A stretch of 64,000 nucleotides of DNA from Pirellula sp. (GTDB lineage Bacteria; Planctomycetota; Planctomycetia; Pirellulales; PNKZ01): NCBI GenBank assembly GCA_013822735.1, contig PNKZ01000005.1:240803-304802 (forward strand), in the 5' to 3' direction. A program made the translations under genes and the position numbers. Shown here piece by piece: positions 1 to 64,000 of this stretch (the first letter of the stretch is position 1; each line of letters begins with the position of its first letter). A model generated the notes under the pieces. The model made no database searches. It had not been told where the DNA came from and was given only the letters and a program-made list of their open reading frames with translations.

Positions 1-271
1 CGACATCGGCTTGGTCGGCAAATCGGCAGGCAAGTACACGGTGTTTGTCGGCGGCCGGCTGCTCGGCGACCGCTTGAACTTCATCTTCAAAGATTCGGTG
101 CCGGAAGAAGTCTTGGTGCCGACGCTGATGCCGCTCTTCCACTACTTCAAGCACGAACGGGCCGCCGACGAGACCTTCGGCGACTTCTGCTTGCGCAAAG
201 GTGCGGAAGATCTCGTAGCCTGGGCCGATAAATTTGCAGCGGCGGCGGGCGAGTCGAACGGCGCTAACTAA
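1..271 (+). CDS. Ferredoxin-type sulfite/nitrite reductase, C-terminal end (partial)
   Basis: The reading frame is open from base 2 and stops at 271; the 5' part lies outside the window. The roughly 89 visible residues carry features typical of the C-terminus of the siroheme and 4Fe-4S sulfite/nitrite reductase family: a GGRLLGDRLN stretch followed by FKHERAADETFGDFC. This family reduces sulfite or nitrite with ferredoxin electrons in the cytoplasm. The siroheme and cluster cysteines would lie upstream, so substrate preference cannot be judged here. It converges on the next gene with 14 bases between the stops. Family assignment is fairly secure; the specific enzyme (Sir or NirA) is not. Confidence 0.82.
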   Translation, partial: DIGLVGKSAGKYTVFVGGRLLGDRLNFIFKDSVPEEVLVPTLMPLFHYFKHERAADETFGDFCLRKGAEDLVAWADKFAAAAGESNGAN

Positions 272-285
272 GCGTTGCGCGACGA

Positions 286-2016
286 CTATTCCTTCGACTG
301 CTTGTCTTTCGATTTGTCGTCGGGCTTCTTGTCGTCGTCCGGAGTTTGCACCTCGCGCCACGGCTCGCGCTTCTCGTAGCTGGCCAGCTCCTTGCGGAGA
401 TGGTCTTTCTGGGCGTCGTCGTCTTCGGCGAGGTCGAGCGCCTTGAGGAGCCATTTCTTCGCGCCGTCGAAGTCGCCGGCTTCGGCGTAAGCGGCTCCGA
501 GCGTGCTCAGGATGTGCGGCAACTTATATTGCGTGGCTTCGCAGGCGCGTTCGGCGAGCTCGCGCGCTCGCTTCGCGTCGCGAAGTTCGTCGTCGGGCGA
601 AGTCGCCAGCACCCAAGCGAGATTGTTGAGCAGGCCGGAGTCTTTCGGCTCGACCTTCAGCGCGGCGTCGTAATCCTTAATCGCCGAAGCTTGATTCCCT
701 TGGCTCAAGTAGGCGTCGCCGCGAAGTCGCAACGCGCGCCAATTCGCGGGATCGGTCTTTAAGAGTTTGTCGGTGATGGCGATCGTTTCGGCGTGGTTCT
801 TCTGGCTGTGATGCACCACGGCCATTTGCAACGCGATATTGGTATCCGCCGGTTCGAGCTCTTGCAAACGTTCCAAGTCGCGCAAGGCGTCCGCCGCGCG
901 ATCGTCGTCGATGAGATAGGCGATGCGAGCGCGCAAGGCCATCGGCGCCTTGGGGAAGCGTTCGAGCAGCAAGTCGACGTCGTCCAGTGCTCCGCGCTTG
1001 TCGCCGGTGAGCTGCCGCGCTTGGCTGCGGAGCAGCAAACCTTCGGGCATTTCGGGGTGAAGCTTGAGGGCCGTTTCGGCGTCGGCCAGGGCCGCCTTCG
1101 CATCGCCCGCCAAGAGATTGACGCGTCCCCGTTGCAACACGGCGGCCGGCGAACGCGGCACGAGCGCCGCGGCCTTCGAGAGGCTTTGCTTGGCTTCGTC
1201 CCACTTCTTCTGCGCCGCGAGCGCCAGGCCGCGGGCTTCGTGCGTGGCGGCGTGGTCGGGCTCCAGCTTCAAGGCCGCATCGAAATCGGCGACCGCTTCG
1301 GCAGGCTTGTCCATGCCGAGCTTCGTCGCCGCGCGCAGGCGCAGCGGCTGCGGATCGCCCGGGTCGAGCTGCACCGCCTCGTCGAGGTCTTTCAGTCGGT
1401 CTTCCGGCTTGGTGCGAAAGGCGCTGTGCATGAGCAACGCATTGGCCCGGGTCGGCGGATCGACGTTCTTGAGCGTGAGCGCCTTCTCGAGCATGGTGCG
1501 GGCCTGTTTGACGTCGCCCCCCGGCAAAACTTGCAGCCGCGCGATGAGGACGTAGGCTTCCGCAATATCCGGATCGGCGGCGAGCGCTTCGCTCAAATCG
1601 CCGACGGCACTATCGCGCAGCTGGGCCGCTTGCATGTTCGGACCTTGCGGCTCAAGCACTTGCTTGGCCAGCGCTTCGCCGCGCTGGTAATGCGTCGAGG
1701 CCTGCAGCTTCTTGGCGAACTTCGTGTTTTCTTCGTCGAGCCCCTTGTCGAGCGCGGCGCGGCACAGCTTAAGAATTTCGTCGAGATCGCCAATCGTCTT
1801 GGCGTCGATACGAGCTTCCAGCGCGCGATCGAGATCCGCTTGGCCGGCGTTTTTATCCGCCGACTTTTTCTCGTCGGTCGTAGGCTTCGCTTCTTCAGCG
1901 CCCGCCGCGCGCGGAAGGCCCCGCGGGGCGACGTCGACGAGCGAACAGCTCACCGCGAGCAGCATGCCGGCGAGAACGCGCCGAGCGGTTTGAGAAGGCA
2001 ACGCAACTAACATCAT
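286..2016 (-). CDS. Secreted TPR-repeat protein
   Basis: A 576-residue protein with an N-terminal hydrophobic signal segment (about residues 8-35) followed by a charged linker rich in Lys, Asp and Glu and then about ten tetratricopeptide-like helical repeats. Typical TPR signatures such as A-x-AYVLIARL, LEPDHAATHEARGLAL and AIKDYDAALKVEPKDSGLLNNLAW are visible. The C-terminus is a highly charged Lys/Asp tail. I chose the ATG at 2016 because AAGGAG lies just upstream; an earlier possible start at 2097 would run into the preceding gene. TPR proteins act as protein-binding scaffolds, and the signal points to a periplasmic location. No catalytic motif is seen. The gap to the upstream gene on the same strand is about 50 bases, so co-transcription is likely. 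Confidence 0.8.
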   Translation of the reverse strand: MMLVALPSQTARRVLAGMLLAVSCSLVDVAPRGLPRAAGAEEAKPTTDEKKSADKNAGQADLDRALEARIDAKTIGDLDEILKLCRAALDKGLDEENTKFAKKLQASTHYQRGEALAKQVLEPQGPNMQAAQLRDSAVGDLSEALAADPDIAEAYVLIARLQVLPGGDVKQARTMLEKALTLKNVDPPTRANALLMHSAFRTKPEDRLKDLDEAVQLDPGDPQPLRLRAATKLGMDKPAEAVADFDAALKLEPDHAATHEARGLALAAQKKWDEAKQSLSKAAALVPRSPAAVLQRGRVNLLAGDAKAALADAETALKLHPEMPEGLLLRSQARQLTGDKRGALDDVDLLLERFPKAPMALRARIAYLIDDDRAADALRDLERLQELEPADTNIALQMAVVHHSQKNHAETIAITDKLLKTDPANWRALRLRGDAYLSQGNQASAIKDYDAALKVEPKDSGLLNNLAWVLATSPDDELRDAKRARELAERACEATQYKLPHILSTLGAAYAEAGDFDGAKKWLLKALDLAEDDDAQKDHLRKELASYEKREPWREVQTPDDDKKPDDKSKDKQSKE

Positions 2017-2065
2017 CAAGCTCCTTCCGTGGAGCGGGACCGCAACCTGTGCGGCGCCGCGTCCG

Positions 2066-2926
2066 TTACGAGGCGGTCGCCGTCGCCGCCGGGGCAACCA
2101 CCGGTTTGCCCGCGACGACCGTAAGAGTACCGGCGGCCGAGTCCGTCGAGTCCATAAACTTTTGATATTCCAGGGCCAGCTGCGGCACGCGCCAGCCGAG
2201 AAAAATTTGGTGTCCGAGCGTTTCGTACGCCAGCAGGCGGAACGTGCCGGCCGTCGTACTGGCGGCGTTTCCGCGAACTTCGAACAGCTGCTGGCAGGTG
2301 ACGTCCAATTGCTTGAACGTTCGCTTAGGCGCGCCGGGCGCCGGCGACGTCACTTGGACATCGACCCAAGCGCTGCTATTGGCGATTTCCGCCATCACCT
2401 TGGCCGTGAGGTCCGCCTTGAGTTTGGTGAGCAGCGCGTCGCGCGTCGCTTTCGCCGTCGCGGCGTCGGCCCGTTCGATGCCCGCATAGAAGTAGCAGGT
2501 TCGCAGGCCGACGGTCGACGGAGCCGGCGCCTCGACGCAAACCTGAAAACCGGGAATGGTCGGCAACGGCCCGGGAGGCATCAAGCGCTCGATCGGCATC
2601 TGTTCGTCGGCCTTTTCCGGTTTGGCGGCCCCTTCCTCGATCAGAAGCGGCTGGGCGTTGCCGTTCCGTCCGATCATTTTCGGCAAGCGAATCGTCGCGA
2701 CCACGCCGACGGTCGACGTTTGGCTGTTCAGCGGCGTCGCTTCCGGGAGCAAATTCACGAACCGGTTCTCTAACGCGAGATTCTTGATTGTCTCGTCCAT
2801 CCGTGTTTCGTATTCGCTCACGCCGCATCCGGCGACAAAACTGCTCAAACCGGCGGCCGCCAACGACGCCAAAGCGCCCCGTCGCGAGAGAGGTTCGGAG
2901 CCAAGTCGGGTGAGGTCGCGCATCAT
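2066..2926 (-). CDS. Tat-type lipoprotein of unknown function
   Basis: A 286-residue protein beginning with a twin-arginine style leader (SRRGALASLAAAGLSSF) that ends in a lipobox VAGC with Cys34, so it is probably exported folded and lipid-anchored. The mature part has no motif I recognise; it mixes beta-rich segments such as STVGVVATIRLPKMIG with an alanine-rich helical stretch (ADAATAKATRDALLTKL). ATG codons at 2926 and 2923 are adjacent; no strong ribosome site separates them. It precedes the secreted TPR gene on the same strand and may form a small envelope-protein operon with it. The function is unknown. Confidence 0.7.
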   Translation of the reverse strand: MMRDLTRLGSEPLSRRGALASLAAAGLSSFVAGCGVSEYETRMDETIKNLALENRFVNLLPEATPLNSQTSTVGVVATIRLPKMIGRNGNAQPLLIEEGAAKPEKADEQMPIERLMPPGPLPTIPGFQVCVEAPAPSTVGLRTCYFYAGIERADAATAKATRDALLTKLKADLTAKVMAEIANSSAWVDVQVTSPAPGAPKRTFKQLDVTCQQLFEVRGNAASTTAGTFRLLAYETLGHQIFLGWRVPQLALEYQKFMDSTDSAAGTLTVVAGKPVVAPAATATAS

Positions 2927-3082
2927 AAATGCCGGAAGCGAGAGAAACTGGGAAGACGTTCAACAGCTCGATTGTGAAACCAGGCCGGCCGAGTGTCAAG
3001 GAAAGACCGGCAAACGAGGCCGGATGGCGAATGATTAATTGCCCGCAGGGTGCCGGCGTTTCTATCGCCGTCGCTCGTCGAC

Positions 3083-4459
3083 CTAAGAACCGTTCGCAGC
3101 CTCCGCACGGCGGGGATCGGTCGCGTTGAGCCACTCTTCGAGGTTGGTGTAGCCGTCGCCGTCGGCATCGAGCGCTTGGTCCGCGGCATCGCTCGCGTTC
3201 AATCCATGCTCCGCTTCCCACGCATCGGGCAGACCGTCGGAGTCGGCGTCCGCAGGCACTTCCGTCGCGGTGAAGCTCGGCAGGCCGCCAACGTCTTTCG
3301 GCGAATTGATCACCTTACCGCCGCCGCTCCGCACCTCGCCGACGATGCGCAAGTCGATCGCATCGCGCCGTGGTCGCGTCGCGCCTCCCCCCGCCAACAC
3401 TCGATCGCGCGCCTGTTCGGCCGAGTCCGTCGTCACGGGCGCGGAGGCCAACGCCTCGGAAAGTTTACTGGCACGCTCGGCGTGCTCGATCCAGTCCCAA
3501 TCGTCGGGCCCGCGCAGTTTTGCGTAGTCCAGCTTGTTGCCGGCGGCGAACATCTGCGTCGCCGCGCCGCCGATGTCAAACATGTAAACGCGGTCCGTCG
3601 TCGACGGGCCCGGCTTCAAGTAGTTCCCCACGTAGTTGATCCGCGCCGGGTCTTCGGCCGAGTAACCGGCCGGGCTAATCCAGTCGTAGACGACGTTGTT
3701 GCGAAAGTCCAAGAGCAAGCCCGGCGGCTTGCCGTAGGTGCCGGGCCGCGGGCAGCGCGTCCGATGGTGCGCATAAAGGTTGTGATGGTAGGTCACGCCG
3801 CCGTCGGTCCGAATGAGCGAACCGTAGCCGTGTGTTCCCTTGGCGTGCACGCTTTGGTCCAGGCTTTCCGTGATGAAGCACCACTGCACGGTCACGTCGC
3901 CGCATCCTTCTCCGGTGACCGACAGCGTTTCATCGATGCTCCAAGAGGCCGAGCAGTGATCGAGAATCACATGGCGACATTGATACACGGCCAGCGCGTC
4001 CATTTCCTTGCCGACGGAATCTCCCGGCCGGAAGCGCACGTGCCGCACCACCACGTCGTCGGCTTCGATTTGCGTGCCGAAGTTGGTAATGCAAATGCCG
4101 TCCCCCGGCGCCGTTTGGCCGGCGATGGTCACGCGCGGTTCCGCGATCTTTAGCGGGGCCAGCAGTTCGATCACGCCCGACGTGCGAAAGACGATCGTCC
4201 GCGGGCCGGCGAGCGACAGCCCATGCCGCAAGCTGCCTTCGATCGGCGTGTTCTTCTTCGCCTTCGGGTTGTAGTCGGCGAGCGTCGTGACGAAGTACAC
4301 CTTGCCGCCGCGCCCGCCGAGACTGTGGCGACCGAATCCTTCCGCGCCGGGAAAGGCGAGCATCGCACGCGCGGACTCGGAGTTCTCCGCGGCAGGCGCG
4401 AAGGAAATCAGAAGTCCGAAGAAACAGATCACTCTCGCAATCAAGTTTAAGATCGGCAT
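3083..4459 (-). CDS. Secreted pectate-lyase-like beta-helix protein
   Basis: A 458-residue protein with a signal peptide (about residues 1-22), then a right-handed beta-helix domain like that of polysaccharide lyase family 1. Visible family features are FPGAEGFGRHSLGGRGG near the start of the mature protein, GSLRHGLSLAGPRTIVFRTSG, DHCSASWSIDETLS and YHHNLYAHHRTRCPR. The C-terminal 60 residues contain two calcium-binding type Asp-rich repeats, DADSDGLPDAWE and DADGDGYTNLEEW, as in thrombospondin type 3 or dockerin-like modules. It probably cleaves acidic plant or algal polysaccharide outside the cytoplasm. The start at 4459 has AGGAAAG upstream. Substrate specificity cannot be read from the sequence. 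Confidence 0.83.
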   Translation of the reverse strand: MPILNLIARVICFFGLLISFAPAAENSESARAMLAFPGAEGFGRHSLGGRGGKVYFVTTLADYNPKAKKNTPIEGSLRHGLSLAGPRTIVFRTSGVIELLAPLKIAEPRVTIAGQTAPGDGICITNFGTQIEADDVVVRHVRFRPGDSVGKEMDALAVYQCRHVILDHCSASWSIDETLSVTGEGCGDVTVQWCFITESLDQSVHAKGTHGYGSLIRTDGGVTYHHNLYAHHRTRCPRPGTYGKPPGLLLDFRNNVVYDWISPAGYSAEDPARINYVGNYLKPGPSTTDRVYMFDIGGAATQMFAAGNKLDYAKLRGPDDWDWIEHAERASKLSEALASAPVTTDSAEQARDRVLAGGGATRPRRDAIDLRIVGEVRSGGGKVINSPKDVGGLPSFTATEVPADADSDGLPDAWEAEHGLNASDAADQALDADGDGYTNLEEWLNATDPRRAEAANGS

Positions 4460-4504
4460 GACGCTTTCCTATCGGAGTGAGTACAAAAGTTGGCGAGCTG
4501 CGGG

Positions 4505-4558
4505 GTTTATCCCCGCCGTCCGGATTGTTGCGACGATCGACAGACGGCGGGGATAAAC
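4505..4558. repeat. Perfect 16-bp inverted repeat with 22-base spacer
   Basis: The arms at 4505-4520 and 4543-4558 are exact reverse complements and would form a strong stem. The element lies between the start of the pectate-lyase-like gene and the recombinase gene. No U-tract follows on either strand, so it is not a clear terminator. It may be an intergenic repeat family or the trace of a mobile element. Confidence 0.6.
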
Positions 4559-4687
4559 TTCGCCGCGCGCTCATCCGCAACCCGCGACAATTACCGCACT
4601 TCGAGCGTTAAGCCCCGCCGTGACCAGCCTTTCGGATCGCGGCGGAGCGATCACCTGAGCTCAGGAATGTTCAGCGATTATCAGTCC

Positions 4688-4708
4688 GATTGACGCACTG
4701 CGTCAATC
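4688..4708. repeat. 9-bp palindrome upstream of the recombinase
   Basis: GATTGACGC (4688-4696) and GCGTCAATC (4700-4708) are perfect inverted copies separated by ACT. The position, about 40 bases before the recombinase start and just ahead of a second palindrome, suits an operator or a recombinase recognition site. The role is inferred from position only. Confidence 0.55.
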
Positions 4709-4724
4709 GCTTGCCGTCTTGGCG

Positions 4725-4742
4725 TTACCTCCTCGGAGGTAA
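4725..4742 (+). promoter_or_regulatory. Palindrome that contains the recombinase ribosome-binding site
   Basis: Two 8-base inverted arms around a central TC form a hairpin whose right arm holds the GGAGGT ribosome-binding site (4735-4740). Folding of this hairpin in the mRNA would hide the site, so the recombinase could be translated poorly unless the hairpin is opened. The spacing of seven bases to the ATG at 4748 decides that start over the ATG at 4742. Confidence 0.5.
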
Positions 4743-4747
4743 TGTTC

Positions 4748-6742
4748 ATGTCTCGTGTTTCCGATCGTAATGTTTCGCCGCGCAACGGCCATACCCTCAT
4801 GGCCGGGCTCGGCGCCCGGATCAGTGGCTGCGCTAGTCAGAAAGAAGAGAGCCTCGAAGATCAGACGGACCACAATAAAGAAGTCGTCACGGAGATGTAT
4901 TCGGCCGGTCCGATCGAATACCTGATCATTGCCACGAAAGGGAAAGGGGAACGCCTGGACCGGCCGGAATTGACGGACATCGAGGCGGAATTCCGAAAAC
5001 GGTACCTCGACGTCTTCGTGTGGGAAGATCTGGGCCGGCTGGTGCGCGGCGTCGAAGCTGTGCGGCTGCTGGGCATCGCCGTCGATCACGGCACGCGCGT
5101 GATCGTGCCGAACGACAACATCGACACGGCGAACGAAACGTGGGAAGCCGATGCCATCAAGGCCTGCGCGGACCACGTAGCCCATCAGGAGCACACTTCC
5201 CGAAGGCTCAAACACAAGCTGGCGAACCGCTTCGTGAAGCACGGCGGGGCGATGTCGCGGCCGATTGCCGGATACGTCGTTCCCCAAGGAGTGAAGTCGT
5301 TCAACGACTGGCTCAAAGACCCGCGGTTCGACGTCCGCTCGAACCCGCAAGCGGACCCGTGGATCTACGACGGTGCCAAGCTCCTCCGCGAAACGCAGAA
5401 CTGCACGGCGGTCGCCGACATGCTGAACGCTCGCGGCGTCGCCGTCGGTCCGTACTGCCGGCGGAAAACCTGGGACGGGGCGATGGTGCGCCGATTCTAC
5501 GGCAACCCGTTGCTCAAAGGTCAAGCGGTACGTAAACGGCGGCATTCCGTCAAGTTTCACGAATCGGGAGTGCGGAAGTCGGTGCTCAATCCGAAAGGTC
5601 CCCTGAACTACGCCTGCCCGCACTTGGCCTACTTCGACGCGGACGAGCACGACGACTTGCAGCAACTGCTCAAGGACCGGAACTACCGATACAAGCGAGC
5701 TTCCGTCCACGGCGTGGACCCGCTCACGCGCGTACCGCGGAAGCGAACTCGCTTTCCGGGGCAACACGGTCGCTGCTGGTACTGCGGCTACCATCACGTG
5801 TGGGGCGGCAATGGCGTGACGGAGAATCTGATGTGCAGCAATGCGCGGCACTGGCAGTGCTGGAACTCGGTCGGTTACGACGGGGCCTTGTTCACCGGTC
5901 GCTTGGTCGACGTCATTAAAGCGGAACTCTACGGTCTCGACGGTTTCGATAGTCAATACCGCGAGTTGATCGAGCAGTCCGGCAGTAGCGACCGGGGCGA
6001 GGTCGCCCGGCGATGGGAACGGCTCCAACAGGACGAACTCGAACTCGCCAAACGTCGCGAGCGGTTCGTCGAAGCGATCGATAAGTTCGGCGTACAACCG
6101 ATGTTCGAGGCTAAGCTGCAGGAGATCGACGCGGACGAGCGGAAGGTCCGGCTCCAACGGCGGGCGCTGGAACGCCTCGGGCAAGAGCGGCTCCAGGTTC
6201 CGGAGTCGACCATTGTGCTGCGTCAGATGCTCGAAGAAGAATTCGTCGGTGCCGCCCACGATTCGCCGGAGTTCGGCGATTTGCTGCGCAAGTTGTGCCC
6301 TGACGTCTTCGTCTACTTAGTGCGGTTGTGCGACGGCGGCGGCTTGCTGCCGCGGGCGTACGTCCGACTGACGCTCGACGGAATCGTCCCCGATGCGCGG
6401 CTCGTGCCGGGGCTGGACGGTTTGTTGCGGCGTGAAGCGACGTTCGACCTGTTCGATGCTCCGCAGCGGGAACGCATCCGCACGGATGCCGTGCGGTGGC
6501 AGGCGTCCGAACTGGCGCCGAAGGCGATCGCCGCTAGGATCGCCGCAACCACCATCGAGCGTCCGACGGCGACCGCCGTGCAAAACGCGTTGAACCTGCA
6601 GGAGCGGATGACCGACTTGGGGCTCTCGTCGCCGTGGGTCACGGTGCTGGAGCCGCCGACCGACCTGCCGAAACTCCGGCGGCACCGGAACGCCAAGTAC
6701 CGCTTCACGCCGCTCGACGGCTATGCACGACCGCCGGTTTAG
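4748..6742 (+). CDS. Large serine recombinase
   Basis: A 664-residue site-specific recombinase. The N-terminal resolvase domain carries the serine-recombinase active-site pattern ARISGCASQKEESLEDQ, with Ser26 as the expected nucleophile and Arg24 beside it; WEDLGRLVRGVEAVRLL and the IDTANETW segment fit the rest of the catalytic fold. A recombinase domain follows (about 150-290), then a zinc ribbon near residues 340-375 (CWYCGYHHVW ... MCSNARHWQC) and a coiled-coil (about 420-500). Large serine recombinases integrate, excise or invert DNA between short att sites. The ATG at 4748 is chosen because of its GGAGGT spacing. A clear terminator follows, separating it from the Ubl operon. A long open frame on the opposite strand is an antisense shadow. 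Confidence 0.88.
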   Translation: MSRVSDRNVSPRNGHTLMAGLGARISGCASQKEESLEDQTDHNKEVVTEMYSAGPIEYLIIATKGKGERLDRPELTDIEAEFRKRYLDVFVWEDLGRLVRGVEAVRLLGIAVDHGTRVIVPNDNIDTANETWEADAIKACADHVAHQEHTSRRLKHKLANRFVKHGGAMSRPIAGYVVPQGVKSFNDWLKDPRFDVRSNPQADPWIYDGAKLLRETQNCTAVADMLNARGVAVGPYCRRKTWDGAMVRRFYGNPLLKGQAVRKRRHSVKFHESGVRKSVLNPKGPLNYACPHLAYFDADEHDDLQQLLKDRNYRYKRASVHGVDPLTRVPRKRTRFPGQHGRCWYCGYHHVWGGNGVTENLMCSNARHWQCWNSVGYDGALFTGRLVDVIKAELYGLDGFDSQYRELIEQSGSSDRGEVARRWERLQQDELELAKRRERFVEAIDKFGVQPMFEAKLQEIDADERKVRLQRRALERLGQERLQVPESTIVLRQMLEEEFVGAAHDSPEFGDLLRKLCPDVFVYLVRLCDGGGLLPRAYVRLTLDGIVPDARLVPGLDGLLRREATFDLFDAPQRERIRTDAVRWQASELAPKAIAARIAATTIERPTATAVQNALNLQERMTDLGLSSPWVTVLEPPTDLPKLRRHRNAKYRFTPLDGYARPPV

Positions 6743-6780
6743 GCGCGTCTTGATCTACGTTTCTTCATTACCTTTATGAG

Positions 6781-6808
6781 CCCCGGCCCGTCGCCGGGGT
6801 TCTTTTTT
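6781..6808 (+). terminator. Rho-independent terminator after the recombinase gene
   Basis: A 7-bp GC stem (CCCCGGC / GCCGGGG, loop CCGTC) is followed by TTCTTTTTT. It lies 39 bases after the recombinase stop codon. Confidence 0.85.
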
Positions 6809-7149
6809 GCGCCGACGTCAAGCGTTCGGCCACGTGTTAACCCATGTCTTCGAGAAAAACTCCACCAATCCCGCCGACGGAGCGAGCCGGGCCGATTCGC
6901 CCCGGTTCTACGCTCCATCGCGTTCTCTTGCTCGTTGCCGCGCGCGTCGCCGACAAGCTACGGCGCCCCGTCGGTTCGCCCGAGTCGTTGGGAGCCGAGA
7001 AAGAATCTGCGTCGTAGCACGGCCGATCACACTCGCCTCTTGCGAACCCATTCGCAAGTACCCGCACCGGATCTCTTTTCGCATCCGCGGATTATCGCCG
7101 CTCTGCCGATCGCCGTTAGTTCTCGCGCGATTTTTCCGGCGCCGGTCAT
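6809..7149 (+). other. Leader region before the Ubl operon, no gene seen
   Basis: About 340 bases without a convincing gene. Open frames here lack a ribosome site and have arginine/serine-rich junk composition. The promoter of the Ubl operon should lie here, but I cannot place a -35/-10 pair with confidence. Confidence 0.5.
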
Positions 7150-7180
7150 GCCGCCGACATTCGCGGCGGCCCCTTTTTTC
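7150..7180 (+). promoter_or_regulatory. Terminator-like hairpin in the leader of the Ubl operon (possible attenuator)
   Basis: A 7-bp GC stem (GCCGCCG / CGGCGGC, loop ACATTCG) is followed by CCCTTTTTTC and ends 17 bases before the first start codon of the operon. It has the form of an intrinsic terminator yet sits just before the ribosome site GAGGAGG (7186-7192). That placement suggests attenuation, or a terminator for something upstream. Confidence 0.5.
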
Positions 7181-7197
7181 ATCCTGAGGAGGATTCT

Positions 7198-7929
7198 ATG
7201 ACTGCAACTCTGTGCGCATTCCGCGCGTGCAAATCGGATACGAACGCTGCGAACTCCCAGATCTCCGCGACGCTCCAACGCTGGCGGCGGCAGGTCGCCG
7301 GTCGGACGGACCTGGCGGAACGTCGGGGCGTGCGGCCTTTCGCTTTAGTGGGCCACCGCATCTCCGGCAACGTTCGCGGTTCGCTGGTTCCGCTCGACAA
7401 GCTGTCGTTCGTAGCCCTGTTTGACGAACGGGACGAGGAGGACCGCCTAGCCACGCGGCTCGTCGGCTGCCGAGCCCGCTTAAATGCCGAGCACCTGCTA
7501 ATCGGCGGCGCGGAATCGAGCCTGTTCGACAAGAACGTGCGTTTGGCCCCCGCCGGCGCATGCGGCGGGCGGCTCGACCCGCGCGACGGGCCGCTCTGTG
7601 AATTGGCTCTGAGCTGGGAGCAACATCTCGAGCGTGTGAATCGCCATCCGCACTTTCCCCGTCGCAATCTCCTGCGCTGGCCGCAGTGGTGGTGCCGCGT
7701 GAACACGCCGGCGGCGGACGTGCCGACGCACGACGTCGACGGGCAGCGCCTCGTACGTTTGGAAACCGCGGTGGCCGGCCGGCTGCCGATCGTGGCGGTG
7801 TACGCCGACGTCGCCGGAGTACCTAAACGACAAGTCCTTGCCGGCACCGAACCCCGTCGGTTGCTCTGCGGCGTGCAGGGGGACGTCGTTTTCGATCTCT
7901 ATCACAGTCGCTTTCGCCGTGCGGACTGA
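7198..7929 (+). CDS. Unknown protein, first gene of the Ubl conjugation operon
   Basis: A 243-residue protein with an excellent ribosome site (GAGGAGG) and GC-rich third codon positions, so it is a real gene, but I do not recognise its family. It is rich in Arg and Trp, with a WPQWWCRVNTP segment near residues 159-169, an HPHF motif near 149, and several cysteines (for example in LLCGVQGDVVFDLYH near the C-terminus). No transmembrane segment or signal peptide is visible. It lies 50 bases before the Ubl gene on the same strand. In the related PRTRC cassettes a protein of similar size accompanies the Ubl, E1 and JAB genes, but I see no clear similarity to that protein. It could be a target, adaptor or regulator of the pathway. 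Confidence 0.75.
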   Translation: MTATLCAFRACKSDTNAANSQISATLQRWRRQVAGRTDLAERRGVRPFALVGHRISGNVRGSLVPLDKLSFVALFDERDEEDRLATRLVGCRARLNAEHLLIGGAESSLFDKNVRLAPAGACGGRLDPRDGPLCELALSWEQHLERVNRHPHFPRRNLLRWPQWWCRVNTPAADVPTHDVDGQRLVRLETAVAGRLPIVAVYADVAGVPKRQVLAGTEPRRLLCGVQGDVVFDLYHSRFRRAD

Positions 7930-7979
7930 TCTCCGCCGGTCGCCCGTTTTGATTTCATTCTTATTGGAGAGTAACGCAC

Positions 7980-8207
7980 ATGAAGGTTTTGTTCATCAAC
8001 GCCACCGGCGGCGGCTTTGCCGCGCCGTTGGAGATCGCCGAGGGAACCACCGTCGGCATGCTGTTCCTGGAGCAGGTCGGCGGCGATCCCAAAAACTACC
8101 TGATCCGCGTCGATCGCTTGCCGACGACGATCCATCAGGTGCTGCACGAAGGGGCGAGAATCTCGATCACGCCGCTGAAAATCGAAGGCGCGCGCGGCGT
8201 GGCGTAG
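7980..8207 (+). CDS. Ubiquitin-like beta-grasp protein (Ubl modifier)
   Basis: A 75-residue protein with the order expected of a small beta-grasp fold of the ThiS/MoaD/ubiquitin type: a first strand MKVLFINATGG, a second strand APLEIAEGTTV that leads into a helix, then NYLIRVDRLP and a final strand VLHEGARISITPLKIEGA. The C-terminus ends EGARGVA. There is no terminal diglycine, but removal of the last two residues would expose Arg-Gly (Gly73), the kind of tail E1 enzymes adenylate. The JAMM peptidase encoded two genes downstream could make that cut. The ribosome site TTGGAGAG lies nine bases before the ATG. It is proposed to be the modifier of the neighbouring E1, E2 and JAMM proteins. The fold is read by eye, without structural modelling. 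Confidence 0.72.
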   Translation: MKVLFINATGGGFAAPLEIAEGTTVGMLFLEQVGGDPKNYLIRVDRLPTTIHQVLHEGARISITPLKIEGARGVA

Positions 8208-8280
8208 GTATCAGGGCGAGCGGCGCGGCGACCTCGGCGGTCGCCGTTGCCGCCCGCCTGCCTTGCAATCGGAGCCCACC

Positions 8281-9348
8281 ATGCCTTGGAAACCTTTGCT
8301 CTGGCGGACCGCCGTCCGCCTCGAGGCGGCCTACGCCCGGCGCCGAGCGCCCTTGTTCGGCGATCCGCTCCACTGGGACGCTTGGAGCGAACTGGTCGCG
8401 GGAATTCGTCGCCGCGACAAAGCCGCACGTCGCGGCTGGCGGTATGCGCGGATGCGGGAACACGAGACGCTGCAGCGTGAGCTGGAGCACCTGTTGAGCA
8501 ATTTGCGGGTTCTGCGCGGAAGCTTCCTGCTGCCGCAAGTCCCTCGCCTCCCCGGAGCCGCCGAACTGTACGCCGAACTCGCAGCGGCGGAAGCGGAGTT
8601 CGGTGCGGTCGTCGAGGAGGACTACGAACTGTTCGTCACGACCGAGCCGATTTCGCTGGAAGGCATTGATCTCGGTCCGTTTGAGATTCGGTTGGATCTC
8701 CGTCGTCTGGAAGAGCCGGAGCCGTATCGTATCGTGGCCGTCGATCCCCGGCCGGCGCACAGTTCCTCGGAAACCGTCCATCCGCACGTCCATGCGCAGC
8801 GGATCTGCCTGGGAGAAGGGAAGCCCGCCGTGGCGGCGGCTCTGGCCGAAGGACGCCTCGGCGACTTGTTTCAGCTCGTCCATCGCGTCCTGCAGACCTA
8901 CGGCGAGGGCTCGGCTTACGTACCGCTCGATCGCTGGTGCGGCTCGCCGTGCGCCGATTGCGACGACGCGATCGACGAGGAGGAAGGTTACTCGTGCTAC
9001 GACTGCGACGGAGTCGTCTGCGGCGGCTGCGTGCGGAGTTGTCGCTACTGCGATCGCTCGGCCTGCCATGAGTGCGCGACCGTCTGCTACTCCTGTGAAG
9101 AGACGGTATGCGGACGGTGTCTCGAGCGCTGCGAACAGTGTGGAGAAGATTTCTGTTCCGAATGTTTAACGGAAGGAGTATGTGATGCCTGTCGAGAGGC
9201 GGAGGAAGAAGAACCTGCCGGCGAAACCGAGGACGCCGGCGCAGAGTCCCAGCCTGCGATTCACGCCGACGGCCTGGGCGAAACTGCTGTATTGGCGCGA
9301 CCTCGGCACCACCGAAATCGGCGGCTTCGGAATCTCGGCCGCCGCTGA
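8281..9348 (+). CDS. E2-like ubiquitin-conjugating enzyme fused to a RING-like zinc-cluster array
   Basis: A 355-residue protein. After a helical N-terminal part (1-95), the segment 100-215 resembles an E2/UBC fold and contains HPHVHAQRICLGEG: the HP-x motif at 167-169 and Cys176 in ICLG match the HPN and active-site cysteine block of ubiquitin-conjugating enzymes. Residues 220-304 hold 21 cysteines: four consecutive C-x2-C-x4-C-x2-C units starting every 15 residues at 239, 254, 269 and 284, framed by Cys220/224/227 and Cys301/304. This looks like a treble-clef or RING-type zinc array that could serve as a built-in E3. An acidic tail follows. The ATG at 8281 has GGAG upstream. The last 164 bases overlap the JAMM gene in another frame. 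E2 identity rests on motif order and genome context. Confidence 0.78.
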   Translation: MPWKPLLWRTAVRLEAAYARRRAPLFGDPLHWDAWSELVAGIRRRDKAARRGWRYARMREHETLQRELEHLLSNLRVLRGSFLLPQVPRLPGAAELYAELAAAEAEFGAVVEEDYELFVTTEPISLEGIDLGPFEIRLDLRRLEEPEPYRIVAVDPRPAHSSSETVHPHVHAQRICLGEGKPAVAAALAEGRLGDLFQLVHRVLQTYGEGSAYVPLDRWCGSPCADCDDAIDEEEGYSCYDCDGVVCGGCVRSCRYCDRSACHECATVCYSCEETVCGRCLERCEQCGEDFCSECLTEGVCDACREAEEEEPAGETEDAGAESQPAIHADGLGETAVLARPRHHRNRRLRNLGRR

Positions 9349-9994
9349 TCTGCTGTTGATCGAGGATGTGCGGCTCCTACGTCAGCGTTGTACGGCGATC
9401 AGCGTGCAATTCGAGGACGCGGCCGTGGCCGACTATTTCGACGAACAAGTCGATGCCGGGCTCCAGCCCGAGCGGTTTTCGCGACTTTGGTTGCATACGC
9501 ATCCGGGACACAGCGCTGCCCCGAGCACCGTCGACGAACGGACGTTCGCGCGCGCGTTCGGTGCGTTTCAATGGTCCGTGATGTTCATTTTGGCTCGCAG
9601 CGGAGCAACCTTTGCCCGCTTGCAGTTTTCCAACGGTCCCGGCGGCGCCTGGGAGATCCCGGTCGCCGTCGATTACGGCCGACCGTTCGCCGCGGCGGAC
9701 CACGTCGGTTGGCGTCGGGACTACGAAACGTCGGTCATGCCGGAACCCGTCTGGGGCTTCGACGGCGACGTTCGGAACGACGATCCGCCCGACGATTGGC
9801 CATTTAGTCTTCGTGAATGGGAGGAACTTGAGGATGGGAGCTTTGGCCCGGGATCGTTTCGAGCGACAGAGCGGCTTGGTGCCGACGGACCGCCTGCAGA
9901 GTACCTGGGCGACCGTGATCGGCTGCGGTGCCATCGGCCGGCAGTTGGCCCTGCAATTGACGGCTCTGGGAGTCCCCAAGCTGCAATTGATTGA
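9185..9994 (+). CDS. JAMM/MPN metallopeptidase (Ubl-processing or deconjugating)
   Basis: A 269-residue protein with a complete zinc-binding JAMM motif: Glu44 (TTEIGGFG), then His104-Thr-His106, seven residues, Ser114, two residues and Asp117 (HTHPGHSAAPSTVD). Enzymes of this class cut isopeptide or C-terminal bonds of ubiquitin-like proteins. A basic linker (1-20) precedes the domain, which begins near SLRFTPTAWAKLL. GGAAGGAG lies six bases before the ATG at 9185; a GTG at 9182 is an alternative. The gene overlaps the E2 gene by 164 bases and the E1 gene by 161 bases. The final 50 residues, inside the E1 overlap, look less conserved in character. It probably trims the Ubl tail and reverses conjugation. 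Confidence 0.85.
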   Translation: MPVERRRKKNLPAKPRTPAQSPSLRFTPTAWAKLLYWRDLGTTEIGGFGISAAADLLLIEDVRLLRQRCTAISVQFEDAAVADYFDEQVDAGLQPERFSRLWLHTHPGHSAAPSTVDERTFARAFGAFQWSVMFILARSGATFARLQFSNGPGGAWEIPVAVDYGRPFAAADHVGWRRDYETSVMPEPVWGFDGDVRNDDPPDDWPFSLREWEELEDGSFGPGSFRATERLGADGPPAEYLGDRDRLRCHRPAVGPAIDGSGSPQAAID

Positions 9995-10505
9995 TTTCGA
10001 CGACGTCTGCCGCACCAACATCACCAGCCAGGGCTTTTTGACCGATGACGTCGGGCGACCGAAGGTCGAAGCCGTGGGGGACTCGTGTCATCAGCTGGAG
10101 CATCAGCTCGATCTGGAAACTATTCGCGATCGCTACCGCCCGACGTACCAGATCGCGCCGATCGTGCTCTGCGCGGTCGATTCGATCCACGCCCGCGCAA
10201 CGATCTGGCGCTCCGTGCAGCACCGTTGCGAGTTTTGGGGAGACGGGCGGATGCTGGGAGAAAACCTTCGCATTCTGGTCGCCGACTCCGAGCCGGCCCG
10301 GCGGCACTACGCGCAGACGTTGTTTCCGCAACAGGAAGCGCAGGTTGTCGCTTGCACGTCGCACGCGACGATCTATGCCGCCAATCTTGCGGCGGCGCTG
10401 TTGGTCCATCAGTTTACGCGTCATTTGCGAGGCTTGGCACTCGATGTCGATGCGACGTTCAATCTTTTGGCCGGCGAGTATGTCGTGGCGCCGTTGACTG
10501 AGTAG
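9834..10505 (+). CDS. ThiF/MoeB-type E1-like Ubl-activating enzyme
   Basis: A 223-residue adenylating enzyme of the ThiF/E1 superfamily. Visible hallmarks are RFERQSGLVP at the start, the nucleotide-binding loop GCGAIG (30-35), LIDFDDV with Asp54 and Asp56, Arg60, Asn62, Gln66 and Lys77 of the ATP site, and the Asp116/Arg121 pair in CAVDSIHAR. Cys174 in VVACTSHAT is the best candidate thioester cysteine. No C-x2-C zinc pairs are present, so it is a short E1. It would adenylate the Ubl C-terminus and pass it to the E2-like protein. The ATG at 9834 has GGAGG nine bases upstream; upstream in-frame sequence back to 9612 lies inside the JAMM gene and reads as shadow sequence. Confidence 0.87.
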   Translation: MGALARDRFERQSGLVPTDRLQSTWATVIGCGAIGRQLALQLTALGVPKLQLIDFDDVCRTNITSQGFLTDDVGRPKVEAVGDSCHQLEHQLDLETIRDRYRPTYQIAPIVLCAVDSIHARATIWRSVQHRCEFWGDGRMLGENLRILVADSEPARRHYAQTLFPQQEAQVVACTSHATIYAANLAAALLVHQFTRHLRGLALDVDATFNLLAGEYVVAPLTE

Positions 10506-10570
10506 ACCGCGCGAATCTGTTTAAAACCGGATTGCCGTTAGGCAAGCCGTGTTGATTGTTTAACCATCGG

Positions 10571-10607
10571 CGGGCCGTCGCTTACGCGGCGGCCCGTGGT
10601 CATTTTT
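10571..10607 (+). promoter_or_regulatory. Terminator-like hairpin between E1 and the small genes
   Basis: CGGGCCG (10571-10577) pairs with CGGCCCG (10590-10596), and ATTTTT follows a few bases later, just before the ribosome site of the next gene. It could lower expression of the two small downstream genes. Confidence 0.4.
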
Positions 10608-10622
10608 GTAGGAGTTGCTGCT

Positions 10623-10811
10623 ATGAGTCCGCCCGAGTTGGAACGCGCCGTGGCGTTAGCTACCGGCGAATCGCGGCGAGAAGTCCGGCGTCGCGGCTTT
10701 CAGCCGCTGCCGCTCGCCGAGGAGCCCCCCGACGACCACGATACGAATGTCGGCGTCGTCGATTGGGATCTGCTCCAAGCCGAGCGTCCCGTGCTGTTTC
10801 CCGTGACCTGA
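10623..10811 (+). CDS. Small conserved-type protein (62 residues) in the Ubl operon
   Basis: A 62-residue protein with TAGGAG upstream of the ATG. It has an N-terminal helix SPPELERAVALATGES, a basic patch RREVRRRGF, an acidic middle EEPPDDHD and a C-terminal segment VDWDLLQAERPVLFPVT. Small planctomycete proteins with a similar TGES-RRRGF pattern are familiar to me, but I know of no function. No cysteines, signal or membrane segment are present. It sits 117 bases after the E1 gene and 79 bases before the membrane mini-protein, so it is probably part of the same operon. It could be a substrate or adaptor; this is speculation. Confidence 0.6.
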   Translation: MSPPELERAVALATGESRREVRRRGFQPLPLAEEPPDDHDTNVGVVDWDLLQAERPVLFPVT

Positions 10812-10890
10812 CGGAAACGGCGTTACCCATTAACCGAGCGTCTCTGTTTCGAGCGCTCGTCCCACTCTCGCTTTCGCAAAGGAGCGAACA

Positions 10891-11064
10891 TTGAGAGCGC
10901 GACAAAAACTCAATCGAGCCTACGTCAACGGCGCGCTGTTGTGCGCCGCCGGCGCGGGACTCGTCACCCATTCCGGCCTCATCTTCCTCATCGTCTTGGC
11001 GGCCTGCGTGGCCCTGAACGTGAAGGATCGTTCGATCCGTTCGGATCGCAATCAGAAGTTCTAA
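10891..11064 (+). CDS. Single-span membrane mini-protein (57 residues) in the Ubl operon
   Basis: Begins with TTG at 10891, which follows AAAGGAGCG at good spacing. The 57 residues start with a basic segment (MRARQKLNRAYVNG) and continue with one hydrophobic stretch from about residue 15 to 42 (ALLCAAGAGLVTHSG then LIFLIVLAACVALNV). It ends in a charged tail. A basic head followed by one transmembrane helix suggests an inner-membrane protein with its N-terminus inside. It is the last gene before a strong terminator, so it appears to close the Ubl operon. Function unknown; a membrane anchor or effector role is conceivable. Confidence 0.6.
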   Translation: MRARQKLNRAYVNGALLCAAGAGLVTHSGLIFLIVLAACVALNVKDRSIRSDRNQKF

Positions 11065-11088
11065 GTCGATCCTGATCGACCGTACCTG

Positions 11089-11130
11089 AGTTCGGCGCCG
11101 CCCTGCGGGGCGGCGCCGAACTGCTTTTGC
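11089..11130 (+). terminator. Strong intrinsic terminator closing the Ubl operon
   Basis: A perfect 15-bp stem (arms 11089-11103 and 11108-11122, loop TGCG) is followed by GCTTTTGC. It lies 25 bases after the last small gene. Confidence 0.8.
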
Positions 11131-11300
11131 TTAGCTATCCCGGCCGTGCCTGCACCGGCGCAGACGAAGCCGTCGCGGCAATGCCATGGGACCGCCTGTG
11201 AAACGACGCCGAGCGGCTGCGTCGCCCAGTTTGATGGATGCAATCAACGCCCGAAGCTACCGGCACAATCCACCAAGTTGACGGAAATTGCGAGGCGCGT

Positions 11301-11319
11301 ATGATGCGTTTAAGTAGCA
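11301..11319 (+). repeat. Left copy of a 19-bp exact inverted repeat
   Basis: This 19-base sequence (it includes GATGCGTTTAAGTAGC) recurs as its exact reverse complement at 12760-12778. The two copies bracket a lipoprotein gene and a decayed membrane-protein gene. An exact 19-base match is unlikely by chance in a window of this size. Confidence 0.55.
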
Positions 11320-11418
11320 TTCGGAAGTTTCGTCCGAATGCCGTCAAACTCCGCCGTTCGCCAATCTTGCGGCGCGTACCTCCTCGGATCGAGTCCCGTA
11401 GCTCGAGGATTAGAAATC

Positions 11419-11904
11419 ATGCATTTCAAGTGCGGTCCACTTCTTTTGGCCGGCGTCACGGCCTTGCTAGTCGTTTCCGGTTGCGGTCGGTCGGAAGCAG
11501 AAGTCCAGCGGGAAGCTATGCTGCGCGTGTTACGAAACGATAAGGACCTCAGCGCCCAATTACGCTCGGCCGCTTCGTCGGCAACATCGCGGGCCGACAC
11601 GATCCAACTTGTCATCAAGTATTGCGACGGCCTGGACCAATACGACATGTCGGAATGCCCGCCGGATTTTCGGCTGGCCTTTCGTCAGCACATTCGTAGT
11701 TGGCGCACCGCGTTGGCGCGCTGGAACGAGATGCCCGACGGCTTTTGGCAAGGCGTCCTCATGGGAGCCGTCAATAGTTTGTCGGGAGAACCGGACGGCG
11801 GCGCCCGTCGCTTGTCCACGGAAATGCGCGAGGCGCAACGGGCCGTCGATGAAACTTACAAGGAAGTAGAACGCATTGCGGCTCAATACGGGGCCGTGTT
11901 GTAG
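11419..11904 (+). CDS. Small lipoprotein
   Basis: A 161-residue protein starting at the ATG in MHFKCGPLLLAGV. The hydrophobic leader ends in a lipobox VVSGC, so the mature protein should be anchored by Cys21. The rest is helical and charged, with the segments RSEAEVQREAMLRVLRNDK and STEMREAQRAVDETYKEV, and has no motif I recognise. It stands alone between a terminator and a possible terminator hairpin at 12034. Function unknown. Confidence 0.68.
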   Translation: MHFKCGPLLLAGVTALLVVSGCGRSEAEVQREAMLRVLRNDKDLSAQLRSAASSATSRADTIQLVIKYCDGLDQYDMSECPPDFRLAFRQHIRSWRTALARWNEMPDGFWQGVLMGAVNSLSGEPDGGARRLSTEMREAQRAVDETYKEVERIAAQYGAVL

Positions 11905-12232
11905 GTTTTTCGACGTGAATCTAACTGCCCAGCGTTAAGGTAGCGACGGGATGATTGTCTCAGTCGCGACGCGATTTCGATCTCTCCGCCGGCATGCGTA
12001 CTCGGCTGATGACTTGATAACGAAAATTGTAACGAGAAAGGGCGGCCTTTCTCTCGTTTCTCGGAGGTCACGACGGCGATAGTCGTGACCGAACTGCGGC
12101 AAGCGAATTCCTTGTTTCGCAGCTCCGTGCGCGGTCAGTGACGACCGGCCGCCTCACGACGGTTACGACATTGGCGGCGAATACGAACTGCGCCCCAGAA
12201 CGAACCGTAGAGCGCCAGAATTGTGTAGGCCA
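11905..12232. other. Intergenic region with one terminator-like hairpin
   Basis: Apart from the hairpin at 12034-12053, I see no gene or repeat in these 328 bases. Confidence 0.5.
12034..12060 (+). terminator. Possible terminator hairpin
   Basis: GAGAAAGG pairs with CCTTTCTC across GCGG, followed by TCGTTTCTC. It may end the lipoprotein transcript, although it lies 130 bases downstream. Confidence 0.4.
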
Positions 12233-12802
12233 CTAGAGTGTGATCGAACACCGCCGCGTGGCGCAAATGAACTCCGGCACGGGTAGCGGCGTCGTTATCC
12301 AGGGCGATTCGCGCCCCTCGTGACACCGGGAGAATGCCAGCGGGCCCAAGGCCGCGCCCACCCAAAGCACGAAAAGAACGATCACGTTGCCCAGGCGAAT
12401 TAGCGTCGGAAACCAGCGAACCAGCGCGTGGACGATCTCGCTGGGGAGCTTGATGAAGATGAACTGAAAGATGCCGACCAACATCCGCAGCAGCAACTCT
12501 TGTAGGTCGACCAGGAGTCCGCCGTCCTCGACCGGGACCGTCTGCGGACGTCGTTTCCTCCGGTCGCCGGCTTCCGTTGCACCTCGGCGCCGCAGCGGGT
12601 GCAGGCGATGGGAAGCCCAGCGGCGTAGTCTGCGGGGATCCAGCGGAGTTTGAAAACGGGGGCAGCTTTTCGCGGCTTCGCTCGTCGCGAGCATGGTCGC
12701 CCCCACCAGGGGGCCTTCGTAATCGCCGTAAGCTGCGTTGGCTTGCACCGCCAAGAGATTGCTACTTAAACGCATCATTCCTTTCGGCAGGATGCTCGTC
12801 AA
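12233..12802 (-). pseudogene. Decayed membrane-protein gene
   Basis: The minus strand encodes a plausible C-terminal half with two hydrophobic helices (VGIFQFIFIKLPSEIVHALV and LGNVIVLFVLWVGAALGP). The preceding part changes frame: one frame reads GATMLATSEAAKSCP, another reads KLRWIPADYAAGLPIACTRCG, which resembles the zinc-ribbon start of a single protein, and the first frame then resumes. This is what a gene with two small indels looks like. I do not recognise the family. The right copy of the 19-bp inverted repeat lies at its 5' end. Confidence 0.4.
12760..12778 (-). repeat. Right copy of the 19-bp exact inverted repeat
   Basis: Exact reverse complement of 11301-11319. It lies 26 bases before the start codon of the XRE-family regulator, so it could also be an operator for that regulator. 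Confidence 0.55.
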
Positions 12803-12804
12803 CT

Positions 12805-13026
12805 ATGGCGAGCATCGACGACAACAAATTCCTGCAAAGACTGGGGGACCGCATCCGCAAGCAGCGGGAAATTCGCGGTCTCACCCAGCAACAACTCGGC
12901 GATCAATGCGCGTTGCACCGCACCTTTATCGGGTCGGTGGAACGGGGCGAGCGGAATGTCGCCGTTTTGAATCTGCGAAAAATCGCGCAAGTGCTTCGCA
13001 TCCGAATCGCCGAACTATTCGACTGA
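12805..13026 (+). CDS. XRE-family DNA-binding regulator
   Basis: A 73-residue protein that is essentially one Cro/CI-type helix-turn-helix domain: LGDRIRKQREIRGLTQQQLG, then CALHRTFIGSVERGERNVAV and NLRKIAQVLRIRIAELF. The helix pair around residues 27-48 carries the recognition helix. The form and size resemble the controller proteins of restriction-modification systems, but no such system is next to it. The ATG at 12805 has only a weak upstream ribosome site. It probably binds nearby DNA, perhaps the 19-bp repeat just upstream. Confidence 0.82.
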   Translation: MASIDDNKFLQRLGDRIRKQREIRGLTQQQLGDQCALHRTFIGSVERGERNVAVLNLRKIAQVLRIRIAELFD

Positions 13027-14108
13027 CGATGCTGCGGCGGCGTGACGATCAACGGCGCTCGTGCCGCAACGTTGCGAACTCGGAGCGGAAGTCAGATTCC
13101 CCGGCAATCTGGTTCCATCGCCCCGACTTTGCACCCTTACGCCGGTTTGTCTTCCTTTATAGACCTCGGCAGCGAACTCCGGCTTCTTTCTCTTCGCGCC
13201 GCAAAGCCAAAGGACTCGCGAAGCTGCCAATTTTTCCAGCGGTGAAGGACGAGAGAATGTACAAGCGACCCATCTGGCAGACCGTCCGATCTGAAGGCTT
13301 CACTTTGGCCGACTTGTCTAGCTGAGTCGCTTGCACTCTTTGAAAGCACGGTGTAACGCTCGTAATCTTAATAGCACTGATCCGCGTGCGTGACGTCGTC
13401 TGCTCGAAATGGTCTGTTTGAACTTTCGGCTCAACGACGTAACTCTCGTCCCTGAAATTAGAAAGCCCTTCGACGTGCTCTCCGAAGGACTCCATTTGAA
13501 AGAAAGTTGGGGCGACAGAATTTTAACTTGCGACCTATTGCACGGCATGCAAGTCCGCCAGGGAGAAGAGTGTCCCAGTTGCACCTTTCACAAGTATTGT
13601 TAGATCAAGGATTTAGGGAATGCCGCTCGGACGATTGAATCCCGTTTAGTCGTGTCCACGACTAAGCGCAGTTCAATCATGCCAGAAACTTCGCGCATCG
13701 AATCTCGCTCGGCCGAACCGGGGAGAGGTACTTCGTACCGACGCAGCGTGATTCATTCGGCACGGAGAGGCGGCTTACCCCCCCCCGATCTCCTCAAACA
13801 GCCGTGCATTCTCAAGCACTCTCAATCTAACTGACTGATCATCGACGACGGTGTCGCACAGCCCGGTCGATCGCAATTTTGGACGACCGGTAATGTAGCA
13901 GCAGTGGGATTTTTGGCATGGACTCCGGTCGAAGTCGATCTTCGATAACTCAAAGCCGGCTCGGTCACCTCGACCGACGATGGCCACGACGATTCGTGCT
14001 CGTGCGCCGCGACGGCAAGATGTGACCTACGACAGCAGCCGGTTGCCAGCCCTGCCCGTGGGATAAATTGCCCATACGGAAACGAGCAAACGCCGCTAAA
14101 TGCGGCTC
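13027..14108. other. 1.1-kb region without a supported gene
   Basis: Several short open frames exist on both strands but none has a ribosome site or protein-like composition. The only structure I see is a nested dyad at 13633-13678: outer arms GATTGAA / TTCAATC and inner arms TTAGTCGT / ACGACTAA. The region may be decayed DNA or contain an unrecognised RNA. Confidence 0.5.
13633..13678. repeat. Nested inverted repeat
   Basis: Outer 7-base arms (13633-13639 and 13672-13678) enclose an 8-bp inner stem (13646-13653 with 13658-13665). No U-tract follows. It may be an operator or part of a structured RNA. Confidence 0.4.
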
Positions 14109-15413
14109 TCAAGCCCAGAGTTGCCGCAACGGCGTACCGTGCCGAACGATCATCACGGGGCGACCGCTCGAGGTTTGATACTCTTTGCTCACGTCGATAC
14201 CCAGTGACTTATAAAAGCTCGCGGCGACGTCGTCCGGCGTGATGGCATCGGCCTTTGGGCCGGCGGCCAGTTCGTCCGACGCGCCGATCACCTGTCCGCC
14301 GCGCATGCCGCCGCCTCCCAAAATGCAGAACATCGCCCTTGGGTAATGATCGCGGCCCCCTTCGTCGGAGCGCTGGTTAATTTTCGGCGTGCGCCCGAAT
14401 TCACCGGTGACGAACACGGCTGTCGACTCCAGGAGCCCCTTAGCCGCCAACGCGGAAAACAACCCGGAAAGCCCCGCGTCGAGGGGCGGCAGTAGCTTGT
14501 TTTTCAACTGTGTAAAGTTGTCGGCATGCGTGTCCCATCCACCGAGGCTAACAGTGACGAATCGAACTCCCGCCTCAACCAGCCGGGTTGCCAACAGACA
14601 AGACGCACTGAAACCGTCGTCGCCGAACATGTCGTTGATCGACGGCGACTCGCGCTCCAAATCAAACGCCTCGCGAGCCTTCTCGGAGGTGAGCATCGCG
14701 AAGGCCCGTTGATTGAACTCGTCGAGCCCGGCAATCAACTGGTCGTTCTTGCCGACGTCGGCGAAGGCCGTATCGAAGCGGGCCAGCAGGTTCTGTCGCT
14801 TGCGAACGTCTTCGAGCGTAATTCCGTTTTCGAGATCGAGGCCGCGAAGGTTGAAGCGTTGGCCGATCTTCGGCGTCGAACCGGTACGCAACGGTCCGAA
14901 GGCCGGCCCGAGGTATCCGCCCGACTGCGGCGTGCTCGGTATGGCCACGAAGTGCGGCAACTCCGGATCGCCGGCGAGTTCCTTCATGATCACGGCGCCG
15001 TAGCCGGGAAACTCCAACGACGGCAACGGTCGGTTGCCCGTGTTCAGGTATTTGGTGCCAAGATCGTGTGCCGCCAACGTATGACTGACGCCGCGGAGTA
15101 CTGCGAACTTATCGGCGCAACGCGCGAGCTTCGGTAAGTGTTCGCTGATCTCAATCCCTGCGACGTTTGTCGAAATCGGCTTGAACTGCCCGCGATGCGT
15201 GTCGGGAGCATCGGGCTTGAGATCGAACGTATCAATGTGGCTCGGTCCGCCGGCGAGCTGCACGAAAATCGCCGAGGTCGCCTTGGACTGCGAGTCGACG
15301 CGCCCGAAAGCTTCCTGCCTCATAAAGGCTGGCAAGGTCAGTCCGGCGCCTGCGGCGCCGAGCTTAAGAAAGTCGCGTCGCCGCACGCCGTCGCAGAACA
15401 GGTGGCTCGACAT
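14109..15413 (-). CDS. DUF1501 family protein with Tat signal
   Basis: A 434-residue protein with a twin-arginine leader (RRRDFLKLGAAGAG) and the DUF1501 features: FVQLAGGPSHIDTFDLKPDAP near residue 50, VSLGGWDTHADNF, FVTGEFGRTPKIN and GRDHYPRAMFCILGGGGMRGG. DUF1501 proteins have an alkaline-phosphatase/sulfatase-like fold and are very abundant in planctomycetes, where they almost always follow a DUF1549/DUF1553 gene, as here with 15 bases between them. The pair is exported and presumed to act on extracellular polymers, but the reaction is not known. Full length for the family. Confidence 0.93.
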   Translation of the reverse strand: MSSHLFCDGVRRRDFLKLGAAGAGLTLPAFMRQEAFGRVDSQSKATSAIFVQLAGGPSHIDTFDLKPDAPDTHRGQFKPISTNVAGIEISEHLPKLARCADKFAVLRGVSHTLAAHDLGTKYLNTGNRPLPSLEFPGYGAVIMKELAGDPELPHFVAIPSTPQSGGYLGPAFGPLRTGSTPKIGQRFNLRGLDLENGITLEDVRKRQNLLARFDTAFADVGKNDQLIAGLDEFNQRAFAMLTSEKAREAFDLERESPSINDMFGDDGFSASCLLATRLVEAGVRFVTVSLGGWDTHADNFTQLKNKLLPPLDAGLSGLFSALAAKGLLESTAVFVTGEFGRTPKINQRSDEGGRDHYPRAMFCILGGGGMRGGQVIGASDELAAGPKADAITPDDVAASFYKSLGIDVSKEYQTSSGRPVMIVRHGTPLRQLWA

Positions 15414-15428
15414 GGCAGGCTCCGTCGC

Positions 15429-18038
15429 TTAGTGGTTGAGAATGAATTCTTTGGTATTCAGCAAGACCCACAGCATCTGCCGCATCCCTTCCGACGTGCT
15501 TTCGGAGGCGTTCACTTCTTGTAGCGCCCTGGCGCGCTCATCGGCCGTCGGCAGGCGACTCACGGTGCGCAAGTACAGCTCTTCGATGAGTCCGTCACGA
15601 TCGGCGACGTTCAACTCACGCACGGCTTCCATCTTCACAAGTTCCGCGCGGGTCTTTTCGGCCCGCACGTTATCGCCCGCCTTCTCGTACTCGGCCAAAC
15701 GCTTGCGTGTGAACGCCACGAGCGTGGGAAAATCTTTGGACCGTTCGACGCGGGCTAGATCCGTGATCCAACCGCCGGCATTGATCAGCTTGTACATTTC
15801 AGCATCGTTGTAAAGATACAACGATTGCAGCAACGTCGGATCGTTTGAGCGTTCGCAATCACAAGTCGTGATCCGGTCAGGTCGACCGAAGATGCCAAGC
15901 GAGTAGAGACGTTGTCCGCGGCCGTCGCCCCCCTGCGTAGTCTTCAGCCCGATGTAGCGCGACTTCACGTCGCCATGGAATTGCGCGAGCTCCGCGGCTC
16001 CGGCCGTTGCCGACGACAGGGCATCCATCGCCACCTCTGCGGGTAGTCGCCGCAACATCGCGTGGCTGAAATTGCGACGGTCCGGTTCGTTCGTAGCGTT
16101 CGGCTTCCGCGAACGTTGATAGGCGTCGGACGTCGCGATGGTGCGATGCAGCCATTTCATGTCGTAGCCGCTCGCGACGAAACCTTGTGTTAGGTAATTC
16201 AACAATTCCGCGTTACTAGGCGGATTGGCAAGGTTCAAATCGTCGGCCGGTTCGATGATCCCGACGCCGAAATACTTTTGCCAGACGCGATTTACCCAGG
16301 CCCGCGCGAAGTACGGGTTGTCGGCGCTCCGCATCCAGTTCATTAAGGGCTCTCGCGGGTCGGCGTAGCTTGCCAGCACGACTTCCTCACCGCCGAGCAC
16401 CTTCGGCGTAATCACCCGCGATCCGCCCTTAACCGACTTTAATTCCTTGTAGGCCTTCGTGCCGGGAACAGCGTCGAGGCGAGCGATCAATTCCGGAAAC
16501 GGTACGGTCTTGCCGTCGCGAGCCGCTTGCGCCAACCTTCGTCCGGGATTATTGCCGTTTGCTTTCCCTTCGTCGGGCTCGACGCCGACGGCCCGCATCA
16601 TCTGGGCCACGACCGGATCCCTACGATCCTGCCGCTTGTAGGCTACGCCAGTGAAAAACGCCTGGAAGCTTTGGAAGTCCTGTTGCGTCCACTGGTCGAA
16701 CGGATGCTTGTGGCACTCCGCGCATTGCAGTCGTACGCCGAGGAAGGTGTAGCTGAAGACGAGGGCCTTTTCCTCCGGCTTCTGCATATTGCGCCGGCCC
16801 CAGAACTGCGGCAACGTGTCATTACCGGTGAAGTCCGCCGGCTTCTCGGATCGCACATAGCTGGTCATCTCGGCGCAGTAGTCTTCGTAGCTCTGCTCCG
16901 GGCGACGGCTCACGGCCAGCACCAAACCCGCCATCATCTCGTCGTACGGCACGTTCTCGGCGACGCGACGATAAATCCAGTCGTACCAAATCCGCGACCA
17001 TTCTTGCTCGTGGTACTTGCCCGCGATCTCCAGCTGGTTCGTGTTGTTGCCGGTGATGTCGCAGAGGACAGTCGTCCACCAAGCGACGTACGTCGGCCGC
17101 GCGAGGAGTTCGTCGATCTTCTTCGTACGTTTATCCGACGAAGTGTCGGCCTTGAACACGCGAATCTCGGCGGGACTTGGCAACGTGCCGCCAATGTCGA
17201 GGCTCGCGCGACGTAGAAATTCTTCGTCGGTACAAAGCTCGGAAGGAACGATGCCGAGCTTGCGAAGTTTGGCGACGATCAGTTCGTCGACCTTTGTCGG
17301 CGCGGCGACTTTAGGATAATCGGGACCCGCCTGCTTGCCGACGGGCAGCAACGCGGCGACCGGCGCGACGCCGTTGTCGTAAAACGCGACGATATGCGTG
17401 TCGCCTGCTCCTTCCGCCCTGACGACGCCGGTCTTCTCATCGACCTTGGCGACCGACTCGTCATTCGTGCGAAACCGTGTTAGGTCGGTGACGTCTTCGA
17501 CTGCACCATCTGCCCAATGGGCCAGCACTCGCAGTTGCATTGTCTCGCCGGGCTTCTTGAACATCAATTCGGTCGGCTGAATCTCAAGTCGGTCGATGGC
17601 CGGATTGTCGGCGCTGTCGTCCTTCGCACCGGTTTCGATCCACCGCGCCAGGATGTTGTATTGCCATGACCCGACATCGAAGAGTTTTTCGCCGCCGTGC
17701 TCTTCTTGCATCGTCGGTTTGCGAAGGATCAAGCTGTCATGCGGCGACTTAAGATTGACTCGCGGCTCGTCGCCGCCGAGTAGTGCTTCGAAGTCTTGCT
17801 TGAAATCGTAGCCGAACAGCGACAATCGGAAGCCGCCCTGTCCTTGGAACGAGCCATGGCAAGCCCGACCGGAACAGCCGACCTTACTCATCAGAGGCAA
17901 CACGTGCTTCTGATAGCTAGGTCGGGCATCGCTGCCGGCGAATCTCGCCGAAATCGGCGACGTCGCATCGACGGCAAGGGCGTCTGTCTGCAATAAACCA
18001 ATCGCCACCAAGAGACCGAGAACAAAGCGGGCGACCAT
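15429..18038 (-). CDS. DUF1549/DUF1553 planctomycete cytochrome-type protein
   Basis: An 869-residue exported protein. After the signal peptide (MVARFVLGLLVAIGLLQT) comes a planctomycete cytochrome-like module with a CSGRACHG heme-type motif, then a BIG2-like Ig domain (LEIQPTELMFKKPGETMQLRVLA), the DUF1549 domain (LCTDEEFLRRASLDIGGTLP, with LQCAECHKHPFDQWTQ) and the C-terminal DUF1553 domain (ADNPYFARAWVNRVWQKYFG, ending with LNTKEFILNH). This is the standard architecture of the partner of DUF1501. Both would act in the periplasm or at the surface. The ATG at 18038 is chosen since the signal peptide begins there; an in-frame start lies 87 bases upstream. Confidence 0.92.
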   Translation of the reverse strand: MVARFVLGLLVAIGLLQTDALAVDATSPISARFAGSDARPSYQKHVLPLMSKVGCSGRACHGSFQGQGGFRLSLFGYDFKQDFEALLGGDEPRVNLKSPHDSLILRKPTMQEEHGGEKLFDVGSWQYNILARWIETGAKDDSADNPAIDRLEIQPTELMFKKPGETMQLRVLAHWADGAVEDVTDLTRFRTNDESVAKVDEKTGVVRAEGAGDTHIVAFYDNGVAPVAALLPVGKQAGPDYPKVAAPTKVDELIVAKLRKLGIVPSELCTDEEFLRRASLDIGGTLPSPAEIRVFKADTSSDKRTKKIDELLARPTYVAWWTTVLCDITGNNTNQLEIAGKYHEQEWSRIWYDWIYRRVAENVPYDEMMAGLVLAVSRRPEQSYEDYCAEMTSYVRSEKPADFTGNDTLPQFWGRRNMQKPEEKALVFSYTFLGVRLQCAECHKHPFDQWTQQDFQSFQAFFTGVAYKRQDRRDPVVAQMMRAVGVEPDEGKANGNNPGRRLAQAARDGKTVPFPELIARLDAVPGTKAYKELKSVKGGSRVITPKVLGGEEVVLASYADPREPLMNWMRSADNPYFARAWVNRVWQKYFGVGIIEPADDLNLANPPSNAELLNYLTQGFVASGYDMKWLHRTIATSDAYQRSRKPNATNEPDRRNFSHAMLRRLPAEVAMDALSSATAGAAELAQFHGDVKSRYIGLKTTQGGDGRGQRLYSLGIFGRPDRITTCDCERSNDPTLLQSLYLYNDAEMYKLINAGGWITDLARVERSKDFPTLVAFTRKRLAEYEKAGDNVRAEKTRAELVKMEAVRELNVADRDGLIEELYLRTVSRLPTADERARALQEVNASESTSEGMRQMLWVLLNTKEFILNH

Positions 18039-18357
18039 GCTCTGGCTCCGAACGGTATGAGAATAAGCGATGTTGCTCCGTCCACCACCGTCGGCGAATG
18101 ACGGGGTCGAGAATCGACCAGCCACCTGCGGACCCTTGAAAAGGCAGCAACAGAGATAAGGACGCTTAAACCGCGCGCTTTATTGCCCATCGGCCGAACT
18201 GCCGGAGAAATAACGCCGCCGGCACAAAGAGCGTCGCTTGTCTCTTGCGATGCCTCGGTCCTGTTCAGGATCGAGTGGGACGGAACTTTTTGTCCGAGGC
18301 GGGGTAACACTGTTTGCATCGTGCCGGGGCTCGGCGATCTGATCTCGGAGAGCATCC

Positions 18358-18540
18358 ATGAATTGTACGCGCATCCTTTTGACGACGGCGGCGATAGTCG
18401 GCCTCGTGTTACCTGATGCGGCGGCCGACGATCTAAAGACGCCGGTTACTTTGACGATGCTCGGAACTGGGACGTACCAAGGGAAGCAAGCTGGCCTCTG
18501 GCCGGCGGGTGCGAATGAGCCGCCGACGGCGCAGGTCTAA
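18358..18540 (+). pseudogene. 5' fragment of a secreted planctomycete protein
   Basis: A 60-residue frame with a good signal peptide (MNCTRILLTTAAIVGLVLPDAAA) and then TLTMLGTGTYQGKQAGLWPAGANEPPTAQ before an early stop. The mature start resembles a longer exported planctomycete family in which a similar GLYPGG-N-RP segment is followed by several hundred residues. The rest is missing here, so this is probably a truncated copy. GGAGAG lies just upstream, so it may still be expressed. Confidence 0.45.
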
Positions 18541-18836
18541 TTGCGTCGGAAATCACGCACTCTATTACTTGACGAGCGGCATCCCGGATGAGGTGTGCCG
18601 TTCCGACGCGTTCTTCCATATTTCGCCATGAACTCGTGTCGCGTCGGCTGAAAGCATGTGGCTTTCCACGATTTGCCTGCACACTAGCAGATTCTTGAGG
18701 CAGAGTTCCGTGCATCGGTTCTGGGGTGAATACTTGCTTCCGCAAGAAGACTGATCGATTGTTCGCGTGGAAGATGCGGTTCGCGAACTTTGTCACGTTC
18801 GTACGAATCCAACAGGTTTTGGAGTCTCGCGCTTTT
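18541..18836. other. Intergenic region, nothing recognised
   Basis: About 300 bases upstream of the RedB-like gene. I see no remnant of the truncated gene and no repeat. Confidence 0.4.
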
Positions 18837-19481
18837 ATGAGATGGCTATCGAAGAGTCCTTTGACGAAGGTCGCACCCAAAGCGCTCTGCTTAAGCGTTT
18901 GGCTATGCGCCGTGGCCATTGGGTTCTCCGTATTACTTAAATACAAATCCACCTCTGCCGAAGTTCTCCCGCCTGCCTCAGATTGGCCCGATCAATGTGC
19001 TTTTCAACACGCCGTGATCGGTAAGACTTTGGTGATGTTCGTTCACCCACGGTGTCCATGCACTCGTGCGAGCATTCGCGAACTTGAGTTCGCACAAGCC
19101 CGATCGCACTGCCCGCTGAGAATCTATCTCGTTATTCTGGCCCCGGAACAGGCGGCCGAGTGGAGCGATTCCGACGTCATACGTTCGGCTGCTCAATTGC
19201 GTGACGCGGTCCAGATTTTAGATACGAATGGCGAAATTGCAGCGAAGTTCAATGCCCGGACATCCGGCTATGTGCTGCTTTATAATGAGGGCGGCCGTCT
19301 CTTGTTCAGCGGCGGGATTACGGGAAGCCGGGGCCACGAAGGAGATAATGACGGACTAAAAGCGATGTTAGAGCATACGGCCGATAAAAGCGGTGTTTCT
19401 CCTACTGCCCCCGTCTTTGGTTGCTCGCTCGACCATTCAGCATCGCTTTTCAATCGAATGGTCCATGTATGTCAAGCATAA
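18837..19481 (+). CDS. RedB-like thioredoxin-fold membrane protein
   Basis: A 214-residue protein with one N-terminal transmembrane segment (ALCLSVWLCAVAIGFSVLL) followed by a thioredoxin-like domain. The motif FVHPRCPCTRASIRELE gives a CPC redox-type site; ILDTNGEIAAKFNARTSGYVLLYNEGGRLLFSGGITGSRGHEGDN fits the C-terminal half. Proteins of this type are labelled RedB in planctomycetes. The start is set at MRWLSKSPL because the membrane helix follows; the ribosome site (GGAG) is distant. The stop overlaps the start of the sensor kinase gene by 13 bases, so the two are probably translated together and act as one redox-sensing or redox-responsive unit. Confidence 0.72.
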   Translation: MRWLSKSPLTKVAPKALCLSVWLCAVAIGFSVLLKYKSTSAEVLPPASDWPDQCAFQHAVIGKTLVMFVHPRCPCTRASIRELEFAQARSHCPLRIYLVILAPEQAAEWSDSDVIRSAAQLRDAVQILDTNGEIAAKFNARTSGYVLLYNEGGRLLFSGGITGSRGHEGDNDGLKAMLEHTADKSGVSPTAPVFGCSLDHSASLFNRMVHVCQA

Positions 19482-21424
19482 CTCCGGAGTCATTCGGACC
19501 GACGTTTACGCAATCTTTGATACGTAAACTGAATGAGCGCTACCTGCATGACACCTATCGACGCACCGACCGCCTCTTTTTGGTCCTACTGGTCATTCAA
19601 TGGTTTGCGGGCCTTGCCGCCGCGATTTGGATATCGCCGAGGACCTGGACCGGACAGATGTCGAGTATTCATCCGCATATTTGGGCGGCGCTATACTTAG
19701 GCGGCGTGATCAACCTCCTGCCGATTTGTCTTATCTTGCGTGACCCCGGTACGACATTGACGCGTCACACCGTGGCGATCGCACAGGCGTTGTCTTCCGT
19801 TCTCTTAATACACCTGACGGGCGGCCGAATCGAAACGCACTTTCATGTATTTGGCTCGTTGGCATTCCTTGCATTCTATTGCGACTGGCGCGTACTCATC
19901 ACCGCCTCTACGGTGATAGCGATTGACCACTTTGTTCGCGGCATTGTTTGGCCGGAGTCTGCCTTCGGGGTACTCCATGCGAGCTGGTGGAGGTCTCTCG
20001 AACACGCGGGATGGGTGGTGTTTGAGGATGTCTTTCTGATCCGCGCTTGCGTTTTGAATCGCAGAGCTCTGTATCAGTGTTGCGAACGCGAAGCCCAGCT
20101 ATGGGCGCTGAATCAGGACATCGAAAAACAAGTTGACGATAGAACCGTCGAACTAACGAAATCACGCGATCAACTCGCGCTCCAAGCAATCCAGTTGCGT
20201 CAGGCGATGGTCGCGATCGAGACGGCGAACGCGACGAAGAGCGAGTTCTTGGCCAATATGAGCCACGAGATCCGGACGCCGATGACCGCAATCTTGGGTT
20301 ACGCCGATCTGCTCTTAACCGAAGGCGATATTCAACACGCTCCGGCAAATCGCGTCAGCGCAATCCGCACGATTCAACGCAACGGCGAACACTTGTTAGG
20401 GATCATCAACGACATTCTGGACTTATCCAAGATCGAAGCAAACAAACTTCAGATTGAAGTAGTCGAATGCTCCCCCGTCAAAATCTTGGCCGACGTTGAT
20501 TCGGTGATGCGTATGCGCGCCCAAATTAAAGAGATCGCATTGACCATCGTCTTTGAATCTGAAATTCCCGACGTAATTTCGTGTGATCCTACGAGGCTTC
20601 GCCAAATCCTGATCAACCTCGTAGGAAATGCGGTTAAATTCACAAAGCAAGGGGAAGTGCGTGTCCTTGTACGCTTCCGACGCGACACCCGTCCCACGAT
20701 GGAGTTCGATGTTTGCGACACCGGTATCGGAATGAATGCCGAGCAGGTTGGAAGGCTGTTTCAACCGTTCATGCAAGCAAACAGTTCGACGTCGCGACTC
20801 TTCGGCGGTACGGGCTTAGGCCTGACGATTTGCCACCGGCTGGCTCAGACGTTGGGCGGCGATGTAAAATGCATCCGTTCGGTAGTGGGAGAGGGAACAA
20901 CGTTTCGATTAACTCTTCCGGTTGAGTTGTCGCGTAATGTGACGCTCATTTCACCGACGCCCATGATGCTTTCCGATGCCGGCGAGAACGCAGAATGCGC
21001 ATCGCTATCGAACTCCGCATCGCCTCCGCTTACTGATCTGCGGATTTTGCTCGCCGAAGATGGCCTGGACAATCAGCGATTGATTCAATTTGTGCTCAAA
21101 AAAGCTGGCGCGAATGTTCAATTGACGGAGAACGGCCGCGAAGCGGTCGTCGAAGCCATGCGGGAATGGGATCTCGGTAATCCCTATGACGTCGTGCTGA
21201 TGGATATGCAGATGCCGGTCATGGACGGCTATGAGGCAACATCACTTCTTAGGGCTCAAGGATATCGCGCGAAGATCATGGCTCTCACTGCGCACGCGAT
21301 GGCAGGCGATCGAATGAAGTGCATCGCGGCGGGCTGTGACGAATTCGCGACGAAGCCGATCGATCGAAAAAAGCTAATTGCTCAAATTGCGGCGCTACAT
21401 GCGACTTCGAATTCGTCGCTCTAA
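19469..21424 (+). CDS. Membrane hybrid histidine kinase with receiver domain
   Basis: A 651-residue kinase. The N-terminal part (about 30-200) has several transmembrane helices and a GGRIETHFHVFGSLAFLAFY motif, a His-rich membrane sensor seen in planctomycete kinases. A coiled coil follows, then the HisKA domain with phosphoacceptor His266 in FLANMSHEIRTPMTAILGY, the HATPase domain (LVGNAVKFTKQGE, DTGIGM, GGTGLGL), and a C-terminal receiver domain with Asp579 in VVLMDMQMPVMDGYEA. It should autophosphorylate and pass phosphate to its own receiver. It overlaps the RedB-like gene, which suggests a shared signal. Confidence 0.9.
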   Translation: MSSITPESFGPTFTQSLIRKLNERYLHDTYRRTDRLFLVLLVIQWFAGLAAAIWISPRTWTGQMSSIHPHIWAALYLGGVINLLPICLILRDPGTTLTRHTVAIAQALSSVLLIHLTGGRIETHFHVFGSLAFLAFYCDWRVLITASTVIAIDHFVRGIVWPESAFGVLHASWWRSLEHAGWVVFEDVFLIRACVLNRRALYQCCEREAQLWALNQDIEKQVDDRTVELTKSRDQLALQAIQLRQAMVAIETANATKSEFLANMSHEIRTPMTAILGYADLLLTEGDIQHAPANRVSAIRTIQRNGEHLLGIINDILDLSKIEANKLQIEVVECSPVKILADVDSVMRMRAQIKEIALTIVFESEIPDVISCDPTRLRQILINLVGNAVKFTKQGEVRVLVRFRRDTRPTMEFDVCDTGIGMNAEQVGRLFQPFMQANSSTSRLFGGTGLGLTICHRLAQTLGGDVKCIRSVVGEGTTFRLTLPVELSRNVTLISPTPMMLSDAGENAECASLSNSASPPLTDLRILLAEDGLDNQRLIQFVLKKAGANVQLTENGREAVVEAMREWDLGNPYDVVLMDMQMPVMDGYEATSLLRAQGYRAKIMALTAHAMAGDRMKCIAAGCDEFATKPIDRKKLIAQIAALHATSNSSL

Positions 21425-21731
21425 CGTTGCTCAACCTCGAAACCCAACTTCGCTCACCGTCAGAGTTCAAAAGTGCGCGTTTGCTACCGCCGGCGTTTGA
21501 TCGAATGAAAGCGGCGGACTTCAAAACGCGATCGACGACGGTCCGCACAAAAGAATTCGGGACTTTTGCGAGAAGGCCAATCACGAACGTGGTACGCCGT
21601 ACGAATCGGAGGCTGATCAATAAGTTCAGCGGACTGCCGACCTCGGTCGAGGATTCTTCAGTTCGTTGCATGGCTCGTCCGTCGTCGGCTTCGTTGCCGG
21701 GAGCGGCGCCGGCGGGCTTTTTGCTGCACGT
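21425..21731. other. Intergenic region, nothing recognised
   Basis: About 300 bases after the kinase gene. A weak GC-rich segment ending in CTTTTTGC near 21700-21725 could be a terminator, but its stem is poor. Confidence 0.35.
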
Positions 21732-22022
21732 CTAGCGGTAATATTCCATCACGGTAGCGGCGATACCGATGCGCGTCGTCAGGAATGGAAATAACGGTAC
21801 GCCGGCACCGGCAGCGGCTCCTCGGAGCTCCATTTTTCCATTTGACGCGACTACGCTCATCGCACCGTCGGTCAGAGCGTTTGCGATTTCATTAGCCTCG
21901 TCAACCGTTAGGTTTTGATTGAAGGGCGGGGGCAAAGGACTCGACAGCGCCATCGTTCGGTTTCTCATTTCAATCGCATCCATCTGCTTATCGCGGGCAA
22001 CCCCGCGCACGGGATTGGCCAT
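21732..22022 (-). CDS. Small hypothetical protein
   Basis: A 96-residue frame beginning MANPVRGVARDKQMDA. It contains a plausible helix (VDEANEIANALTDGAM) and then an apolar C-terminal segment with VPLFPFLTTRIGIAATVM. No strong ribosome site is seen and I recognise no family. The composition is more protein-like than the overlapping frames, but the call is weak. Confidence 0.35.
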   Translation of the reverse strand: MANPVRGVARDKQMDAIEMRNRTMALSSPLPPPFNQNLTVDEANEIANALTDGAMSVVASNGKMELRGAAAGAGVPLFPFLTTRIGIAATVMEYYR

Positions 22023-22456
22023 CAAGGATGTGTGCTTCGTGCAACTGTACCCATATGGAAATCCACATGAGAATATAGGTCGACAAGTTCACAATCGTGA
22101 GCGTGGCTTACCACGCGGCATATGCGCACATTCGCTCTCGCGATTCCCCAAGAAGCAGCCCGCTTGCGTGCGATGACGCACGATTCCGACATTTGGAATC
22201 GAAACCCGTTGAAAATCGGTAGACGCAAGTGTTTCATATGGACACACGCAACTTAAGCATCTGCTATATCCGCTCACTTACCGCACGGTATATCAATGCC
22301 GACCGAATCGCTTGCAGCCGATCCGATAATCGCAATGATTCCGCTTTGCATCGCAACCGTCGCGGCACTGCTCGGCGGCGCGATCGTGTGGCGCAGGTTC
22401 GACAGACAGACGGCCGTGTGTGCCCTGCCGTTCCTGACGATCAGCGGCTACGACGA
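22023..22456. other. Intergenic region with a short tandem repeat
   Basis: No gene is supported. Near 22436-22467 a 15-base unit (CGATCAGCGGCTACG-like) occurs twice in tandem, the only pattern I see here. Confidence 0.35.
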
Positions 22457-22672
22457 TCAGCGGCTACAACGTGGCGATAGTAGCGCTCGCAGCGGCGGTT
22501 TTTTTTCGCTGATCTGGGCAGATTCTAGCGCGTAGAGTTCGGCGCGTAGCCAATCCATTGCGGCTTCCAGCGAGCCGACGTCTGGCAATGGGTAGATTCC
22601 TAAGCCGTGGCATTGGTTGCAGGCAACATTCACGCCCGCGACCGATAAGTTCCAGCACTGGTTGCAGATCAT
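22457..22672 (-). CDS. Small zinc-ribbon-like protein
   Basis: A 71-residue frame starting MICNQCWNLS. It has two C-x2-C pairs (CNQC at 3-6 and CNQC at 18-21, the second followed by HGLG as in DnaJ-type zinc knuckles), then a helical part (SLEAAMDWLRAELYALESAQIS). Such a pattern would bind one zinc ion. The family is unknown and no good ribosome site is visible. Confidence 0.4.
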   Translation of the reverse strand: MICNQCWNLSVAGVNVACNQCHGLGIYPLPDVGSLEAAMDWLRAELYALESAQISEKKPPLRALLSPRCSR

Positions 22673-22911
22673 TTGCTTGCTCCGTTGCGTGAAGATTATT
22701 CGCGCATGGAGATTCATCGGTGGCCTCGATCAGTTCGGACGATTAGCTTTGCCGGAATCGCGGCAGATTGTCATACGGCTTGCAGCAATCCCCCGGCCTA
22801 CGTGTGTGCCGCTATTGCCCACTACTCCGGTTTGACGAACGCCGTTTCCCGCAAGCATTATACTGCCCCTCAATCCACACCGAAGCGGCCACTTCACGCC
22901 GCAGACATCGG

Positions 22912-23238
22912 TTAACCGCGAGTGGTGACGAGTTGCTTGAAGACTTCGATTCGGAAATCGCCGACGATGGAAAGCACTTGCCCGTGCAATCCGGTGTGAA
23001 TACCTTGAGCCGCCTGTGCAGCGAAGGTCGCTGAGAACTGCGCGTCGTCGCGAAACTCAATCAGCGCTTGGAACGGAAGCATTTGGGGCTTTGAGGCGGC
23101 TCCCGTGTTCTTAAGAAATTGGAAACCGGCGACACTACCTGCCGAATGAAGTTCGTCAAGAAAGGAATGGACGGCGGCCAAGCCCTCAGTCTCATCAACG
23201 CTGTCGCGAAAGCCGAACCAGATGTTGTAGTGAATCAT
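22912..23238 (-). CDS. DUF6614-like small protein
   Basis: A 108-residue cytoplasmic protein starting MIHYNIWFGFRDSVDE. The pattern of an initial beta strand, AVHSFLDELHSAGSVAGFQFLK, then PFQALIEFRDDAQFSATFAAQA and HGQVLSIVGDFRIEVFKQL recalls the DUF6614 family, an alpha-beta-barrel-like fold of unknown function. Length agrees with the family. It is not visibly linked to its neighbours. Family assignment comes from pattern memory, so it is moderately secure. Confidence 0.65.
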   Translation of the reverse strand: MIHYNIWFGFRDSVDETEGLAAVHSFLDELHSAGSVAGFQFLKNTGAASKPQMLPFQALIEFRDDAQFSATFAAQAAQGIHTGLHGQVLSIVGDFRIEVFKQLVTTRG

Positions 23239-23390
23239 ATCGCGCAGGCAGGGATTCGACCGATGAGTTGCAGCCGGGTGTCCGCCATCCTACCGGATCC
23301 ACGCCTCCGCGCAACATTTCGCCCGACCACTCCGCAAGCCCCGCAACGTCTTATGCCTTCAGTCAGAACCCGCACACCTCGAACCGGTTT

Positions 23391-23786
23391 CTAGGGTGCA
23401 GTCGGAGTTTTTACCTGCGTCGATTCGACCTTCTGATGACGATATACGTAGAAGTCGATCACGCCATAGTTTTGAGCTAGGGCGACGGCATTGATTTCGT
23501 AACCGGCACTCTTATCGAACTCTTCAAGTTTCACCCAGTCGGGATAGGTACGCACCCGCCAATGCGTTCCTTCAATGTGCCAAGCACTTCGGCTCGTCAT
23601 TCCGGCAATCGGATGGTAGACGATTCGCCACAGGCGACGCTCCGGGCGTTTCCAGTGCTCCCGCACCTGCGTCTCAATCGCCGCTCTGGGGTCTTCAACA
23701 GCGAGAGGTTTCGGCTCATCAGCCTTTAATGTCAAGCACCCTGCCAGGGCGAAGAGACAAAATGTGGCGAAACGATAAATACACAT
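23391..23786 (-). CDS. Small exported lipoprotein-like protein
   Basis: A 131-residue protein that starts MCIYRFATFCLFALAGCL; the leader contains a lipobox-like LAGC. The mature part has EDPRAAIETQVREHWKRPERRLWRIVYHPIAGMTSRSAWHIEG and ends in a Thr/Pro-rich tail. The segment around RVRTYPDWVKLEEFDKSAGYEINAVALAQ looks structured. No known family comes to mind. A possible upstream in-frame start (23864) would remove the signal from the N-terminus and is not favoured. Confidence 0.55.
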   Translation of the reverse strand: MCIYRFATFCLFALAGCLTLKADEPKPLAVEDPRAAIETQVREHWKRPERRLWRIVYHPIAGMTSRSAWHIEGTHWRVRTYPDWVKLEEFDKSAGYEINAVALAQNYGVIDFYVYRHQKVESTQVKTPTAP

Positions 23787-24267
23787 GGTTATTCTCCGTG
23801 CGTGTGCAAAGCCCGGAGGTATTGACGTTGGGTCGCATTCCGGAGTTCCCTGCTCGTCTAGCAAAGCTGCCGATTACTTCGGCGTCGTGGTCTCGAACTT
23901 CACCGACGCGGCCACCGCTTCAAATTTGGACCGGTACTTAGTTTGATTCCTAATTGCCGTGGTCAGAACTCTTCCCGGACACGATACAGGCGACACTCTT
24001 ACGCCAGGCATTCGTAAAGTTCGACGTCGATATATCTACGTACCCGTCGCATTTCAGAGCCTCGCACGCATCGGTGATTCGGGCGGCAAAATCACTTCCT
24101 TCGTGATCATGGCCATGAACTTGTGGACGATGATCGAACGCGCGGACATTGGGATTCCAGACTGCGGGAATACGGCAGCCATCATCACTTCATTTTATGG
24201 CCGGCGGTCATGTCATTGGTTCATCAAACGCTGGCGCGGAAAGATTGCGGAAAACGCTTTTACCGTT
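23787..24267. other. Intergenic region, nothing recognised
   Basis: About 480 bases between the lipoprotein-like gene and the truncated YihY copy. It may include DNA left by the deletion that removed the rest of the YihY gene. Confidence 0.4.
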
Positions 24268-24741
24268 TTATCGACCGCGACACTCCAGGAGCAAGAACGC
24301 GATGCCCAGCACCATCGAGAAGGAGAGCACGCGATCTCGCAACACGCCGAGCACTCCTCGACCCGGCTTCGGTCGCACCTCCCAGATCGTATTCAGACTA
24401 TCCTGCATTTGTCCGAACACACCCGACGCACCGAAGATCAGGGTTGCAATGCCCAACAGCTTTACCGCAGTCCCGCCTTCATTTTGTCCACCAGCTATCA
24501 TCCCCTGGATCGCCTCGGCGCCCTTGTCGCCGACGAGCCCGTGCATCTGATGCACTAACTGACCGCGAGCCGCCTCGTCGCCAAAGAAAATGGCAGCGAG
24601 CTGAAGCGAAAACACTAACAAGGGCGCAACGGAGAGGGCTGTATAAAACGCGAGCGTTGCGCCGAGCCGGGGCACTTTGTCTTCACTCCATTCTGCGGTC
24701 GTTTGCCGTAGCAGGGAACAAGCGTTCTCGCCTGACATCAT
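24268..24741 (-). pseudogene. Truncated YihY/BrkB-family membrane protein gene
   Basis: The frame encodes about 157 residues nearly identical in pattern to the N-terminal half of the intact protein at 46390-47307: W-EDKVPRLGATLAFYTALS, FGDEAARGQLVHQMHGLVGD and LLGIATLIFGASGVFGQMQDS. It stops after VLGIAFLLL, where the intact protein continues with four more membrane helices. It is therefore a duplicated and 3'-truncated copy. YihY proteins are inner-membrane proteins with six helices whose role is still unclear. Confidence 0.75.
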
Positions 24742-25024
24742 GGTGGTTGCCTTTGCTCGACGACTCCTTGGATGAAATGCATTAACGCTGCGGTGAAGTC
24801 TTCTTGTGCACCTGCCCAAATCACCGTTGGGAGCAAGACGAAGGACTTCTCATTCCGGACCCGGCTCCTTACTCAACGCCTTCTACTCGCAACGCGCTCG
24901 TCTCCCTATCGCTGAAAAACAACAATTGCGAGCGACGGATATTCATCCGCCGCTCGCAATTCCGCACCACCATCACCGCCGGCCGAATAATTCACGGGGC
25001 ACCGGCGATCTCGCAAATCAATCG

Positions 25025-25471
25025 TTACGGCGCAACTGAGTATTCGACGTGGTATTCGAAGGCATCGTCACCGTCGCCCCCTTTTAGCACGACCGTCTTC
25101 GATCCATCGTTCGCTGCGATCTTCACGGTGCCGATCAACTGCTCGACAGTCACGTCTTTCTCCTTCACCGAAATCTCCAACGACGTCGTGAAGTCGAGCT
25201 CGGCCAGCGATTTGGCGTCCAAGGCGAGCGTTTTGTGATCGGCGTCCTTTTCCGACAAATTTGCCGAGTTTCCCGCCGACGTGCCGTGCTGATGACCTTC
25301 GCCCCAAGAAACCGGCTTACCGTCCCGAACGCCGGCCAAATAGACATCGTCGTCCGTCGAATCAGTTCGATCGACGCACGTTACGACGAATTTAGTGACG
25401 CGGGCGGCGTGCGCATTTCCGGCGACGCTGACGACTGCTACAACGCTGGTCAGCAATACTTTCCACAACAT
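25025..25471 (-). CDS. Small exported protein, unknown
   Basis: A 148-residue protein whose ATG at 25471 is preceded by GAGGAGCAT. A signal peptide (MLWKVLLTSVVAVVSVAGNAHA) leads to a beta-rich mature domain (RVTKFVVTCVDRTDSTDDDVYLAGVRDG, then LDFTTSLEISVKEKDVTVEQLIG) that ends in DGDDAFEYHVEYSVAP. It has an immunoglobulin-like look but no recognised motif. Probably periplasmic. Confidence 0.68.
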   Translation of the reverse strand: MLWKVLLTSVVAVVSVAGNAHAARVTKFVVTCVDRTDSTDDDVYLAGVRDGKPVSWGEGHQHGTSAGNSANLSEKDADHKTLALDAKSLAELDFTTSLEISVKEKDVTVEQLIGTVKIAANDGSKTVVLKGGDGDDAFEYHVEYSVAP

Positions 25472-25686
25472 AAGATGCTCCTCTATCAAAGTAGTGAACG
25501 CACGCAACGAAAACTGCGGGCGCGCAGAAAAACAAACACCGTTCGGATGAGGGGCAATTTATATACCGTCGACCTTATCCGGCCCCAAGAAACAGCTGCT
25601 CGCGACATACGCGCTATGGGGTCCGGCGATTTGACGAGCGTCTATGCGCTTCGGTCATCGCAGTCGACTCAACTGAACAGATCTAG

Positions 25687-26177
25687 ATGTCACGGCTAAA
25701 CACGATCGGTGTGTTAGCGGCCAGGTTGACCGGACCTTGGTCACGAAAATACTTCGTAGCGCATGCATGCGAACCGGCTCCCAGCTTGTCGCCCGTGCAC
25801 GCGATCGGCGTCCGCTGGAAGTCCTACGACGACAACATTCGAGCCGTCGACGTCGTCGCTTTCATCCGGCATCTAGATGCGCAACTGCGACGACCCCTGG
25901 TCGTCGTGCTGGATCGGTTTAACGTCCATCGCTCGGCGATCCGTCAACTGCTGGAGCGGCGCACGCCTTGGCTCGACATCGAGCGGCTCCCGGCCTACGC
26001 GCCGACCTGAATCCGGTCGAAGCTCCGTGGAGTTGCACCAAGCACGGTCACCTCGCCAACTACAATCCCGACGATCTGTTCGACCTCGGCGACGCCGCCG
26101 TCGATTCCTTTTGCCGACAACGACGCGACCGTAGAATCAAAGAATCCTATTTTCAAACTGCTAAGCTCCAAATCTGA
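25687..26177 (+). pseudogene. IS630-family transposase remnant, frameshifted
   Basis: Two overlapping frames together give the C-terminal half of an IS630-type DDE transposase. The first (25687-26010) ends in ERLPAYAPT and includes VVVLDRFNVHRSAIRQLL with the second catalytic Asp. The second continues with ADLNPVEAPWSCTKHGHLANY, including the catalytic Glu of DLNPVE, and ends near 26177. One frameshift lies near 26005. The N-terminal helix-turn-helix part and the terminal repeats were not found, so the element is inactive and partly deleted. Confidence 0.75.
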
Positions 26178-26285
26178 CCCGGCGCATTCCATGCGCAGAC
26201 GTCGGTAACAACGGCACAAAGGCTTAGTCTTTCGATGTATGCTCGAACATGCGATCGAAGAGTACGATGGTTTCTCGAAGCACCT

Positions 26286-27713
26286 CTATGTGACAAGGAC
26301 TTTCTGAACCTCCGACGGATCACTCACGACCATCGTAGTCTCGGGCGACGCGACTACTTCCAACGAACTGTCGACCTCCATTGCCGGCCGCCAGCGTGTA
26401 TAGCCCGTCATGTGTATCGCCTTATCGGGAAGAATTCGATAACGGATTCCGCGCCAGGATATCTCGGTCGTTAAATCGGCGCGGAGCAGAGCAACTCCGT
26501 AGACGACCGGCATCCAAACGACTCCGAGAAGCAGCTCGCAAACCGTGCGCCAAGTCACTACGGGTAATCGGCGACCCTGTCGCGCAAAGACATGATATTC
26601 CAACATCCAATGCAACAGTGTCAGCGAGCGTACGGTCATCGCGGCGAATGCAAAACCGCTCAGGAGCGGTAGCCAATAAATCCAATCATCGGCGACTACG
26701 GCCAATGCTCCGCAGGCGAAAGACGCGATCGTCGCCGATATGATGGCAGCGGCGCCGACTAGGATCGATGTCCAGCAGGGGTAAAACAGGCGTCCCCAGA
26801 CCGATTGACGAAATAGATGTTGCTCCGCACCTCTGAGATCGACCGGCTCGGGATTCCATTGAATCAGCTGCGATGAAACGTACATCCGCTTGTTAAACTT
26901 GGGCAGAAGCTTGTAGCAGGTGTTCTCTTCCGTCGGATTCGCGGCCAGCGCCGACAAGAATTCCGCGGAGCAAGCGATGTCGCGACGGATCGCCAGAGTG
27001 CCGCCCCAAGAAAAGCCGTGCAGCCACATCGTCGGCAGCGAGAAGGCGGTGAAGATAAAGCGGCACCATCCGCCTGCGCTTCCCTCGCGAGGAAAGTACC
27101 AGCGGTTTCCCGTGACGGCGCCGATTTGCGGATCGGCCAACGGCGCCATCGCATCGCGCAACCAACACGGATAGGGATCGGCGTCGCCGTCAACGATGAC
27201 CACGGCACCGACTTCCGGCCCGACGGTTCGCAACACTTGATAGATCGCGCTGCACTTCAAGGTGCACGAAGTTAATGGCGGGCGCAACGATTCGATGCCG
27301 ATTCGCATCGCCGGATAATCGGCCTTCCATCGACGAATGACTTGTACGACTTCGTCGTTCGGATGATCGACGACGATGCGAATCGAATAGCTCGGATAAT
27401 CTTGCGTCGCCAAGCCGTCGAGCGTTTTACGTAGCGAGCGATCCCCGCCGCGAAGGCTTAAGATCACCAACGCCTCCGGCCACGCTCCGTCGGGAAATCT
27501 CTGAGTCGACTCCGCGAGCGTCGAGCGTTCGACATGTCGTCGGAAGTTACCCAAGAACCACGTCGTCGCGAACGTCGCAGTAACCCAGAAGCCGAAGATC
27601 AATATAGCCGCCGTATCCATGAGATCGACCAAACGAGTGGGGCGTTGCAGAAAATAACTTATGATTCCTCTTTGCAGATCTTGCACCGCCTCGGCGCCTA
27701 GAACACCGAGCAC
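26286..27713 (-). CDS. Membrane glycosyltransferase family 2
   Basis: A protein of about 475 residues with an N-terminal membrane helix (about 33-55), a GT-A glycosyltransferase domain and at least three C-terminal membrane helices. Domain features are ALVILSLRGGDRSLRKTLDGL, VVIVDGDADPYPCWLRD (the DxD-type metal site) and IGAVTGNRWYFP; the Trp-rich HGFSWGGTLAIRRD fits the acceptor region. The likely start is a GTG near 27713, though an ATG at 27617 just before the first membrane helix is possible. It is the last gene of a three-gene cluster and may add sugar to a lipid or an exported polymer. Confidence 0.8.
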   Translation of the reverse strand: MLGVLGAEAVQDLQRGIISYFLQRPTRLVDLMDTAAILIFGFWVTATFATTWFLGNFRRHVERSTLAESTQRFPDGAWPEALVILSLRGGDRSLRKTLDGLATQDYPSYSIRIVVDHPNDEVVQVIRRWKADYPAMRIGIESLRPPLTSCTLKCSAIYQVLRTVGPEVGAVVIVDGDADPYPCWLRDAMAPLADPQIGAVTGNRWYFPREGSAGGWCRFIFTAFSLPTMWLHGFSWGGTLAIRRDIACSAEFLSALAANPTEENTCYKLLPKFNKRMYVSSQLIQWNPEPVDLRGAEQHLFRQSVWGRLFYPCWTSILVGAAAIISATIASFACGALAVVADDWIYWLPLLSGFAFAAMTVRSLTLLHWMLEYHVFARQGRRLPVVTWRTVCELLLGVVWMPVVYGVALLRADLTTEISWRGIRYRILPDKAIHMTGYTRWRPAMEVDSSLEVVASPETTMVVSDPSEVQKVLVT

Positions 27714-27806
27714 ACGGAGTTTTGAAGGACTGCCAAATCAATACTTTCTTTCTCCGGGAATTCACGCGCTGAGGCGGGTGCAGCCGGACCATAACTCAAT
27801 AAATCA

Positions 27807-28559
27807 TTAGGCAACCACGGTCTGTACGTTCAGGGCTTCGCGCACGTCGAGCGGTCGGCTCGTAGGGGATGGTCCGTCAGCGAGTTGCCAGTCGCGTCGG
27901 CTCCATTGCCGGAGACAACCCCCGACCGCGTCCCACATCATCATCAACGGCGCGAGCGGCAGGAGCCAGCACCATAGGATCCGTCGCAGGCGCCCCGGCC
28001 GATGCCGGAATGCGATCGGTAGCAGCAACGCGGGAAACACGACAAGCGGTGCCGTAAGCAGACACCAGGGAGTTTTGCGAACGGTTGAAAAGATCATCAC
28101 GCCGCCGGCCGATTCACGAAGCGTCCGTAGAACGTCCGCCCGATTTTCGACCGGCACGTGATGGAACGCCGCCGACAACAGGAGCAGCGTCTTGGCACCC
28201 CATTCGCGCCGCTCGGAAAAATCGACGGGTTCGTAGATCGCTTCGACCCGGTCGGGAAATCGCTCCACCAAGCGGCGAAAAGCGGCCCGATCAGGGATTA
28301 GATCGCAAACGATAAAGCGAATCCCCGCCGAGCGCGGATCGGCGGCCATGCGCTCCGTCAGCGGTCCGCAGCCGGCACCGAGTTCGACGATGGTCGTGAA
28401 GCCTTCCGTGATCGCTCGCGTCAACGCCGCCTCGGCCAACACAGGATAATAGCGACGAAACCGCGCATTACAGAATTCCACGATCTCCATCTCGGTTCGA
28501 TGAAGAACGGAGGGAACCCGCGGGCAGGCGTTGAACTGAAAGGCGTCGCGAGTTTTCAT
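27807..28559 (-). CDS. SAM-dependent methyltransferase with membrane segment
   Basis: A 250-residue protein. Motif I of class I methyltransferases is clear in IVELGAGCGPLTERM, motif II in FIVCDLIPDRAAF, and a later FSERREWGAKTLLLLSAAFHHVP matches the post-motif region. Residues 165-205 are hydrophobic (TAPLVVFPALLLPIAF, ILWCWLLPLAPLMMMW), so it may be membrane-associated. It lies between the alkaline-phosphatase-like gene and the glycosyltransferase with gaps of about 80 and 93 bases, suggesting one operon. The substrate is unknown; a lipid or sugar intermediate is possible. Confidence 0.78.
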   Translation of the reverse strand: MKTRDAFQFNACPRVPSVLHRTEMEIVEFCNARFRRYYPVLAEAALTRAITEGFTTIVELGAGCGPLTERMAADPRSAGIRFIVCDLIPDRAAFRRLVERFPDRVEAIYEPVDFSERREWGAKTLLLLSAAFHHVPVENRADVLRTLRESAGGVMIFSTVRKTPWCLLTAPLVVFPALLLPIAFRHRPGRLRRILWCWLLPLAPLMMMWDAVGGCLRQWSRRDWQLADGPSPTSRPLDVREALNVQTVVA

Positions 28560-28639
28560 CGGATTCTTTTCGCAGCCGTCGAATTAAAAAACGGTGTCAA
28601 CCTGACAGGACGAGCACGCGCGCAAATGCAATTCGTCCT

Positions 28640-30310
28640 TTAACGAACTCCGGCCGCCGTAAGCCGTGCCATGAGCGACCGGCCTTCGAAGTGCTCGGGG
28701 ATCGGTGCCCCCAGCATGTCGAGGACCGTCGGCGCGAAGTCGACGGTTTCGACGTCATCGCTCGTATTTCCCGGCGGGATACCGGGCCCGCGGATCATCA
28801 TAAAGCCGCAGTTGCGGTGGCCCCCGGATCGATAGTACGGGAAAGGTCCGACGCGGCCGACGCCCGGCGCATCGACGACGTCGACCGGATGATCATTCCA
28901 CACGACCATAAGATCGGCGTTCGGCAACCGCGGATCGGGGTCTAGCGCATCGCCCCGTGTCCGGAGGACCTCGCGCACAAGCGTGCGGCCGGTGCGAGCA
29001 TCGACGGCGCTCCGCAAAAAGGCGGTGACACGCTCACATTCGGCTTCGTATTCGCTCGGGTCGACGATTCCGCCGACCTCGCGACCAGCGACGTTGATTC
29101 GCACGTGGCCGTCGGCATACGAAGGGAGCGCGAACGAACGCATGCGCGGCCATGCCGGTCGATACCAGACGGCCGGTATCCAGCCCGCGGCGCCGAACCA
29201 ATCTTGAAAGTACGGGAAGTGAAAGTCGCGACCCGGTGGAATCAGCCAGCCAGGCAGCAACGAGCGAAGTCGTCGTCCCACGGCCGAGGACATGTGTCGC
29301 TGCCGCCAAATATCACCGAACCAGTACCAATGTTTTCCCGCGAGTTGCGGTGGAGGCGGCGATGCATTCTGCGCCGCAGCCGCGTCGGCCGGATCGAATC
29401 CGATGTGTCCCGGGAAGTTGAAGCGATAAAGCAACTCGGGCAGCAAAATAAAGTCGCAAACGTCTGTGACGTTAGGCTGCATTCCGTGCGGTGAGTAACA
29501 GATGAAATAGTCTTCGGGTCCGCAGCGCGCTGCGAGCGAACCGACGGCGTCGTCCAGCGCACGATAGACATTGAGCAGCGGATCGTGATCGCCGCGCCAC
29601 GCGGCGTGGACGGGATGAGTTGGATCGGAGGCGAACCAGAGATCGTGCGCGGCGCCGTGAGACTCGCCGTAGACTGCCGCGAACAAATCCCAAGGTTCAC
29701 GATCGAGCAACTCGTGACAAATCTTGGTGCGAGCACGGACGCTGCGCAGCGACGCCGCCTCGAGCCAACGTTGATAGTTAGGCTTCCAAAAAACGCCGTA
29801 ATCATTGTAGATGACTTCGTTCTTGCCGTACCGAGCGTTGATATCGGCCAGCAACTCCGCCGGTTCCGATTCGCGGCGCACGTACGGATAGTGTCCGCCC
29901 CAGCCCAACAGCTGCAAGCCCGACACTCCTTCGACTCGCACCGAGACGGGGAGATCGAACAAAGCGATGCGATAGTCTTTGCCGAGCGCGAAAAACGGTG
30001 CGAATTCTTTGTAATCGTATCCGCCGTCGACCGGATCGTTTCTGAGCTTATAGGTCTTCGGATCGTAACGAACCGTTTCCCAGTAGCCGGTCGTCATCGG
30101 CTTCACGCCGGTCTGCAATGCGACCCAGCTCCCTTCCGTCGCACCGTAAGGAGCCGGTCCTTCGTGGTAGCGAACGGTGTTGAAGAAGCGGCACGAAGTT
30201 GCCGACTTTTTCAGGTCCAGCAAGTTCGGCAACTCGCCCTGCGCGAACCAGCGTTCGAGCATATCCGGATCGGCGGCGTCGAGACCGATCGCCATTACGC
30301 GACGCTTCAT
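28640..30310 (-). CDS. Alkaline-phosphatase-superfamily hydrolase
   Basis: A 556-residue protein of the phosphodiesterase/nucleotide-pyrophosphatase branch of the alkaline phosphatase superfamily. It starts MKRRVMAIGLDAADPDMLERWFAQG with the first metal-binding Asp, has the nucleophile region TEGSWVALQTGVKP, and later metal ligands in CYSPHGMQPN and in VWNDHPVDVV. No signal peptide is seen. AAGGA lies upstream of the ATG at 30310. It is the first gene of a cluster with a methyltransferase and a glycosyltransferase. The substrate (phosphate diester or phosphonate) cannot be derived from the sequence. Confidence 0.82.
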   Translation of the reverse strand: MKRRVMAIGLDAADPDMLERWFAQGELPNLLDLKKSATSCRFFNTVRYHEGPAPYGATEGSWVALQTGVKPMTTGYWETVRYDPKTYKLRNDPVDGGYDYKEFAPFFALGKDYRIALFDLPVSVRVEGVSGLQLLGWGGHYPYVRRESEPAELLADINARYGKNEVIYNDYGVFWKPNYQRWLEAASLRSVRARTKICHELLDREPWDLFAAVYGESHGAAHDLWFASDPTHPVHAAWRGDHDPLLNVYRALDDAVGSLAARCGPEDYFICYSPHGMQPNVTDVCDFILLPELLYRFNFPGHIGFDPADAAAAQNASPPPPQLAGKHWYWFGDIWRQRHMSSAVGRRLRSLLPGWLIPPGRDFHFPYFQDWFGAAGWIPAVWYRPAWPRMRSFALPSYADGHVRINVAGREVGGIVDPSEYEAECERVTAFLRSAVDARTGRTLVREVLRTRGDALDPDPRLPNADLMVVWNDHPVDVVDAPGVGRVGPFPYYRSGGHRNCGFMMIRGPGIPPGNTSDDVETVDFAPTVLDMLGAPIPEHFEGRSLMARLTAAGVR

Positions 30311-30772
30311 GGTGATAGTCCTTGATGCAAATCACGTCGGGCCGTCCCTGACGGCATGCAGGCGCCGCGTCGAGAACGTTTAGAGGATTCGCGAAAGCAA
30401 TTCATGTGCCGGTAAAGCCGGGCGAGGGCTTCATCGCACGGCGTCGAATTACCGATGTCGTCGCGACACCAAACCGCCCGGACGGCGCCAGTCGCTGTGA
30501 CCAACCAGTCGTACTCGACGGCTCGAAACTCAAGGTCCGTTTCGACGTCGCAAACTCTGACGCTAACTGATGTTAGAAGCTCGCAAACGTCGTCTGAGAA
30601 GATCAAGATTTGCCAAGCCGTCGAGAAGGATAGGGAGCGTTAAATCGTTTGGAAAAACGAGTTCGAAAGGCGATCGCCGCAATGTTGCGTCGCTCTTGCA
30701 ACGACCAACTTCGTCGCAGTTGTGAACCATCTCTAACCACGGTGGTCGATCGCAATACTTAAGCGATCGCAC
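30307..30772 (-). pseudogene. Frameshifted hypothetical gene
   Basis: Two minus-strand frames join into one protein-like sequence: MVHNCDEVGRCKSDATLRRSPFELVF and LTLPILLDGLANL in the first, then IFSDDVCELLTSVSVRVCDVETDLEF and YDWLVTATGAVRAVWC in the second. The join is near 30604. It appears to be a single gene interrupted by one indel. The family is unknown. The 3' end slightly overlaps the phosphatase gene start, so its C-terminus is uncertain. Confidence 0.4.
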
Positions 30773-30823
30773 GAATGCGCTAGAAGTTGGGAGCGTTAGA
30801 TCCGTCGTTTGGATCGCCTGGAA

Positions 30824-31264
30824 CTATAGCCGTCCGGTCAGACTCCGTTTGATCGTGGCCCAACAGCCTGGATGACCCCGTGGGGGGACCATCCGACCGG
30901 GATGTCCCGGTCTGCCGCATCCCATGGTGAACGCGCCTTCTTCGTGCCGGTGTAAAAGGACGACGTTCAGTGCAATGCCCTTCAGTTTACTGCAACCGTC
31001 CATAGACTGGTTGAACGCTTCGCTATCACCGTCGTAGACGAGCACGTCCGTCTCGTTGACCCAGAAGCCGTGGACGCGATCCGGCAGGCTGGCAACTTCT
31101 TTCAATCCCTCGAGCCACAGTTCTTTGCCGTCAACGGCCCTTGGAAATGGTCGGAACCCGCGAGGAAAACCTCCGCAGCAGCCGAAGGTAACGTATTGAA
31201 TCCTGGTTATGTTACTCGCCGCCACGGTCAGCGCTACTAGCTGGGCCGTTTGAACTACATGCAT
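30824..31264 (-). CDS. Hypothetical protein, possibly truncated
   Basis: About 146 residues starting MHVVQTAQLVALTVAASN, which could be a weak signal sequence. The part KELWLEGLKEVASLPDRVHGFWVNETDVLVYDGDSEAFNQSMDGCSKL and GIALNVVLLHRHEEGAFTMG looks like an exported planctomycete protein family I have seen but cannot name. The final 30 residues are Gly/Pro/Arg-rich and less protein-like, so the 3' end may be altered. No clear ribosome site. Confidence 0.42.
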   Translation of the reverse strand: MHVVQTAQLVALTVAASNITRIQYVTFGCCGGFPRGFRPFPRAVDGKELWLEGLKEVASLPDRVHGFWVNETDVLVYDGDSEAFNQSMDGCSKLKGIALNVVLLHRHEEGAFTMGCGRPGHPGRMVPPRGHPGCWATIKRSLTGRL

Positions 31265-31325
31265 ATTGCGACAGCTGCCCGATTCGGCGGCGTGGGCGTT
31301 GACAGAGCGGCAGGTAGCGTGCGTC

Positions 31326-31586
31326 ATGGTGTCTGTGCGATCGGGCGCTATCACCGCTAACTGCCACTTTTTTGGCGGCGACCTGGATCTCGACATCGAT
31401 CTTCGCGAAGTCATTACCGAGGAGGCATTCGAGTCCGTGCTGGCCATCATGCGTTTCGTCGCGGCGGCCGTCCGGCTGCCGGTGGTTGCAGTGGTCGAGG
31501 GCAGCGCGCCAGGGTATGCGTTCCTGCGGGTGTCGCCGGATGGACAGGCGTCATTATTGCCAGCCGGGTCAGTAAAGCGTGCCTAA
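31326..31586 (+). CDS. Small hypothetical protein
   Basis: An 86-residue frame starting MVSVRSGAITANCHFF, with an acidic segment DLDLDIDLREVITEEAFESV and an apolar one (VLAIMRFVAAAVRLPVVAVVEG). It looks more protein-like than the other frames here but its ribosome site is weak. It overlaps no other called gene. Function unknown. The bases from 31587 to 31876 hold nothing I recognise. Confidence 0.38.
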   Translation: MVSVRSGAITANCHFFGGDLDLDIDLREVITEEAFESVLAIMRFVAAAVRLPVVAVVEGSAPGYAFLRVSPDGQASLLPAGSVKRA

Positions 31587-31876
31587 CCATTTGCTCCAGT
31601 TGGCCCGCAAGACCCCGGCAAATTAGCTCGCTGGCTTCGAGTGCGTTAGGATAATTCGCAGCCGCGTTCAACTTCGAGCGGGCAACTGACCAAAGACGTT
31701 AGGCGTACAAGAGCACGTGCCAAAAACGGACGAATGTCATTCGACCGCGAGGTGTCCGCATGTGCCAAGCTCAGCAAATTGATGCATGATCATATACGAA
31801 CGCCTGTCGAAGATATTCTACGTTCCAGGCATTCTCGACATGAAATCCCTTTGTCTCCATTACGTCGAGCCGTCGG

Positions 31877-33176
31877 ATGACACCAGTTCCTATCTCAAGA
31901 TCTGAGGTGATTTCGGCATTATTACGAAACGATCCGGAAGCGCTCAGGCGCGCGATTGAAAAATCAAATGGGAATGTTTCCGACACTGAGCCGCTGTTTC
32001 TTGCCGCTGAATGCGAAGCGGAGTTGATGGAATTGCTGTTGAGGCACGGCTGGACACCGAATGTGCATGCCGAGCAGTTTCTCGACACGCCGCTGATGAG
32101 ATCGGCGAAGGAGGGCAACAAGGATGCTGTCGCGATATTGCTGAACTTCGGCGCCGACATCGCTCTTGTTGATCGCAACGGACATAACGCACTACTAACT
32201 ACTATATGCGGCCGCTGGCAAGTCGCGCGGCCATCGCGACTCCTTGCGAATACTTCTCGATGCGGGAATTGAAGTCAATCCCGGTGGAAATGTTTCGCCT
32301 CTGATGAGCGCGGTAAGTTCCGGCACCGAAGAAATTGCGGCCGAGCTCATTGCGAGAGGAGCGGATGTTCGCCGGAGCTATCCTACCGGCACTGCGCTCA
32401 CCTGGGCGATTGAAAAAAATCGCGTCGAGATGGCAACGTTACTTTTACGTCACGGCGCTCATCCGCTCGATAGGCTGCCGGAATCGGTACTTGATTCACG
32501 TGCCGAATGGCGAGGAATTTCGGCTTTGGAAATCGCTCGGCGTGAGAAGCGGCGAAAGATCAGCGAGCTTTTTGATCGATTTCTCGCCACCGGCTCGACG
32601 GCCGAAGTCGAAATGGCGACCGTCGCTGAATCGTGGCGGCGTATCGAGTCCGAACTGAACAAGTCGGAACAGATCTTAAAACGATGGTTGTCGCCGCCAG
32701 CCGGAGCAGGCGACTTTCTTGAGCTTGAACGAATGTGTAAACGGCCGCTTCCGCCTGATATGCGAGCCTGCTGGCAGACTCACAACGGACAACCGCACGG
32801 CGCCGCGATGCTTAGTGTGCCCCATGCATACGAGTGGCTCGATGGGGCGGAAGGACTCTTCCGGCTGCTTCCTTTGGCGGAGATCATCGAGGAAGCGAGG
32901 CGAATGCAATCGCTGGCGGACCAAAATGTGTTTGACGACGTGAGCGTCGATGCGGAAAACGGCATTCAGCCCGTGGCTTGGCACAAGGGGTGGCTGCCGA
33001 TTGCCGCAAATTTCTGCGGCGATCTTTGGTGTGTGGACGTCGCACCTGCAGAGAACGGCATTCCCGGTCAGATTATTTTGGTTTCGTCGGAATCGCCGAT
33101 CCGAACGAAAATCGCCGATTCCTGTCGGGCGCTTTTCCAAAGCCTCGAAGTTTCTCGGCCCGATGCGCAGGGCTGA
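31877..33176 (+). pseudogene. Ankyrin-repeat plus SUKH (SMI1/KNR4) protein gene, one frameshift
   Basis: Frame one (31877 to about 32210) gives three ankyrin-like repeats, for example TPLMRSAKEGNKDAVAILLNFGAD. Frame two picks up exactly where the next repeat should continue (GHRDSLRILLDAGIEVNP) and runs on with VSPLMSAVSSGTEEIAAELIARGAD, TALTWAIEKNRVEMATLLLRHGA and then a SUKH domain: KRPLPPDMRACWQTHNGQ, LLPLAEIIEEARRM, VAWHKGWLPIAANFCGDLWCVD. SUKH domains occur in immunity proteins against polymorphic toxins. The reading frame shifts by one base near 32205-32215. If this is a sequencing error the gene is intact, with about 430 residues. Confidence 0.72.
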
Positions 33177-33204
33177 GGCAAGGCGGCCCTTGCGGCCTTA
33201 GCAC

Positions 33205-33898
33205 CACAGCCGGAGTTTCGTCGCCATCGGACTTAACGTCGCCTACAGCAAGTCCCCTGAGAATCGGGAGATCGGGACGGTCGAACGATTGAGCAACGGC
33301 AATACCTTGATAACGGAGCTTGGCCCCAAGCCGCGACTGTTGGAGGTGGATTCCGCCGGGAAGATCAAGGTGGAGGTTGCCATAAAGCCCGAGACCGACA
33401 ACGCCCACATGCAGACCCGAATGGCCCGGAAGCTGAAGAACGGAAACTACCTCGTTCCCCATCTCCTGGCTTTCAAGGTCAAAGAGTATTCGCCTACCGG
33501 AGAAGTCCTGCAAGAACTCTCGACCGATCTGCCCGAACTTGGCGGCTGTGCTGCACAGAATTGGCCGTTCACTGCTATTCGGCTCGACAACGGCAACACG
33601 CTGGTCGCTCTCACGCACGGCAATAAGATCGTGGAGTTTGACGCACAAGGTAAGGTCGCCTGGGTAGTCTCCAACGACGACCTATCCGGCAAGCTGTTTT
33701 CCGATCCCTGTGGTTGCCAGCGGATTACCCAACGGCAACACGGTGATTGCCAGCTATGGGGCTCAGAAGGGAGTCAAGCTCTTCGAGGTCACGCGAGACA
33801 AGCAAGTCGTGTGGAAGTACGAAGGGCCGCATGGGGTCCATCATTTCCAAGTCCTCACGACGAACGGCAAGCCGATCGAAGGACGACCGCTGCGGTAG
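33205..33898 (+). pseudogene. 5'-truncated, frameshifted beta-propeller protein gene
   Basis: Repeats of the type LSNGNTLITELGPKPRLLEVD, LKNGNYLVPHLLAFKVKEYS and LDNGNTLVALTHGNKIVEFDAQGKVAWV recur about every 45 residues, as in PQQ-like or arylsulfotransferase-like beta-propellers. The coding sense starts without a start codon or signal peptide near 33205, shifts frame near 33705-33715, and continues as LPNGNTVIASYGAQKGVKLFEVTRDKQVVWKYEG to a stop at 33898. It is therefore a remnant of a longer secreted propeller protein. Confidence 0.7.
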
Positions 33899-34209
33899 AC
33901 GGCCAGGTGAGAATTGCAAAGAACTGCTTCGGCAAAGTCGTTCTCCGGGAATCTTAACCAACCCCCGATGGTCTTATGGCGACGCCGAGTACCTTTAATG
34001 TCGACAGGTGCCTCCTGCATCCCTAGCACGCTTCCGTAGCGTGCAACGTCGAAGTGAGCATTCGTCAGGACACACAGAACGGCCTCTCTCACGCCATGGA
34101 TCTGTACTTCGAGTCCTGAGCAAAGGCAGGGAGAGAATAGCGAATGCGAATCCCGCTATGGACGCTCTGGCTCATGCCGAGGAAAGCTCGTGGCGTATGC
34201 GCCGCCTCC
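33899..34209. other. Intergenic region with a degenerate repeat copy
   Basis: No gene is supported. Around 34005-34035 the bases GCCTCCTGCATCCCTAGCAC resemble a segment of the repeat at 35718-35945 (GCCTCCCGCATTCCTGGCAC), so a third, decayed copy may be present. Confidence 0.4.
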
Positions 34210-34767
34210 TCAGGTCCGATAAAAGTCGATCCAACTTACAGTGATTGACTTCGGATTGCCTTCGAAGATCGGCCTGGGCAGCTTCATCTCGAAGTACCCG
34301 TCATTGAGCGGAATCTCCTTGGTCGATTTCCCATCCCTGCCGACCAACGATATCTCCATCCAGCACGGGCTAGTGGCATCCAGTGGCGAGTCTTCCTTCC
34401 CATCCCTCCACAGTCGCACTCGATTCATGTCGTCGTCCTGACTCGACACAGCCGCATCGAGCGTGACTTTACCGTTTGAAATTCTGAGATTCTCCAGTCC
34501 CTTTAAGTGCAGTCGCAGCACCAGGTGTTCCGACCACGGCTCGCTCGACCGCTCGATTACAGCGTCGCTGATACCGACAGGGCTGCGAATCGAGATCAAC
34601 GCATTAGCCTTGTGGACTTCGACCGCCACCTTGTCCGTGTCCCGCTTCGTCGTGATCTTGAACGGCGGCTAGTAGCTGTCGTCAGCGACGGTGGCACTCA
34701 CCTGACCGATAACGACGGCGATAATGAGGAAGAGTCGTAGCTTGGCCAGTGAGTGGCTGTTGAGCAT
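34210..34767 (-). pseudogene. Exported hypothetical gene interrupted by a TAG codon
   Basis: Reading from ATG 34767, a signal peptide (KLRLFLIIAVVIGQVSATVA) is followed by DDSY, an in-frame TAG at 34671-34669 (codon 33), and then an uninterrupted continuation PPFKITTKRDTDKVAVEVHKA through RLWRDGKEDSPLDATSPCWM to GNPKSITVSWIDFYRT. The downstream part matches in pattern a small exported planctomycete family. One nonsense change thus splits an otherwise intact 185-residue gene. A downstream GTG at 34629 might give a leaderless product. Confidence 0.7.
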
Positions 34768-34902
34768 GATCCAGTCGTCTAGTTCCGTGAGACCTAGGAC
34801 TATTGTACCCCGATGGGGTATCCGCTCCGTTCTACTGCGAAGGCCTCGATCCGATCGAGCCTACGCTGCGTGCCATGCGATCGAGCCTGACCCGTTTGTC
34901 TG

Positions 34903-35108
34903 CATCATAGCCTGAATGAGGTCAGAGCGAGTCTTGGCAGATGCAAGGCCACAGCGATGAGCAATGTAGAGTGATGGACGTCGGCTCGACGAAAGCGAGG
35001 ATCGGAATCAAAGCGGATAAAAATGGGACCCAAAGAATGTCAGGAATTTTAACCCGACCTCCTGGTTCGATGAGGAAGACGGTACTTACTTAGTCTCCGC
35101 AGACGGCC
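34903..35108. repeat. Imperfect direct repeat, left copy
   Basis: Begins ATCATAGCCTGAATGAGGTC and ends near GGTACTTACTTAGTCTCCGC; similar segments occur in the same order at 35718-35915. It lies just downstream of the DUF4385 gene. No gene is supported between 34768 and 35147. Confidence 0.55.
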
Positions 35109-35147
35109 CTTTGTTTACAGCCTCAATGACAGCTTCACTGCCACCGA

Positions 35148-35636
35148 TCACCGCATCTCGTACAGTTCCTGATGTCGCTTCTTGAGTCGTCCATACTTCG
35201 GGTGCTCCCGAGCCTTGACGTATCGCTCGTAGAAAACCGCTGCCGCTGCAGCCTTCTCTGTGTCTTCCGACCTCGGCAACACTTTACCGGTCTTCTTGTC
35301 GTACTTTTGCCCGCCTTTGTGGTTGGCATAGCGTCTCGCCCGAGTCCAGCCCATCTGGAGGAACTTGCGAGCCATATCGGAACCGGGAAAATCATCGGCC
35401 TTCAAATAGGCCAAGAACATTCGGTAAATCTTCACCGACGATTTCTTCGCTTCGGCAACCGTCTTGAATCGCCAGTGAGGCAAAATCTCACCTTTGTACG
35501 GCTCGACCAACAACACACCCTGCTCGCCTTTGCCGATGCGATAAGACTCCGGGTGCTTACGGAAGTCGATCTTCGTGAAGTCGAGTTTGTAAACGAAGGC
35601 TTTCGAGGGCGACCGCACGGATTTCTTCTGGGACAT
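35148..35636 (-). CDS. DUF4385 family protein
   Basis: A 162-residue cytoplasmic protein matching the conserved DUF4385 pattern well: IDFRKHPESYRIGKGEQGVLLVEPYKGEILPHWRFKT, then DDFPGSDMARKFLQMGWTRARRYANHKGGQKYD, and a C-terminal helical part ending HPKYGRLKKRHQELYEM. Function is unknown for the family. The ATG at 35636 has AGGA upstream; an in-frame start 24 bases earlier is less likely. The gene is flanked on both sides by related direct repeats, which could mark a small transferred unit. Confidence 0.85.
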   Translation of the reverse strand: MSQKKSVRSPSKAFVYKLDFTKIDFRKHPESYRIGKGEQGVLLVEPYKGEILPHWRFKTVAEAKKSSVKIYRMFLAYLKADDFPGSDMARKFLQMGWTRARRYANHKGGQKYDKKTGKVLPRSEDTEKAAAAAVFYERYVKAREHPKYGRLKKRHQELYEMR

Positions 35637-35717
35637 CAGCACTGTCCTATAAGAGGCCAAAGCCCATGCAACTCAGCCAGCTCGTGATGACAAAGGTGAG
35701 TTAGCCACGGTAGTCGG

Positions 35718-35915
35718 CCTCATAGCCTGAATCAGGTCTGAACGAAGCCTCGCATGATGTGCGGCTAGCGATAAACAGTGTCGTGAGAAATATGTTCCAC
35801 CGACGGAGGCATGGATCGAAACGAAGAGGACGCAGATGGGCCCCAAGACTCTGGGGAAAGCTTACCAACCTCCCCAGTTCGATGGAGGACAACGGTACTT
35901 ACTTACACTCCGCAG
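35718..35915. repeat. Imperfect direct repeat, right copy
   Basis: Begins CTCATAGCCTGAATCAGGTC and ends near GGTACTTACTTACACTCCGC, parallel to the copy at 34903-35108. It lies just upstream of the DUF4385 gene. The rest of 35637-35971 shows no gene. Confidence 0.55.
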
Positions 35916-35971
35916 ACGCCTCCCGCATTCCTGGCACGCCTACATTGCACTGAGTAGTTTAGTCCGTTGGA

Positions 35972-36391
35972 TCATGTCTGCGTAAAGCCTCTGAAAACCC
36001 CGTCCGGATCGGCATTGTCCGCGAACTCGGAGAAGTCCATGTTCGCAATCGAAAGATTGTTCTCTACTCCCCACATCTCGCGTGGAATGACTCGAAACGT
36101 ACGCCCGGGCTCATCGTACAGATCGACAACGAGAATGGGCCGGTCGGGATTGTTGAGCGTGACGCGATCAACAACGAACGCGAAGGTGTGGTCGCCGCCT
36201 TTTGGAGCCAGGGTGACGAGCTGTTCGACCGTCAGTCCTTCGTAGGTGAGATCGCTGATGCAATCAACGTGCGTCTGAAAGCCTTCGTCGCTCGGTAGCT
36301 TTACAGCGTCGCAGAGGGCGTCCCAGGCTGCGTCACCGGAGAATTCTGTCCGCAGCAGCAATGAGTTGTCGGTCTTGGGAAGCTTCTTCAT
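35972..36391 (-). CDS. DUF6924-type protein
   Basis: A 139-residue cytoplasmic protein. It starts MKKLPKTDNSLLLRTEFSGDAAWDALCDAV and contains FQTHVDCISDLTYEGLTVEQLVTLAP, FAFVVDRVTLNNPDRPILVVDLYDEPGRTFRVIPREMW and a C-terminal SIANMDFSEFADNAD. That series matches my memory of the DUF6924 family. These proteins are often found in actinobacteria and planctomycetes near toxin-immunity or kinase genes; function unknown. GGAG lies before the ATG. Confidence 0.7.
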   Translation of the reverse strand: MKKLPKTDNSLLLRTEFSGDAAWDALCDAVKLPSDEGFQTHVDCISDLTYEGLTVEQLVTLAPKGGDHTFAFVVDRVTLNNPDRPILVVDLYDEPGRTFRVIPREMWGVENNLSIANMDFSEFADNADPDGVFRGFTQT

Positions 36392-36768
36392 AAAATCTCC
36401 GTTCCGCTCGCAATGTTCCTAACGACCCAAACTCAGCGACGCCGCACATGGGATAATCCAATTGCAATCGAGACCCCTAGTCGCCGTTCGACACACTCTA
36501 TGGTTAGCCCATAGCCCGCATACCATGAAAGGTGGGCCAACTCCAGAAAGTTAACCGTCTCTCCACCTCGATACAAAGACCGGTACAGGACTATGGAGCG
36601 TGGGTGCAGTTCGGAGACCGTGGCGACAGGCACACCCCAAGTTCGCCTAATTGGTACGCTCCTTGCCTTGTTCTCCCCGGACTTCGCGGCTTCGGCTAGC
36701 CGGGGCTTGATTTACGGCACATCGCTTTCTGCTTATCATAGAGCACACCACTTTTGCGGGGAGTCAGC
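36392..36768. other. Divergent promoter region before the large kinase gene
   Basis: About 380 bases between two divergent genes. No gene is convincing; a 66-residue minus-strand frame (36433-36633) has no ribosome site. Promoters for both neighbours should lie here. Confidence 0.4.
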
Positions 36769-39700
36769 TTGGCAGTCTCCATCGAAACCGTCGTCAAGCA
36801 GCTATCGGACTCCGGCATTATTGCTCAGGGTCAGTTGGAGCGTTTCGTACCGCCCAAGGCCCAGCCAAAAGACGCCGACGAACTCGTTGCACAATTGGTC
36901 AAAGAGAATCATCTGACCAAGTTCCAAGCGGCACAAGTTGCTGCCGGAAAATCGAAGTCGCTGATCTTGGGTGAGTATACGATCCTCGACAAGATCGGGG
37001 CGGGCGGCATGGGGCAAGTCTTCAAGGCCCTTCATCGCCGCATGGATCGCATGGTAGCGATCAAGATGCTCCCCCCGTCGATGACCAAGGATGCTCCTGC
37101 AGTCGCCCGTTTTGAGCGGGAGGTTCGAGCTGCGGCTAAACTTAGTCACCACAACATTGTCGCTGCTCACGATGCGGGGCAAGCCAACGGCGTCCACTTT
37201 CTCGTGATGGAGTACGTCGAAGGAAAAGACCTTTCCGCATTAGTGAAAAAGAACGGCCCGTTCCCCGTCGCCAAAGCCACGAACTATATCCTGCAAGCGG
37301 CTCGTGGATTGGAGTTTGCACACAAACGGGGTGTCATCCATAGAGATATTAAACCTGCCAACCTTCTGCTTGATTCAGAAGGCACGGTCAAGATTCTGGA
37401 TATGGGCTTGGCCCGCATCGAAACCGATGGCAACGTCGCTGCTCAAGCGGAGTTGACCGGAACCGGGACGATCATGGGAACCGTGGACTACATGGCTCCC
37501 GAGCAGGGCATGAGTACCAAGCACGCCGATGCCCGTGCCGACATCTATTCTCTGGGATGTTCTCTGTACTACTTGATCGCCGGGAAAGCGACCTACGAAG
37601 GCGAGACGATGGCGGCCAAGTTAGTCGCCCATCACACCCAGGCCATTCCCGATCTCCGCACCGTTCATCCCAACGTGTCGGAACAGTTGGAAGCCGTCTT
37701 CAAAAAGATGGTCGCCAAGCGGATCGAAGATCGCTACCAGACCATGACGGAAGTGATCGCCGATCTGGAGCAACTTGTCGCAAATTCCGGCACGGTCAGC
37801 AACCCAATTGCGGCGACGGCGGTCTTCGACAATCAGGAATTTTCTTTCCTCCAGGCTGCCGTAGCGACTTCGAAACTCGCTAAACCGACAAAAAAGGAAC
37901 CTGTCGCCAAGTCGAGTGGCGGCAAACAACCGCCGTGGAAGAACACGAAGGTACTGATTGGTGCCGGTGCCGCCGGGTTCTTGTTCTTACTGCTTGGCGT
38001 GATCTTGATCGTCCGCAATAAGGACGGCAAAGAAGTCGCCCGACTGGAAGTGGCGGAAGGTAATTCAGTAGAAGTGCAGCCGATAGCACCGCCGAGTAAT
38101 GCGGCGGTAACCTCGAAGTTGACTGCGAACCAGAACGCTGCCGGCAAGAACGCTGCCCCAGTCACGTTAAACGGCACAAGTGTGGACTATGCACTGGACT
38201 GCTCGGATGGTTTGGCAATCGAGGTGCCTCAAAGCAGGGTTTCGTCAAACGCCCCAATAACGATAGAGGTTACCGTTAGGCCGATGGCGATTCCACCGCA
38301 AGAATCGAGTAACAGTGGGCTTTGCGTTGTGGGTGGAATTCAACTGAAGCAATACTCAACGAAACGTTCAGATAGGCACGTATGGAGTTTGGTTGCCGTT
38401 AGTGACATTAAAGAAGAAACGACGATCAATTCGCAGAATTACGTTGCAAATAAAACATACCGATTGGCAGCGTCGTCAACGGGCAAGGAGATTCGGCTAT
38501 TCGTAGACGGCCTACTTGTCGGCAGTCAACAGATTAACGGGCAACTATCGCCCAAGCCGGCTCGTATATCGATCGCGGGTCTAGGCAAGGAAAGCAATGG
38601 CTGGTTTCCATTCGACGGTCTCATCGACGAAGTCCGCATCTCTAAGGTCGCTCGCTACGACCAGGACTACACGCCCCAAGCCCGCCTTGAAGCCGACGAA
38701 GACACGCTCGCCCTCTACCACTTCGACGAAGGAACGGGCGACGTACTGCATGACTCGTCGGGCAAGGGGCACAACGGAACGATCGTTGGAACGAAGTGGG
38801 TAAGTGCGGATGGGAGTCCGGCCCGGCCACCCAGCTTGTCCGCCTTGCAATTCGATGGCAAAGGTTTGGTCGAAATCCCTAATGTCCCCTGGGGCAAGCT
38901 GGATACCTTCACGCTCGAAGCTTGGGTTCGTGCAGATGAAAAGCCTGCCGGTCGCGGGTACGTCGTCGATCGCTTTCAATGCAGTTCACTCTCATCTGTC
39001 GCCGGACATTGGCAAGCGGTCGTCCACTGCCGGGGTCAGCAGGTGACCTATTCCTATGCAAGGAATTCTTTGGAGCTTGACCTCGGCCGCTGGACTCATT
39101 TGGCAAACGTCGTTCGCGACAAAACAATAACGCTTTACGTTGACGGCAAGAAGATCGCATCGAGCCCGCTCGATGGCGAGATCGATCCGCAGTATGGCGA
39201 GAAAATCTTGCTTGGCAGTAGTTTCGCCTGTGCCATCCGAGGTGTGCGTATTTCCAAAACTGCTCGTTACGTGGCCGACTTTTCACCGCTAACGCACCTC
39301 GTACCCGACGTCGACACGTTGGCGTCTTACGACTTCGCCGCAGGGTCCGGCGACACGCTGTTCGATACCTCGGGGCACAACGTACATGGGAAGATCGTCG
39401 GAGGAGCTCAATGGGTGAAGGTCGAGGGTTCATCGATCAATTCTGCTACTGCCAACCCCGCTCCTCCTCTCGCCAAAGCCCCGTTCGACGCTGCCCAAGC
39501 CAAAGCCCATCAACAAGCCTGGGCCAAGCATCTCGGCACGCAGGTCGAAACACCGAACAGCGTCGGAATGAAGATGGTGCTAATTCCGCCCGGCGAGTTC
39601 ATGATGGGCAGCACCGATGAGCAAGTGAATGAGGCGTTGAAGGTGGCCGAGGAACTGAATGCCTACCCTGACGTTAAGAGGAATATTCAGAACAATGAAC

Positions 39701-41700
39701 GACCGCAGCAGCGTGTCATTGTGGCCAAGCCATTTTTCATAGGAGCGACTGAAGTAACCGTTGGTCAATTCAAACAATTCTCGGCAAGCGGCTACCGAAC
39801 AGAAGCGGAGAAAGATCCCGAGACTTTTTCGCAGCAGACGTACCTTAACCCCGGTTTCACGGTAACTGATGATTCGCCGGCCACTGCAATTACATGGAGT
39901 GATGCGGCCGCCTTTTGCGTGTGGCTTTCAAACCAGGAGAAAGCCCTCTACCGATTGCCAACGGAAACTGAATGGGAATACTGTTGTCGGGCTGGTACTA
40001 CAACTCAGTACTCATTTGGCGATGATCATCTTCAACTTGGACGTTACGCATGGCATCAAGCGAATGAAGGAAAAAAGGCAAATGCAGTCGGAACCAAATC
40101 GCCTAACCCCTTTGGCCTGTTCGATATGCATGGCAACCTATTGGAATGGTGCGAAGATTTCTGGGATGTAAAATCTGCTGAAAGCAACACGCACGTTGTT
40201 CGGGGCGGTCAGTGGATGAACATTGCCCCCTCTTGTCGATCTGCATTTCGCATTCCTCCTCCGCCAACCTATAAGCCAAACGCATTTGGCTTCCGAATTA
40301 TTCGAGAAATCACCCGGTCACGCTCCGCCAGCGGCGTACTGTTCATGCACGACCCGTCCTTTCCGCAGTGGATGGCTCAAGTGCAGGCGATGCCTGCGGA
40401 GAAGCAGATCGAGGCGGTCAGCAAGAAGCTGATGGAGCTGAATCCGGGGTTTGACGGAACGGTTACGGGTTGGAATCCGAACGCTCCGCTCAGAGTCGAA
40501 AAAGGGGCGATCATTGACTTGAAGGTGTCAACGGATGTCGTCAGTGATTTGTCTCCACTAAGGGCATTATCCGGCCTTCGTTTTTTGCATTGTGCCGGCA
40601 AGCCGTCTACGAAAGGGAAGCTAAGCGACCTTTCCCTCCTAGATTCCCTAAAGCTTGAATCGTTGCATTGTGAAAACTCATCCATAAGCGATTTGTTGCC
40701 ATTGGCACGAACCGGCGTCAAAAACTTGTGGTGCGTCAACACAAATGTCTCCGACCTATCACCACTTGCTGGTACGCCCATCGTTGAATTGTGGTGCGAT
40801 TGGAGTCTTGTGTCGGACCTGACGCCCTTGCAGCAATGCAAAGACCTTAAGTATTTATCTTTGAAATCCACCAAGGTCACGCCCGCCTCCATTGCTGCTC
40901 TCCAAAAAGCCCTGCCCAACTGTAAGATCGAGTGGGACGATCCGGCCAAGGCGAAGACGCCTGCTCCTGCCGCTTCCTCTAAACTCTTTATGCACGACCC
41001 CGCCTTCCCACAATGGATGAAGGACGTGCAGGCAATGACTGCCGAGCAGCAGATCGAAGCCGTCTCCAAGAAGCTGATGGAGGTGAACCCAGGGTTTGAT
41101 GGGAAGGTGGCTGACTTCGATAAGAAAGGAACGCCCAAGATTGTAAACGGTGTGGTTATGGAGATTGCATTTAATACAGACAGAGTGGTAGATATTTCGC
41201 CGGTTCGGGCGTTGACAGGTTTAACCCGTTTGGGATGCAGCGGGATCAATGCAAACGTATTGGGTAAACTGTCTGATCTATCGCCGTTATCCGACATGAA
41301 ATTGACCGCCTTGACTTGTGCCTACAATCCAGTGTCTGACCTCTCTCCGTTGAATTGGATGCCGTTGACTATGCTTATAATGAACGGCACGCAAGTGACC
41401 GATTTATCGCCACTGCGAGGTATGAAACTTAGATTGCTGCATTGTGGAACCACGCAGGTATCCGATCTCTCAGCACTTGAGGGAATGCCGTTGCTTACTC
41501 TGTGGTGCGATCAGACGGCGGTGTCCGATCTGACACCGGTTGAAAAATTCAAGGACCTAAAACTTCTGAGTGTTCTACAAACCAAAGTCACTCCGGCCTC
41601 TGTTGCCGCACTGCAAAAAGCCCTGCCCAATTGCAAAATCGAGTGGGACGATCCCGCAAAGGCTATGACGCCTCAGGCTGCGGCATCCGGTACGAAGTAG
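36769..41700 (+). CDS. Giant modular Ser/Thr kinase with LamG, FGE-sulfatase and leucine-rich modules
   Basis: A 1643-residue membrane kinase. A short N-terminal helical domain (1-65) precedes the Hanks-type kinase (67-334): glycine loop GAGGMG, Lys99 in VAIK, HRDIKPAN with Asp193, DMG with Asp211 in place of DFG, and MAPEQ. A transmembrane helix follows (395-415). Outside the cytoplasm come two LamG-like modules (about 474-640 and 693-850), a formylglycine-generating-enzyme-like domain (about 928-1179; MVLIPPGEFMMGSTDEQ, RLPTETEWEYCCRAGT, NVFGLFDMHGN-like segment), and two tandem leucine-rich modules (1191-1389 and 1405-1631), each starting with FMHDP-FPQWM. TTG 36769 has GGGGAG at five bases. 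It would link extracellular ligand binding to cytoplasmic phosphorylation. Confidence 0.9.
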   Translation: MAVSIETVVKQLSDSGIIAQGQLERFVPPKAQPKDADELVAQLVKENHLTKFQAAQVAAGKSKSLILGEYTILDKIGAGGMGQVFKALHRRMDRMVAIKMLPPSMTKDAPAVARFEREVRAAAKLSHHNIVAAHDAGQANGVHFLVMEYVEGKDLSALVKKNGPFPVAKATNYILQAARGLEFAHKRGVIHRDIKPANLLLDSEGTVKILDMGLARIETDGNVAAQAELTGTGTIMGTVDYMAPEQGMSTKHADARADIYSLGCSLYYLIAGKATYEGETMAAKLVAHHTQAIPDLRTVHPNVSEQLEAVFKKMVAKRIEDRYQTMTEVIADLEQLVANSGTVSNPIAATAVFDNQEFSFLQAAVATSKLAKPTKKEPVAKSSGGKQPPWKNTKVLIGAGAAGFLFLLLGVILIVRNKDGKEVARLEVAEGNSVEVQPIAPPSNAAVTSKLTANQNAAGKNAAPVTLNGTSVDYALDCSDGLAIEVPQSRVSSNAPITIEVTVRPMAIPPQESSNSGLCVVGGIQLKQYSTKRSDRHVWSLVAVSDIKEETTINSQNYVANKTYRLAASSTGKEIRLFVDGLLVGSQQINGQLSPKPARISIAGLGKESNGWFPFDGLIDEVRISKVARYDQDYTPQARLEADEDTLALYHFDEGTGDVLHDSSGKGHNGTIVGTKWVSADGSPARPPSLSALQFDGKGLVEIPNVPWGKLDTFTLEAWVRADEKPAGRGYVVDRFQCSSLSSVAGHWQAVVHCRGQQVTYSYARNSLELDLGRWTHLANVVRDKTITLYVDGKKIASSPLDGEIDPQYGEKILLGSSFACAIRGVRISKTARYVADFSPLTHLVPDVDTLASYDFAAGSGDTLFDTSGHNVHGKIVGGAQWVKVEGSSINSATANPAPPLAKAPFDAAQAKAHQQAWAKHLGTQVETPNSVGMKMVLIPPGEFMMGSTDEQVNEALKVAEELNAYPDVKRNIQNNERPQQRVIVAKPFFIGATEVTVGQFKQFSASGYRTEAEKDPETFSQQTYLNPGFTVTDDSPATAITWSDAAAFCVWLSNQEKALYRLPTETEWEYCCRAGTTTQYSFGDDHLQLGRYAWHQANEGKKANAVGTKSPNPFGLFDMHGNLLEWCEDFWDVKSAESNTHVVRGGQWMNIAPSCRSAFRIPPPPTYKPNAFGFRIIREITRSRSASGVLFMHDPSFPQWMAQVQAMPAEKQIEAVSKKLMELNPGFDGTVTGWNPNAPLRVEKGAIIDLKVSTDVVSDLSPLRALSGLRFLHCAGKPSTKGKLSDLSLLDSLKLESLHCENSSISDLLPLARTGVKNLWCVNTNVSDLSPLAGTPIVELWCDWSLVSDLTPLQQCKDLKYLSLKSTKVTPASIAALQKALPNCKIEWDDPAKAKTPAPAASSKLFMHDPAFPQWMKDVQAMTAEQQIEAVSKKLMEVNPGFDGKVADFDKKGTPKIVNGVVMEIAFNTDRVVDISPVRALTGLTRLGCSGINANVLGKLSDLSPLSDMKLTALTCAYNPVSDLSPLNWMPLTMLIMNGTQVTDLSPLRGMKLRLLHCGTTQVSDLSALEGMPLLTLWCDQTAVSDLTPVEKFKDLKLLSVLQTKVTPASVAALQKALPNCKIEWDDPAKAMTPQAAASGTK

Positions 41701-41877
41701 ACGGGTCTGAGTAGAGCCTCGTGCTGCCTAGCCTGCGTTCGACGAATCGGTCGACCAGCGTTGTGGCGTCCCCTTGGCCAGCAACGGAACCCACAAAGTG
41801 TGGAGAGTGTATTGGGCCCCCCGCCATCATTCACATAGGCGTTGACTTAGGGTTTTGGCTAGGCAGAATAAGGTGCC

Positions 41878-42256
41878 ATGTCTATTCTCGTTGCCGACGA
41901 TGATCGTGATACCGTCGAAGCGGAAGCATTTCTGCTCCGACATGCCGGATTCTCCGTACTGACGTGCACGGAGGGAAAAGAGGTCATGCCTCTCGTGGAG
42001 CAACACCGGCCCGAAGTGCTACTTCTGGATCTGGTAATGCCGGGAATGGACGGATTCGATGTCGCCTTGGAACCGAGAGAATCCTGATCTTCGTCCGAAG
42101 CTAGTGGTTGCCGTAACGGGTTTTAGCGACCCCGGTGCCAGGGAAATGACCGCTCGTGCAGGCTTTGACGCTCACCTTATCAAGCCCGTTGGGCTCGCAG
42201 AATTGCTGAGCTTGCTAGAAGGCCACGTTGAATCACGTTCGAACAATCGAATGTAG
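41878..42256 (+). pseudogene. Response-regulator receiver gene with a frameshift
   Basis: The first frame (41878-42087) gives the N-terminal half of a CheY-like receiver: ILVADDDRDTVEAEAFLLRHAGFSVLTC and VLLLDLVMPGMDGFDV with the phosphoacceptor Asp. It ends after EPRES. The overlapping frame (42059-42256) gives the second half: RPKLVVAVTGFSDPGAREMTARAGFDAHLIKPVGLAELLSLL with the conserved Thr and Lys. A one-base shift near 42060-42080 would restore a 125-residue receiver. Either the gene is broken or this position is a base error. Confidence 0.78.
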
Positions 42257-42366
42257 CGACGATTGCCGACTGTGAGACGGTGGCAATCACTTAAGTTCTT
42301 ACCGTTGTTGTTTGGCCGCTCACTCTAACAGTGTTGTTCCCACGAGTCACCGCTAGAGCGATCACG

Positions 42367-44337
42367 TCAGCGGTCGAGCTTCAGAGTATGAGCCGATTGC
42401 AAATCACTCAATAGTTTATTGAGTGACAGCGGATCGAGCGGTTTAACCATGTGGAGATCGATCCCCGCTTCCTTCGAACGCCGTTTGTCTTCTTCCTGAC
42501 CCCAGCCGCTTAGGGCAATGAGTTGCACGTGTTGGCCGAAGGGCTGCTCGCGAATCAGACGAGCGACTTCGTAACCATTCAGGTTGGGTAAGCCGATGTC
42601 GAGAAAGATGACCTCGGGCGTAAACTCCGTTGCAACGGTGACCCCTTGTTCGCCATCGTACGCAATCCGAAGCTCGTGCCCGGAGACCTGAAGCATTGCT
42701 GCCAGACTATCCGCCGCATCTCGATTATCGTCGATCACCAAAATCCGGAGCGTCATAACGGGAACGGTCGCTTGTTCCGACCCCGCCTTATCCGCTTCTA
42801 ACATCGGCACGGGGACTATCGGCAATCTAACCACGAACTCGCTGCCCGTGTTCGGCCCGTCGCTCCGGGCAAGAATGCTACCTCCGTGCATCTCCACCAG
42901 TCGTTTCACCAACGCCAAGCCGATGCCGAGTCCGCCCTGCGCCTGATTTGAAGAGCCATGCACCTGCGTGAACAAATCGAAAATGTGCGGCAGCTGCTCA
43001 GGGGACATTCCGATTCCCGTGTCCCTAACTCGGATCACCACATCGCTTCCCTCACGCTCGGCTTCAAAATGAATGCAACCGCCACGCTCCGTGTACTTAG
43101 CTGAATTATTGAGCAGATTTGAGAAGACCTGCGACAGCCGAATCAAATCTCCGTCGAGGTAAATCGGTGAGTCGGGCAGCGTGACGATGAGTTTGTGACC
43201 GGCCGCCTCGATCAACGGACGGGATGTTTCGACGGCGTTCTGAATCACGGCGTTCAGTTTGACCTGCTCGCGGCGAAGTTGCAGTTTGCCGCCCTTGATA
43301 CGGGAAACATCCAGCAAATCGTCGACTAATCGGACCAGCTGCTCGACCTGCCGCTCCATGATGCTTTGAGACTCTTCAACCAAATGCGGCAGGTCCTTCG
43401 CAATTCGCATTAGTTGAAGTCCGTTACGAATGGGCGCCAACGGATTTCGGAGTTCGTGGGCCAATGTCGCCAAGAACTCGTCCTTGCGACGATCCGTCTC
43501 ATTTAGCGATGCTTCCCATTGCTTCCGCTCCGTGATGTCTCGCACAACGCCGGTAAAACAACGGCGAGAATCGATCTGAAATTCTCCGACCGCCCAGTCC
43601 ATCGGGAAGGTCGAGCCGTTCTTGCGACGTCCCACCGCCTCTCGGCCGCTTCCGAGGTTCTTCGTCGTTCCGGTTCGTAGAAAGCTGTCAATCTCGCCGT
43701 CGTGCTCTTGGTGACAGGAGGCGGGCATCAAGATTTTGACGTTTCGGCCGATGACTTCGGAAGCCTCATAGCCGAACAGTTTCTCCGCCGCCTGGTTAAA
43801 AGAATCAATGATACCCTGCTCGTCAAACGTAATGATCCCGTCGACGACGGTGTCGACGACCGATCGAATTCGTTCTTCGGCCAGACGACGTTGCACGACT
43901 TCGGCTTCCAATTGCCGTTGCTTATGCAGAGCTTTCTCTCGACTAAGTTCCGCACGACGGCGGGCGACGAGCATTCCGTTGCCGAATCCGATAATGATGG
44001 TGCAGGAGGAGAGATACAGGCCGAGAGCGATAAAATCACGAGCTTCGTGGAGAAACAAGCTGCCACGAGGTTCAATAAGAAAGTAACCGCAAACGAGGTA
44101 GCTGAGAATGACGGCGACAATTGCCGGACCAACGCCGCCAAACCACACGGAAGCGGCGACGGCTCCGTAAAATGTGGCGAAGGGGACGAAATTCCCGAGC
44201 CACGGATTTAGCGGCAGTCGTACCAACAGGGCTACGGCGGTGAACAGCACGGCTCCGCCGTAACGGATTAAAAAAATCCGCATCTTTTCGAGCACGTCGT
44301 TCGGTTTTGCGATCTCGTCCACCGACACCGTCGACAA
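42367..44337 (-). CDS. Hybrid histidine kinase with DUF4118 membrane, PAS and receiver domains
   Basis: A protein of about 656 residues. The N-terminal part holds four helices of the DUF4118/KdpD type (YGGAVLFTAVALLVRLPLNPWLG, ATFYGAVAASVWFGGVGPAIVAVILSYL). A PAS domain of the FixL type follows (TVVDGIITFDEQGIIDSFNQAAEKLFGYEASEVIGRNVKILMP). The HisKA motif is FLATLAHELRNPLAPIRNG; HATPase motifs are NLLNNSAKYTERGG, DTGIGM and GGLGIGLALVKRLVE. The C-terminal receiver has VIFLDIGLPNLNGYEV. The start is uncertain: TTG at 44337 with a weak site. It converges on the frameshifted receiver gene, which could have been its partner. Confidence 0.88.
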   Translation of the reverse strand: MSTVSVDEIAKPNDVLEKMRIFLIRYGGAVLFTAVALLVRLPLNPWLGNFVPFATFYGAVAASVWFGGVGPAIVAVILSYLVCGYFLIEPRGSLFLHEARDFIALGLYLSSCTIIIGFGNGMLVARRRAELSREKALHKQRQLEAEVVQRRLAEERIRSVVDTVVDGIITFDEQGIIDSFNQAAEKLFGYEASEVIGRNVKILMPASCHQEHDGEIDSFLRTGTTKNLGSGREAVGRRKNGSTFPMDWAVGEFQIDSRRCFTGVVRDITERKQWEASLNETDRRKDEFLATLAHELRNPLAPIRNGLQLMRIAKDLPHLVEESQSIMERQVEQLVRLVDDLLDVSRIKGGKLQLRREQVKLNAVIQNAVETSRPLIEAAGHKLIVTLPDSPIYLDGDLIRLSQVFSNLLNNSAKYTERGGCIHFEAEREGSDVVIRVRDTGIGMSPEQLPHIFDLFTQVHGSSNQAQGGLGIGLALVKRLVEMHGGSILARSDGPNTGSEFVVRLPIVPVPMLEADKAGSEQATVPVMTLRILVIDDNRDAADSLAAMLQVSGHELRIAYDGEQGVTVATEFTPEVIFLDIGLPNLNGYEVARLIREQPFGQHVQLIALSGWGQEEDKRRSKEAGIDLHMVKPLDPLSLNKLLSDLQSAHTLKLDR

Positions 44338-44492
44338 GTAATAAGAAAGTCCCGCCGTCTTGCCGCAAGGCCGGCTCGGACCTGTTCGTGGACGGCATTA
44401 TAAACAACTATCGAAGAGGCAGCTTGTCGGGCCTGCCATTTCGTCGACTGTTTCGTTCCGACGGACGGGGCGTTAAATCGTCCGCACATAAC

Positions 44493-44666
44493 TCACCAAA
44501 AAAAGAAGGCCTCTCGGTAACGTCCCGAGAGGCCTTCAGGTATCAGATTGCGAAGTCTAAGCCGTGGCGTAGAAGCGTCTTTTGCCATGGGGCCGACTTT
44601 CTCGACGGCTCTCTTCACCGCGTCCTTGGATACGCCCCATTTACTGGCCCAGTCGGCGAGTCGTTT
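44493..44666 (-). pseudogene. Fragment of a DUF3606-like small protein
   Basis: In one minus-strand frame the sequence KRLADWASKWGVSKDAVKRAVEKVGPMAKD resembles the core of the small DUF3606-type family. It lacks a start codon; a stop codon immediately precedes it. The frame continues into the terminator hairpin and stops at 44493. This is a leftover 3' piece. Confidence 0.45.
44498..44537 (-). terminator. Strong intrinsic terminator on the minus strand
   Basis: A perfect 13-bp stem (44505-44517 with 44525-44537, loop TAACGTC on the plus strand) is followed on the minus strand by seven U. It would end transcripts of the small genes to its right. Confidence 0.85.
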
Positions 44667-44669
44667 TCA

Positions 44670-44701
44670 GTCTCAGGGCCGCCTGCGGGCGGCCCTGAGA
44701 C
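44670..44701. repeat. Perfect 14-bp hairpin
   Basis: GTCTCAGGGCCGCC pairs perfectly with GGCGGCCCTGAGAC across loop TGCG. It resembles the terminator at 11089 in its loop and GC-rich arm. No gene is seen between this hairpin and 44965. Confidence 0.6.
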
Positions 44702-44964
44702 CCTGTTTCTTAGCAATTGGACGCTGCGCCGATCGATGTTCGTATCTCGCCCCCGTCGATTCACGCGTTCAATCGGTGCCGCGCAGCACCAATTAAATCC
44801 CTTGTCTGACGACGTGGAGAGCCGCGGAGGATCCACAATTCGGCTAAACTTATCGGTAGGCGACCGGTGGACGTCCCAGGTCGCAAGGGTTTGGAAGCCC
44901 CGGACGCATTCACCGAAAAGGCGAACGCGTCGGCGTAATCGAACGAAACTAACTGCGTTGCGGT

Positions 44965-45510
44965 TCAAACTTCAGGTAGCGACCGACGACCTCGTAAAGG
45001 TGCTTTCAGCGCTTCGCGAAATGCGGAGTTATCCGCAGTGTCGCGAAGCATCTCTTCGTGCTTGAGCTTCTCGGTGACATCGTGAATACGAAACATCAGA
45101 AGCGTGATCGGTGATTTCGCACCGGCTGCACGCTCTGCGTTCCCGGTAGTCGTCGTCTTAACCAACGCTTGCTTGACTAGCGTCCGATTCTTGCAATCGG
45201 AACGGCGCTTGAGAAACTCGGCAACGTTCGAATACTGAGCCGCGAATTGGCGCAAGCGCGTCAATTCGGATCGCGATGTCTTGAGCGCATTCGCGACCTG
45301 TTTCATCGTCTCGGCACCGCGCTTTTGCCGCGCTTCCGGCGAGCCCAGTCGTTCGTTGAGCAACTTGCCCAACTCGTGCCGGGCTTCCAAGTCACGCGAT
45401 GCGTTCGCGACCCATATCTTGCGACATTCGGTCACGATCGCCTTCGCGATTGCAGCGTCTGCGGCCTTGCTTGCGATCTTCAGCTTCGAACCATCTACGG
45501 GAACTGTCAT
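44965..45510 (-). CDS. Hypothetical helical protein, DUF1016/DUF3102-like character
   Basis: A 181-residue protein starting MTVPVDGSKLKIAS after AGAAGG. The central part is strongly helical and basic: TECRKIWVANASRDLEARHELGKLLNERLG, RQKRGAETMKQVANALKTSRSELTRLRQFAAQ. It recalls the N-terminal helical region of DUF1016 or DUF3102 proteins found in phage and restriction contexts, but I am not sure. A coiled-coil segment (HDVTEKLKHEEMLRDT) closes the protein. Function unknown. Confidence 0.6.
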   Translation of the reverse strand: MTVPVDGSKLKIASKAADAAIAKAIVTECRKIWVANASRDLEARHELGKLLNERLGSPEARQKRGAETMKQVANALKTSRSELTRLRQFAAQYSNVAEFLKRRSDCKNRTLVKQALVKTTTTGNAERAAGAKSPITLLMFRIHDVTEKLKHEEMLRDTADNSAFREALKAPLRGRRSLPEV

Positions 45511-45924
45511 TGAGGACCTTCTTTCGATAGATCCTCCGCAGCTCTCCATACCGGCAGGCAGGGCATTAAGGGCTTCGAATTTTCAAAGAGCAGATGTCGA
45601 TTATCGACGACGGCCGGACGCCGATCAATAATCGGCGATTCCGAAAAACGCGATAACGCAGAATGCAATTAAGCCGCGAATGCGACCTTTCCGGGTATAC
45701 GCTCGTCAACCCGGTGCAGATCACAAAGAGTGACGAACTGTGGCGAGCGAGCGATCAGATCTCGGCGGTGGGCTTGTCGACCGAGGGACGGTTGGAACCG
45801 GCCGACAGCTTCCCGCAAAGCACCGAGAAGCCAACGATCTTTGAACCGGCATAAGCGTCATTCTGAACCGGTTGCTCGCCGATGACGGTTCCGTCTCATC
45901 GCTCAAGGGCAAGTCCGCCGGGGG

Positions 45925-46260
45925 GGAATGGTGCCTTGGCCTACTATTTGATGTTTGAGATCACGGGAGAACAGAAGTTACGCAAGGCGGCGATCGCTAT
46001 CGCAGATCAAGTCTTGAAGGACATGCGGGCTACGAAGTTCGGCGTGCTGCCGATCAAGGAAAAGGAAAAGCCGGGCGGCGAGAAGATTATCGGCGGCGGT
46101 CCGCCCGCGTTGGGAGCCTATGCGTCCTTGCGGAATGCCCTTCACGAACGCGCATCAGTTCCTTCGCCATTACTTCGAAAATTATCAGCTCGCCTTGGAC
46201 TTGGCCTCGCCGGCGACCTTCCATTCAGTGCATTGCGACGTAAGAGGGGACGCTGGTAAC
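45925..46260 (+). pseudogene. Internal fragment of a secreted-type planctomycete protein
   Basis: The frame NGALAYYLMFEITGEQKLRKAAIAIADQVLKDMRATKFGVLPIKEKEKPGG and IIGGGPPALGAYASLRNALHE looks like the middle of a larger helical-toroid protein. There is no start with a signal peptide, and after about 46140 the sense moves to another frame (HQFLRHYFENYQLALDLASPATFH). I see no gene elsewhere between 45511 and 46389. Confidence 0.45.
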
Positions 46261-46389
46261 TTGGCGAGATCGGGCAGGGAGATCTCTCATTCCTTATGTC
46301 TTTCAGAGCACACATCGCAATTGGCAGTGCCGAGAACATTTCGTGTAGATGTGCTTACGCTGCGCACACACGTCTTGGCGCGACGACTT

Positions 46390-47307
46390 CTAAGTTGCCG
46401 AACGTGCCATTCCCTGCTGTGCGCGCTCCAACTCAGGAACCGGCTCGGCATTCTCCGTGGGCGTGATTCGGGAGCCGTAACGATTGGCATAGACCTGGGT
46501 GAACTCCGCGCCAAAAAAGAAGATCTGCGCGGCGTAGTAAACCCAGACGAGCAATACCACGAACGAACCGGCGACGCCGTACGACGAAGCGAGCGCGCTG
46601 TGGCCCAAATACAAGCCGATCAAGAACTTGCCGACCATGAAAAGGGCGGCAGTCAACGACGCACCGAGCCATACATCGTTCCACCCGATTTTTACATCGG
46701 GTAACAGCTTGAACATCAATGCGAACAAAATCGTGATGATCATCATAGAAACAACGAACTCGGCGGCCTGCCCCAACCAGTGCCATGCCTCAGGCAGGAC
46801 ATGCAGGATCGTACCCAATGCAGTAAGGGAGGCGCTAATAAGCAGCGAAACGAGCAGTAAGAACGCGATGCCCAATACCATCGTGAAAGAGAGGAAGCGA
46901 TCGCGAATCATGCCGAGGAGCCCTCCCCCCGGCTTGGCCCGAACCTCCCAGATGGTATTCATGCTGTCTTGGATTTGTCCAAATACGCCCGAAGCGCCAA
47001 ATAGCAAAGTCGCTATTCCAAGCAATGTGACCGCAGTGCCGTCTTCATTTTTTCTCTCGGCAATCATTCCTTGAATGGCCGCGGCCCCGTCATCTCCGAC
47101 GAGTCCGTGCATTTGATGGACCAGTTCGCCGCGGGCAGCCTCGTCGCCAAAGAAGATCGCGGCGATCTGAAGCGTGAACACCAGTAACGGCGCGAGGGAC
47201 AGGGCGGTGTAGAACGCGAGCGCGGCGCCGAGTCGCGGAACTTTGTCTTCATTCCATTCAGCAGCCGTTTGCTGTACTAATGACCAAGCGTTCTTGCCGG
47301 AAATCAT
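46390..47307 (-). CDS. YihY/BrkB-family inner-membrane protein
   Basis: A 305-residue protein with AAGGAGG before the ATG at 47307. It has six predicted membrane helices, for example AALAFYTALSLAPLLVFTLQIAAIFF, FTMVLGIAFLLLVSLLISAS, FVVSMMIITILFALMFKLLPDV and GSFVVLLVWVYYAAQIFFFGAEFTQVYA. The family motif W-EDKVPRLGAALAFYTALS and the FFGAEF-Q-YA end are intact. YihY/BrkB proteins (once mislabelled ribonuclease BN) are transport-like membrane proteins of uncertain role. A truncated near-copy lies at 24268-24741. The next gene on the other strand starts 183 bases away. Confidence 0.9.
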   Translation of the reverse strand: MISGKNAWSLVQQTAAEWNEDKVPRLGAALAFYTALSLAPLLVFTLQIAAIFFGDEAARGELVHQMHGLVGDDGAAAIQGMIAERKNEDGTAVTLLGIATLLFGASGVFGQIQDSMNTIWEVRAKPGGGLLGMIRDRFLSFTMVLGIAFLLLVSLLISASLTALGTILHVLPEAWHWLGQAAEFVVSMMIITILFALMFKLLPDVKIGWNDVWLGASLTAALFMVGKFLIGLYLGHSALASSYGVAGSFVVLLVWVYYAAQIFFFGAEFTQVYANRYGSRITPTENAEPVPELERAQQGMARSAT

Positions 47308-47490
47308 TGTGTGCCCTCCTTCCGACGAACGAGACCGTTGCCGGTGTCAGCAGCTGTGCCTCCTGCACGAATGCAAACTCCGTGCCAGTAGGTTTGGGGG
47401 ATCGCTAACGACATCGACAAGCGGCGGTATTCGATTTGCTACGTGACTATCTCAACCAACTACCGGCGATAGGCACCAATGAGGATTTGA

Positions 47491-49899
47491 ATGCACACTC
47501 CGGCGCTATTGCATTCCATTCGCGTCCCCGTGTTGAGCCGAGTCGTCCAGTCGTACCGGGCTCTCCGGCACTTTTTGGAGGCGTCGCGACGGAGTGCCCG
47601 ACTTTGGCGTTTGCCGCATTCCTATGAACCAGATCAACCTGGTCTAGTTTTGATTCAAATTGACGGATTATCGCGACACGAACTTCAACGTGCGATCGAC
47701 GGCGGCTGGATGCCGGCCTTGCGACGTCTCATTGCTCGCGAAGACTATCAGATACGCGACGTCTATTCCGGGCTCCCCTCAACAACGCCGGCAGCCCAAG
47801 GAGAGCTCTTTTTTGGTCGCAAGACCGCGGTGCCTGCTTTCGCATTCGGCGATCAGACGCGCGGTGAAGTTGTCGACATGTTGAATACGGACCGGGCTCA
47901 AAGCGTCGAAGCCGAACTATCGGCGCATGGTTCGGGGCTGCTGCGAGACGGCAGCTGCTATTGCAACATCTACGGCGGCGGGGCGTCCGAATCCCATTTT
48001 TGCGCGACGACGCTCGGCTGGAACGGGATGTTTAGAAATGTTCATCGGATTTCCTTGCTCTTGGGAGTTCTTTGGCACTTTGACGGGGTGATTCGAATCT
48101 TCGGAAAATTGGTTTGGGAATCTCTGTTCATCGCCATGGATTTAATCCGTGGTCTGTTGGGATTGCTGGAGTTCAAGCGTGAGTGGGAAAAAGCCGCATC
48201 TCGATTGGCGATCGGCGTCGTACTGGAAGAATTGATGACGATGGCGGCTTGCATTGACGTTGTCCGGGGTCTACCCGTCGTTCAGTTCAATTTCTTATCC
48301 TATGACGAACGCGGACATCTTCGTGGGCCTGATTCGCAATTTGCGCAGCGCGCTCTTCGTCGCGTCGACGCCGCAATCGCGCGCGTGAGCCGCGCCGCAT
48401 TCCGATCTGATGGTCGTTGCTATTCCGTTTGGATCTACTCTGACCACGGGCAGGAGCGCACGGTTCCCTACGACGACGTTGCGGGACGGACCTTCGTGGA
48501 TGCCGTGGGACTTGCCTTTGCACACCAAAAGCGACCCGTCGAACCGTCCGGCCGTGGTTCGACGCGTATGCGGTACCTGCGATCGTCAAGAACACAGAAA
48601 TCCGTGGCGATGGAACCACGATCTCCGTCGAACGACGACTTAATGGTCGCTTCAACCGGTCCGGTAGGGCACGTCTACCTTCCGGAAGGAATTACTGATC
48701 TCGAAATTGATCGTGGCTGTCGCGCATTAACTACGGAACACATGACACCGCTGGTCTTGCGCCGGCGAACCGACGGCTATCTTGATGTGTGGATGGATGA
48801 AGATAAGTACGAATGGCCACGCGACGCGGCCGAGATCCTTGGCGCCGATCATCCATTCCTAAGTGCCATTGGCGATGATCTGATCGCACTCTGTTCTCAT
48901 CGAGATGCCGGCGACGTCGTCACGCTTGGCTGGCGCCACGGACGGAAGCCGATCAGCTTCGTTCGCGAATGGGGAGCTCACGGCGGCGCCGGAGAGCGTG
49001 AAACCGGCGCATTCGCGATCTTGCCGTCGCATGCTCCCGTCGTCGCCGAAGAACAGACCTTTCTGCGACATAGCGATCTCCGCCGAGGAGTACTGCGATT
49101 TCTGAACGGCGAGCGACGAGCCGTTGTCAGACCGCTTTCAGGCCGTCAAACAAAAACGTTGAGAGTAGTCACTTATAATGTTCATTCCTGCGTCGGCTTG
49201 GACGGCCGACTTTCCCCGGCGCGAATCGCCCGCGTCCTTGAGCACTGCGACGCGGATGTCGTGGCATTGCAAGAACTGGACGTCATGAAGGTTCGGACGG
49301 GACGGTTCGACCAACTCTCGGAAATTGCCGGTCGACTAGGAATGCAACACCAGTTGTTCTTTCCGGCGATCTCCGCCGCCGATGAGCACTACGGGGATGG
49401 TTTACTGAGTCGCCTCCCGCTGAGACTAGTCCGCGCGGCGGCGTTGCCGGGCGAGCATCTCGGGCCGCATCTCGAGCGGCGCGGCGCGCTCTGGGCTGCT
49501 GTGGAATGGCACGGCGGCGAGATTCAGATCGTGAACACGCATTTGGGACTTCTAAAAGCCGAGCGGCAATTACAAGTAGAGTCGTTGTTAGGGCCGGAAT
49601 GGCTGGGAAATCCTAAATGCGCGGACCCCGTCATTCTTTGCGGCGACCTGAATATGACGCCTTTCGCGAAACTGTTTCGACGCATCACGACGAGTATGCG
49701 CGATTGTCAGTCGGATTTGCCGGGCCGGCGTGCTCGAGGAACGTGGTTCGCCCCTTTTCCGATCATCCGCATTGACCACCTCTTTGTCCGCGGGCTGATC
49801 ACCGTGCGCCGCGTGCATGTACCGCGAACGGACTTGACCCGATTGGCATCGGATCACCTTCCTCTGGTTGTCGACTTAGATTGGCCTGCCGTTTCATGA
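47491..49899 (+). CDS. Fusion of alkaline-phosphatase-fold and EEP-nuclease-fold domains
   Basis: An 802-residue protein. The N-terminal half (about 50-540) is an alkaline-phosphatase-superfamily domain: LVLIQIDGLSRHELQRAIDGG with Asp58, PSTTPAAQGELFFG at the nucleophile region, FNFLSYDERGH and IYSDHGQE metal ligands, and a hydrophobic stretch near 205-230. The C-terminal part (about 555-800) is an endonuclease/exonuclease/phosphatase domain: RVVTYNVHSC, VVALQELD, VNTHLGL, ILCGDLNMTP and LASDHLPLVVDLD. GAGGA lies before the ATG. Two phosphoesterase folds in one chain suggest sequential action on a phospholipid or phosphodiester, possibly linked to the neighbouring YihY protein. Confidence 0.85.
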   Translation: MHTPALLHSIRVPVLSRVVQSYRALRHFLEASRRSARLWRLPHSYEPDQPGLVLIQIDGLSRHELQRAIDGGWMPALRRLIAREDYQIRDVYSGLPSTTPAAQGELFFGRKTAVPAFAFGDQTRGEVVDMLNTDRAQSVEAELSAHGSGLLRDGSCYCNIYGGGASESHFCATTLGWNGMFRNVHRISLLLGVLWHFDGVIRIFGKLVWESLFIAMDLIRGLLGLLEFKREWEKAASRLAIGVVLEELMTMAACIDVVRGLPVVQFNFLSYDERGHLRGPDSQFAQRALRRVDAAIARVSRAAFRSDGRCYSVWIYSDHGQERTVPYDDVAGRTFVDAVGLAFAHQKRPVEPSGRGSTRMRYLRSSRTQKSVAMEPRSPSNDDLMVASTGPVGHVYLPEGITDLEIDRGCRALTTEHMTPLVLRRRTDGYLDVWMDEDKYEWPRDAAEILGADHPFLSAIGDDLIALCSHRDAGDVVTLGWRHGRKPISFVREWGAHGGAGERETGAFAILPSHAPVVAEEQTFLRHSDLRRGVLRFLNGERRAVVRPLSGRQTKTLRVVTYNVHSCVGLDGRLSPARIARVLEHCDADVVALQELDVMKVRTGRFDQLSEIAGRLGMQHQLFFPAISAADEHYGDGLLSRLPLRLVRAAALPGEHLGPHLERRGALWAAVEWHGGEIQIVNTHLGLLKAERQLQVESLLGPEWLGNPKCADPVILCGDLNMTPFAKLFRRITTSMRDCQSDLPGRRARGTWFAPFPIIRIDHLFVRGLITVRRVHVPRTDLTRLASDHLPLVVDLDWPAVS

Positions 49900-50553
49900 C
49901 AGGAACAATATGCGACACGCTCAAGGGCCGGGTATTCAGCTAGGCTTATGGCGGTCTCCATCGACCAATGCGGCAAAACGCTCGTCGCCTCCGGTCGCGA
50001 CCCTACGAGTTATTTGTATTCAGTAGCACCGTTCCGAGACCTACCTTGGACGAACCAAGCAAGTTCGGCTTCACATTGCCAATGGAGATTGAGAGCTCTG
50101 CTTCTATTTCAATATTTCAGCCGGGCGCCAATCGCGACCGAGGCACGGACTGCCGCCGACGCATTGCAGTTTGCAAAGGGGCAAGTTCCCGTTGCGAGTA
50201 TTTTCGTATTCACGCTCGAAGTATCGAAAATAACCACCCGTCCATGTCGTGCTTCTGGAAGAAAGCTGTCGTCTTATCGATTTGGGGCTGAAGTACAAGT
50301 TTGCCTTGTTTGAGGACGGTACGTCGTGGCTTCTGCAACCGAAGTCGCTACCGCTTTCGTTACCGAAAACGGCGATTTTCCAGATCCGGCGGTGAGTGAT
50401 GATAGTCGAACGACTCTCCGGTGACCCAGGTCCATCCGAGATCTGAACGTCCTTTGCATCGCGGACGGGACGACTAACGTCAGGGAGATGGAGGTCGTCC
50501 GCCAGCTTTTCGGCGAGGTACTCGCCTCCACTACGCTCTTATGCGGATAGCCT
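49900..50553. other. 650-base region without a supported gene
   Basis: A minus-strand open stretch near 50274-50530 reads GGEYLAEKLADDLHLPDVSR and might be a gene remnant, but it has no start or ribosome site and the rest is not protein-like. Confidence 0.4.
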
Positions 50554-51549
50554 TCATTTGAGCAGTTTCAAAGTTTCGCTACCACGATTCTTCACCTGCT
50601 CCATGGTGCATTGCGACGGGCGCTTGTCGGGCCGCCAACGGATGAAGCCGGTCCCGTGGCGAAAGCGTTCGCCCGTGAAGTGATCGTAGCGAACCTCGAC
50701 AACTAACTTCGTGCGGAGCGGCTGCCAGTCGCTCGATCGCTTCGTGCTCCAACGACTCGCCCCTCCCGGCGCGCGACCGTTAAAGCCAGGCGCTTTTATA
50801 AGCGGACGCACTATCGCGGTCATCCGCTTCCGCTCGTCCGCCGTGAAGCCCGAGGTAAAGCCCACATGATGCAGCAAGCCATCTTCATAGAGCCCGAGTA
50901 GCAGCGAACCGACAAGCCGCGTCCCATCGCCGTAGCGGAATCCGCCGACGACGCAGTCGGCCGTCCGAAGATGCTTCATCTTCACCATACCGTCGCGCTC
51001 GCCCGAGCGATAAGGCAACGACAAGCGCTTTGCGATGATGCCGTCGAGGTTGCCGCCGACCGTTGAGAACCACTTCTTCGCCACAGGTAGCTTCGTGGTG
51101 GCCGGCGAAAGCCGAATCCTGGCGTGTTTCCTGAGGTGCTTTTTGGCAAACGTCTCCAACGATGCACGCCGCTTCTCAAGCGGCGATTGGACGAGCGCAT
51201 GTCCTTGGTCATTTGCCAATAGATCGATTATGACGAACATCGCGGGATACTCTGCAGCGAGCTTGGCAACGCGGCTGGCCGCAGGATGGATTCGCATTAG
51301 CAGGTCGTCGAACGACAAGCGTCCTCCGATCGGGATCACAATCTCGCCATCCAGGACGAACTGTTTCGTGCCAACTCGACGGAGTGCTTCTACGAGATCC
51401 GGAAAATAGCGTTCCAACGGCCGGCCCGACTTCGACTGCAGCTTCACCTGGTCGCCGTCACGAAATGCCAAGCAACGGAATCCGTCCCATTTCGGTTCGT
51501 ATTGCCAATCGTCGCCAACCGGAAGTTCTTCGACGGTTCGAGCTTCCAT
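50554..51549 (-). CDS. ATP-dependent DNA ligase (LigC/LigD-type ligase domain)
   Basis: A 331-residue ligase with the adenylation motif YEPKWDGFR (Lys20), DGEIV (motif III), DGIIAKRLSLPYRSGERDGMVKMK (motifs IV-V) and a C-terminal OB-fold domain ending in EVRYDHFTGERFRHGTGFIRWRPDK. It seals nicks by way of an AMP-lysine intermediate and in many bacteria works with Ku in end joining; no Ku gene is in view. The frame upstream of the ATG still reads LPYAP, typical of a longer N-terminus, so the first residues may have been lost. The upstream DNA carries a truncated hydrolase on the other strand. Confidence 0.9.
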   Translation of the reverse strand: MEARTVEELPVGDDWQYEPKWDGFRCLAFRDGDQVKLQSKSGRPLERYFPDLVEALRRVGTKQFVLDGEIVIPIGGRLSFDDLLMRIHPAASRVAKLAAEYPAMFVIIDLLANDQGHALVQSPLEKRRASLETFAKKHLRKHARIRLSPATTKLPVAKKWFSTVGGNLDGIIAKRLSLPYRSGERDGMVKMKHLRTADCVVGGFRYGDGTRLVGSLLLGLYEDGLLHHVGFTSGFTADERKRMTAIVRPLIKAPGFNGRAPGGASRWSTKRSSDWQPLRTKLVVEVRYDHFTGERFRHGTGFIRWRPDKRPSQCTMEQVKNRGSETLKLLK

Positions 51550-51574
51550 CGGTGCGTATGGTAGCCGCGGTTCG

Positions 51575-51874
51575 AGAGAACTTCGCTTGCCGGATACGGC
51601 CGGACATCTGGTGCTTCTATTTCACAATCGATTCTTATTTACCGGCGATCATCTGGATTTTGACCGGGAAGAGCAGCGACTTACGGCCTCTCACGACTAC
51701 TGTTGGTTCTCCTGGCCGCAACAGATCGAGTCGGTGGAGAAGCTAATCTCATTCAACTTCGAGTGGGTCGTGCCCGGTCACGGTCAGCGGGTTCACTTGC
51801 CTTCCAATGAGATGAAGCGGCAGTTGATCGAACTTGGACGGCGGATGCGGCTAGTTACCGGCACCCGTTCATGA
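51575..51874 (+). pseudogene. 3' fragment of a metallo-beta-lactamase-fold hydrolase gene
   Basis: The frame GHLVLLFHNRFLFTGDHLDFDREEQRL, YCWFSWPQQIESVEKLISFNFEWVVPGHGQRVHLP matches the C-terminal third of MBL-fold hydrolases, including the metal ligands in GDHL and PGHG. The N-terminal part with the HxHxDH motif is absent. The junction lies next to the start of the ligase gene, so a rearrangement has cut both. Confidence 0.72.
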
Positions 51875-51958
51875 CGTTCTGCGGGTGTTGATTCCGTCAT
51901 TCGCACTCGACTTTCTTCCGCTAATTTCGTAAGCGGCGTCGGGTCGACGGTTCAATAG

Positions 51959-52420
51959 TTAGTCCGACTCTAATTCTCTTTGGAGCCGCAACTTCGTTGC
52001 TCCGGGAAGCTGTTGCCAATCGATGTCGTTCAATCCGGCTGCCAATGCCCACAGAAGGTTGAGATTGACCTGCGGCCGCATTTGTTTGACGACCCGATAA
52101 ACGGCGACCGGTCCCGCTTTCTCCAGGTCCGCGACAGTGCGGACGCCGACCTCTCGGAGCCAAGCGGCCGTGGAAGGACCGATGTTCTTCAGATTGCTCA
52201 CCGGTTCACCGAGATCATTCTCATTGTTCGAGAATCCCACATCGGCAAACTTGGCCTGAAGCTCCGCAAGATTGCGGCCGTAGGCGGTATGAATAATGAC
52301 CGCTCGGTTACTACCCGCACTTTGAATCTTCCGCACGCCGTGTCCGAAGCCTTTGAGCCGACGACGGGCCTGCGAAGCACCGATGTTCACGAACAGGAGG
52401 TAGCCTTTAGGATCACTCAT
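51959..52420 (-). CDS. TfoX C-terminal-domain protein
   Basis: A 153-residue protein. The C-terminal half matches the TfoX_C helix-hairpin-helix-like domain: LKNIGPSTAAWLREVGVRTVADLEKAGPVAVYRVVKQ and NLNLLWALAAGLNDIDWQQLPGATKLRLQRELE. The N-terminal half (SQARRRLKGFGHGVRKIQSAGSNRAVIIHTAYG) has no match I know. TfoX-C proteins are thought to bind DNA or partners in competence-related control. The ATG at 52420 is the only good start. It lies among DNA-repair genes. Confidence 0.78.
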   Translation of the reverse strand: MSDPKGYLLFVNIGASQARRRLKGFGHGVRKIQSAGSNRAVIIHTAYGRNLAELQAKFADVGFSNNENDLGEPVSNLKNIGPSTAAWLREVGVRTVADLEKAGPVAVYRVVKQMRPQVNLNLLWALAAGLNDIDWQQLPGATKLRLQRELESD

Positions 52421-52501
52421 ACATCGTTGGCCCGCTTAGCGTGCGAGATCCGAGCGGTGATCAAGCGAAAGCTCGCGTCGGGCTGCGTGTTGAGCACGAT
52501 C

Positions 52502-52870
52502 TCATCGGGCAGCCATGTCAACGCCGGACGTCGCGCGCGTCGTTGTTTTCATACCGTTCTCAGTAGAACTCCTTTTAAAGCGGATGTCGCATCCGCTACG
52601 TTCACTACAAGGTTTCGAACGAGTGCGCGGCCTAAATACCACGGCCGCCCGTTGTACGCCAGTCGCCATCGCTCCTGTCCGGCCACAGAGAATCGGCGCA
52701 GGCTTAAGAAAGCGGGACGCGGGCAGAACGAACGTGGCGTCGTTATCGAGCCGTCGGACAAGCCATGAGTCTGGAAAGTTTTGGGATGGCCAAAGTGCCT
52801 CGACGGCGACACGGCCGTCGTCGAGCCGGACCAAATAAATCCGGCCGGCTTCAATAGATGGTCCGTTCAT
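52502..52870 (-). CDS. Small hypothetical protein
   Basis: A 122-residue frame. The first half, SIEAGRIYLVRLDDGRVAVEALWPSQNFPDSWLVRRLDNDATFVLPASRFLKP, looks like a compact beta-barrel domain; the second half is basic and less protein-like, so the 3' end may be damaged. No ribosome site stands out. Function unknown. Confidence 0.45.
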   Translation of the reverse strand: MNGPSIEAGRIYLVRLDDGRVAVEALWPSQNFPDSWLVRRLDNDATFVLPASRFLKPAPILCGRTGAMATGVQRAAVVFRPRTRSKPCSERSGCDIRFKRSSTENGMKTTTRATSGVDMAAR

Positions 52871-53072
52871 AGGTTCTACTATCGTGCTGCAAGGTGCCTT
52901 GAAACTTGACGTTATCCGCTCCGCTTCTACCGCGCTTACGCCGACCTCTCACAGAAACTGCTTGGCCTCTTCCAATCGACCCTCGGCAATGGCGATGTCG
53001 AATACAACCTTAAGGCCGTGACGCTCTAAGGCTTCGATAACCGGTTCGCATTCATCCCACGGCTCCCTAAAT

Positions 53073-53798
53073 TCACTGCGGGCGGCGGTCATAACTCGTG
53101 CTCCATGCGAGTTGGTAAGAGCTGGGTAGTTTGAAAATGTGAAGTACGTTTGGTCGGCAGGTCGTTCCATGGGACACTTCCGATCCGGTCGCTTTCTTCT
53201 CGCGCACCACATTCCCTTCCAAGTCGAAGTAACAGATCGCCAGTGAATCAAAACGAACGCTCGAAACGGCCACGTCTTGTGGTTCTAGCGGAGAGTCGGC
53301 GTTTTTGGCGTCACGGGCTTCTTGAATGTCCGCCGGGGCCTTAGGTTCGAGGATGAAATCGTCGACCAAGTCATAGCCGCCGTCCCTGCGGCTACGAAAT
53401 GCAAAATAGCGCGTTCGATGGCGGTGGGGAATCACGACGCCGAGGACGACGAGGTGCCTTCCGTCGAAGGGATCGCTCGACGGCTGTTCTTTCAGCACCA
53501 TGCGGTCGTAACCCGGGAAGGCGATCTTGTCTACTGCGGCCAGCAATGCAGGGAAGTCGACGAAACTTTGTTCGATCGTCGCCTTGCGCATTAAGCGTTC
53601 GATTCGCTCGCCGTCCTCCTTGCGGATGAATTTTCGATCGTCGGAATAATCGAAATTGGAACGAGGCTTGATTAACTCGAAGCGCTCCCCGCGATAACTG
53701 ATGGGATACACGACCTGTTGCGACGGCGCGTCGTTGCAGCCGCACGTCATCGACGAAATCAGTAAGGTTATGAGCACGGATAACTGATGCGCTTTCAT
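53073..53798 (-). CDS. Exported lipoprotein-like protein, C-terminus uncertain
   Basis: A 241-residue protein with a leader MKAHQLSVLITLLISSMTCGC whose CGC end may act as a lipobox. The mature part includes YPISYRGERFELIKPRSNFDYSDDRKFIRKEDGERIERLM and VVLGVVIPHRHRTRYFAFRSRRDGGYDLVDDF. After about 53200 the sense seems better in another minus-strand frame that ends at 52949 (FREPWDECEPVIEALERHGLKVVFDIAIAEGRLEEAKQF), so the true C-terminus may be reached through a frameshift. Unknown family. Confidence 0.55.
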   Translation of the reverse strand: MKAHQLSVLITLLISSMTCGCNDAPSQQVVYPISYRGERFELIKPRSNFDYSDDRKFIRKEDGERIERLMRKATIEQSFVDFPALLAAVDKIAFPGYDRMVLKEQPSSDPFDGRHLVVLGVVIPHRHRTRYFAFRSRRDGGYDLVDDFILEPKAPADIQEARDAKNADSPLEPQDVAVSSVRFDSLAICYFDLEGNVVREKKATGSEVSHGTTCRPNVLHIFKLPSSYQLAWSTSYDRRPQ

Positions 53799-53897
53799 TG
53801 CGTTCGGGTCCGTAATTAAACTAGGGCGTCCATCCTTGCATACCCAAGGATGGACACCGCTACTGCCGAATAACGATCCGATTGCGCGCCGCGCCGA

Positions 53898-54332
53898 CTA
53901 GTTCGCCTGGACCACGATCTTTCGTGGCTTGGCAGCTTCGGCCTTCGGTAGTTTCACGCTGAGCACGCCGTGGGCGAGCGTCGCTTCGATTTTGTCGCCG
54001 GCAACTTCGGCAGGCAGGCTCACGTGCTGTTCCATGCGACCGTAGCAGCGGCTGTCGTAACCGACGCCCTGGCGCTCGCATTTCCGCTCGCCGGAAATGA
54101 CCAACGTGCCTTGGTGGACCGCGACGTCGATGTCTTCCGCGGTCATGCCGGGCATGTCCGCCTCGACGTAAATGTTGTCTTCATCTTGCCAAGCACTAAT
54201 TGGTAAGCCGGCCCATTGAGAGCGGTTGACGGCCGACGGCATCGCGTCGTCAAAAAATCGTTCGAACAAACGATTCACAGGATGGCGCATGGCGACTTCC
54301 GATTCGGAGCCATTTCGCAAAGCAGGCAACAT
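53898..54332 (-). CDS. Hsp20/alpha-crystallin family small heat-shock protein
   Basis: A 144-residue protein. The start MLPALRNGS has GAGAGGAG upstream. The alpha-crystallin domain is clear: PISAWQDEDNIYVEADMPGMTAEDIDVAVHQGTLVISGERK, RCYGRMEQHVSLPAEVAGDKIEATLAHGVLSVKLPKAEAAKPRKIVV. The GVLSVKLPK motif near the end is typical. These proteins hold unfolded proteins in oligomers. The N-terminal arm (HPVNRLFERFFDDAM) is standard. Probably stress-induced. Confidence 0.93.
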   Translation of the reverse strand: MLPALRNGSESEVAMRHPVNRLFERFFDDAMPSAVNRSQWAGLPISAWQDEDNIYVEADMPGMTAEDIDVAVHQGTLVISGERKCERQGVGYDSRCYGRMEQHVSLPAEVAGDKIEATLAHGVLSVKLPKAEAAKPRKIVVQAN

Positions 54333-54356
54333 AGGACGTCTCCTCTCAAAAACCAC

Positions 54357-55044
54357 GGGCGAATGTGAAAGGAAAGGTACTGTGGTAGGCCCGGCCGCCG
54401 TTCGGCCGCCCGTTCACTGCCGAACCCTGCGACACGGGCCCAAAAATTGGCAAAAGCAACAGGTGTGCCAAAGTTAGTATTCGATTCTCAAGTGCTTATC
54501 GCAAAAGAATTTTCGAACAGCCGTGTGGGAACATGCCGAAAAAGTTCGCTGCCAAAACGGCACAATCGAATTTACAACTTCCAATCGGGTCAGCGCCAAA
54601 CGGCCTACTTGCCTGTCGTGAAGCAAAAAACGGAGTACGAAGAGCGTGACGACGACGAACGTCGATGCGGCTGGTGTAAATCCTCATGACGCACGTCCCA
54701 CGCTCCCGGCCGACGCTGTGGTCCGGGTGTCATTCGGCAATAGGCGCACCTCAGACGTTCCAACAATCAGCGATCTCGGACCCTTCCTCGGCGAATCGCC
54801 GGTTGTGATTGAGAACGCTCGCGTCGTCATCGGTTGGCAAGACATTTCGGTGACGCAGTCGGGGGAGAAGTAGGGAACGCCGCGCTGGCGGCGGTTCTTC
54901 GTCGACGGACGGCACGCTCGAGGACCGGACCTTTTAATGTTGCTGCGCTGGCTATCGAAACGGTACCGGTAACATTTTCAAATTCGGTGCGCTGTAGAAC
55001 CATTGGGACCTACACCGACTTGGCGCCGTTTTCAGGAAACCACA
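54357..55044. other. 690-base region without a supported gene
   Basis: Short plus-strand frames (for example 54646-54873, which contains TISDLGPFLGESPVVIENARVVIGWQ) look slightly protein-like but have no good start. Nothing else is visible. Confidence 0.4.
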
Positions 55045-55545
55045 ATGCCGCTCATCCGGACGTTGTTCATTTGGGGAGTTGCAGCGTGCGCGCTCGGCGG
55101 CGTCTTGCGAGCGGCCGATCCGAAGGGGCAGGCAACGGTTGTCGTGGTCGGCGACGGTTCGGCAGCTGCCGTGCTCGCCGAACTTCGCCGGGCGGGCGTC
55201 ACGGCGACCGACGACCAAGCGGCAATTCTCGGCGCCGAGCTCGTCGTCGTTGCTCAGAACGCCGGTGACGGCGTTCTACCGCTCCACCGCGAACTGCTAA
55301 AAGAAGTGTCGCGCGCGGGTCGACTTAACATCCTCTGGATCATCACGGACTCACAGAAGGTCGACGATTGGGAACTCTTGGCATTGGAACAAATGGAAGC
55401 CCGCGAACTGCTTACGGCCCACGGCCTTCCCGGCGATGCGGCGACTTTCGCCGTAGACAAGGCGTCCGGCGCAACGCCGTCGAAGGGAATCTGGCTCATC
55501 GGCTGGAAGGCGATCGGAGAATTCGCCGCGCAGCATGAAAAATGA
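55045..55545 (+). CDS. Exported protein with a fragment resembling EF-Tu
   Basis: A 166-residue protein with AGGAAA before the ATG at 55045 and a signal peptide (LIRTLFIWGVAACALGGVLRA). The mature part opens with TVVVVGDGSAAAVLAELRRAGV. Residues near 112-135, DSQKVDDWELLALEQMEARELLTAHGLPGD, resemble the EF-Tu stretch [27 protein letters not shown] that follows the GTP-binding motif, and GIWLIGWKAIGEF fits the end. It has no intact P-loop, so it should not bind GTP. It may be a domesticated piece of EF-Tu with an extracytoplasmic role. Confidence 0.6.
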   Translation: MPLIRTLFIWGVAACALGGVLRAADPKGQATVVVVGDGSAAAVLAELRRAGVTATDDQAAILGAELVVVAQNAGDGVLPLHRELLKEVSRAGRLNILWIITDSQKVDDWELLALEQMEARELLTAHGLPGDAATFAVDKASGATPSKGIWLIGWKAIGEFAAQHEK

Positions 55546-56005
55546 CGTCCTCGGCCCGACGCTCGCAATGCTTGTCATTCCGATTATGTGTGAATGGCAA
55601 GCACGTGCGCCCTTTACGCCGTGACCGGTTGGCTTCGGTACGGAAGTAGTGTGCCCGTCACTCGCTGGTGACGTCATCACCGAGCCTTTCACCATTGCAA
55701 GAACGTTCGCGCCCTCTTGCTTGATCACTTCCTTGAATACCGAATGTTCAGAGTGGCGTCGAAAAGTTCACGGCGTCGGTGCCCTAGTTAAGTCCAAAAT
55801 TGGACGTTCGTGATGTCCCCGGATAAATATCGGTACAAATCAGATGCGATTTCTCGAGAAAAGCCGCGATTGCGTAATCTTTAATCGCCCCCTACAGGCA
55901 AGTTAGGCCCGCTCATTGCTCGGCATTCTCCGCGAGATTGGTCGGAATTCAAGCAACGCAGTCGTGCGTCGAATCCGATCCGGCATCGTGCTAAGGAGAA
56001 GTCGT
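55546..56005. other. 460-base region without a supported gene
   Basis: No protein-like frame with a ribosome site is seen. The promoter of the Gly-rich protein gene should be here. Confidence 0.4.
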
Positions 56006-57355
56006 ATGAAACGGTCGTGGATAACCATTGGATTCGTAGTCGCGACGCTGGCGACGGCAAGCGTCTTCGATGCGACGGCGTTGGGACAACAAAAAGGGGG
56101 CGGAGGAATCGGCGCGGGTGCGGCATCCGGAGGTGCGGGAGTACGTGCGGGAGCAAGCGGTGGGGGTGCTCGAGTAGGTGCCGGCGTTAGCGGCGGCAGC
56201 GGCACGGGCACGAGTGTCGGCACCGGGGGAGCAGGTACCGGCTCGAGCGTCGGCACGGGCGGCGCGGGAACTGGTACGAGTACGGGTATCGGCGGCGCAA
56301 GTAATGCCAACAGCTCCGGTACCGGGGGCGCCGCCACAAGCAATACCACCGGCGGCACGACCATCGGCGGAACTACGACCGGCGGCGCAACAACCGGCGT
56401 CAATGCGGGTAGCGGTTCAACAATTGGCGGGAACGTTACCGGCTCGGCTACCGGCGGAACGACGGTCGGCGGCAACACCACGGGCGGCGCGACGATCGGC
56501 GGCAATGCCGTCGGCGGAGCAGGTACCGGCGGTACTGCAACCAGCACAGGTGGCGCAGGAACGGGAGGCACGGCCACGGGTATCGGCGGTGCGGGCACCG
56601 CCGGAACGGCAAGCGGCACCGGCGGTGCCGGAACAGGCGGTACTGCTTCCGGCACGGGTGGTGCGGCTACCAACACCGGATCTGCGACGAGCGGTACACG
56701 GCCCGGTAATTCGCAAGGCGTTGGCCTCGGCGTCGGCGGCCAACCGCCCGGAATCGGCGTCGGCGGCACTCCCCCGGGACATGGCGGCACTCCTCCCGGA
56801 CAAGTTCGACGTGACAATTTGCCCAGTACGTCCGGCGTGCGTTCTAATACCGTCGGCGGCAGCGGAACCGGAACGAGTACCGGCACGGGAGGTTCAGGCA
56901 CCGCTACCAGTTCCGGTACCGGAGGCGCGGGAACTGGTACGAGCACCGGGGTCGGTGGCGCCAGCAGCGCCAACAGCTCCGGTACTGGAGGCGCCGCGAC
57001 AAGCAATACCACCGGCGGCGCAACCATCGGCGGAACTACGACCGGCGGCACGACCACCGGTATTCAGCTTGGCGATAAGGCCAAGATCATGCCGAACTCA
57101 ACGGTGAACGGGACGGCTACTGGGGGAACAACCATCGGCGGCAATACCACCGGCGGCACAACCACCGGCGGCACTGCAGTAGGCGGCACCGGGACCGGTG
57201 GAACGTCGACGAGCACGGGCGGCTCGGGAACCGGAGGCACAGCAACCGGCAGCGGAGGCACGGGCACCGGTGGCGCGGCGACCGGCTCGGGCGGAGCGGG
57301 TACCGGTGGAACCTCTTCCGGCTCCGGCGGCGGCGCGAGCGGCAGCGGTTCGTAA
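56006..57355 (+). CDS. Secreted glycine/threonine-rich repeat protein
   Basis: A 449-residue protein with AAGGAG before the ATG at 56006 and a signal peptide (WITIGFVVATLATASVFDATA). The mature chain is almost entirely Gly, Thr, Ser and Ala in short periodic units such as GTGGAGTGT, GGTTIGGTTTGG and GGATIGG, with one Pro-rich break (residues about 245-275). A block of about 35 residues is duplicated (GGASNANSSGTGGAATSN... and GGASSANSSGTGGAATSN...). The composition recalls PE-PGRS and other surface or biofilm glycine-rich proteins. The opposite strand also lacks stops over much of this length and gives a Pro/Val-rich shadow. No function can be assigned. Confidence 0.72.
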   Translation: MKRSWITIGFVVATLATASVFDATALGQQKGGGGIGAGAASGGAGVRAGASGGGARVGAGVSGGSGTGTSVGTGGAGTGSSVGTGGAGTGTSTGIGGASNANSSGTGGAATSNTTGGTTIGGTTTGGATTGVNAGSGSTIGGNVTGSATGGTTVGGNTTGGATIGGNAVGGAGTGGTATSTGGAGTGGTATGIGGAGTAGTASGTGGAGTGGTASGTGGAATNTGSATSGTRPGNSQGVGLGVGGQPPGIGVGGTPPGHGGTPPGQVRRDNLPSTSGVRSNTVGGSGTGTSTGTGGSGTATSSGTGGAGTGTSTGVGGASSANSSGTGGAATSNTTGGATIGGTTTGGTTTGIQLGDKAKIMPNSTVNGTATGGTTIGGNTTGGTTTGGTAVGGTGTGGTSTSTGGSGTGGTATGSGGTGTGGAATGSGGAGTGGTSSGSGGGASGSGS

Positions 57356-57403
57356 CCGAACTGCGGAAATAATCTCCGGTCTCATCATTGCGGCCATTTG
57401 CAA

Positions 57404-57434
57404 AATCGCACCGGGGTTACGCCCCGGTGCGATT
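57404..57434. terminator. Bidirectional-type terminator hairpin between convergent genes
   Basis: A perfect 13-bp stem (57404-57416 with 57422-57434, loop TTACG) lies between the Gly-rich gene and the aldo/keto reductase gene, which converge. U-tracts are short on both sides. Confidence 0.6.
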
Positions 57435-57580
57435 ACATTTGACGGCCGAGATGCCCCGCAAATGCCATCCAACGGAACGGGTCTCCGCAACCGATTTCAT
57501 TAAACTATCGGTCGCGGGATTGCGGTCCTCAGGGTTGAGTTCCCCCGTCGCGATCGAAAACTTAAGGGCAATATCGGGCA

Positions 57581-58540
57581 TCACATCGGCATCAGATCGC
57601 GAATTGATTTCGGTTCTTCGCCTAGCCATTTAGGCTCCTTCGCGGTGCTGTCGAAGATCGATGAAGTCTTAAACGGCTCGAACTTTCCCTGCTGGGCCGC
57701 CTCGGCCGTCCGATTGAGCAAGGCAATTCGCTCGTCGGCCGTGTAGGGCTGAAAGCCTTTCACGGCGTCGAGGTTTTGCATCAATACGTCGAGGGAATCG
57801 ATACCGGAAATGACCACCGAAGTCGGCAGCGAGAGTGCATATTTGAGGCATTCCACGGCCGTCACAGTCTTCGAACGTAAGATAATGCCGTTGGCAATGG
57901 ATTTCATTCCCAACACGGCAACCTTTTCTTTCACCAGTCGCGGGACTACGAGCTGCTCGAAGCTGCGGAAGTGAGCATCCATGACGTTCAGCGGCATCTG
58001 CACCGTATCAAAACGGAAGCCTTGTTCCGCCGCGTAGTCGAGCATCTGCAGATGGATATGCGGATCTTTGTGTCCCGTGAAGCCGATGAAACGAATCTTG
58101 CCGGCTTGCTTTGCTTCAATAAGCGCGGCGTTTGCGCCGTCTTCGTGAAAAATGCGCCAAGGATCTTCGTAGCGAATAATTTCGTGATGCTGCACGATGT
58201 CGATCGTTTCGGCCTTTAGCCGACGGAGTGATTCGTCAAGCTGCTTAGCGGCTTCTTTCTTGTTGCGACCGTCGATTTTCGTCATCAAGAGCACTTTGTT
58301 GCGCAGCCCCTCCTTCAAGGCTTTGCCCATCCGTAGCTCGCTCACGCCCTCGTTGTAGTCCCATGAGTTGTCGAAGAAATTCACTCCCTGCTCTACTGCC
58401 GTGTGCATGATCCTGAGACTGAGCTGCTCGTCGACGGTCTTGAGACCTAGATGCCACCCGCCGAGGCCGAGCACGGAAGTGTGCTCGCTCGTCGAACCGA
58501 GCGGCCGATATTGCATGTCGGGATGTTGTGCCAGGGTCAT
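57581..58540 (-). CDS. Aldo/keto reductase
   Basis: A 319-residue NAD(P)H-dependent oxidoreductase with the full catalytic set: Asp and Tyr in FFDNSWDYNEG, Lys in VLLMTKIDGR, and His in IDIVQHHEIIRYEDP. The TIM-barrel continues with RFIGFTGHKDPHIHLQML and LGMKSIANG, and the cofactor region follows in ALSLPTSVVISGIDSLDVLMQNLDAVK. The ATG at 58540 is chosen with CGGAG upstream; an in-frame GTG lies at 58561. It reduces aldehydes or ketones in the cytoplasm. It runs in the same direction as the glycosylase gene upstream (23 bases apart), so they may be co-transcribed. Confidence 0.92.
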   Translation of the reverse strand: MTLAQHPDMQYRPLGSTSEHTSVLGLGGWHLGLKTVDEQLSLRIMHTAVEQGVNFFDNSWDYNEGVSELRMGKALKEGLRNKVLLMTKIDGRNKKEAAKQLDESLRRLKAETIDIVQHHEIIRYEDPWRIFHEDGANAALIEAKQAGKIRFIGFTGHKDPHIHLQMLDYAAEQGFRFDTVQMPLNVMDAHFRSFEQLVVPRLVKEKVAVLGMKSIANGIILRSKTVTAVECLKYALSLPTSVVISGIDSLDVLMQNLDAVKGFQPYTADERIALLNRTAEAAQQGKFEPFKTSSIFDSTAKEPKWLGEEPKSIRDLMPM

Positions 58541-58563
58541 AGTCGAACTCCGGAGAATCACTG

Positions 58564-59271
58564 TTAACGTCGTCTACTTTTTTCCAAAGCCAGTTTCACA
58601 TCGTGAAACAGTGCTTTCCTCATGCGGGCCCGCTCCGTGCTGTCGGGAATTCGCATCACGGCAGAGGGGTGAAAGGTCGAAATAATCTGCTCACAAGAAT
58701 CATTGCCGAGCACCTCGCCTCGATGCTGCGTAATGCGAAATGCACGACCTAAAAATGCCTGCGCCGCAGTCGCTCCCAAGCAAAGGATGGCTTCCGGGCG
58801 GATGAGTTCGAGTTCGGCGTGGAGCCAAGGGCGGCAAGCGCCTTCTTCGCGGGCCGTCGGTTTTTTGTGTAAACGGCGTGAGCCCGAGAGGGTGTATTTG
58901 AAATGTTTCACCGCGTTCGTGATGTAAACTTGCGAGCGCTCGACTCCCGCCGCCTCGAGCGCGTCGTCGAGCAGACGGCCCGCCGGACCTACAAACGGTC
59001 GCCCTTCAAGATCCTCGCGGTCGCCGGGCGTTTCGCCGACGATCATCAATCGCGAGGTCGCCGGCCCTTCGCCGAACACGGTTTGCGTCGCATCACGAAA
59101 GAGTGGGCAGCCCTGGCAATGCTCGGCTGCGCTCCGCAACGCCTTAAGCGTTCGCCGAGCCGGCAAGAACTCGGCCGCCGAAGTTTTCAGGGCGCGCTTG
59201 TTCGCACCGGATTTGCGAAGCATCTGTCGAGCCTCCTCGGCGGAGAATCGCTGCAAACTTCGCGCCGCCAA
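58564..59271 (-). CDS. UdgX-like uracil-DNA glycosylase (family 4 type)
   Basis: A 235-residue 4Fe-4S uracil-DNA glycosylase. Cluster cysteines are Cys52, Cys55, Cys146 and Cys164. The active-site motif is VGETPGDREDLEGRPFVGPAGRLLD; the second is ISTFHPSAVMR. A distinctive insertion HFKYTLSGSRRLHKKP holds RRLH with His135. In UdgX enzymes a KRRIH loop contains the His that binds covalently to the DNA after removing uracil, so this protein may act as UdgX; its GETPGD differs slightly from the GEQPGD usually given for UdgX. It would repair or trap uracil in DNA. A TTG/GTG start elsewhere cannot be excluded. Confidence 0.88.
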   Translation of the reverse strand: MAARSLQRFSAEEARQMLRKSGANKRALKTSAAEFLPARRTLKALRSAAEHCQGCPLFRDATQTVFGEGPATSRLMIVGETPGDREDLEGRPFVGPAGRLLDDALEAAGVERSQVYITNAVKHFKYTLSGSRRLHKKPTAREEGACRPWLHAELELIRPEAILCLGATAAQAFLGRAFRITQHRGEVLGNDSCEQIISTFHPSAVMRIPDSTERARMRKALFHDVKLALEKSRRR

Positions 59272-59547
59272 GTAGGATAGGTAAGTCGCGCTCCAAGAAT
59301 AGAAGCGTCCTCACAAACCATCGAATTGGCCTGTGTTAACTCCCGGACCCGTGTTACCGAAAGTGTTACCAAAACCATGCGGATCAGATGCCGAAAAACC
59401 TACGTGCCATACCCTGTTTCGGAAAACTCGATCAAGGCTTAGCAATAGTCTCCGGAAGAAGACGGGAGCAATACCGTGATTGCGTTGTTCGCAATCTAAA
59501 CCTCATCCGGTGCGTAACTTAGCGCCATCCAGCGATTATGAAGATAC
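59272..59547. other. Region before the ssrA-like fragment, no gene seen
   Basis: About 270 bases without a gene. I looked for the 5' part of a transfer-messenger RNA and its tag-coding segment and did not find one. Confidence 0.45.
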
Positions 59548-59570
59548 GGGTTCGATTCCCGCCGCCTCCA
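59548..59570 (+). other. ssrA: 3'-end fragment of tmRNA (ssrA), possible attachment site
   Basis: GGGTTCGATTCCCGCCGCCT followed by CCA is the T-arm and acceptor 3' half typical of bacterial tmRNA genes. No tmRNA 5' half or tag sequence lies upstream in this window. Such isolated 3' fragments are the usual scar left by elements that integrate into the 3' end of ssrA. An integrase fragment is encoded 180 bases to the right. Confidence 0.68.
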
Positions 59571-59747
59571 CTGACAGTCGCCTGAGACATCCGGCGACAC
59601 GTTAGGACAATGAGCGTCAGAACCCCTGTCACCACAGAGGTTTTGGCGTTTCTGGACTTCATTGTCGTTGGGACACTCAGCGACAGGCTGCGACGGCGAA
59701 AGACGCTCCGAGACGCCCGGATCACTGCCAATCCACTGACACTTTAT

Positions 59748-59963
59748 TCACTGCACGGCATTCGCTTGGTCGTCGATTCCGATTTGGGTGTACCGCATCG
59801 TCATCTTCACGTCGGTATGGCGGGCCAGCTCCTTGGCCTCGGGCAACGTGGCACCGTTGCGGAGCAACCCCGTAATGTGGGTGTGTCGGCCGGCGGCGTG
59901 GAAATCAGCGATGCCGTCCGGGGTCTCGTAGGGGATCGCGACCATTTTGAGCGAGGCCCGCAA
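59748..59963 (-). pseudogene. Tyrosine integrase fragment
   Basis: About 71 residues of the C-terminal catalytic region: DFHAAGRHTHITGLLRNGATLPEAKELARHTDVKMTMRYTQIG. The H-x2-R pattern, the later His of LARHTDV and the nucleophile Tyr of MRYTQI are all present. The N-terminal domains and the first catalytic Arg are missing, so the gene is inactive. Its position next to the ssrA fragment fits an element that once integrated there. Confidence 0.75.
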
Positions 59964-60040
59964 ATACCGCTTATCTCTGACCTTGGCAAATCAGTACTTG
60001 GCGCAGATGGACGAGACCACGGCCGCAGCGGTATTTGGCA

Positions 60041-60889
60041 ATGGAATACGTCTCACTTGCTGAAAAGAATCGGTTTCGGTTTCTCCAGAGCGTGCTCGAA
60101 CGACGGTTCGAATACCTTGGGGCGCCGGTCGATTTAGGGCAGATTCTTGGCCGAAGTGAGTTGGGCCCGACGCTCGCGCTAGCGAGGGAAATTCGGCAGT
60201 GCTTTGAAGCAAACAAAGACTTCTATTACCACGGGCTCGATACGATTAGTGACCTTTGCTCCGGCGATTTCGCGATGGGCCTGCAACTTGTGAGGCGCAT
60301 TTTTCTACGGGCTGGCATTAACTGGCGTTCTCCGACACCGATCGCTCCTCATGAGCAGCATCGAGCAATCAGCGACTATACCACGGAGGAATACGAGTAT
60401 TTGCAGTACCATACAGTTGAAGGACGTACGGTGCATCTAATAGCGGATAGACTCGCTTGGCTATCCCGGGAATGTGTTTTGACGAAAGAATCCGTGCGCG
60501 ACGGACGTCCTCATCCCGTCGTTAAGAACCACCTCGACGTCTCGGAAAAAGCGATACGGGATCTTTCAAGCCAGTCGACCGATTTGAAGAACACCCTCAA
60601 CGATCTCGTTCGACGGGGGGTCTTGTTTCCTCTGGAGTCGAGTCGGGCGAGAGAGGGCCACGAAGGAACGCGTCGCTATATGCTACGTCGTATCCTACTT
60701 GCTCGTTATCCCAAGGCGTTGGGACGTCATACGCCGATAAAATTTGATGACGTTGAGCGACTAAAGCATTTTTTGACGGATCCGGAGACATTTGTACAAG
60801 CCGAACTTGACAGAACCGGTCAGACGCGACGACCGCAATCAGATCAGCAGGGACGGCTGGATTTGAATGACGAGGCGGCTGATGCCTAG
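60041..60889 (+). CDS. C-terminal part of an Orc1/Cdc6-like ATPase protein (probably truncated)
   Basis: About 282 residues, mostly helical. The segment YYHGLDTISDLCSGDFAMGLQLVRRIF resembles the lid region of Orc1/Cdc6-like AAA ATPases, and later parts (KNTLNDLVRRGVLFPLESSRAREGHEGTRRYMLRRILL) look like a winged helix. No Walker A or Walker B motif is present, so the 5' ATPase half is missing or encoded outside this frame. The gene begins just after the integrase fragment. It overlaps the next gene by eight bases, suggesting a coupled pair. ATPases of this type occur in defence-island gene pairs; that role is only inferred. Confidence 0.5.
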   Translation: MEYVSLAEKNRFRFLQSVLERRFEYLGAPVDLGQILGRSELGPTLALAREIRQCFEANKDFYYHGLDTISDLCSGDFAMGLQLVRRIFLRAGINWRSPTPIAPHEQHRAISDYTTEEYEYLQYHTVEGRTVHLIADRLAWLSRECVLTKESVRDGRPHPVVKNHLDVSEKAIRDLSSQSTDLKNTLNDLVRRGVLFPLESSRAREGHEGTRRYMLRRILLARYPKALGRHTPIKFDDVERLKHFLTDPETFVQAELDRTGQTRRPQSDQQGRLDLNDEAADA

Positions 60890-61496
60890 CATTTTTTCCA
60901 CGACCATTGACGAGATTGCCGGCAAACTGCCGCCGTTGGCCTTACTCGGATCCGATACGGCGAAAATGCAAGGACCGGTAAGCCTTCTGGTTACCTCAGC
61001 GGGCTTTGAAGAGCGGGCTTGTGCGATCGCTAATGATATAGAAAGCGAATCGATTCAGCGCGCGGTGCGGATCACGTATCCTACGAATATCCACGACAAT
61101 GCTTCTATCGACGAACAGCTCGGACGGCAGCTTGGTGCAGTACCGCTCCCATATGTTCGGGGCCGCCTGTTCAACGACGTAAGGCAGCTCGTCGAATCGC
61201 TGGAGGCTGACGCGAGGATCGTGGTTGATCTGTCACCGGCGGTTGAGGCCCAGCTGTTTCGCGGTCTCGATCGTATTCTGCGTGCCCCCGCTCTCGGTGA
61301 GCGGTATCGCGATGAGCGCCTCGGCGTTCGCGGCCATCTGCCTGTTACGCCTCGGGCTGAGCATGCTGCTCATGAATGTGAAACGGATTGCCCCACTTGG
61401 AAGATCGACAGATGTCGACGCGTTCGGCGGCTTTCGACAGCCGTTGGTTCGCTTCTGATGAAGTCGTTTGGGCATAGCTTCGTCAATCGAACATGA
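60882..61496 (+). CDS. Partner protein of unknown function, damaged C-terminus
   Basis: About 204 residues with GAGG before the ATG. The first part, PVSLLVTSAGFEERACAIANDIESESIQRAVRITYPTNIHDNASID and the later RIVVDLSPAVEAQLFRGLDRIL, suggests a Rossmann-like domain. After about residue 150 the sequence becomes Arg/Cys-rich and less protein-like, so a frameshift or insertion probably alters the C-terminus. It is translationally coupled to the gene before. The family is not known to me. Confidence 0.5.
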   Translation: MPSIFSTTIDEIAGKLPPLALLGSDTAKMQGPVSLLVTSAGFEERACAIANDIESESIQRAVRITYPTNIHDNASIDEQLGRQLGAVPLPYVRGRLFNDVRQLVESLEADARIVVDLSPAVEAQLFRGLDRILRAPALGERYRDERLGVRGHLPVTPRAEHAAHECETDCPTWKIDRCRRVRRLSTAVGSLLMKSFGHSFVNRT

Positions 61497-61704
61497 GGTA
61501 ATCGACCTAAATTTGCTCAAAAAATCAGACATATAGGTTAGCGAGGAGTCTTGCTATGCGGAGGTTCGTGTTTGTGCGCGAGGCGTCAGGGGTACTGCGC
61601 CTCGATGAACTTCCGCAACGCATTCCGCACGACGGAGTGCAGTTTGCGGAATTCTTCAATACGGTTGGCGGTTGCTTCGCGGCCGTCTTCGGGTTCGATT
61701 GACG
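61497..61704. other. Intergenic region, nothing recognised
   Basis: About 200 bases ending at the terminator at 61705-61733. No gene is supported. Confidence 0.35.
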
Positions 61705-61733
61705 AAAAAACCCTCCTGTCTTGCGACAGAAGG
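61705..61733 (-). terminator. Intrinsic terminator on the minus strand
   Basis: On the minus strand CCTTCTGTC pairs with GACAGGAGG around a GCAA tetraloop and six U follow. It ends the two-gene unit to its right. Confidence 0.82.
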
Positions 61734-61765
61734 GCCTTTGCTAACCGTCTGAAGAACGCCGATGG

Positions 61766-62068
61766 TTACTTGCGAACCCTTCGGCCATCCTTGGCGATTC
61801 TCTCATAGGTACCGCTTACTTTCTTGACTGTTCCCTTACTCGGTTTCGCCCGCCGTATGATCATTTCGTTTTCGGGTAGTTCGACGCTGATGTCCTCCGC
61901 CGTCCCCATCGGGAGCGTGACCCGATAGAGCTTCTGCCCTTGTCGGCCGATGGCCCCGCGGAACTCGACGATCTTTCCGGAGAGTTTCTTGCTGCCAAAG
62001 GTCACGTAGACGCGATCGCCGATGCGAATCGCCGCGTTATTACCAGTGACTTTCTTTTTCGTTGCCAT
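61766..62068 (-). CDS. Small basic SH3/KOW-like protein
   Basis: A 100-residue, strongly basic protein. The part AIRIGDRVYVTFGSKKLSGKIVEFRGAIGRQGQKLYRVTLPMG has the strand pattern of an SH3-like or KOW barrel, then EDISVELPENEMIIRRAKP. The ends are Lys-rich. It lies 10 bases after the HEPN-type gene, so the two form one unit with a terminator. It may bind nucleic acid or neutralise its partner; this is inference. Confidence 0.65.
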   Translation of the reverse strand: MATKKKVTGNNAAIRIGDRVYVTFGSKKLSGKIVEFRGAIGRQGQKLYRVTLPMGTAEDISVELPENEMIIRRAKPSKGTVKKVSGTYERIAKDGRRVRK

Positions 62069-62078
62069 TTTCAGCTTT

Positions 62079-62657
62079 CTACCAGGGAGCGACCGCGAAC
62101 AGTGCCTGTAAATGCGCCCGCATCACGTTATCCATAGTCGTCGCCAACCCTTCGCAGGCGAGCCTGAACGAATTGACGGTGGGAAGGCTCAACGTCGTCC
62201 TGTTGTTCAGTTCTTGCTTGTCGAAGTCCTGGTGGCCGATCGCGTTTCTCCAAACATTCATCAATTCAAGCGTGGCCTTTCGGGCGGTGGTGCCCGCATC
62301 CAACGCGACCATCGAGTCCCATAAAGTCAAACCCAGCCTATTGAAGTCGTTGCCGATGTTCCCTGGGTTGGGATTCCCCGTTTCGAGTTTCCTGCCTTTC
62401 AGCAACTCGACGCGCAGGCCTATCCTGACCGAGGCGGGAGTGACCGAGTTCACGAAGATGTCCGTGCATTCCGAGTGAAGGTCGCGACAGAAGCCCTGGA
62501 ACTGGGAAGAGAGAACCATTGTGTACGCTTGGTTCACCTGCTGCTTTACGTATCTCCATCCGACGACGTCCGTCGGGATCAAGCCGTGACCGTCCCTGAT
62601 GTGGTTCAAGGACGTACTTCTGGTTCCGGTCCATTTCTGATGCGATCGCGAGGGCAT
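62079..62657 (-). CDS. HEPN-like protein with an Rx4H motif
   Basis: A 192-residue helical protein. The motif WRNAIGHQDFD near the C-terminus has Arg137 and His142 (Rx4H), the metal-independent RNase signature of HEPN domains. The helices before it (QVNQAYTMVLSSQFQGFCRDLHSECTD, GLTLWDSMVALDAGTTARKATLELMNV) fit the four-helix arrangement. HEPN proteins are often toxins or abortive-infection effectors. The paired small basic gene follows ten bases later. No clear ribosome site distinguishes the start. It is placed in the presumed island segment. Confidence 0.68.
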   Translation of the reverse strand: MPSRSHQKWTGTRSTSLNHIRDGHGLIPTDVVGWRYVKQQVNQAYTMVLSSQFQGFCRDLHSECTDIFVNSVTPASVRIGLRVELLKGRKLETGNPNPGNIGNDFNRLGLTLWDSMVALDAGTTARKATLELMNVWRNAIGHQDFDKQELNNRTTLSLPTVNSFRLACEGLATTMDNVMRAHLQALFAVAPW

Positions 62658-62869
62658 GGCTGGGTGCGATTAGACGAGCGGTCAGCCATTCCCTTGTCTA
62701 GTGCCGCATTCAAAGATGTCCGATAACGACTCCGTCTCCGTCTATTCTACGCAACCATATTCTTGTTGGCATCCGGAAAACCGTAGCCGCGTGGGGCGAA
62801 ATACAATTCGTGCCGTCTTCGACGTGTTTCTGTCCGGGTTGTGCACTCGACACCATCGACTTAGGGCTT

Positions 62870-64000
62870 TCAGGTAGCACGTTTCATTTTGGCCGCATCG
62901 CGTTCCAAGGACTCTACGAGTGATTGAAACCAGTCCATTCCTCTTACACTCTCCAAATCCTGATCCTCAAGCAGCCATTTCAGCTGAAGCTGTCCAATTT
63001 CTGTGGACAAGGACAGATGCCGACGGCAGATCTCCACATTATTCAGTCTCGCATGCGCACATGCGAGGTTGTAGTAGACGCCGTCGGTCGCGATCGGATC
63101 AAAAGAAGGAACCCTCAACGCCCGTTCAAGCGATTGAATCGCATTCTCGTATTGCCCATCAAGCACAAGCGCGCATCCATGTGCTGCATAGAGATTCTCG
63201 TCTTCCGGCAATTCAACTACTGCTTGTTCGAGCTTAGCGAGCCATTCCCTCCTAGATTGCTCATTGAAGTCCATATGAAATCTCGCCTCTTTTGCAAGCA
63301 AGGCCGCCCGACATCTTGATTGCACCCACACGTAACCGGGATCAGTCACCTCCAACGTCGCCCCTAACGCGCACAGCGCGAGGCGCACTGCGGGATAGAA
63401 CGCGACAAGGTAGTATGAGACCCCCCATCCACGTTGAATTGTTTGATCGTCGTCATACTTGCAATCCTCAACCTCAAACCATCCACGACGGTCTGACAGA
63501 AATTTTCTGAGGGTGGTCTCATTCGGGCCGTTCTCAATCGAAGCCAGAATCTCTGATGCGACTTTTTGACTCTCAGCAAGCGGGTTGAGAGCACGCCGAG
63601 CACTCAGAGTAGGCACCACATTTTCTCCGCCGTTTAATGCGCTCAATATCGCGGAATATAGAGAACGATATTCGTTGGTGAGGTCATTGTCGTCGGCATA
63701 CTCTAGTCCGCGCAGCACGTCACCGCACAGTTCAACGGCGTCACAGCGACAGATGCGCCGATTTACAAGCATCCGCGTGTGGGCACGAGAGAGCAAAACT
63801 GCCGGCGGCGACGCGGCTAGATGATGCCAAGCCGCAAGCCATATGAATTGCGACGGATGCTGAATTTCTGTTTCCAGTATTGAAACGGCACGTTCCGGCG
63901 AAACGTCAATCTTGCTAACAAGCTGCTGCCCAGGTGATTCGCCGCCGAACCAAAACTGTGCAATACCGCTTTGTTCGCTGGCAACTGTAGGCGCGCCCTC
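62870..64000 (-). CDS. TPR-like protein, 5' end beyond the window
   Basis: The frame is open from the window edge through the stop at 62870, giving 376 codons; an internal TTG at 63796 is not likely to be the real start since the frame is protein-like further upstream (WFGGESPGQQLVSKIDVSPERAVSILETE). The C-terminal part has TPR-like helices (LYAAHGCALVLDGQYENAIQSLERALRVP, GVYYNLACAHARLNNVEICRRHLS). The rest is helical without a known motif. No signal can be judged as the start is missing. Confidence 0.68.
   Translation of the reverse strand, partial: EGAPTVASEQSGIAQFWFGGESPGQQLVSKIDVSPERAVSILETEIQHPSQFIWLAAWHHLAASPPAVLLSRAHTRMLVNRRICRCDAVELCGDVLRGLEYADDNDLTNEYRSLYSAILSALNGGENVVPTLSARRALNPLAESQKVASEILASIENGPNETTLRKFLSDRRGWFEVEDCKYDDDQTIQRGWGVSYYLVAFYPAVRLALCALGATLEVTDPGYVWVQSRCRAALLAKEARFHMDFNEQSRREWLAKLEQAVVELPEDENLYAAHGCALVLDGQYENAIQSLERALRVPSFDPIATDGVYYNLACAHARLNNVEICRRHLSLSTEIGQLQLKWLLEDQDLESVRGMDWFQSLVESLERDAAKMKRAT

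What the first reader, a model, noticed from the sequence alone, without database searches (positions are those of the whole stretch)
7198..11064. Compact seven-gene ubiquitin-like conjugation operon in a planctomycete
Seen directly: a small beta-grasp protein, a protein with an HP-x...ICLG E2-type block, a complete JAMM motif, and a GxGxxG ThiF-type E1, all co-directional between a leader hairpin and a strong terminator. Known: E1, E2, JAMM and Ubl genes together define bacterial Ubl-conjugation cassettes such as Bil and PRTRC. Inference: this is a working Ubl ligation and removal pathway, possibly for defence, with an unusual gene set and E2 architecture.
Basis: partly seen in the sequence, partly recalled or inferred. 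Interest (0 to 1): 0.95.

Follow-up and report, generated by a model that had tools for sequence, protein, structure and literature searches.

The report
Mobile bacterial ubiquitin-like tagging cassette
A planctomycete genome holds three copies of a compact gene set that is predicted to attach a small ubiquitin-like tag to proteins and remove it again, with the predicted carrier enzyme fused to a cysteine-rich array that would serve as its own ligase; two of the three copies sit beside a recombinase gene, so the set likely travels on mobile DNA.

Summary
Window 7198-11064 encodes seven conserved genes: G1, Ubl, E2, JAMM, E1 and two small proteins. Core order Ubl-E2-JAMM-E1 recurs in other Planctomycetota. 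The Ubl is ThiS-like (14 of 16 members match Pfam ThiS); 53 of 53 end in [K/N][I/V][E/Q/D]GA plus 0-35 residues, so trimming by the JAMM is likely. The E2 protein keeps its candidate Cys in 97 of 98 homologues and models as an E2-type fold followed by a Cys array (fold statistics weak). E1 is one ThiF domain. Copies are sporadic, up to seven per genome, often beside large serine recombinases (own genome: both lie beside cassettes), once in a prophage-like contig. A 'long' form adds DUF1257/DUF2997-type proteins and a Cdc48/FtsH-like AAA+ ATPase. Strong hairpins recur between Ubl and E2 (47 of 53) and before P6 (35 of 37). No Bil, PRTRC or CBASS profile is met. Defence is plausible, but a partial flank scan gave no clear support. 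Verdict: new variant of bacterial Ubl-conjugation cassettes; chemistry likely, role open.

The parts
4742..6742 (+). Large serine recombinase (P0008), upstream neighbour of the cassette
   Evidence: Pfam Resolvase 1.1e-8 and Recombinase 1.2e-4; PHROG integrase phrog_95 1.2e-23; one of only two matches of this profile at E 1e-10 in the own genome, both beside cassettes
6778..6802 (+). Terminator-like hairpin after the recombinase gene
   Evidence: 10-bp stem plus TTTTTT, z -4.6
7150..7170 (+). Weak hairpin with T-run just ahead of gene 1
   Evidence: z -1.3; by eye not obvious in the five other G1 leaders printed
7198..7929 (+). Gene 1 (G1, P0001), 243 aa, unnamed family that accompanies the short-form cassette
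   Evidence: 138 homologues among 7994 scored candidates; all 9 matches in same-genus genomes lie beside a cassette; no Pfam/NCBIfam/PADLOC/PDB match
7980..8207 (+). Ubiquitin-like modifier, 75 aa, ends KIEGARGVA
   Evidence: family matches Pfam ThiS in 14 of 16 members, though not the window member itself; [KN][IV][EQD]GA in 53 of 53
8214..8261 (+). Strong hairpin between Ubl and E2 genes, proposed attenuator (no T-run here)
   Evidence: -38.8 against -27.2 kcal/mol, mean of 5 shuffles; similar hairpins in 47 of 53 loci
8281..9348 (+). E2-type protein fused to a Cys array (P0003), 355 aa
   Evidence: HPH[VIL]..C in 56 of 56 loci, Cys in 97 of 98 homologues; AF2 model pLDDT 87.8, pTM 0.66; Foldseek list rich in E2s
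8557..8895 (+). E2-like domain (residues 93-205), candidate catalytic Cys176 at 8806-8808
8950..9192 (+). Cys array (residues 224-304), resembling PHD/LIM/FYVE/B-box fingers
   Evidence: weak matches; at least 8 CxxC in 55 of 56 proteins
9185..9994 (+). JAMM metallopeptidase (P0004); HTHPG at 9494-9508
   Evidence: Pfam Prok-JAB 4.4e-4, below cut-off; E44, H104, H106, S114, D117 invariant in 14 aligned
9834..10505 (+). Minimal E1 / ThiF adenylation domain (P0005), 223 aa
   Evidence: Pfam ThiF 2.9e-19; GxGxxGRQ in 47 of 48, the other GxGxxGRP; invariant Cys174 in 13 aligned
10570..10597 (+). Hairpin plus T-rich stretch about 22 nt ahead of P6, proposed attenuator
   Evidence: z -4.7; 35 of 37 P6 leaders have one
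10623..10811 (+). P6 (P0006), 62-aa conserved small protein
   Evidence: conserved in short and long forms; no named family
10891..11064 (+). P7 (P0007), 57-aa hydrophobic small protein, TTG start
   Evidence: 52-79% identical in L027, L041, L042
11089..11122 (+). Terminator of the operon
   Evidence: 15-bp stem, z -6.6

Best explanation
This is a predicted self-contained ubiquitin-like conjugation and removal cassette: the JAMM enzyme would trim the Ubl tail, the ThiF-type E1 would activate it, the E2-type protein would likely carry it on Cys176 and pass it to targets, and the JAMM would take it off again. Shown by sequence: the four-gene core, its conserved motifs and order, its patchy multi-copy distribution, and its frequent position beside serine recombinases. 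Inferred: thioester chemistry, the Cys array binding zinc and acting as a built-in E3 or substrate reader, the Gly (or the following Ala) as the conjugated end, and the hairpin after the Ubl gene lowering transcription so that modifier exceeds enzymes. In the sister long form a Cdc48/FtsH-like AAA+ ATPase would act on the modified proteins; in the window's short form G1 occupies the upstream position. Role: most likely a mobile accessory module used in conflict between bacteria, phages and other elements (my estimate 0.4 for host defence, 0.3 for an element's own use, rest other).
For: Core order conserved in loci titled Pirellulales, Planctomycetaceae and Phycisphaerae. In the nine genomes with full-length E2 matches, Ubl matches agree genome by genome, 18 and 18. 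Ubl matches ThiS in 14 of 16; EGA-type end in 53 of 53, with 29-36 residues after the Gly in four; two metagenomic homologues are head-to-tail Ubl repeats joined at EGA. E2: HPH[VIL]..C in 56 of 56 loci, Cys in 97 of 98 homologues; AF2 model with helix, strand meander, active-site loop and two helices; 27 of 50 Foldseek rows shown are E2 entries or E2-E3 modules. JAMM motif in 50 of 55, four of the five misses being cut by a contig end or an insertion; E1 GxGxxG 48 of 48. Mobility. Hairpins. Long-form partners.
Against: No Foldseek hit reaches E 1e-3 (0 of 328). In Pfam none of the families shown (25 of 31, E up to 0.1) for 98 homologues is an E2 model. The HPN Asn of classical E2s (recalled) is His here. 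One homologue, P0066, has Ser at 176. E1 is small, without a separate Cys domain; Cys174 is only a candidate. A Cys array alone does not show E3 activity or zinc binding. Some copies are broken or incomplete: L035 lacks the Ubl, L040 lacks JAMM and E1, L072 has a degenerate JAMM. No serine recombinase of this profile lies within 15 kb of any of seven G029 copies. Nothing here measures conjugation, expression or phenotype.
Confidence: 0.72

Rival explanations
1. The cassette is an anti-phage defence system in the manner of Bil or CBASS, tagging phage or host proteins on infection.
For: Patchy, multi-copy, mobile distribution; prophage-like carrier; the own genome's related P6 unit lies near a type I methylase-like ORF (named from its sequence, not by a profile) and a PD-(D/E)XK nuclease.
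Against: PADLOC gives no hit for G1, Ubl, E2, P6 or P7; E1 and JAMM hit only general E1-E2/JAB models and BilD weakly. Among the families shown for 78 flank proteins only kinases recur, 3 of 78; the scan covered 78 of 237 flank proteins and lists were capped.
Confidence: 0.4
2. The cassette serves the mobile element itself: integration control, element maintenance or counter-defence, as is supposed for PRTRC-type cassettes on plasmids (recalled).
For: Both large serine recombinases of the own genome lie within 5 kb of cassettes (P 1.9e-5) and 6 of 8 in G291 within 15 kb (P 2.8e-9); distances chosen afterwards.
Against: G029: 0 of 4 recombinases near its seven copies; G291: 0 of 8 within 5 kb; no plasmid record matches the window at DNA level; the recombinase profile was built from cassette neighbours.
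Confidence: 0.3
3. It is a sulfur-carrier or cofactor pathway (ThiS/MoaD with ThiF and a JAMM peptidase), not protein conjugation.
For: Sources name relatives of the Ubl 'molybdopterin converting factor' or ThiS; E1 scores best against ThiF models.
Against: E1 is far below the ThiF/MoeB cut-offs (best 59 of 159 bits); an E2-type protein with a near-invariant Cys is linked in nearly every locus; no gene recognised as cofactor synthesis was among the conserved neighbours that were scanned.
Confidence: 0.12
4. The 'E2' is an inactive RWD/UEV-like scaffold and the Cys array is only structural.
For: Weak fold statistics; HPN motif altered; catalytically inactive E2-like domains occur in type 6e operons (PMC1779556, section read).
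Against: HPH and Cys176 are kept in 56 of 56 loci and 97 of 98 homologues at 32-61% identity to the window protein.
Confidence: 0.12

Closest known systems
Prokaryotic E1/E2/JAB/Ubl operon types 6a-6e (Iyer, Burroughs, Aravind 2006, PMC1779556, section 14 read)
   Same: Same four activities in one operon; type 6d also has a small Ubl with a conserved C-terminal Gly and a separate E2-like protein beside JAB and E1
   Different: Types 6a, 6b, 6c and 6e mostly fuse E1 to an E2 or JAB domain; the 6d E2 lacks the usual His and its JAB has a JAB-N domain. Here all four are separate and the E2 has HPH and a Cys array; the terms planctomycet, pirellula and gemmata are not in that paper's text
Bil (BilABCD)
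   Same: Separate Ubl, E2, JAMM, E1
   Different: BilA has two Ubl domains and BilD an inactive plus an active adenylation domain (passages of PMC11354881); here one Ubl domain and a 223-aa E1 with one ThiF domain; only a weak BilD hit, 4.1e-6
CBASS Cap2/Cap3
   Same: E1, E2 and JAB activities; a C-terminal Gly or Ala is used (passages of PMC10097602)
   Different: No cGAS-like gene was found among the seven window proteins; E1 and E2 are separate; a beta-grasp-type Ubl is present
FtsH ternary systems with a Ubl tri-ligase (eLife 2020, PMC7159879, passages)
   Same: Ubl system reported from planctomycetes among others, with JAB, E1, a RING-type protein and AAA+ ATPase domains
   Different: There Ubl and E2 are fused and RING is separate, with MoxR-vWA and a caspase-like effector; here Ubl is free and E2 is fused to the Cys array
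PRTRC
   Same: ThiF-type E1 with Ubl/E2/JAMM-type genes (gene set recalled)
   Different: Only a sub-threshold ThiF hit, 33 of 145 bits; the other window proteins hit no PRTRC model

Membership tests
Bacterial Ubl-conjugation cassette (general) | beta-grasp Ubl, E1, E2 and JAMM encoded together | tested here: met
   linkage; E2 and Ubl folds are predictions
Bacterial Ubl-conjugation cassette (general) | covalent transfer of Ubl to targets | not testable with these tools
   needs biochemistry
Bil | profile match to BilA-D | tested here: not met
   only BilD at 4.1e-6 on E1; no Bil hit for Ubl, E2, JAMM
Bil | two-domain BilA and two-domain BilD | tested here: not met
   Ubl 75 aa, E1 223 aa with one ThiF match
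Bub | Bub gene set | not tested
   no model under that name was met; E1 profile matches the BubCD chain at 8.5e-9, among 75 E1/ThiF-type chains
PRTRC | match to the NCBIfam PRTRC models | tested here: not met
   TIGR03736 33.4 of 144.75 bits, no other PRTRC model; cores of L037 and L058 likewise
CBASS type with Cap2/Cap3 | cGAS-like CD-NTase in the operon, Cap2 E1-E2 fusion | tested here: not met
   E1 and E2 are separate; no CD-NTase model among hits of the seven window proteins; Cap3 hit 14.3 of 200 bits
ThiS/MoaD sulfur carriers | C-terminal Gly-Gly (recalled) and cofactor gene context | tested here: not met
   end is [E/Q/D]GA plus 0-35 residues in 53 of 53; no cofactor gene recognised among the neighbours scanned
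Prokaryotic RING-E3 Ubl systems (Burroughs 2011, known here only as a citation) | RING finger with a two-zinc cross-brace | tested here: inconclusive
   Cys array resembles B-box/PHD/FYVE/LIM fingers weakly; that paper was not held

The most novel reading that the evidence does not exclude
A planctomycete mobile ubiquitin-like system in which one polypeptide is both E2 and RING-like E3, the modifier is made as a tailed or tandem precursor, RNA hairpins set the modifier-to-enzyme ratio, and a sister form adds a Cdc48-type segregase: a whole ubiquitin pathway in miniature that moves between genomes and phages.
Probability: 0.35. Interest if true: 0.9.

Novelty: new variant of a known kind. Interest (0 to 1): 0.72.

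Why it matters
If active, it would give a compact model of how E2 and E3 activities can share one chain, and a bacterial pathway with modifier, ligase, isopeptidase and, in the long form, an unfoldase. 7806 of 7999 scored candidates are related to the Ubl, and those with informative names in the list carry sulfur-carrier names, so a large family may be mislabelled. Because copies are sporadic and multi-copy, function can be tested by comparing strains with and without them.
Full report
1. Observation. The seven ORFs are as stated, on one strand, between a recombinase followed by a terminator-like hairpin (6778-6802) and a strong terminator at 11089-11122. tblastn against 20 stretches around other copies found all seven genes in the same order in L027 and L041 (52-80% identity) and L042 (40-79%), and G1-Ubl-E2-JAMM running to the contig end in L043 and L044. 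Gene 1, P6 and P7 are therefore real genes, although no library searched names them (G1).

2. Ubl. The window protein alone hits nothing in Pfam, but 14 of 16 aligned members hit ThiS, best 2e-5. Every Ubl found (53 of 53 loci, eight known duplicate loci left out) has [KN][IV][EQD]GA near its end, followed by nothing more (9 loci) or by up to 35 further residues; four have 29 or 36 residues after the Gly. Two metagenomic homologues are tandem Ubls joined at this motif. This is what a precursor trimmed by a peptidase would look like; that the JAMM does it is inference. CBASS work shows that a C-terminal Gly or Ala can be used by a bacterial E1-E2 enzyme (passages of PMC10097602), so cleavage after Gly or after Ala both remain open.

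3. E2-type protein. 101 homologues were found among 7997 scored candidates; those with a protein name are called hypothetical protein. For 98 homologues no E2 model is among the Pfam families shown (25 of 31). An AF2 model from 98 sequences has pLDDT 87.8 and pTM 0.66: three N-terminal helices, then helix 93-107, strands 110-153, a loop with HPHV 167-170 and Cys176, helices 178-190 and 193-205, then the Cys array. Of 50 Foldseek rows shown I count 27 E2 entries or E2-E3 modules by title (Pex4p recalled as an E2; single chains not checked; UBE2H target TM 0.47, UBE2S 0.50) and 10 PHD, LIM, FYVE or Rim2 zinc fingers; none of 328 matches reaches E 1e-3. HPH[VIL] plus Cys is kept in 56 of 56 loci and at least eight CxxC in 55 of 56; among 98 homologues Cys176 is kept in 97, P0066 having QPH and Ser. 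I read it as an E2 with a RING-like array in one chain; zinc binding and the E3 role are inference.

4. JAMM and E1. The JAMM ligand motif is present in 50 of 55; L072 is truly degenerate, L044 and L046 run into contig ends, and L043 and L074 are interrupted at the HTHP codons. E1 has GxGxxGRQ in 47 of 48 and GxGxxGRP in L071, matches ThiF at 2.9e-19, and its profile matches MoeB, ThiF, eukaryotic E1 and BubCD chains in the PDB. No second domain was matched; Cys174 is invariant in 13 aligned.

5. Two forms and a plug-in core. The short form of the window (G1-Ubl-E2-JAMM-E1-P6-P7) was seen in same-genus genomes, and a cut G1-Ubl pair in G006 of the same family. The long form runs C10, DUF1257 (1.3e-3, below cut-off), DUF2997 (7.7e-16), an AAA+ ATPase (Pfam AAA 1.1e-28; best NCBIfam CDC48 2.7e-25, far below cut-off), C7, C12, P6, then Ubl-E2-JAMM-E1, often with a further C33 gene (labelled TOPRIM by me from its sequence; no profile hit). 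The AAA+ gene is in 7 of 38 non-duplicate loci and in 12 of the 15 E2-bearing loci. L057, L059, L060 and L061 have instead a ~541-aa protein with a weak, sub-threshold HATPase match, and a protein with a DUF2958 match, both tested in L057 only. Long-form genes with P6 but without the Ubl core lie in L092 and L094 (L095 shows C7-C12-P6); an unnamed ~450-aa protein follows P6 in L092, L093 and L095, and in L036 (there split over two frames) it follows E1, so that the Ubl core lies between. The four-gene core thus behaves as a plug-in. Exceptions: L035 lacks the Ubl, L040 lacks JAMM and E1 after E2.

6. Distribution and mobility. E2 matches: 8 of 57 genomes, own included; full-length in 9 of 294 genomes of the phylum, own included, the other 9 of 18 matching genomes having Cys-array matches only; Ubl in 13 of 392. 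Copies per genome: own 3, G291 6, G029 7. In G029, 14 of 21 pairs of copies share at most 1 kb outside the core in 20-kb stretches; the other seven share upstream partners, up to 6.4 kb. A large serine recombinase is present in 14 of 38 non-duplicate loci. Matches of that profile at E 1e-10: own genome 2, both within 5 kb of a cassette (P 1.9e-5); G291 8, none within 5 kb, 6 within 15 kb (P 2.8e-9); G029 4, none within 15 kb. Distances were chosen after seeing the data and the profile was built from cassette neighbours, so these P values are indicative only. Of six genomes searched, three were counted. One IMG/VR contig, the only relative among 52 candidate stretches, carries portal, tape-measure and two integrase genes beside Ubl-E2-JAMM and the start of E1.

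7. RNA signals. Best hairpin followed by a T-rich stretch in the 90 nt ahead of P6: 35 of 37 at -12 kcal/mol or better, median -28.5 (exceptions L032, L085). Other leaders: Ubl 17 of 53 (median -7.7), JAMM 8 of 29 (-7.8), E1 12 of 46 (-3.2), C12 7 of 25 (0.0), but E2 31 of 43 (-26.0). In the 85 nt after the Ubl stop, 47 of 53 loci have a hairpin at least 5 kcal/mol better than the mean of five mononucleotide shuffles; exceptions L071, L073 (contig end), L081, L082, L089, L090 (counted by me). Position is kept while sequence differs between lineages. I take these as attenuators that favour modifier over enzymes; untested. By eye the G029 and window Ubl-E2 hairpins lack a T-run, and in L081, L086 and L088 another small frame lies in that interval.

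8. Copies in one genome. In G029 six Ubls are 96-100% identical while E2s are 55-97%, JAMMs 76-98% and E1s 82-94%: one modifier with diverging ligases, or recent gene conversion of the Ubl. In the own genome the three Ubls are 55-100% identical to the window's, so this is not general.

9. Literature. Section 14 of PMC1779556 was read; of PMC7159879, PMC11354881, PMC10097602 and PMC10936438 only term passages were seen. None describes this arrangement in what was seen; the 2011 RING paper was not held.

Noticed in passing
L043:11348-11468 and L074:1-121: In two G001 copies the JAMM gene is interrupted at the HTHP codons by the same 121-base sequence, which runs into the contig end and matches the 5' part of a group II intron in L043 (RF02012, 31.5 bits, gathering 34).
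   Followed up: partly
L079:2377-5356: About 3 kb with an inverted serine recombinase is inserted in the DUF1257 gene relative to L078 and L077, with a short A-rich overlap at the ends.
   Followed up: partly
L072:8165-9933: P6, a distant G1 and a JAMM relative without the HTHP and S-D ligands, near a tyrosine-recombinase-like ORF (named by me from its sequence): a decayed or repurposed unit.
   Followed up: partly
L093 (own genome, C3:25000-40000): P6 followed by the unnamed ~450-aa protein and, further on, a PD-(D/E)XK nuclease; upstream a weak DUF932 match and a type I methylase-like ORF; no Ubl core in the stretch.
   Followed up: partly
P0228, P0229: Head-to-tail Ubl repeats joined at the EGA motif in metagenomic proteins; no match covering both repeats in 392 genomes.
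   Followed up: partly
L057, L059, L060, L061: Cassettes with Ubl-E2-JAMM-E1 behind a ~541-aa protein with a weak HATPase match and a DUF2958-type protein.
   Followed up: no
window:9185-9348 and 9834-9994: E2/JAMM and JAMM/E1 reading frames overlap by about 160 nt each, and the overlaps recur in the short-form relatives L027, L041, L042.
   Followed up: no
P0066: An E2-type homologue with QPH and Ser in place of HPH and Cys176, probably inactive.
   Followed up: no
Ubl family: 7806 of 7999 scored candidates are homologues of this Ubl; informative names in the list are molybdopterin converting factor or ThiS.
   Followed up: no
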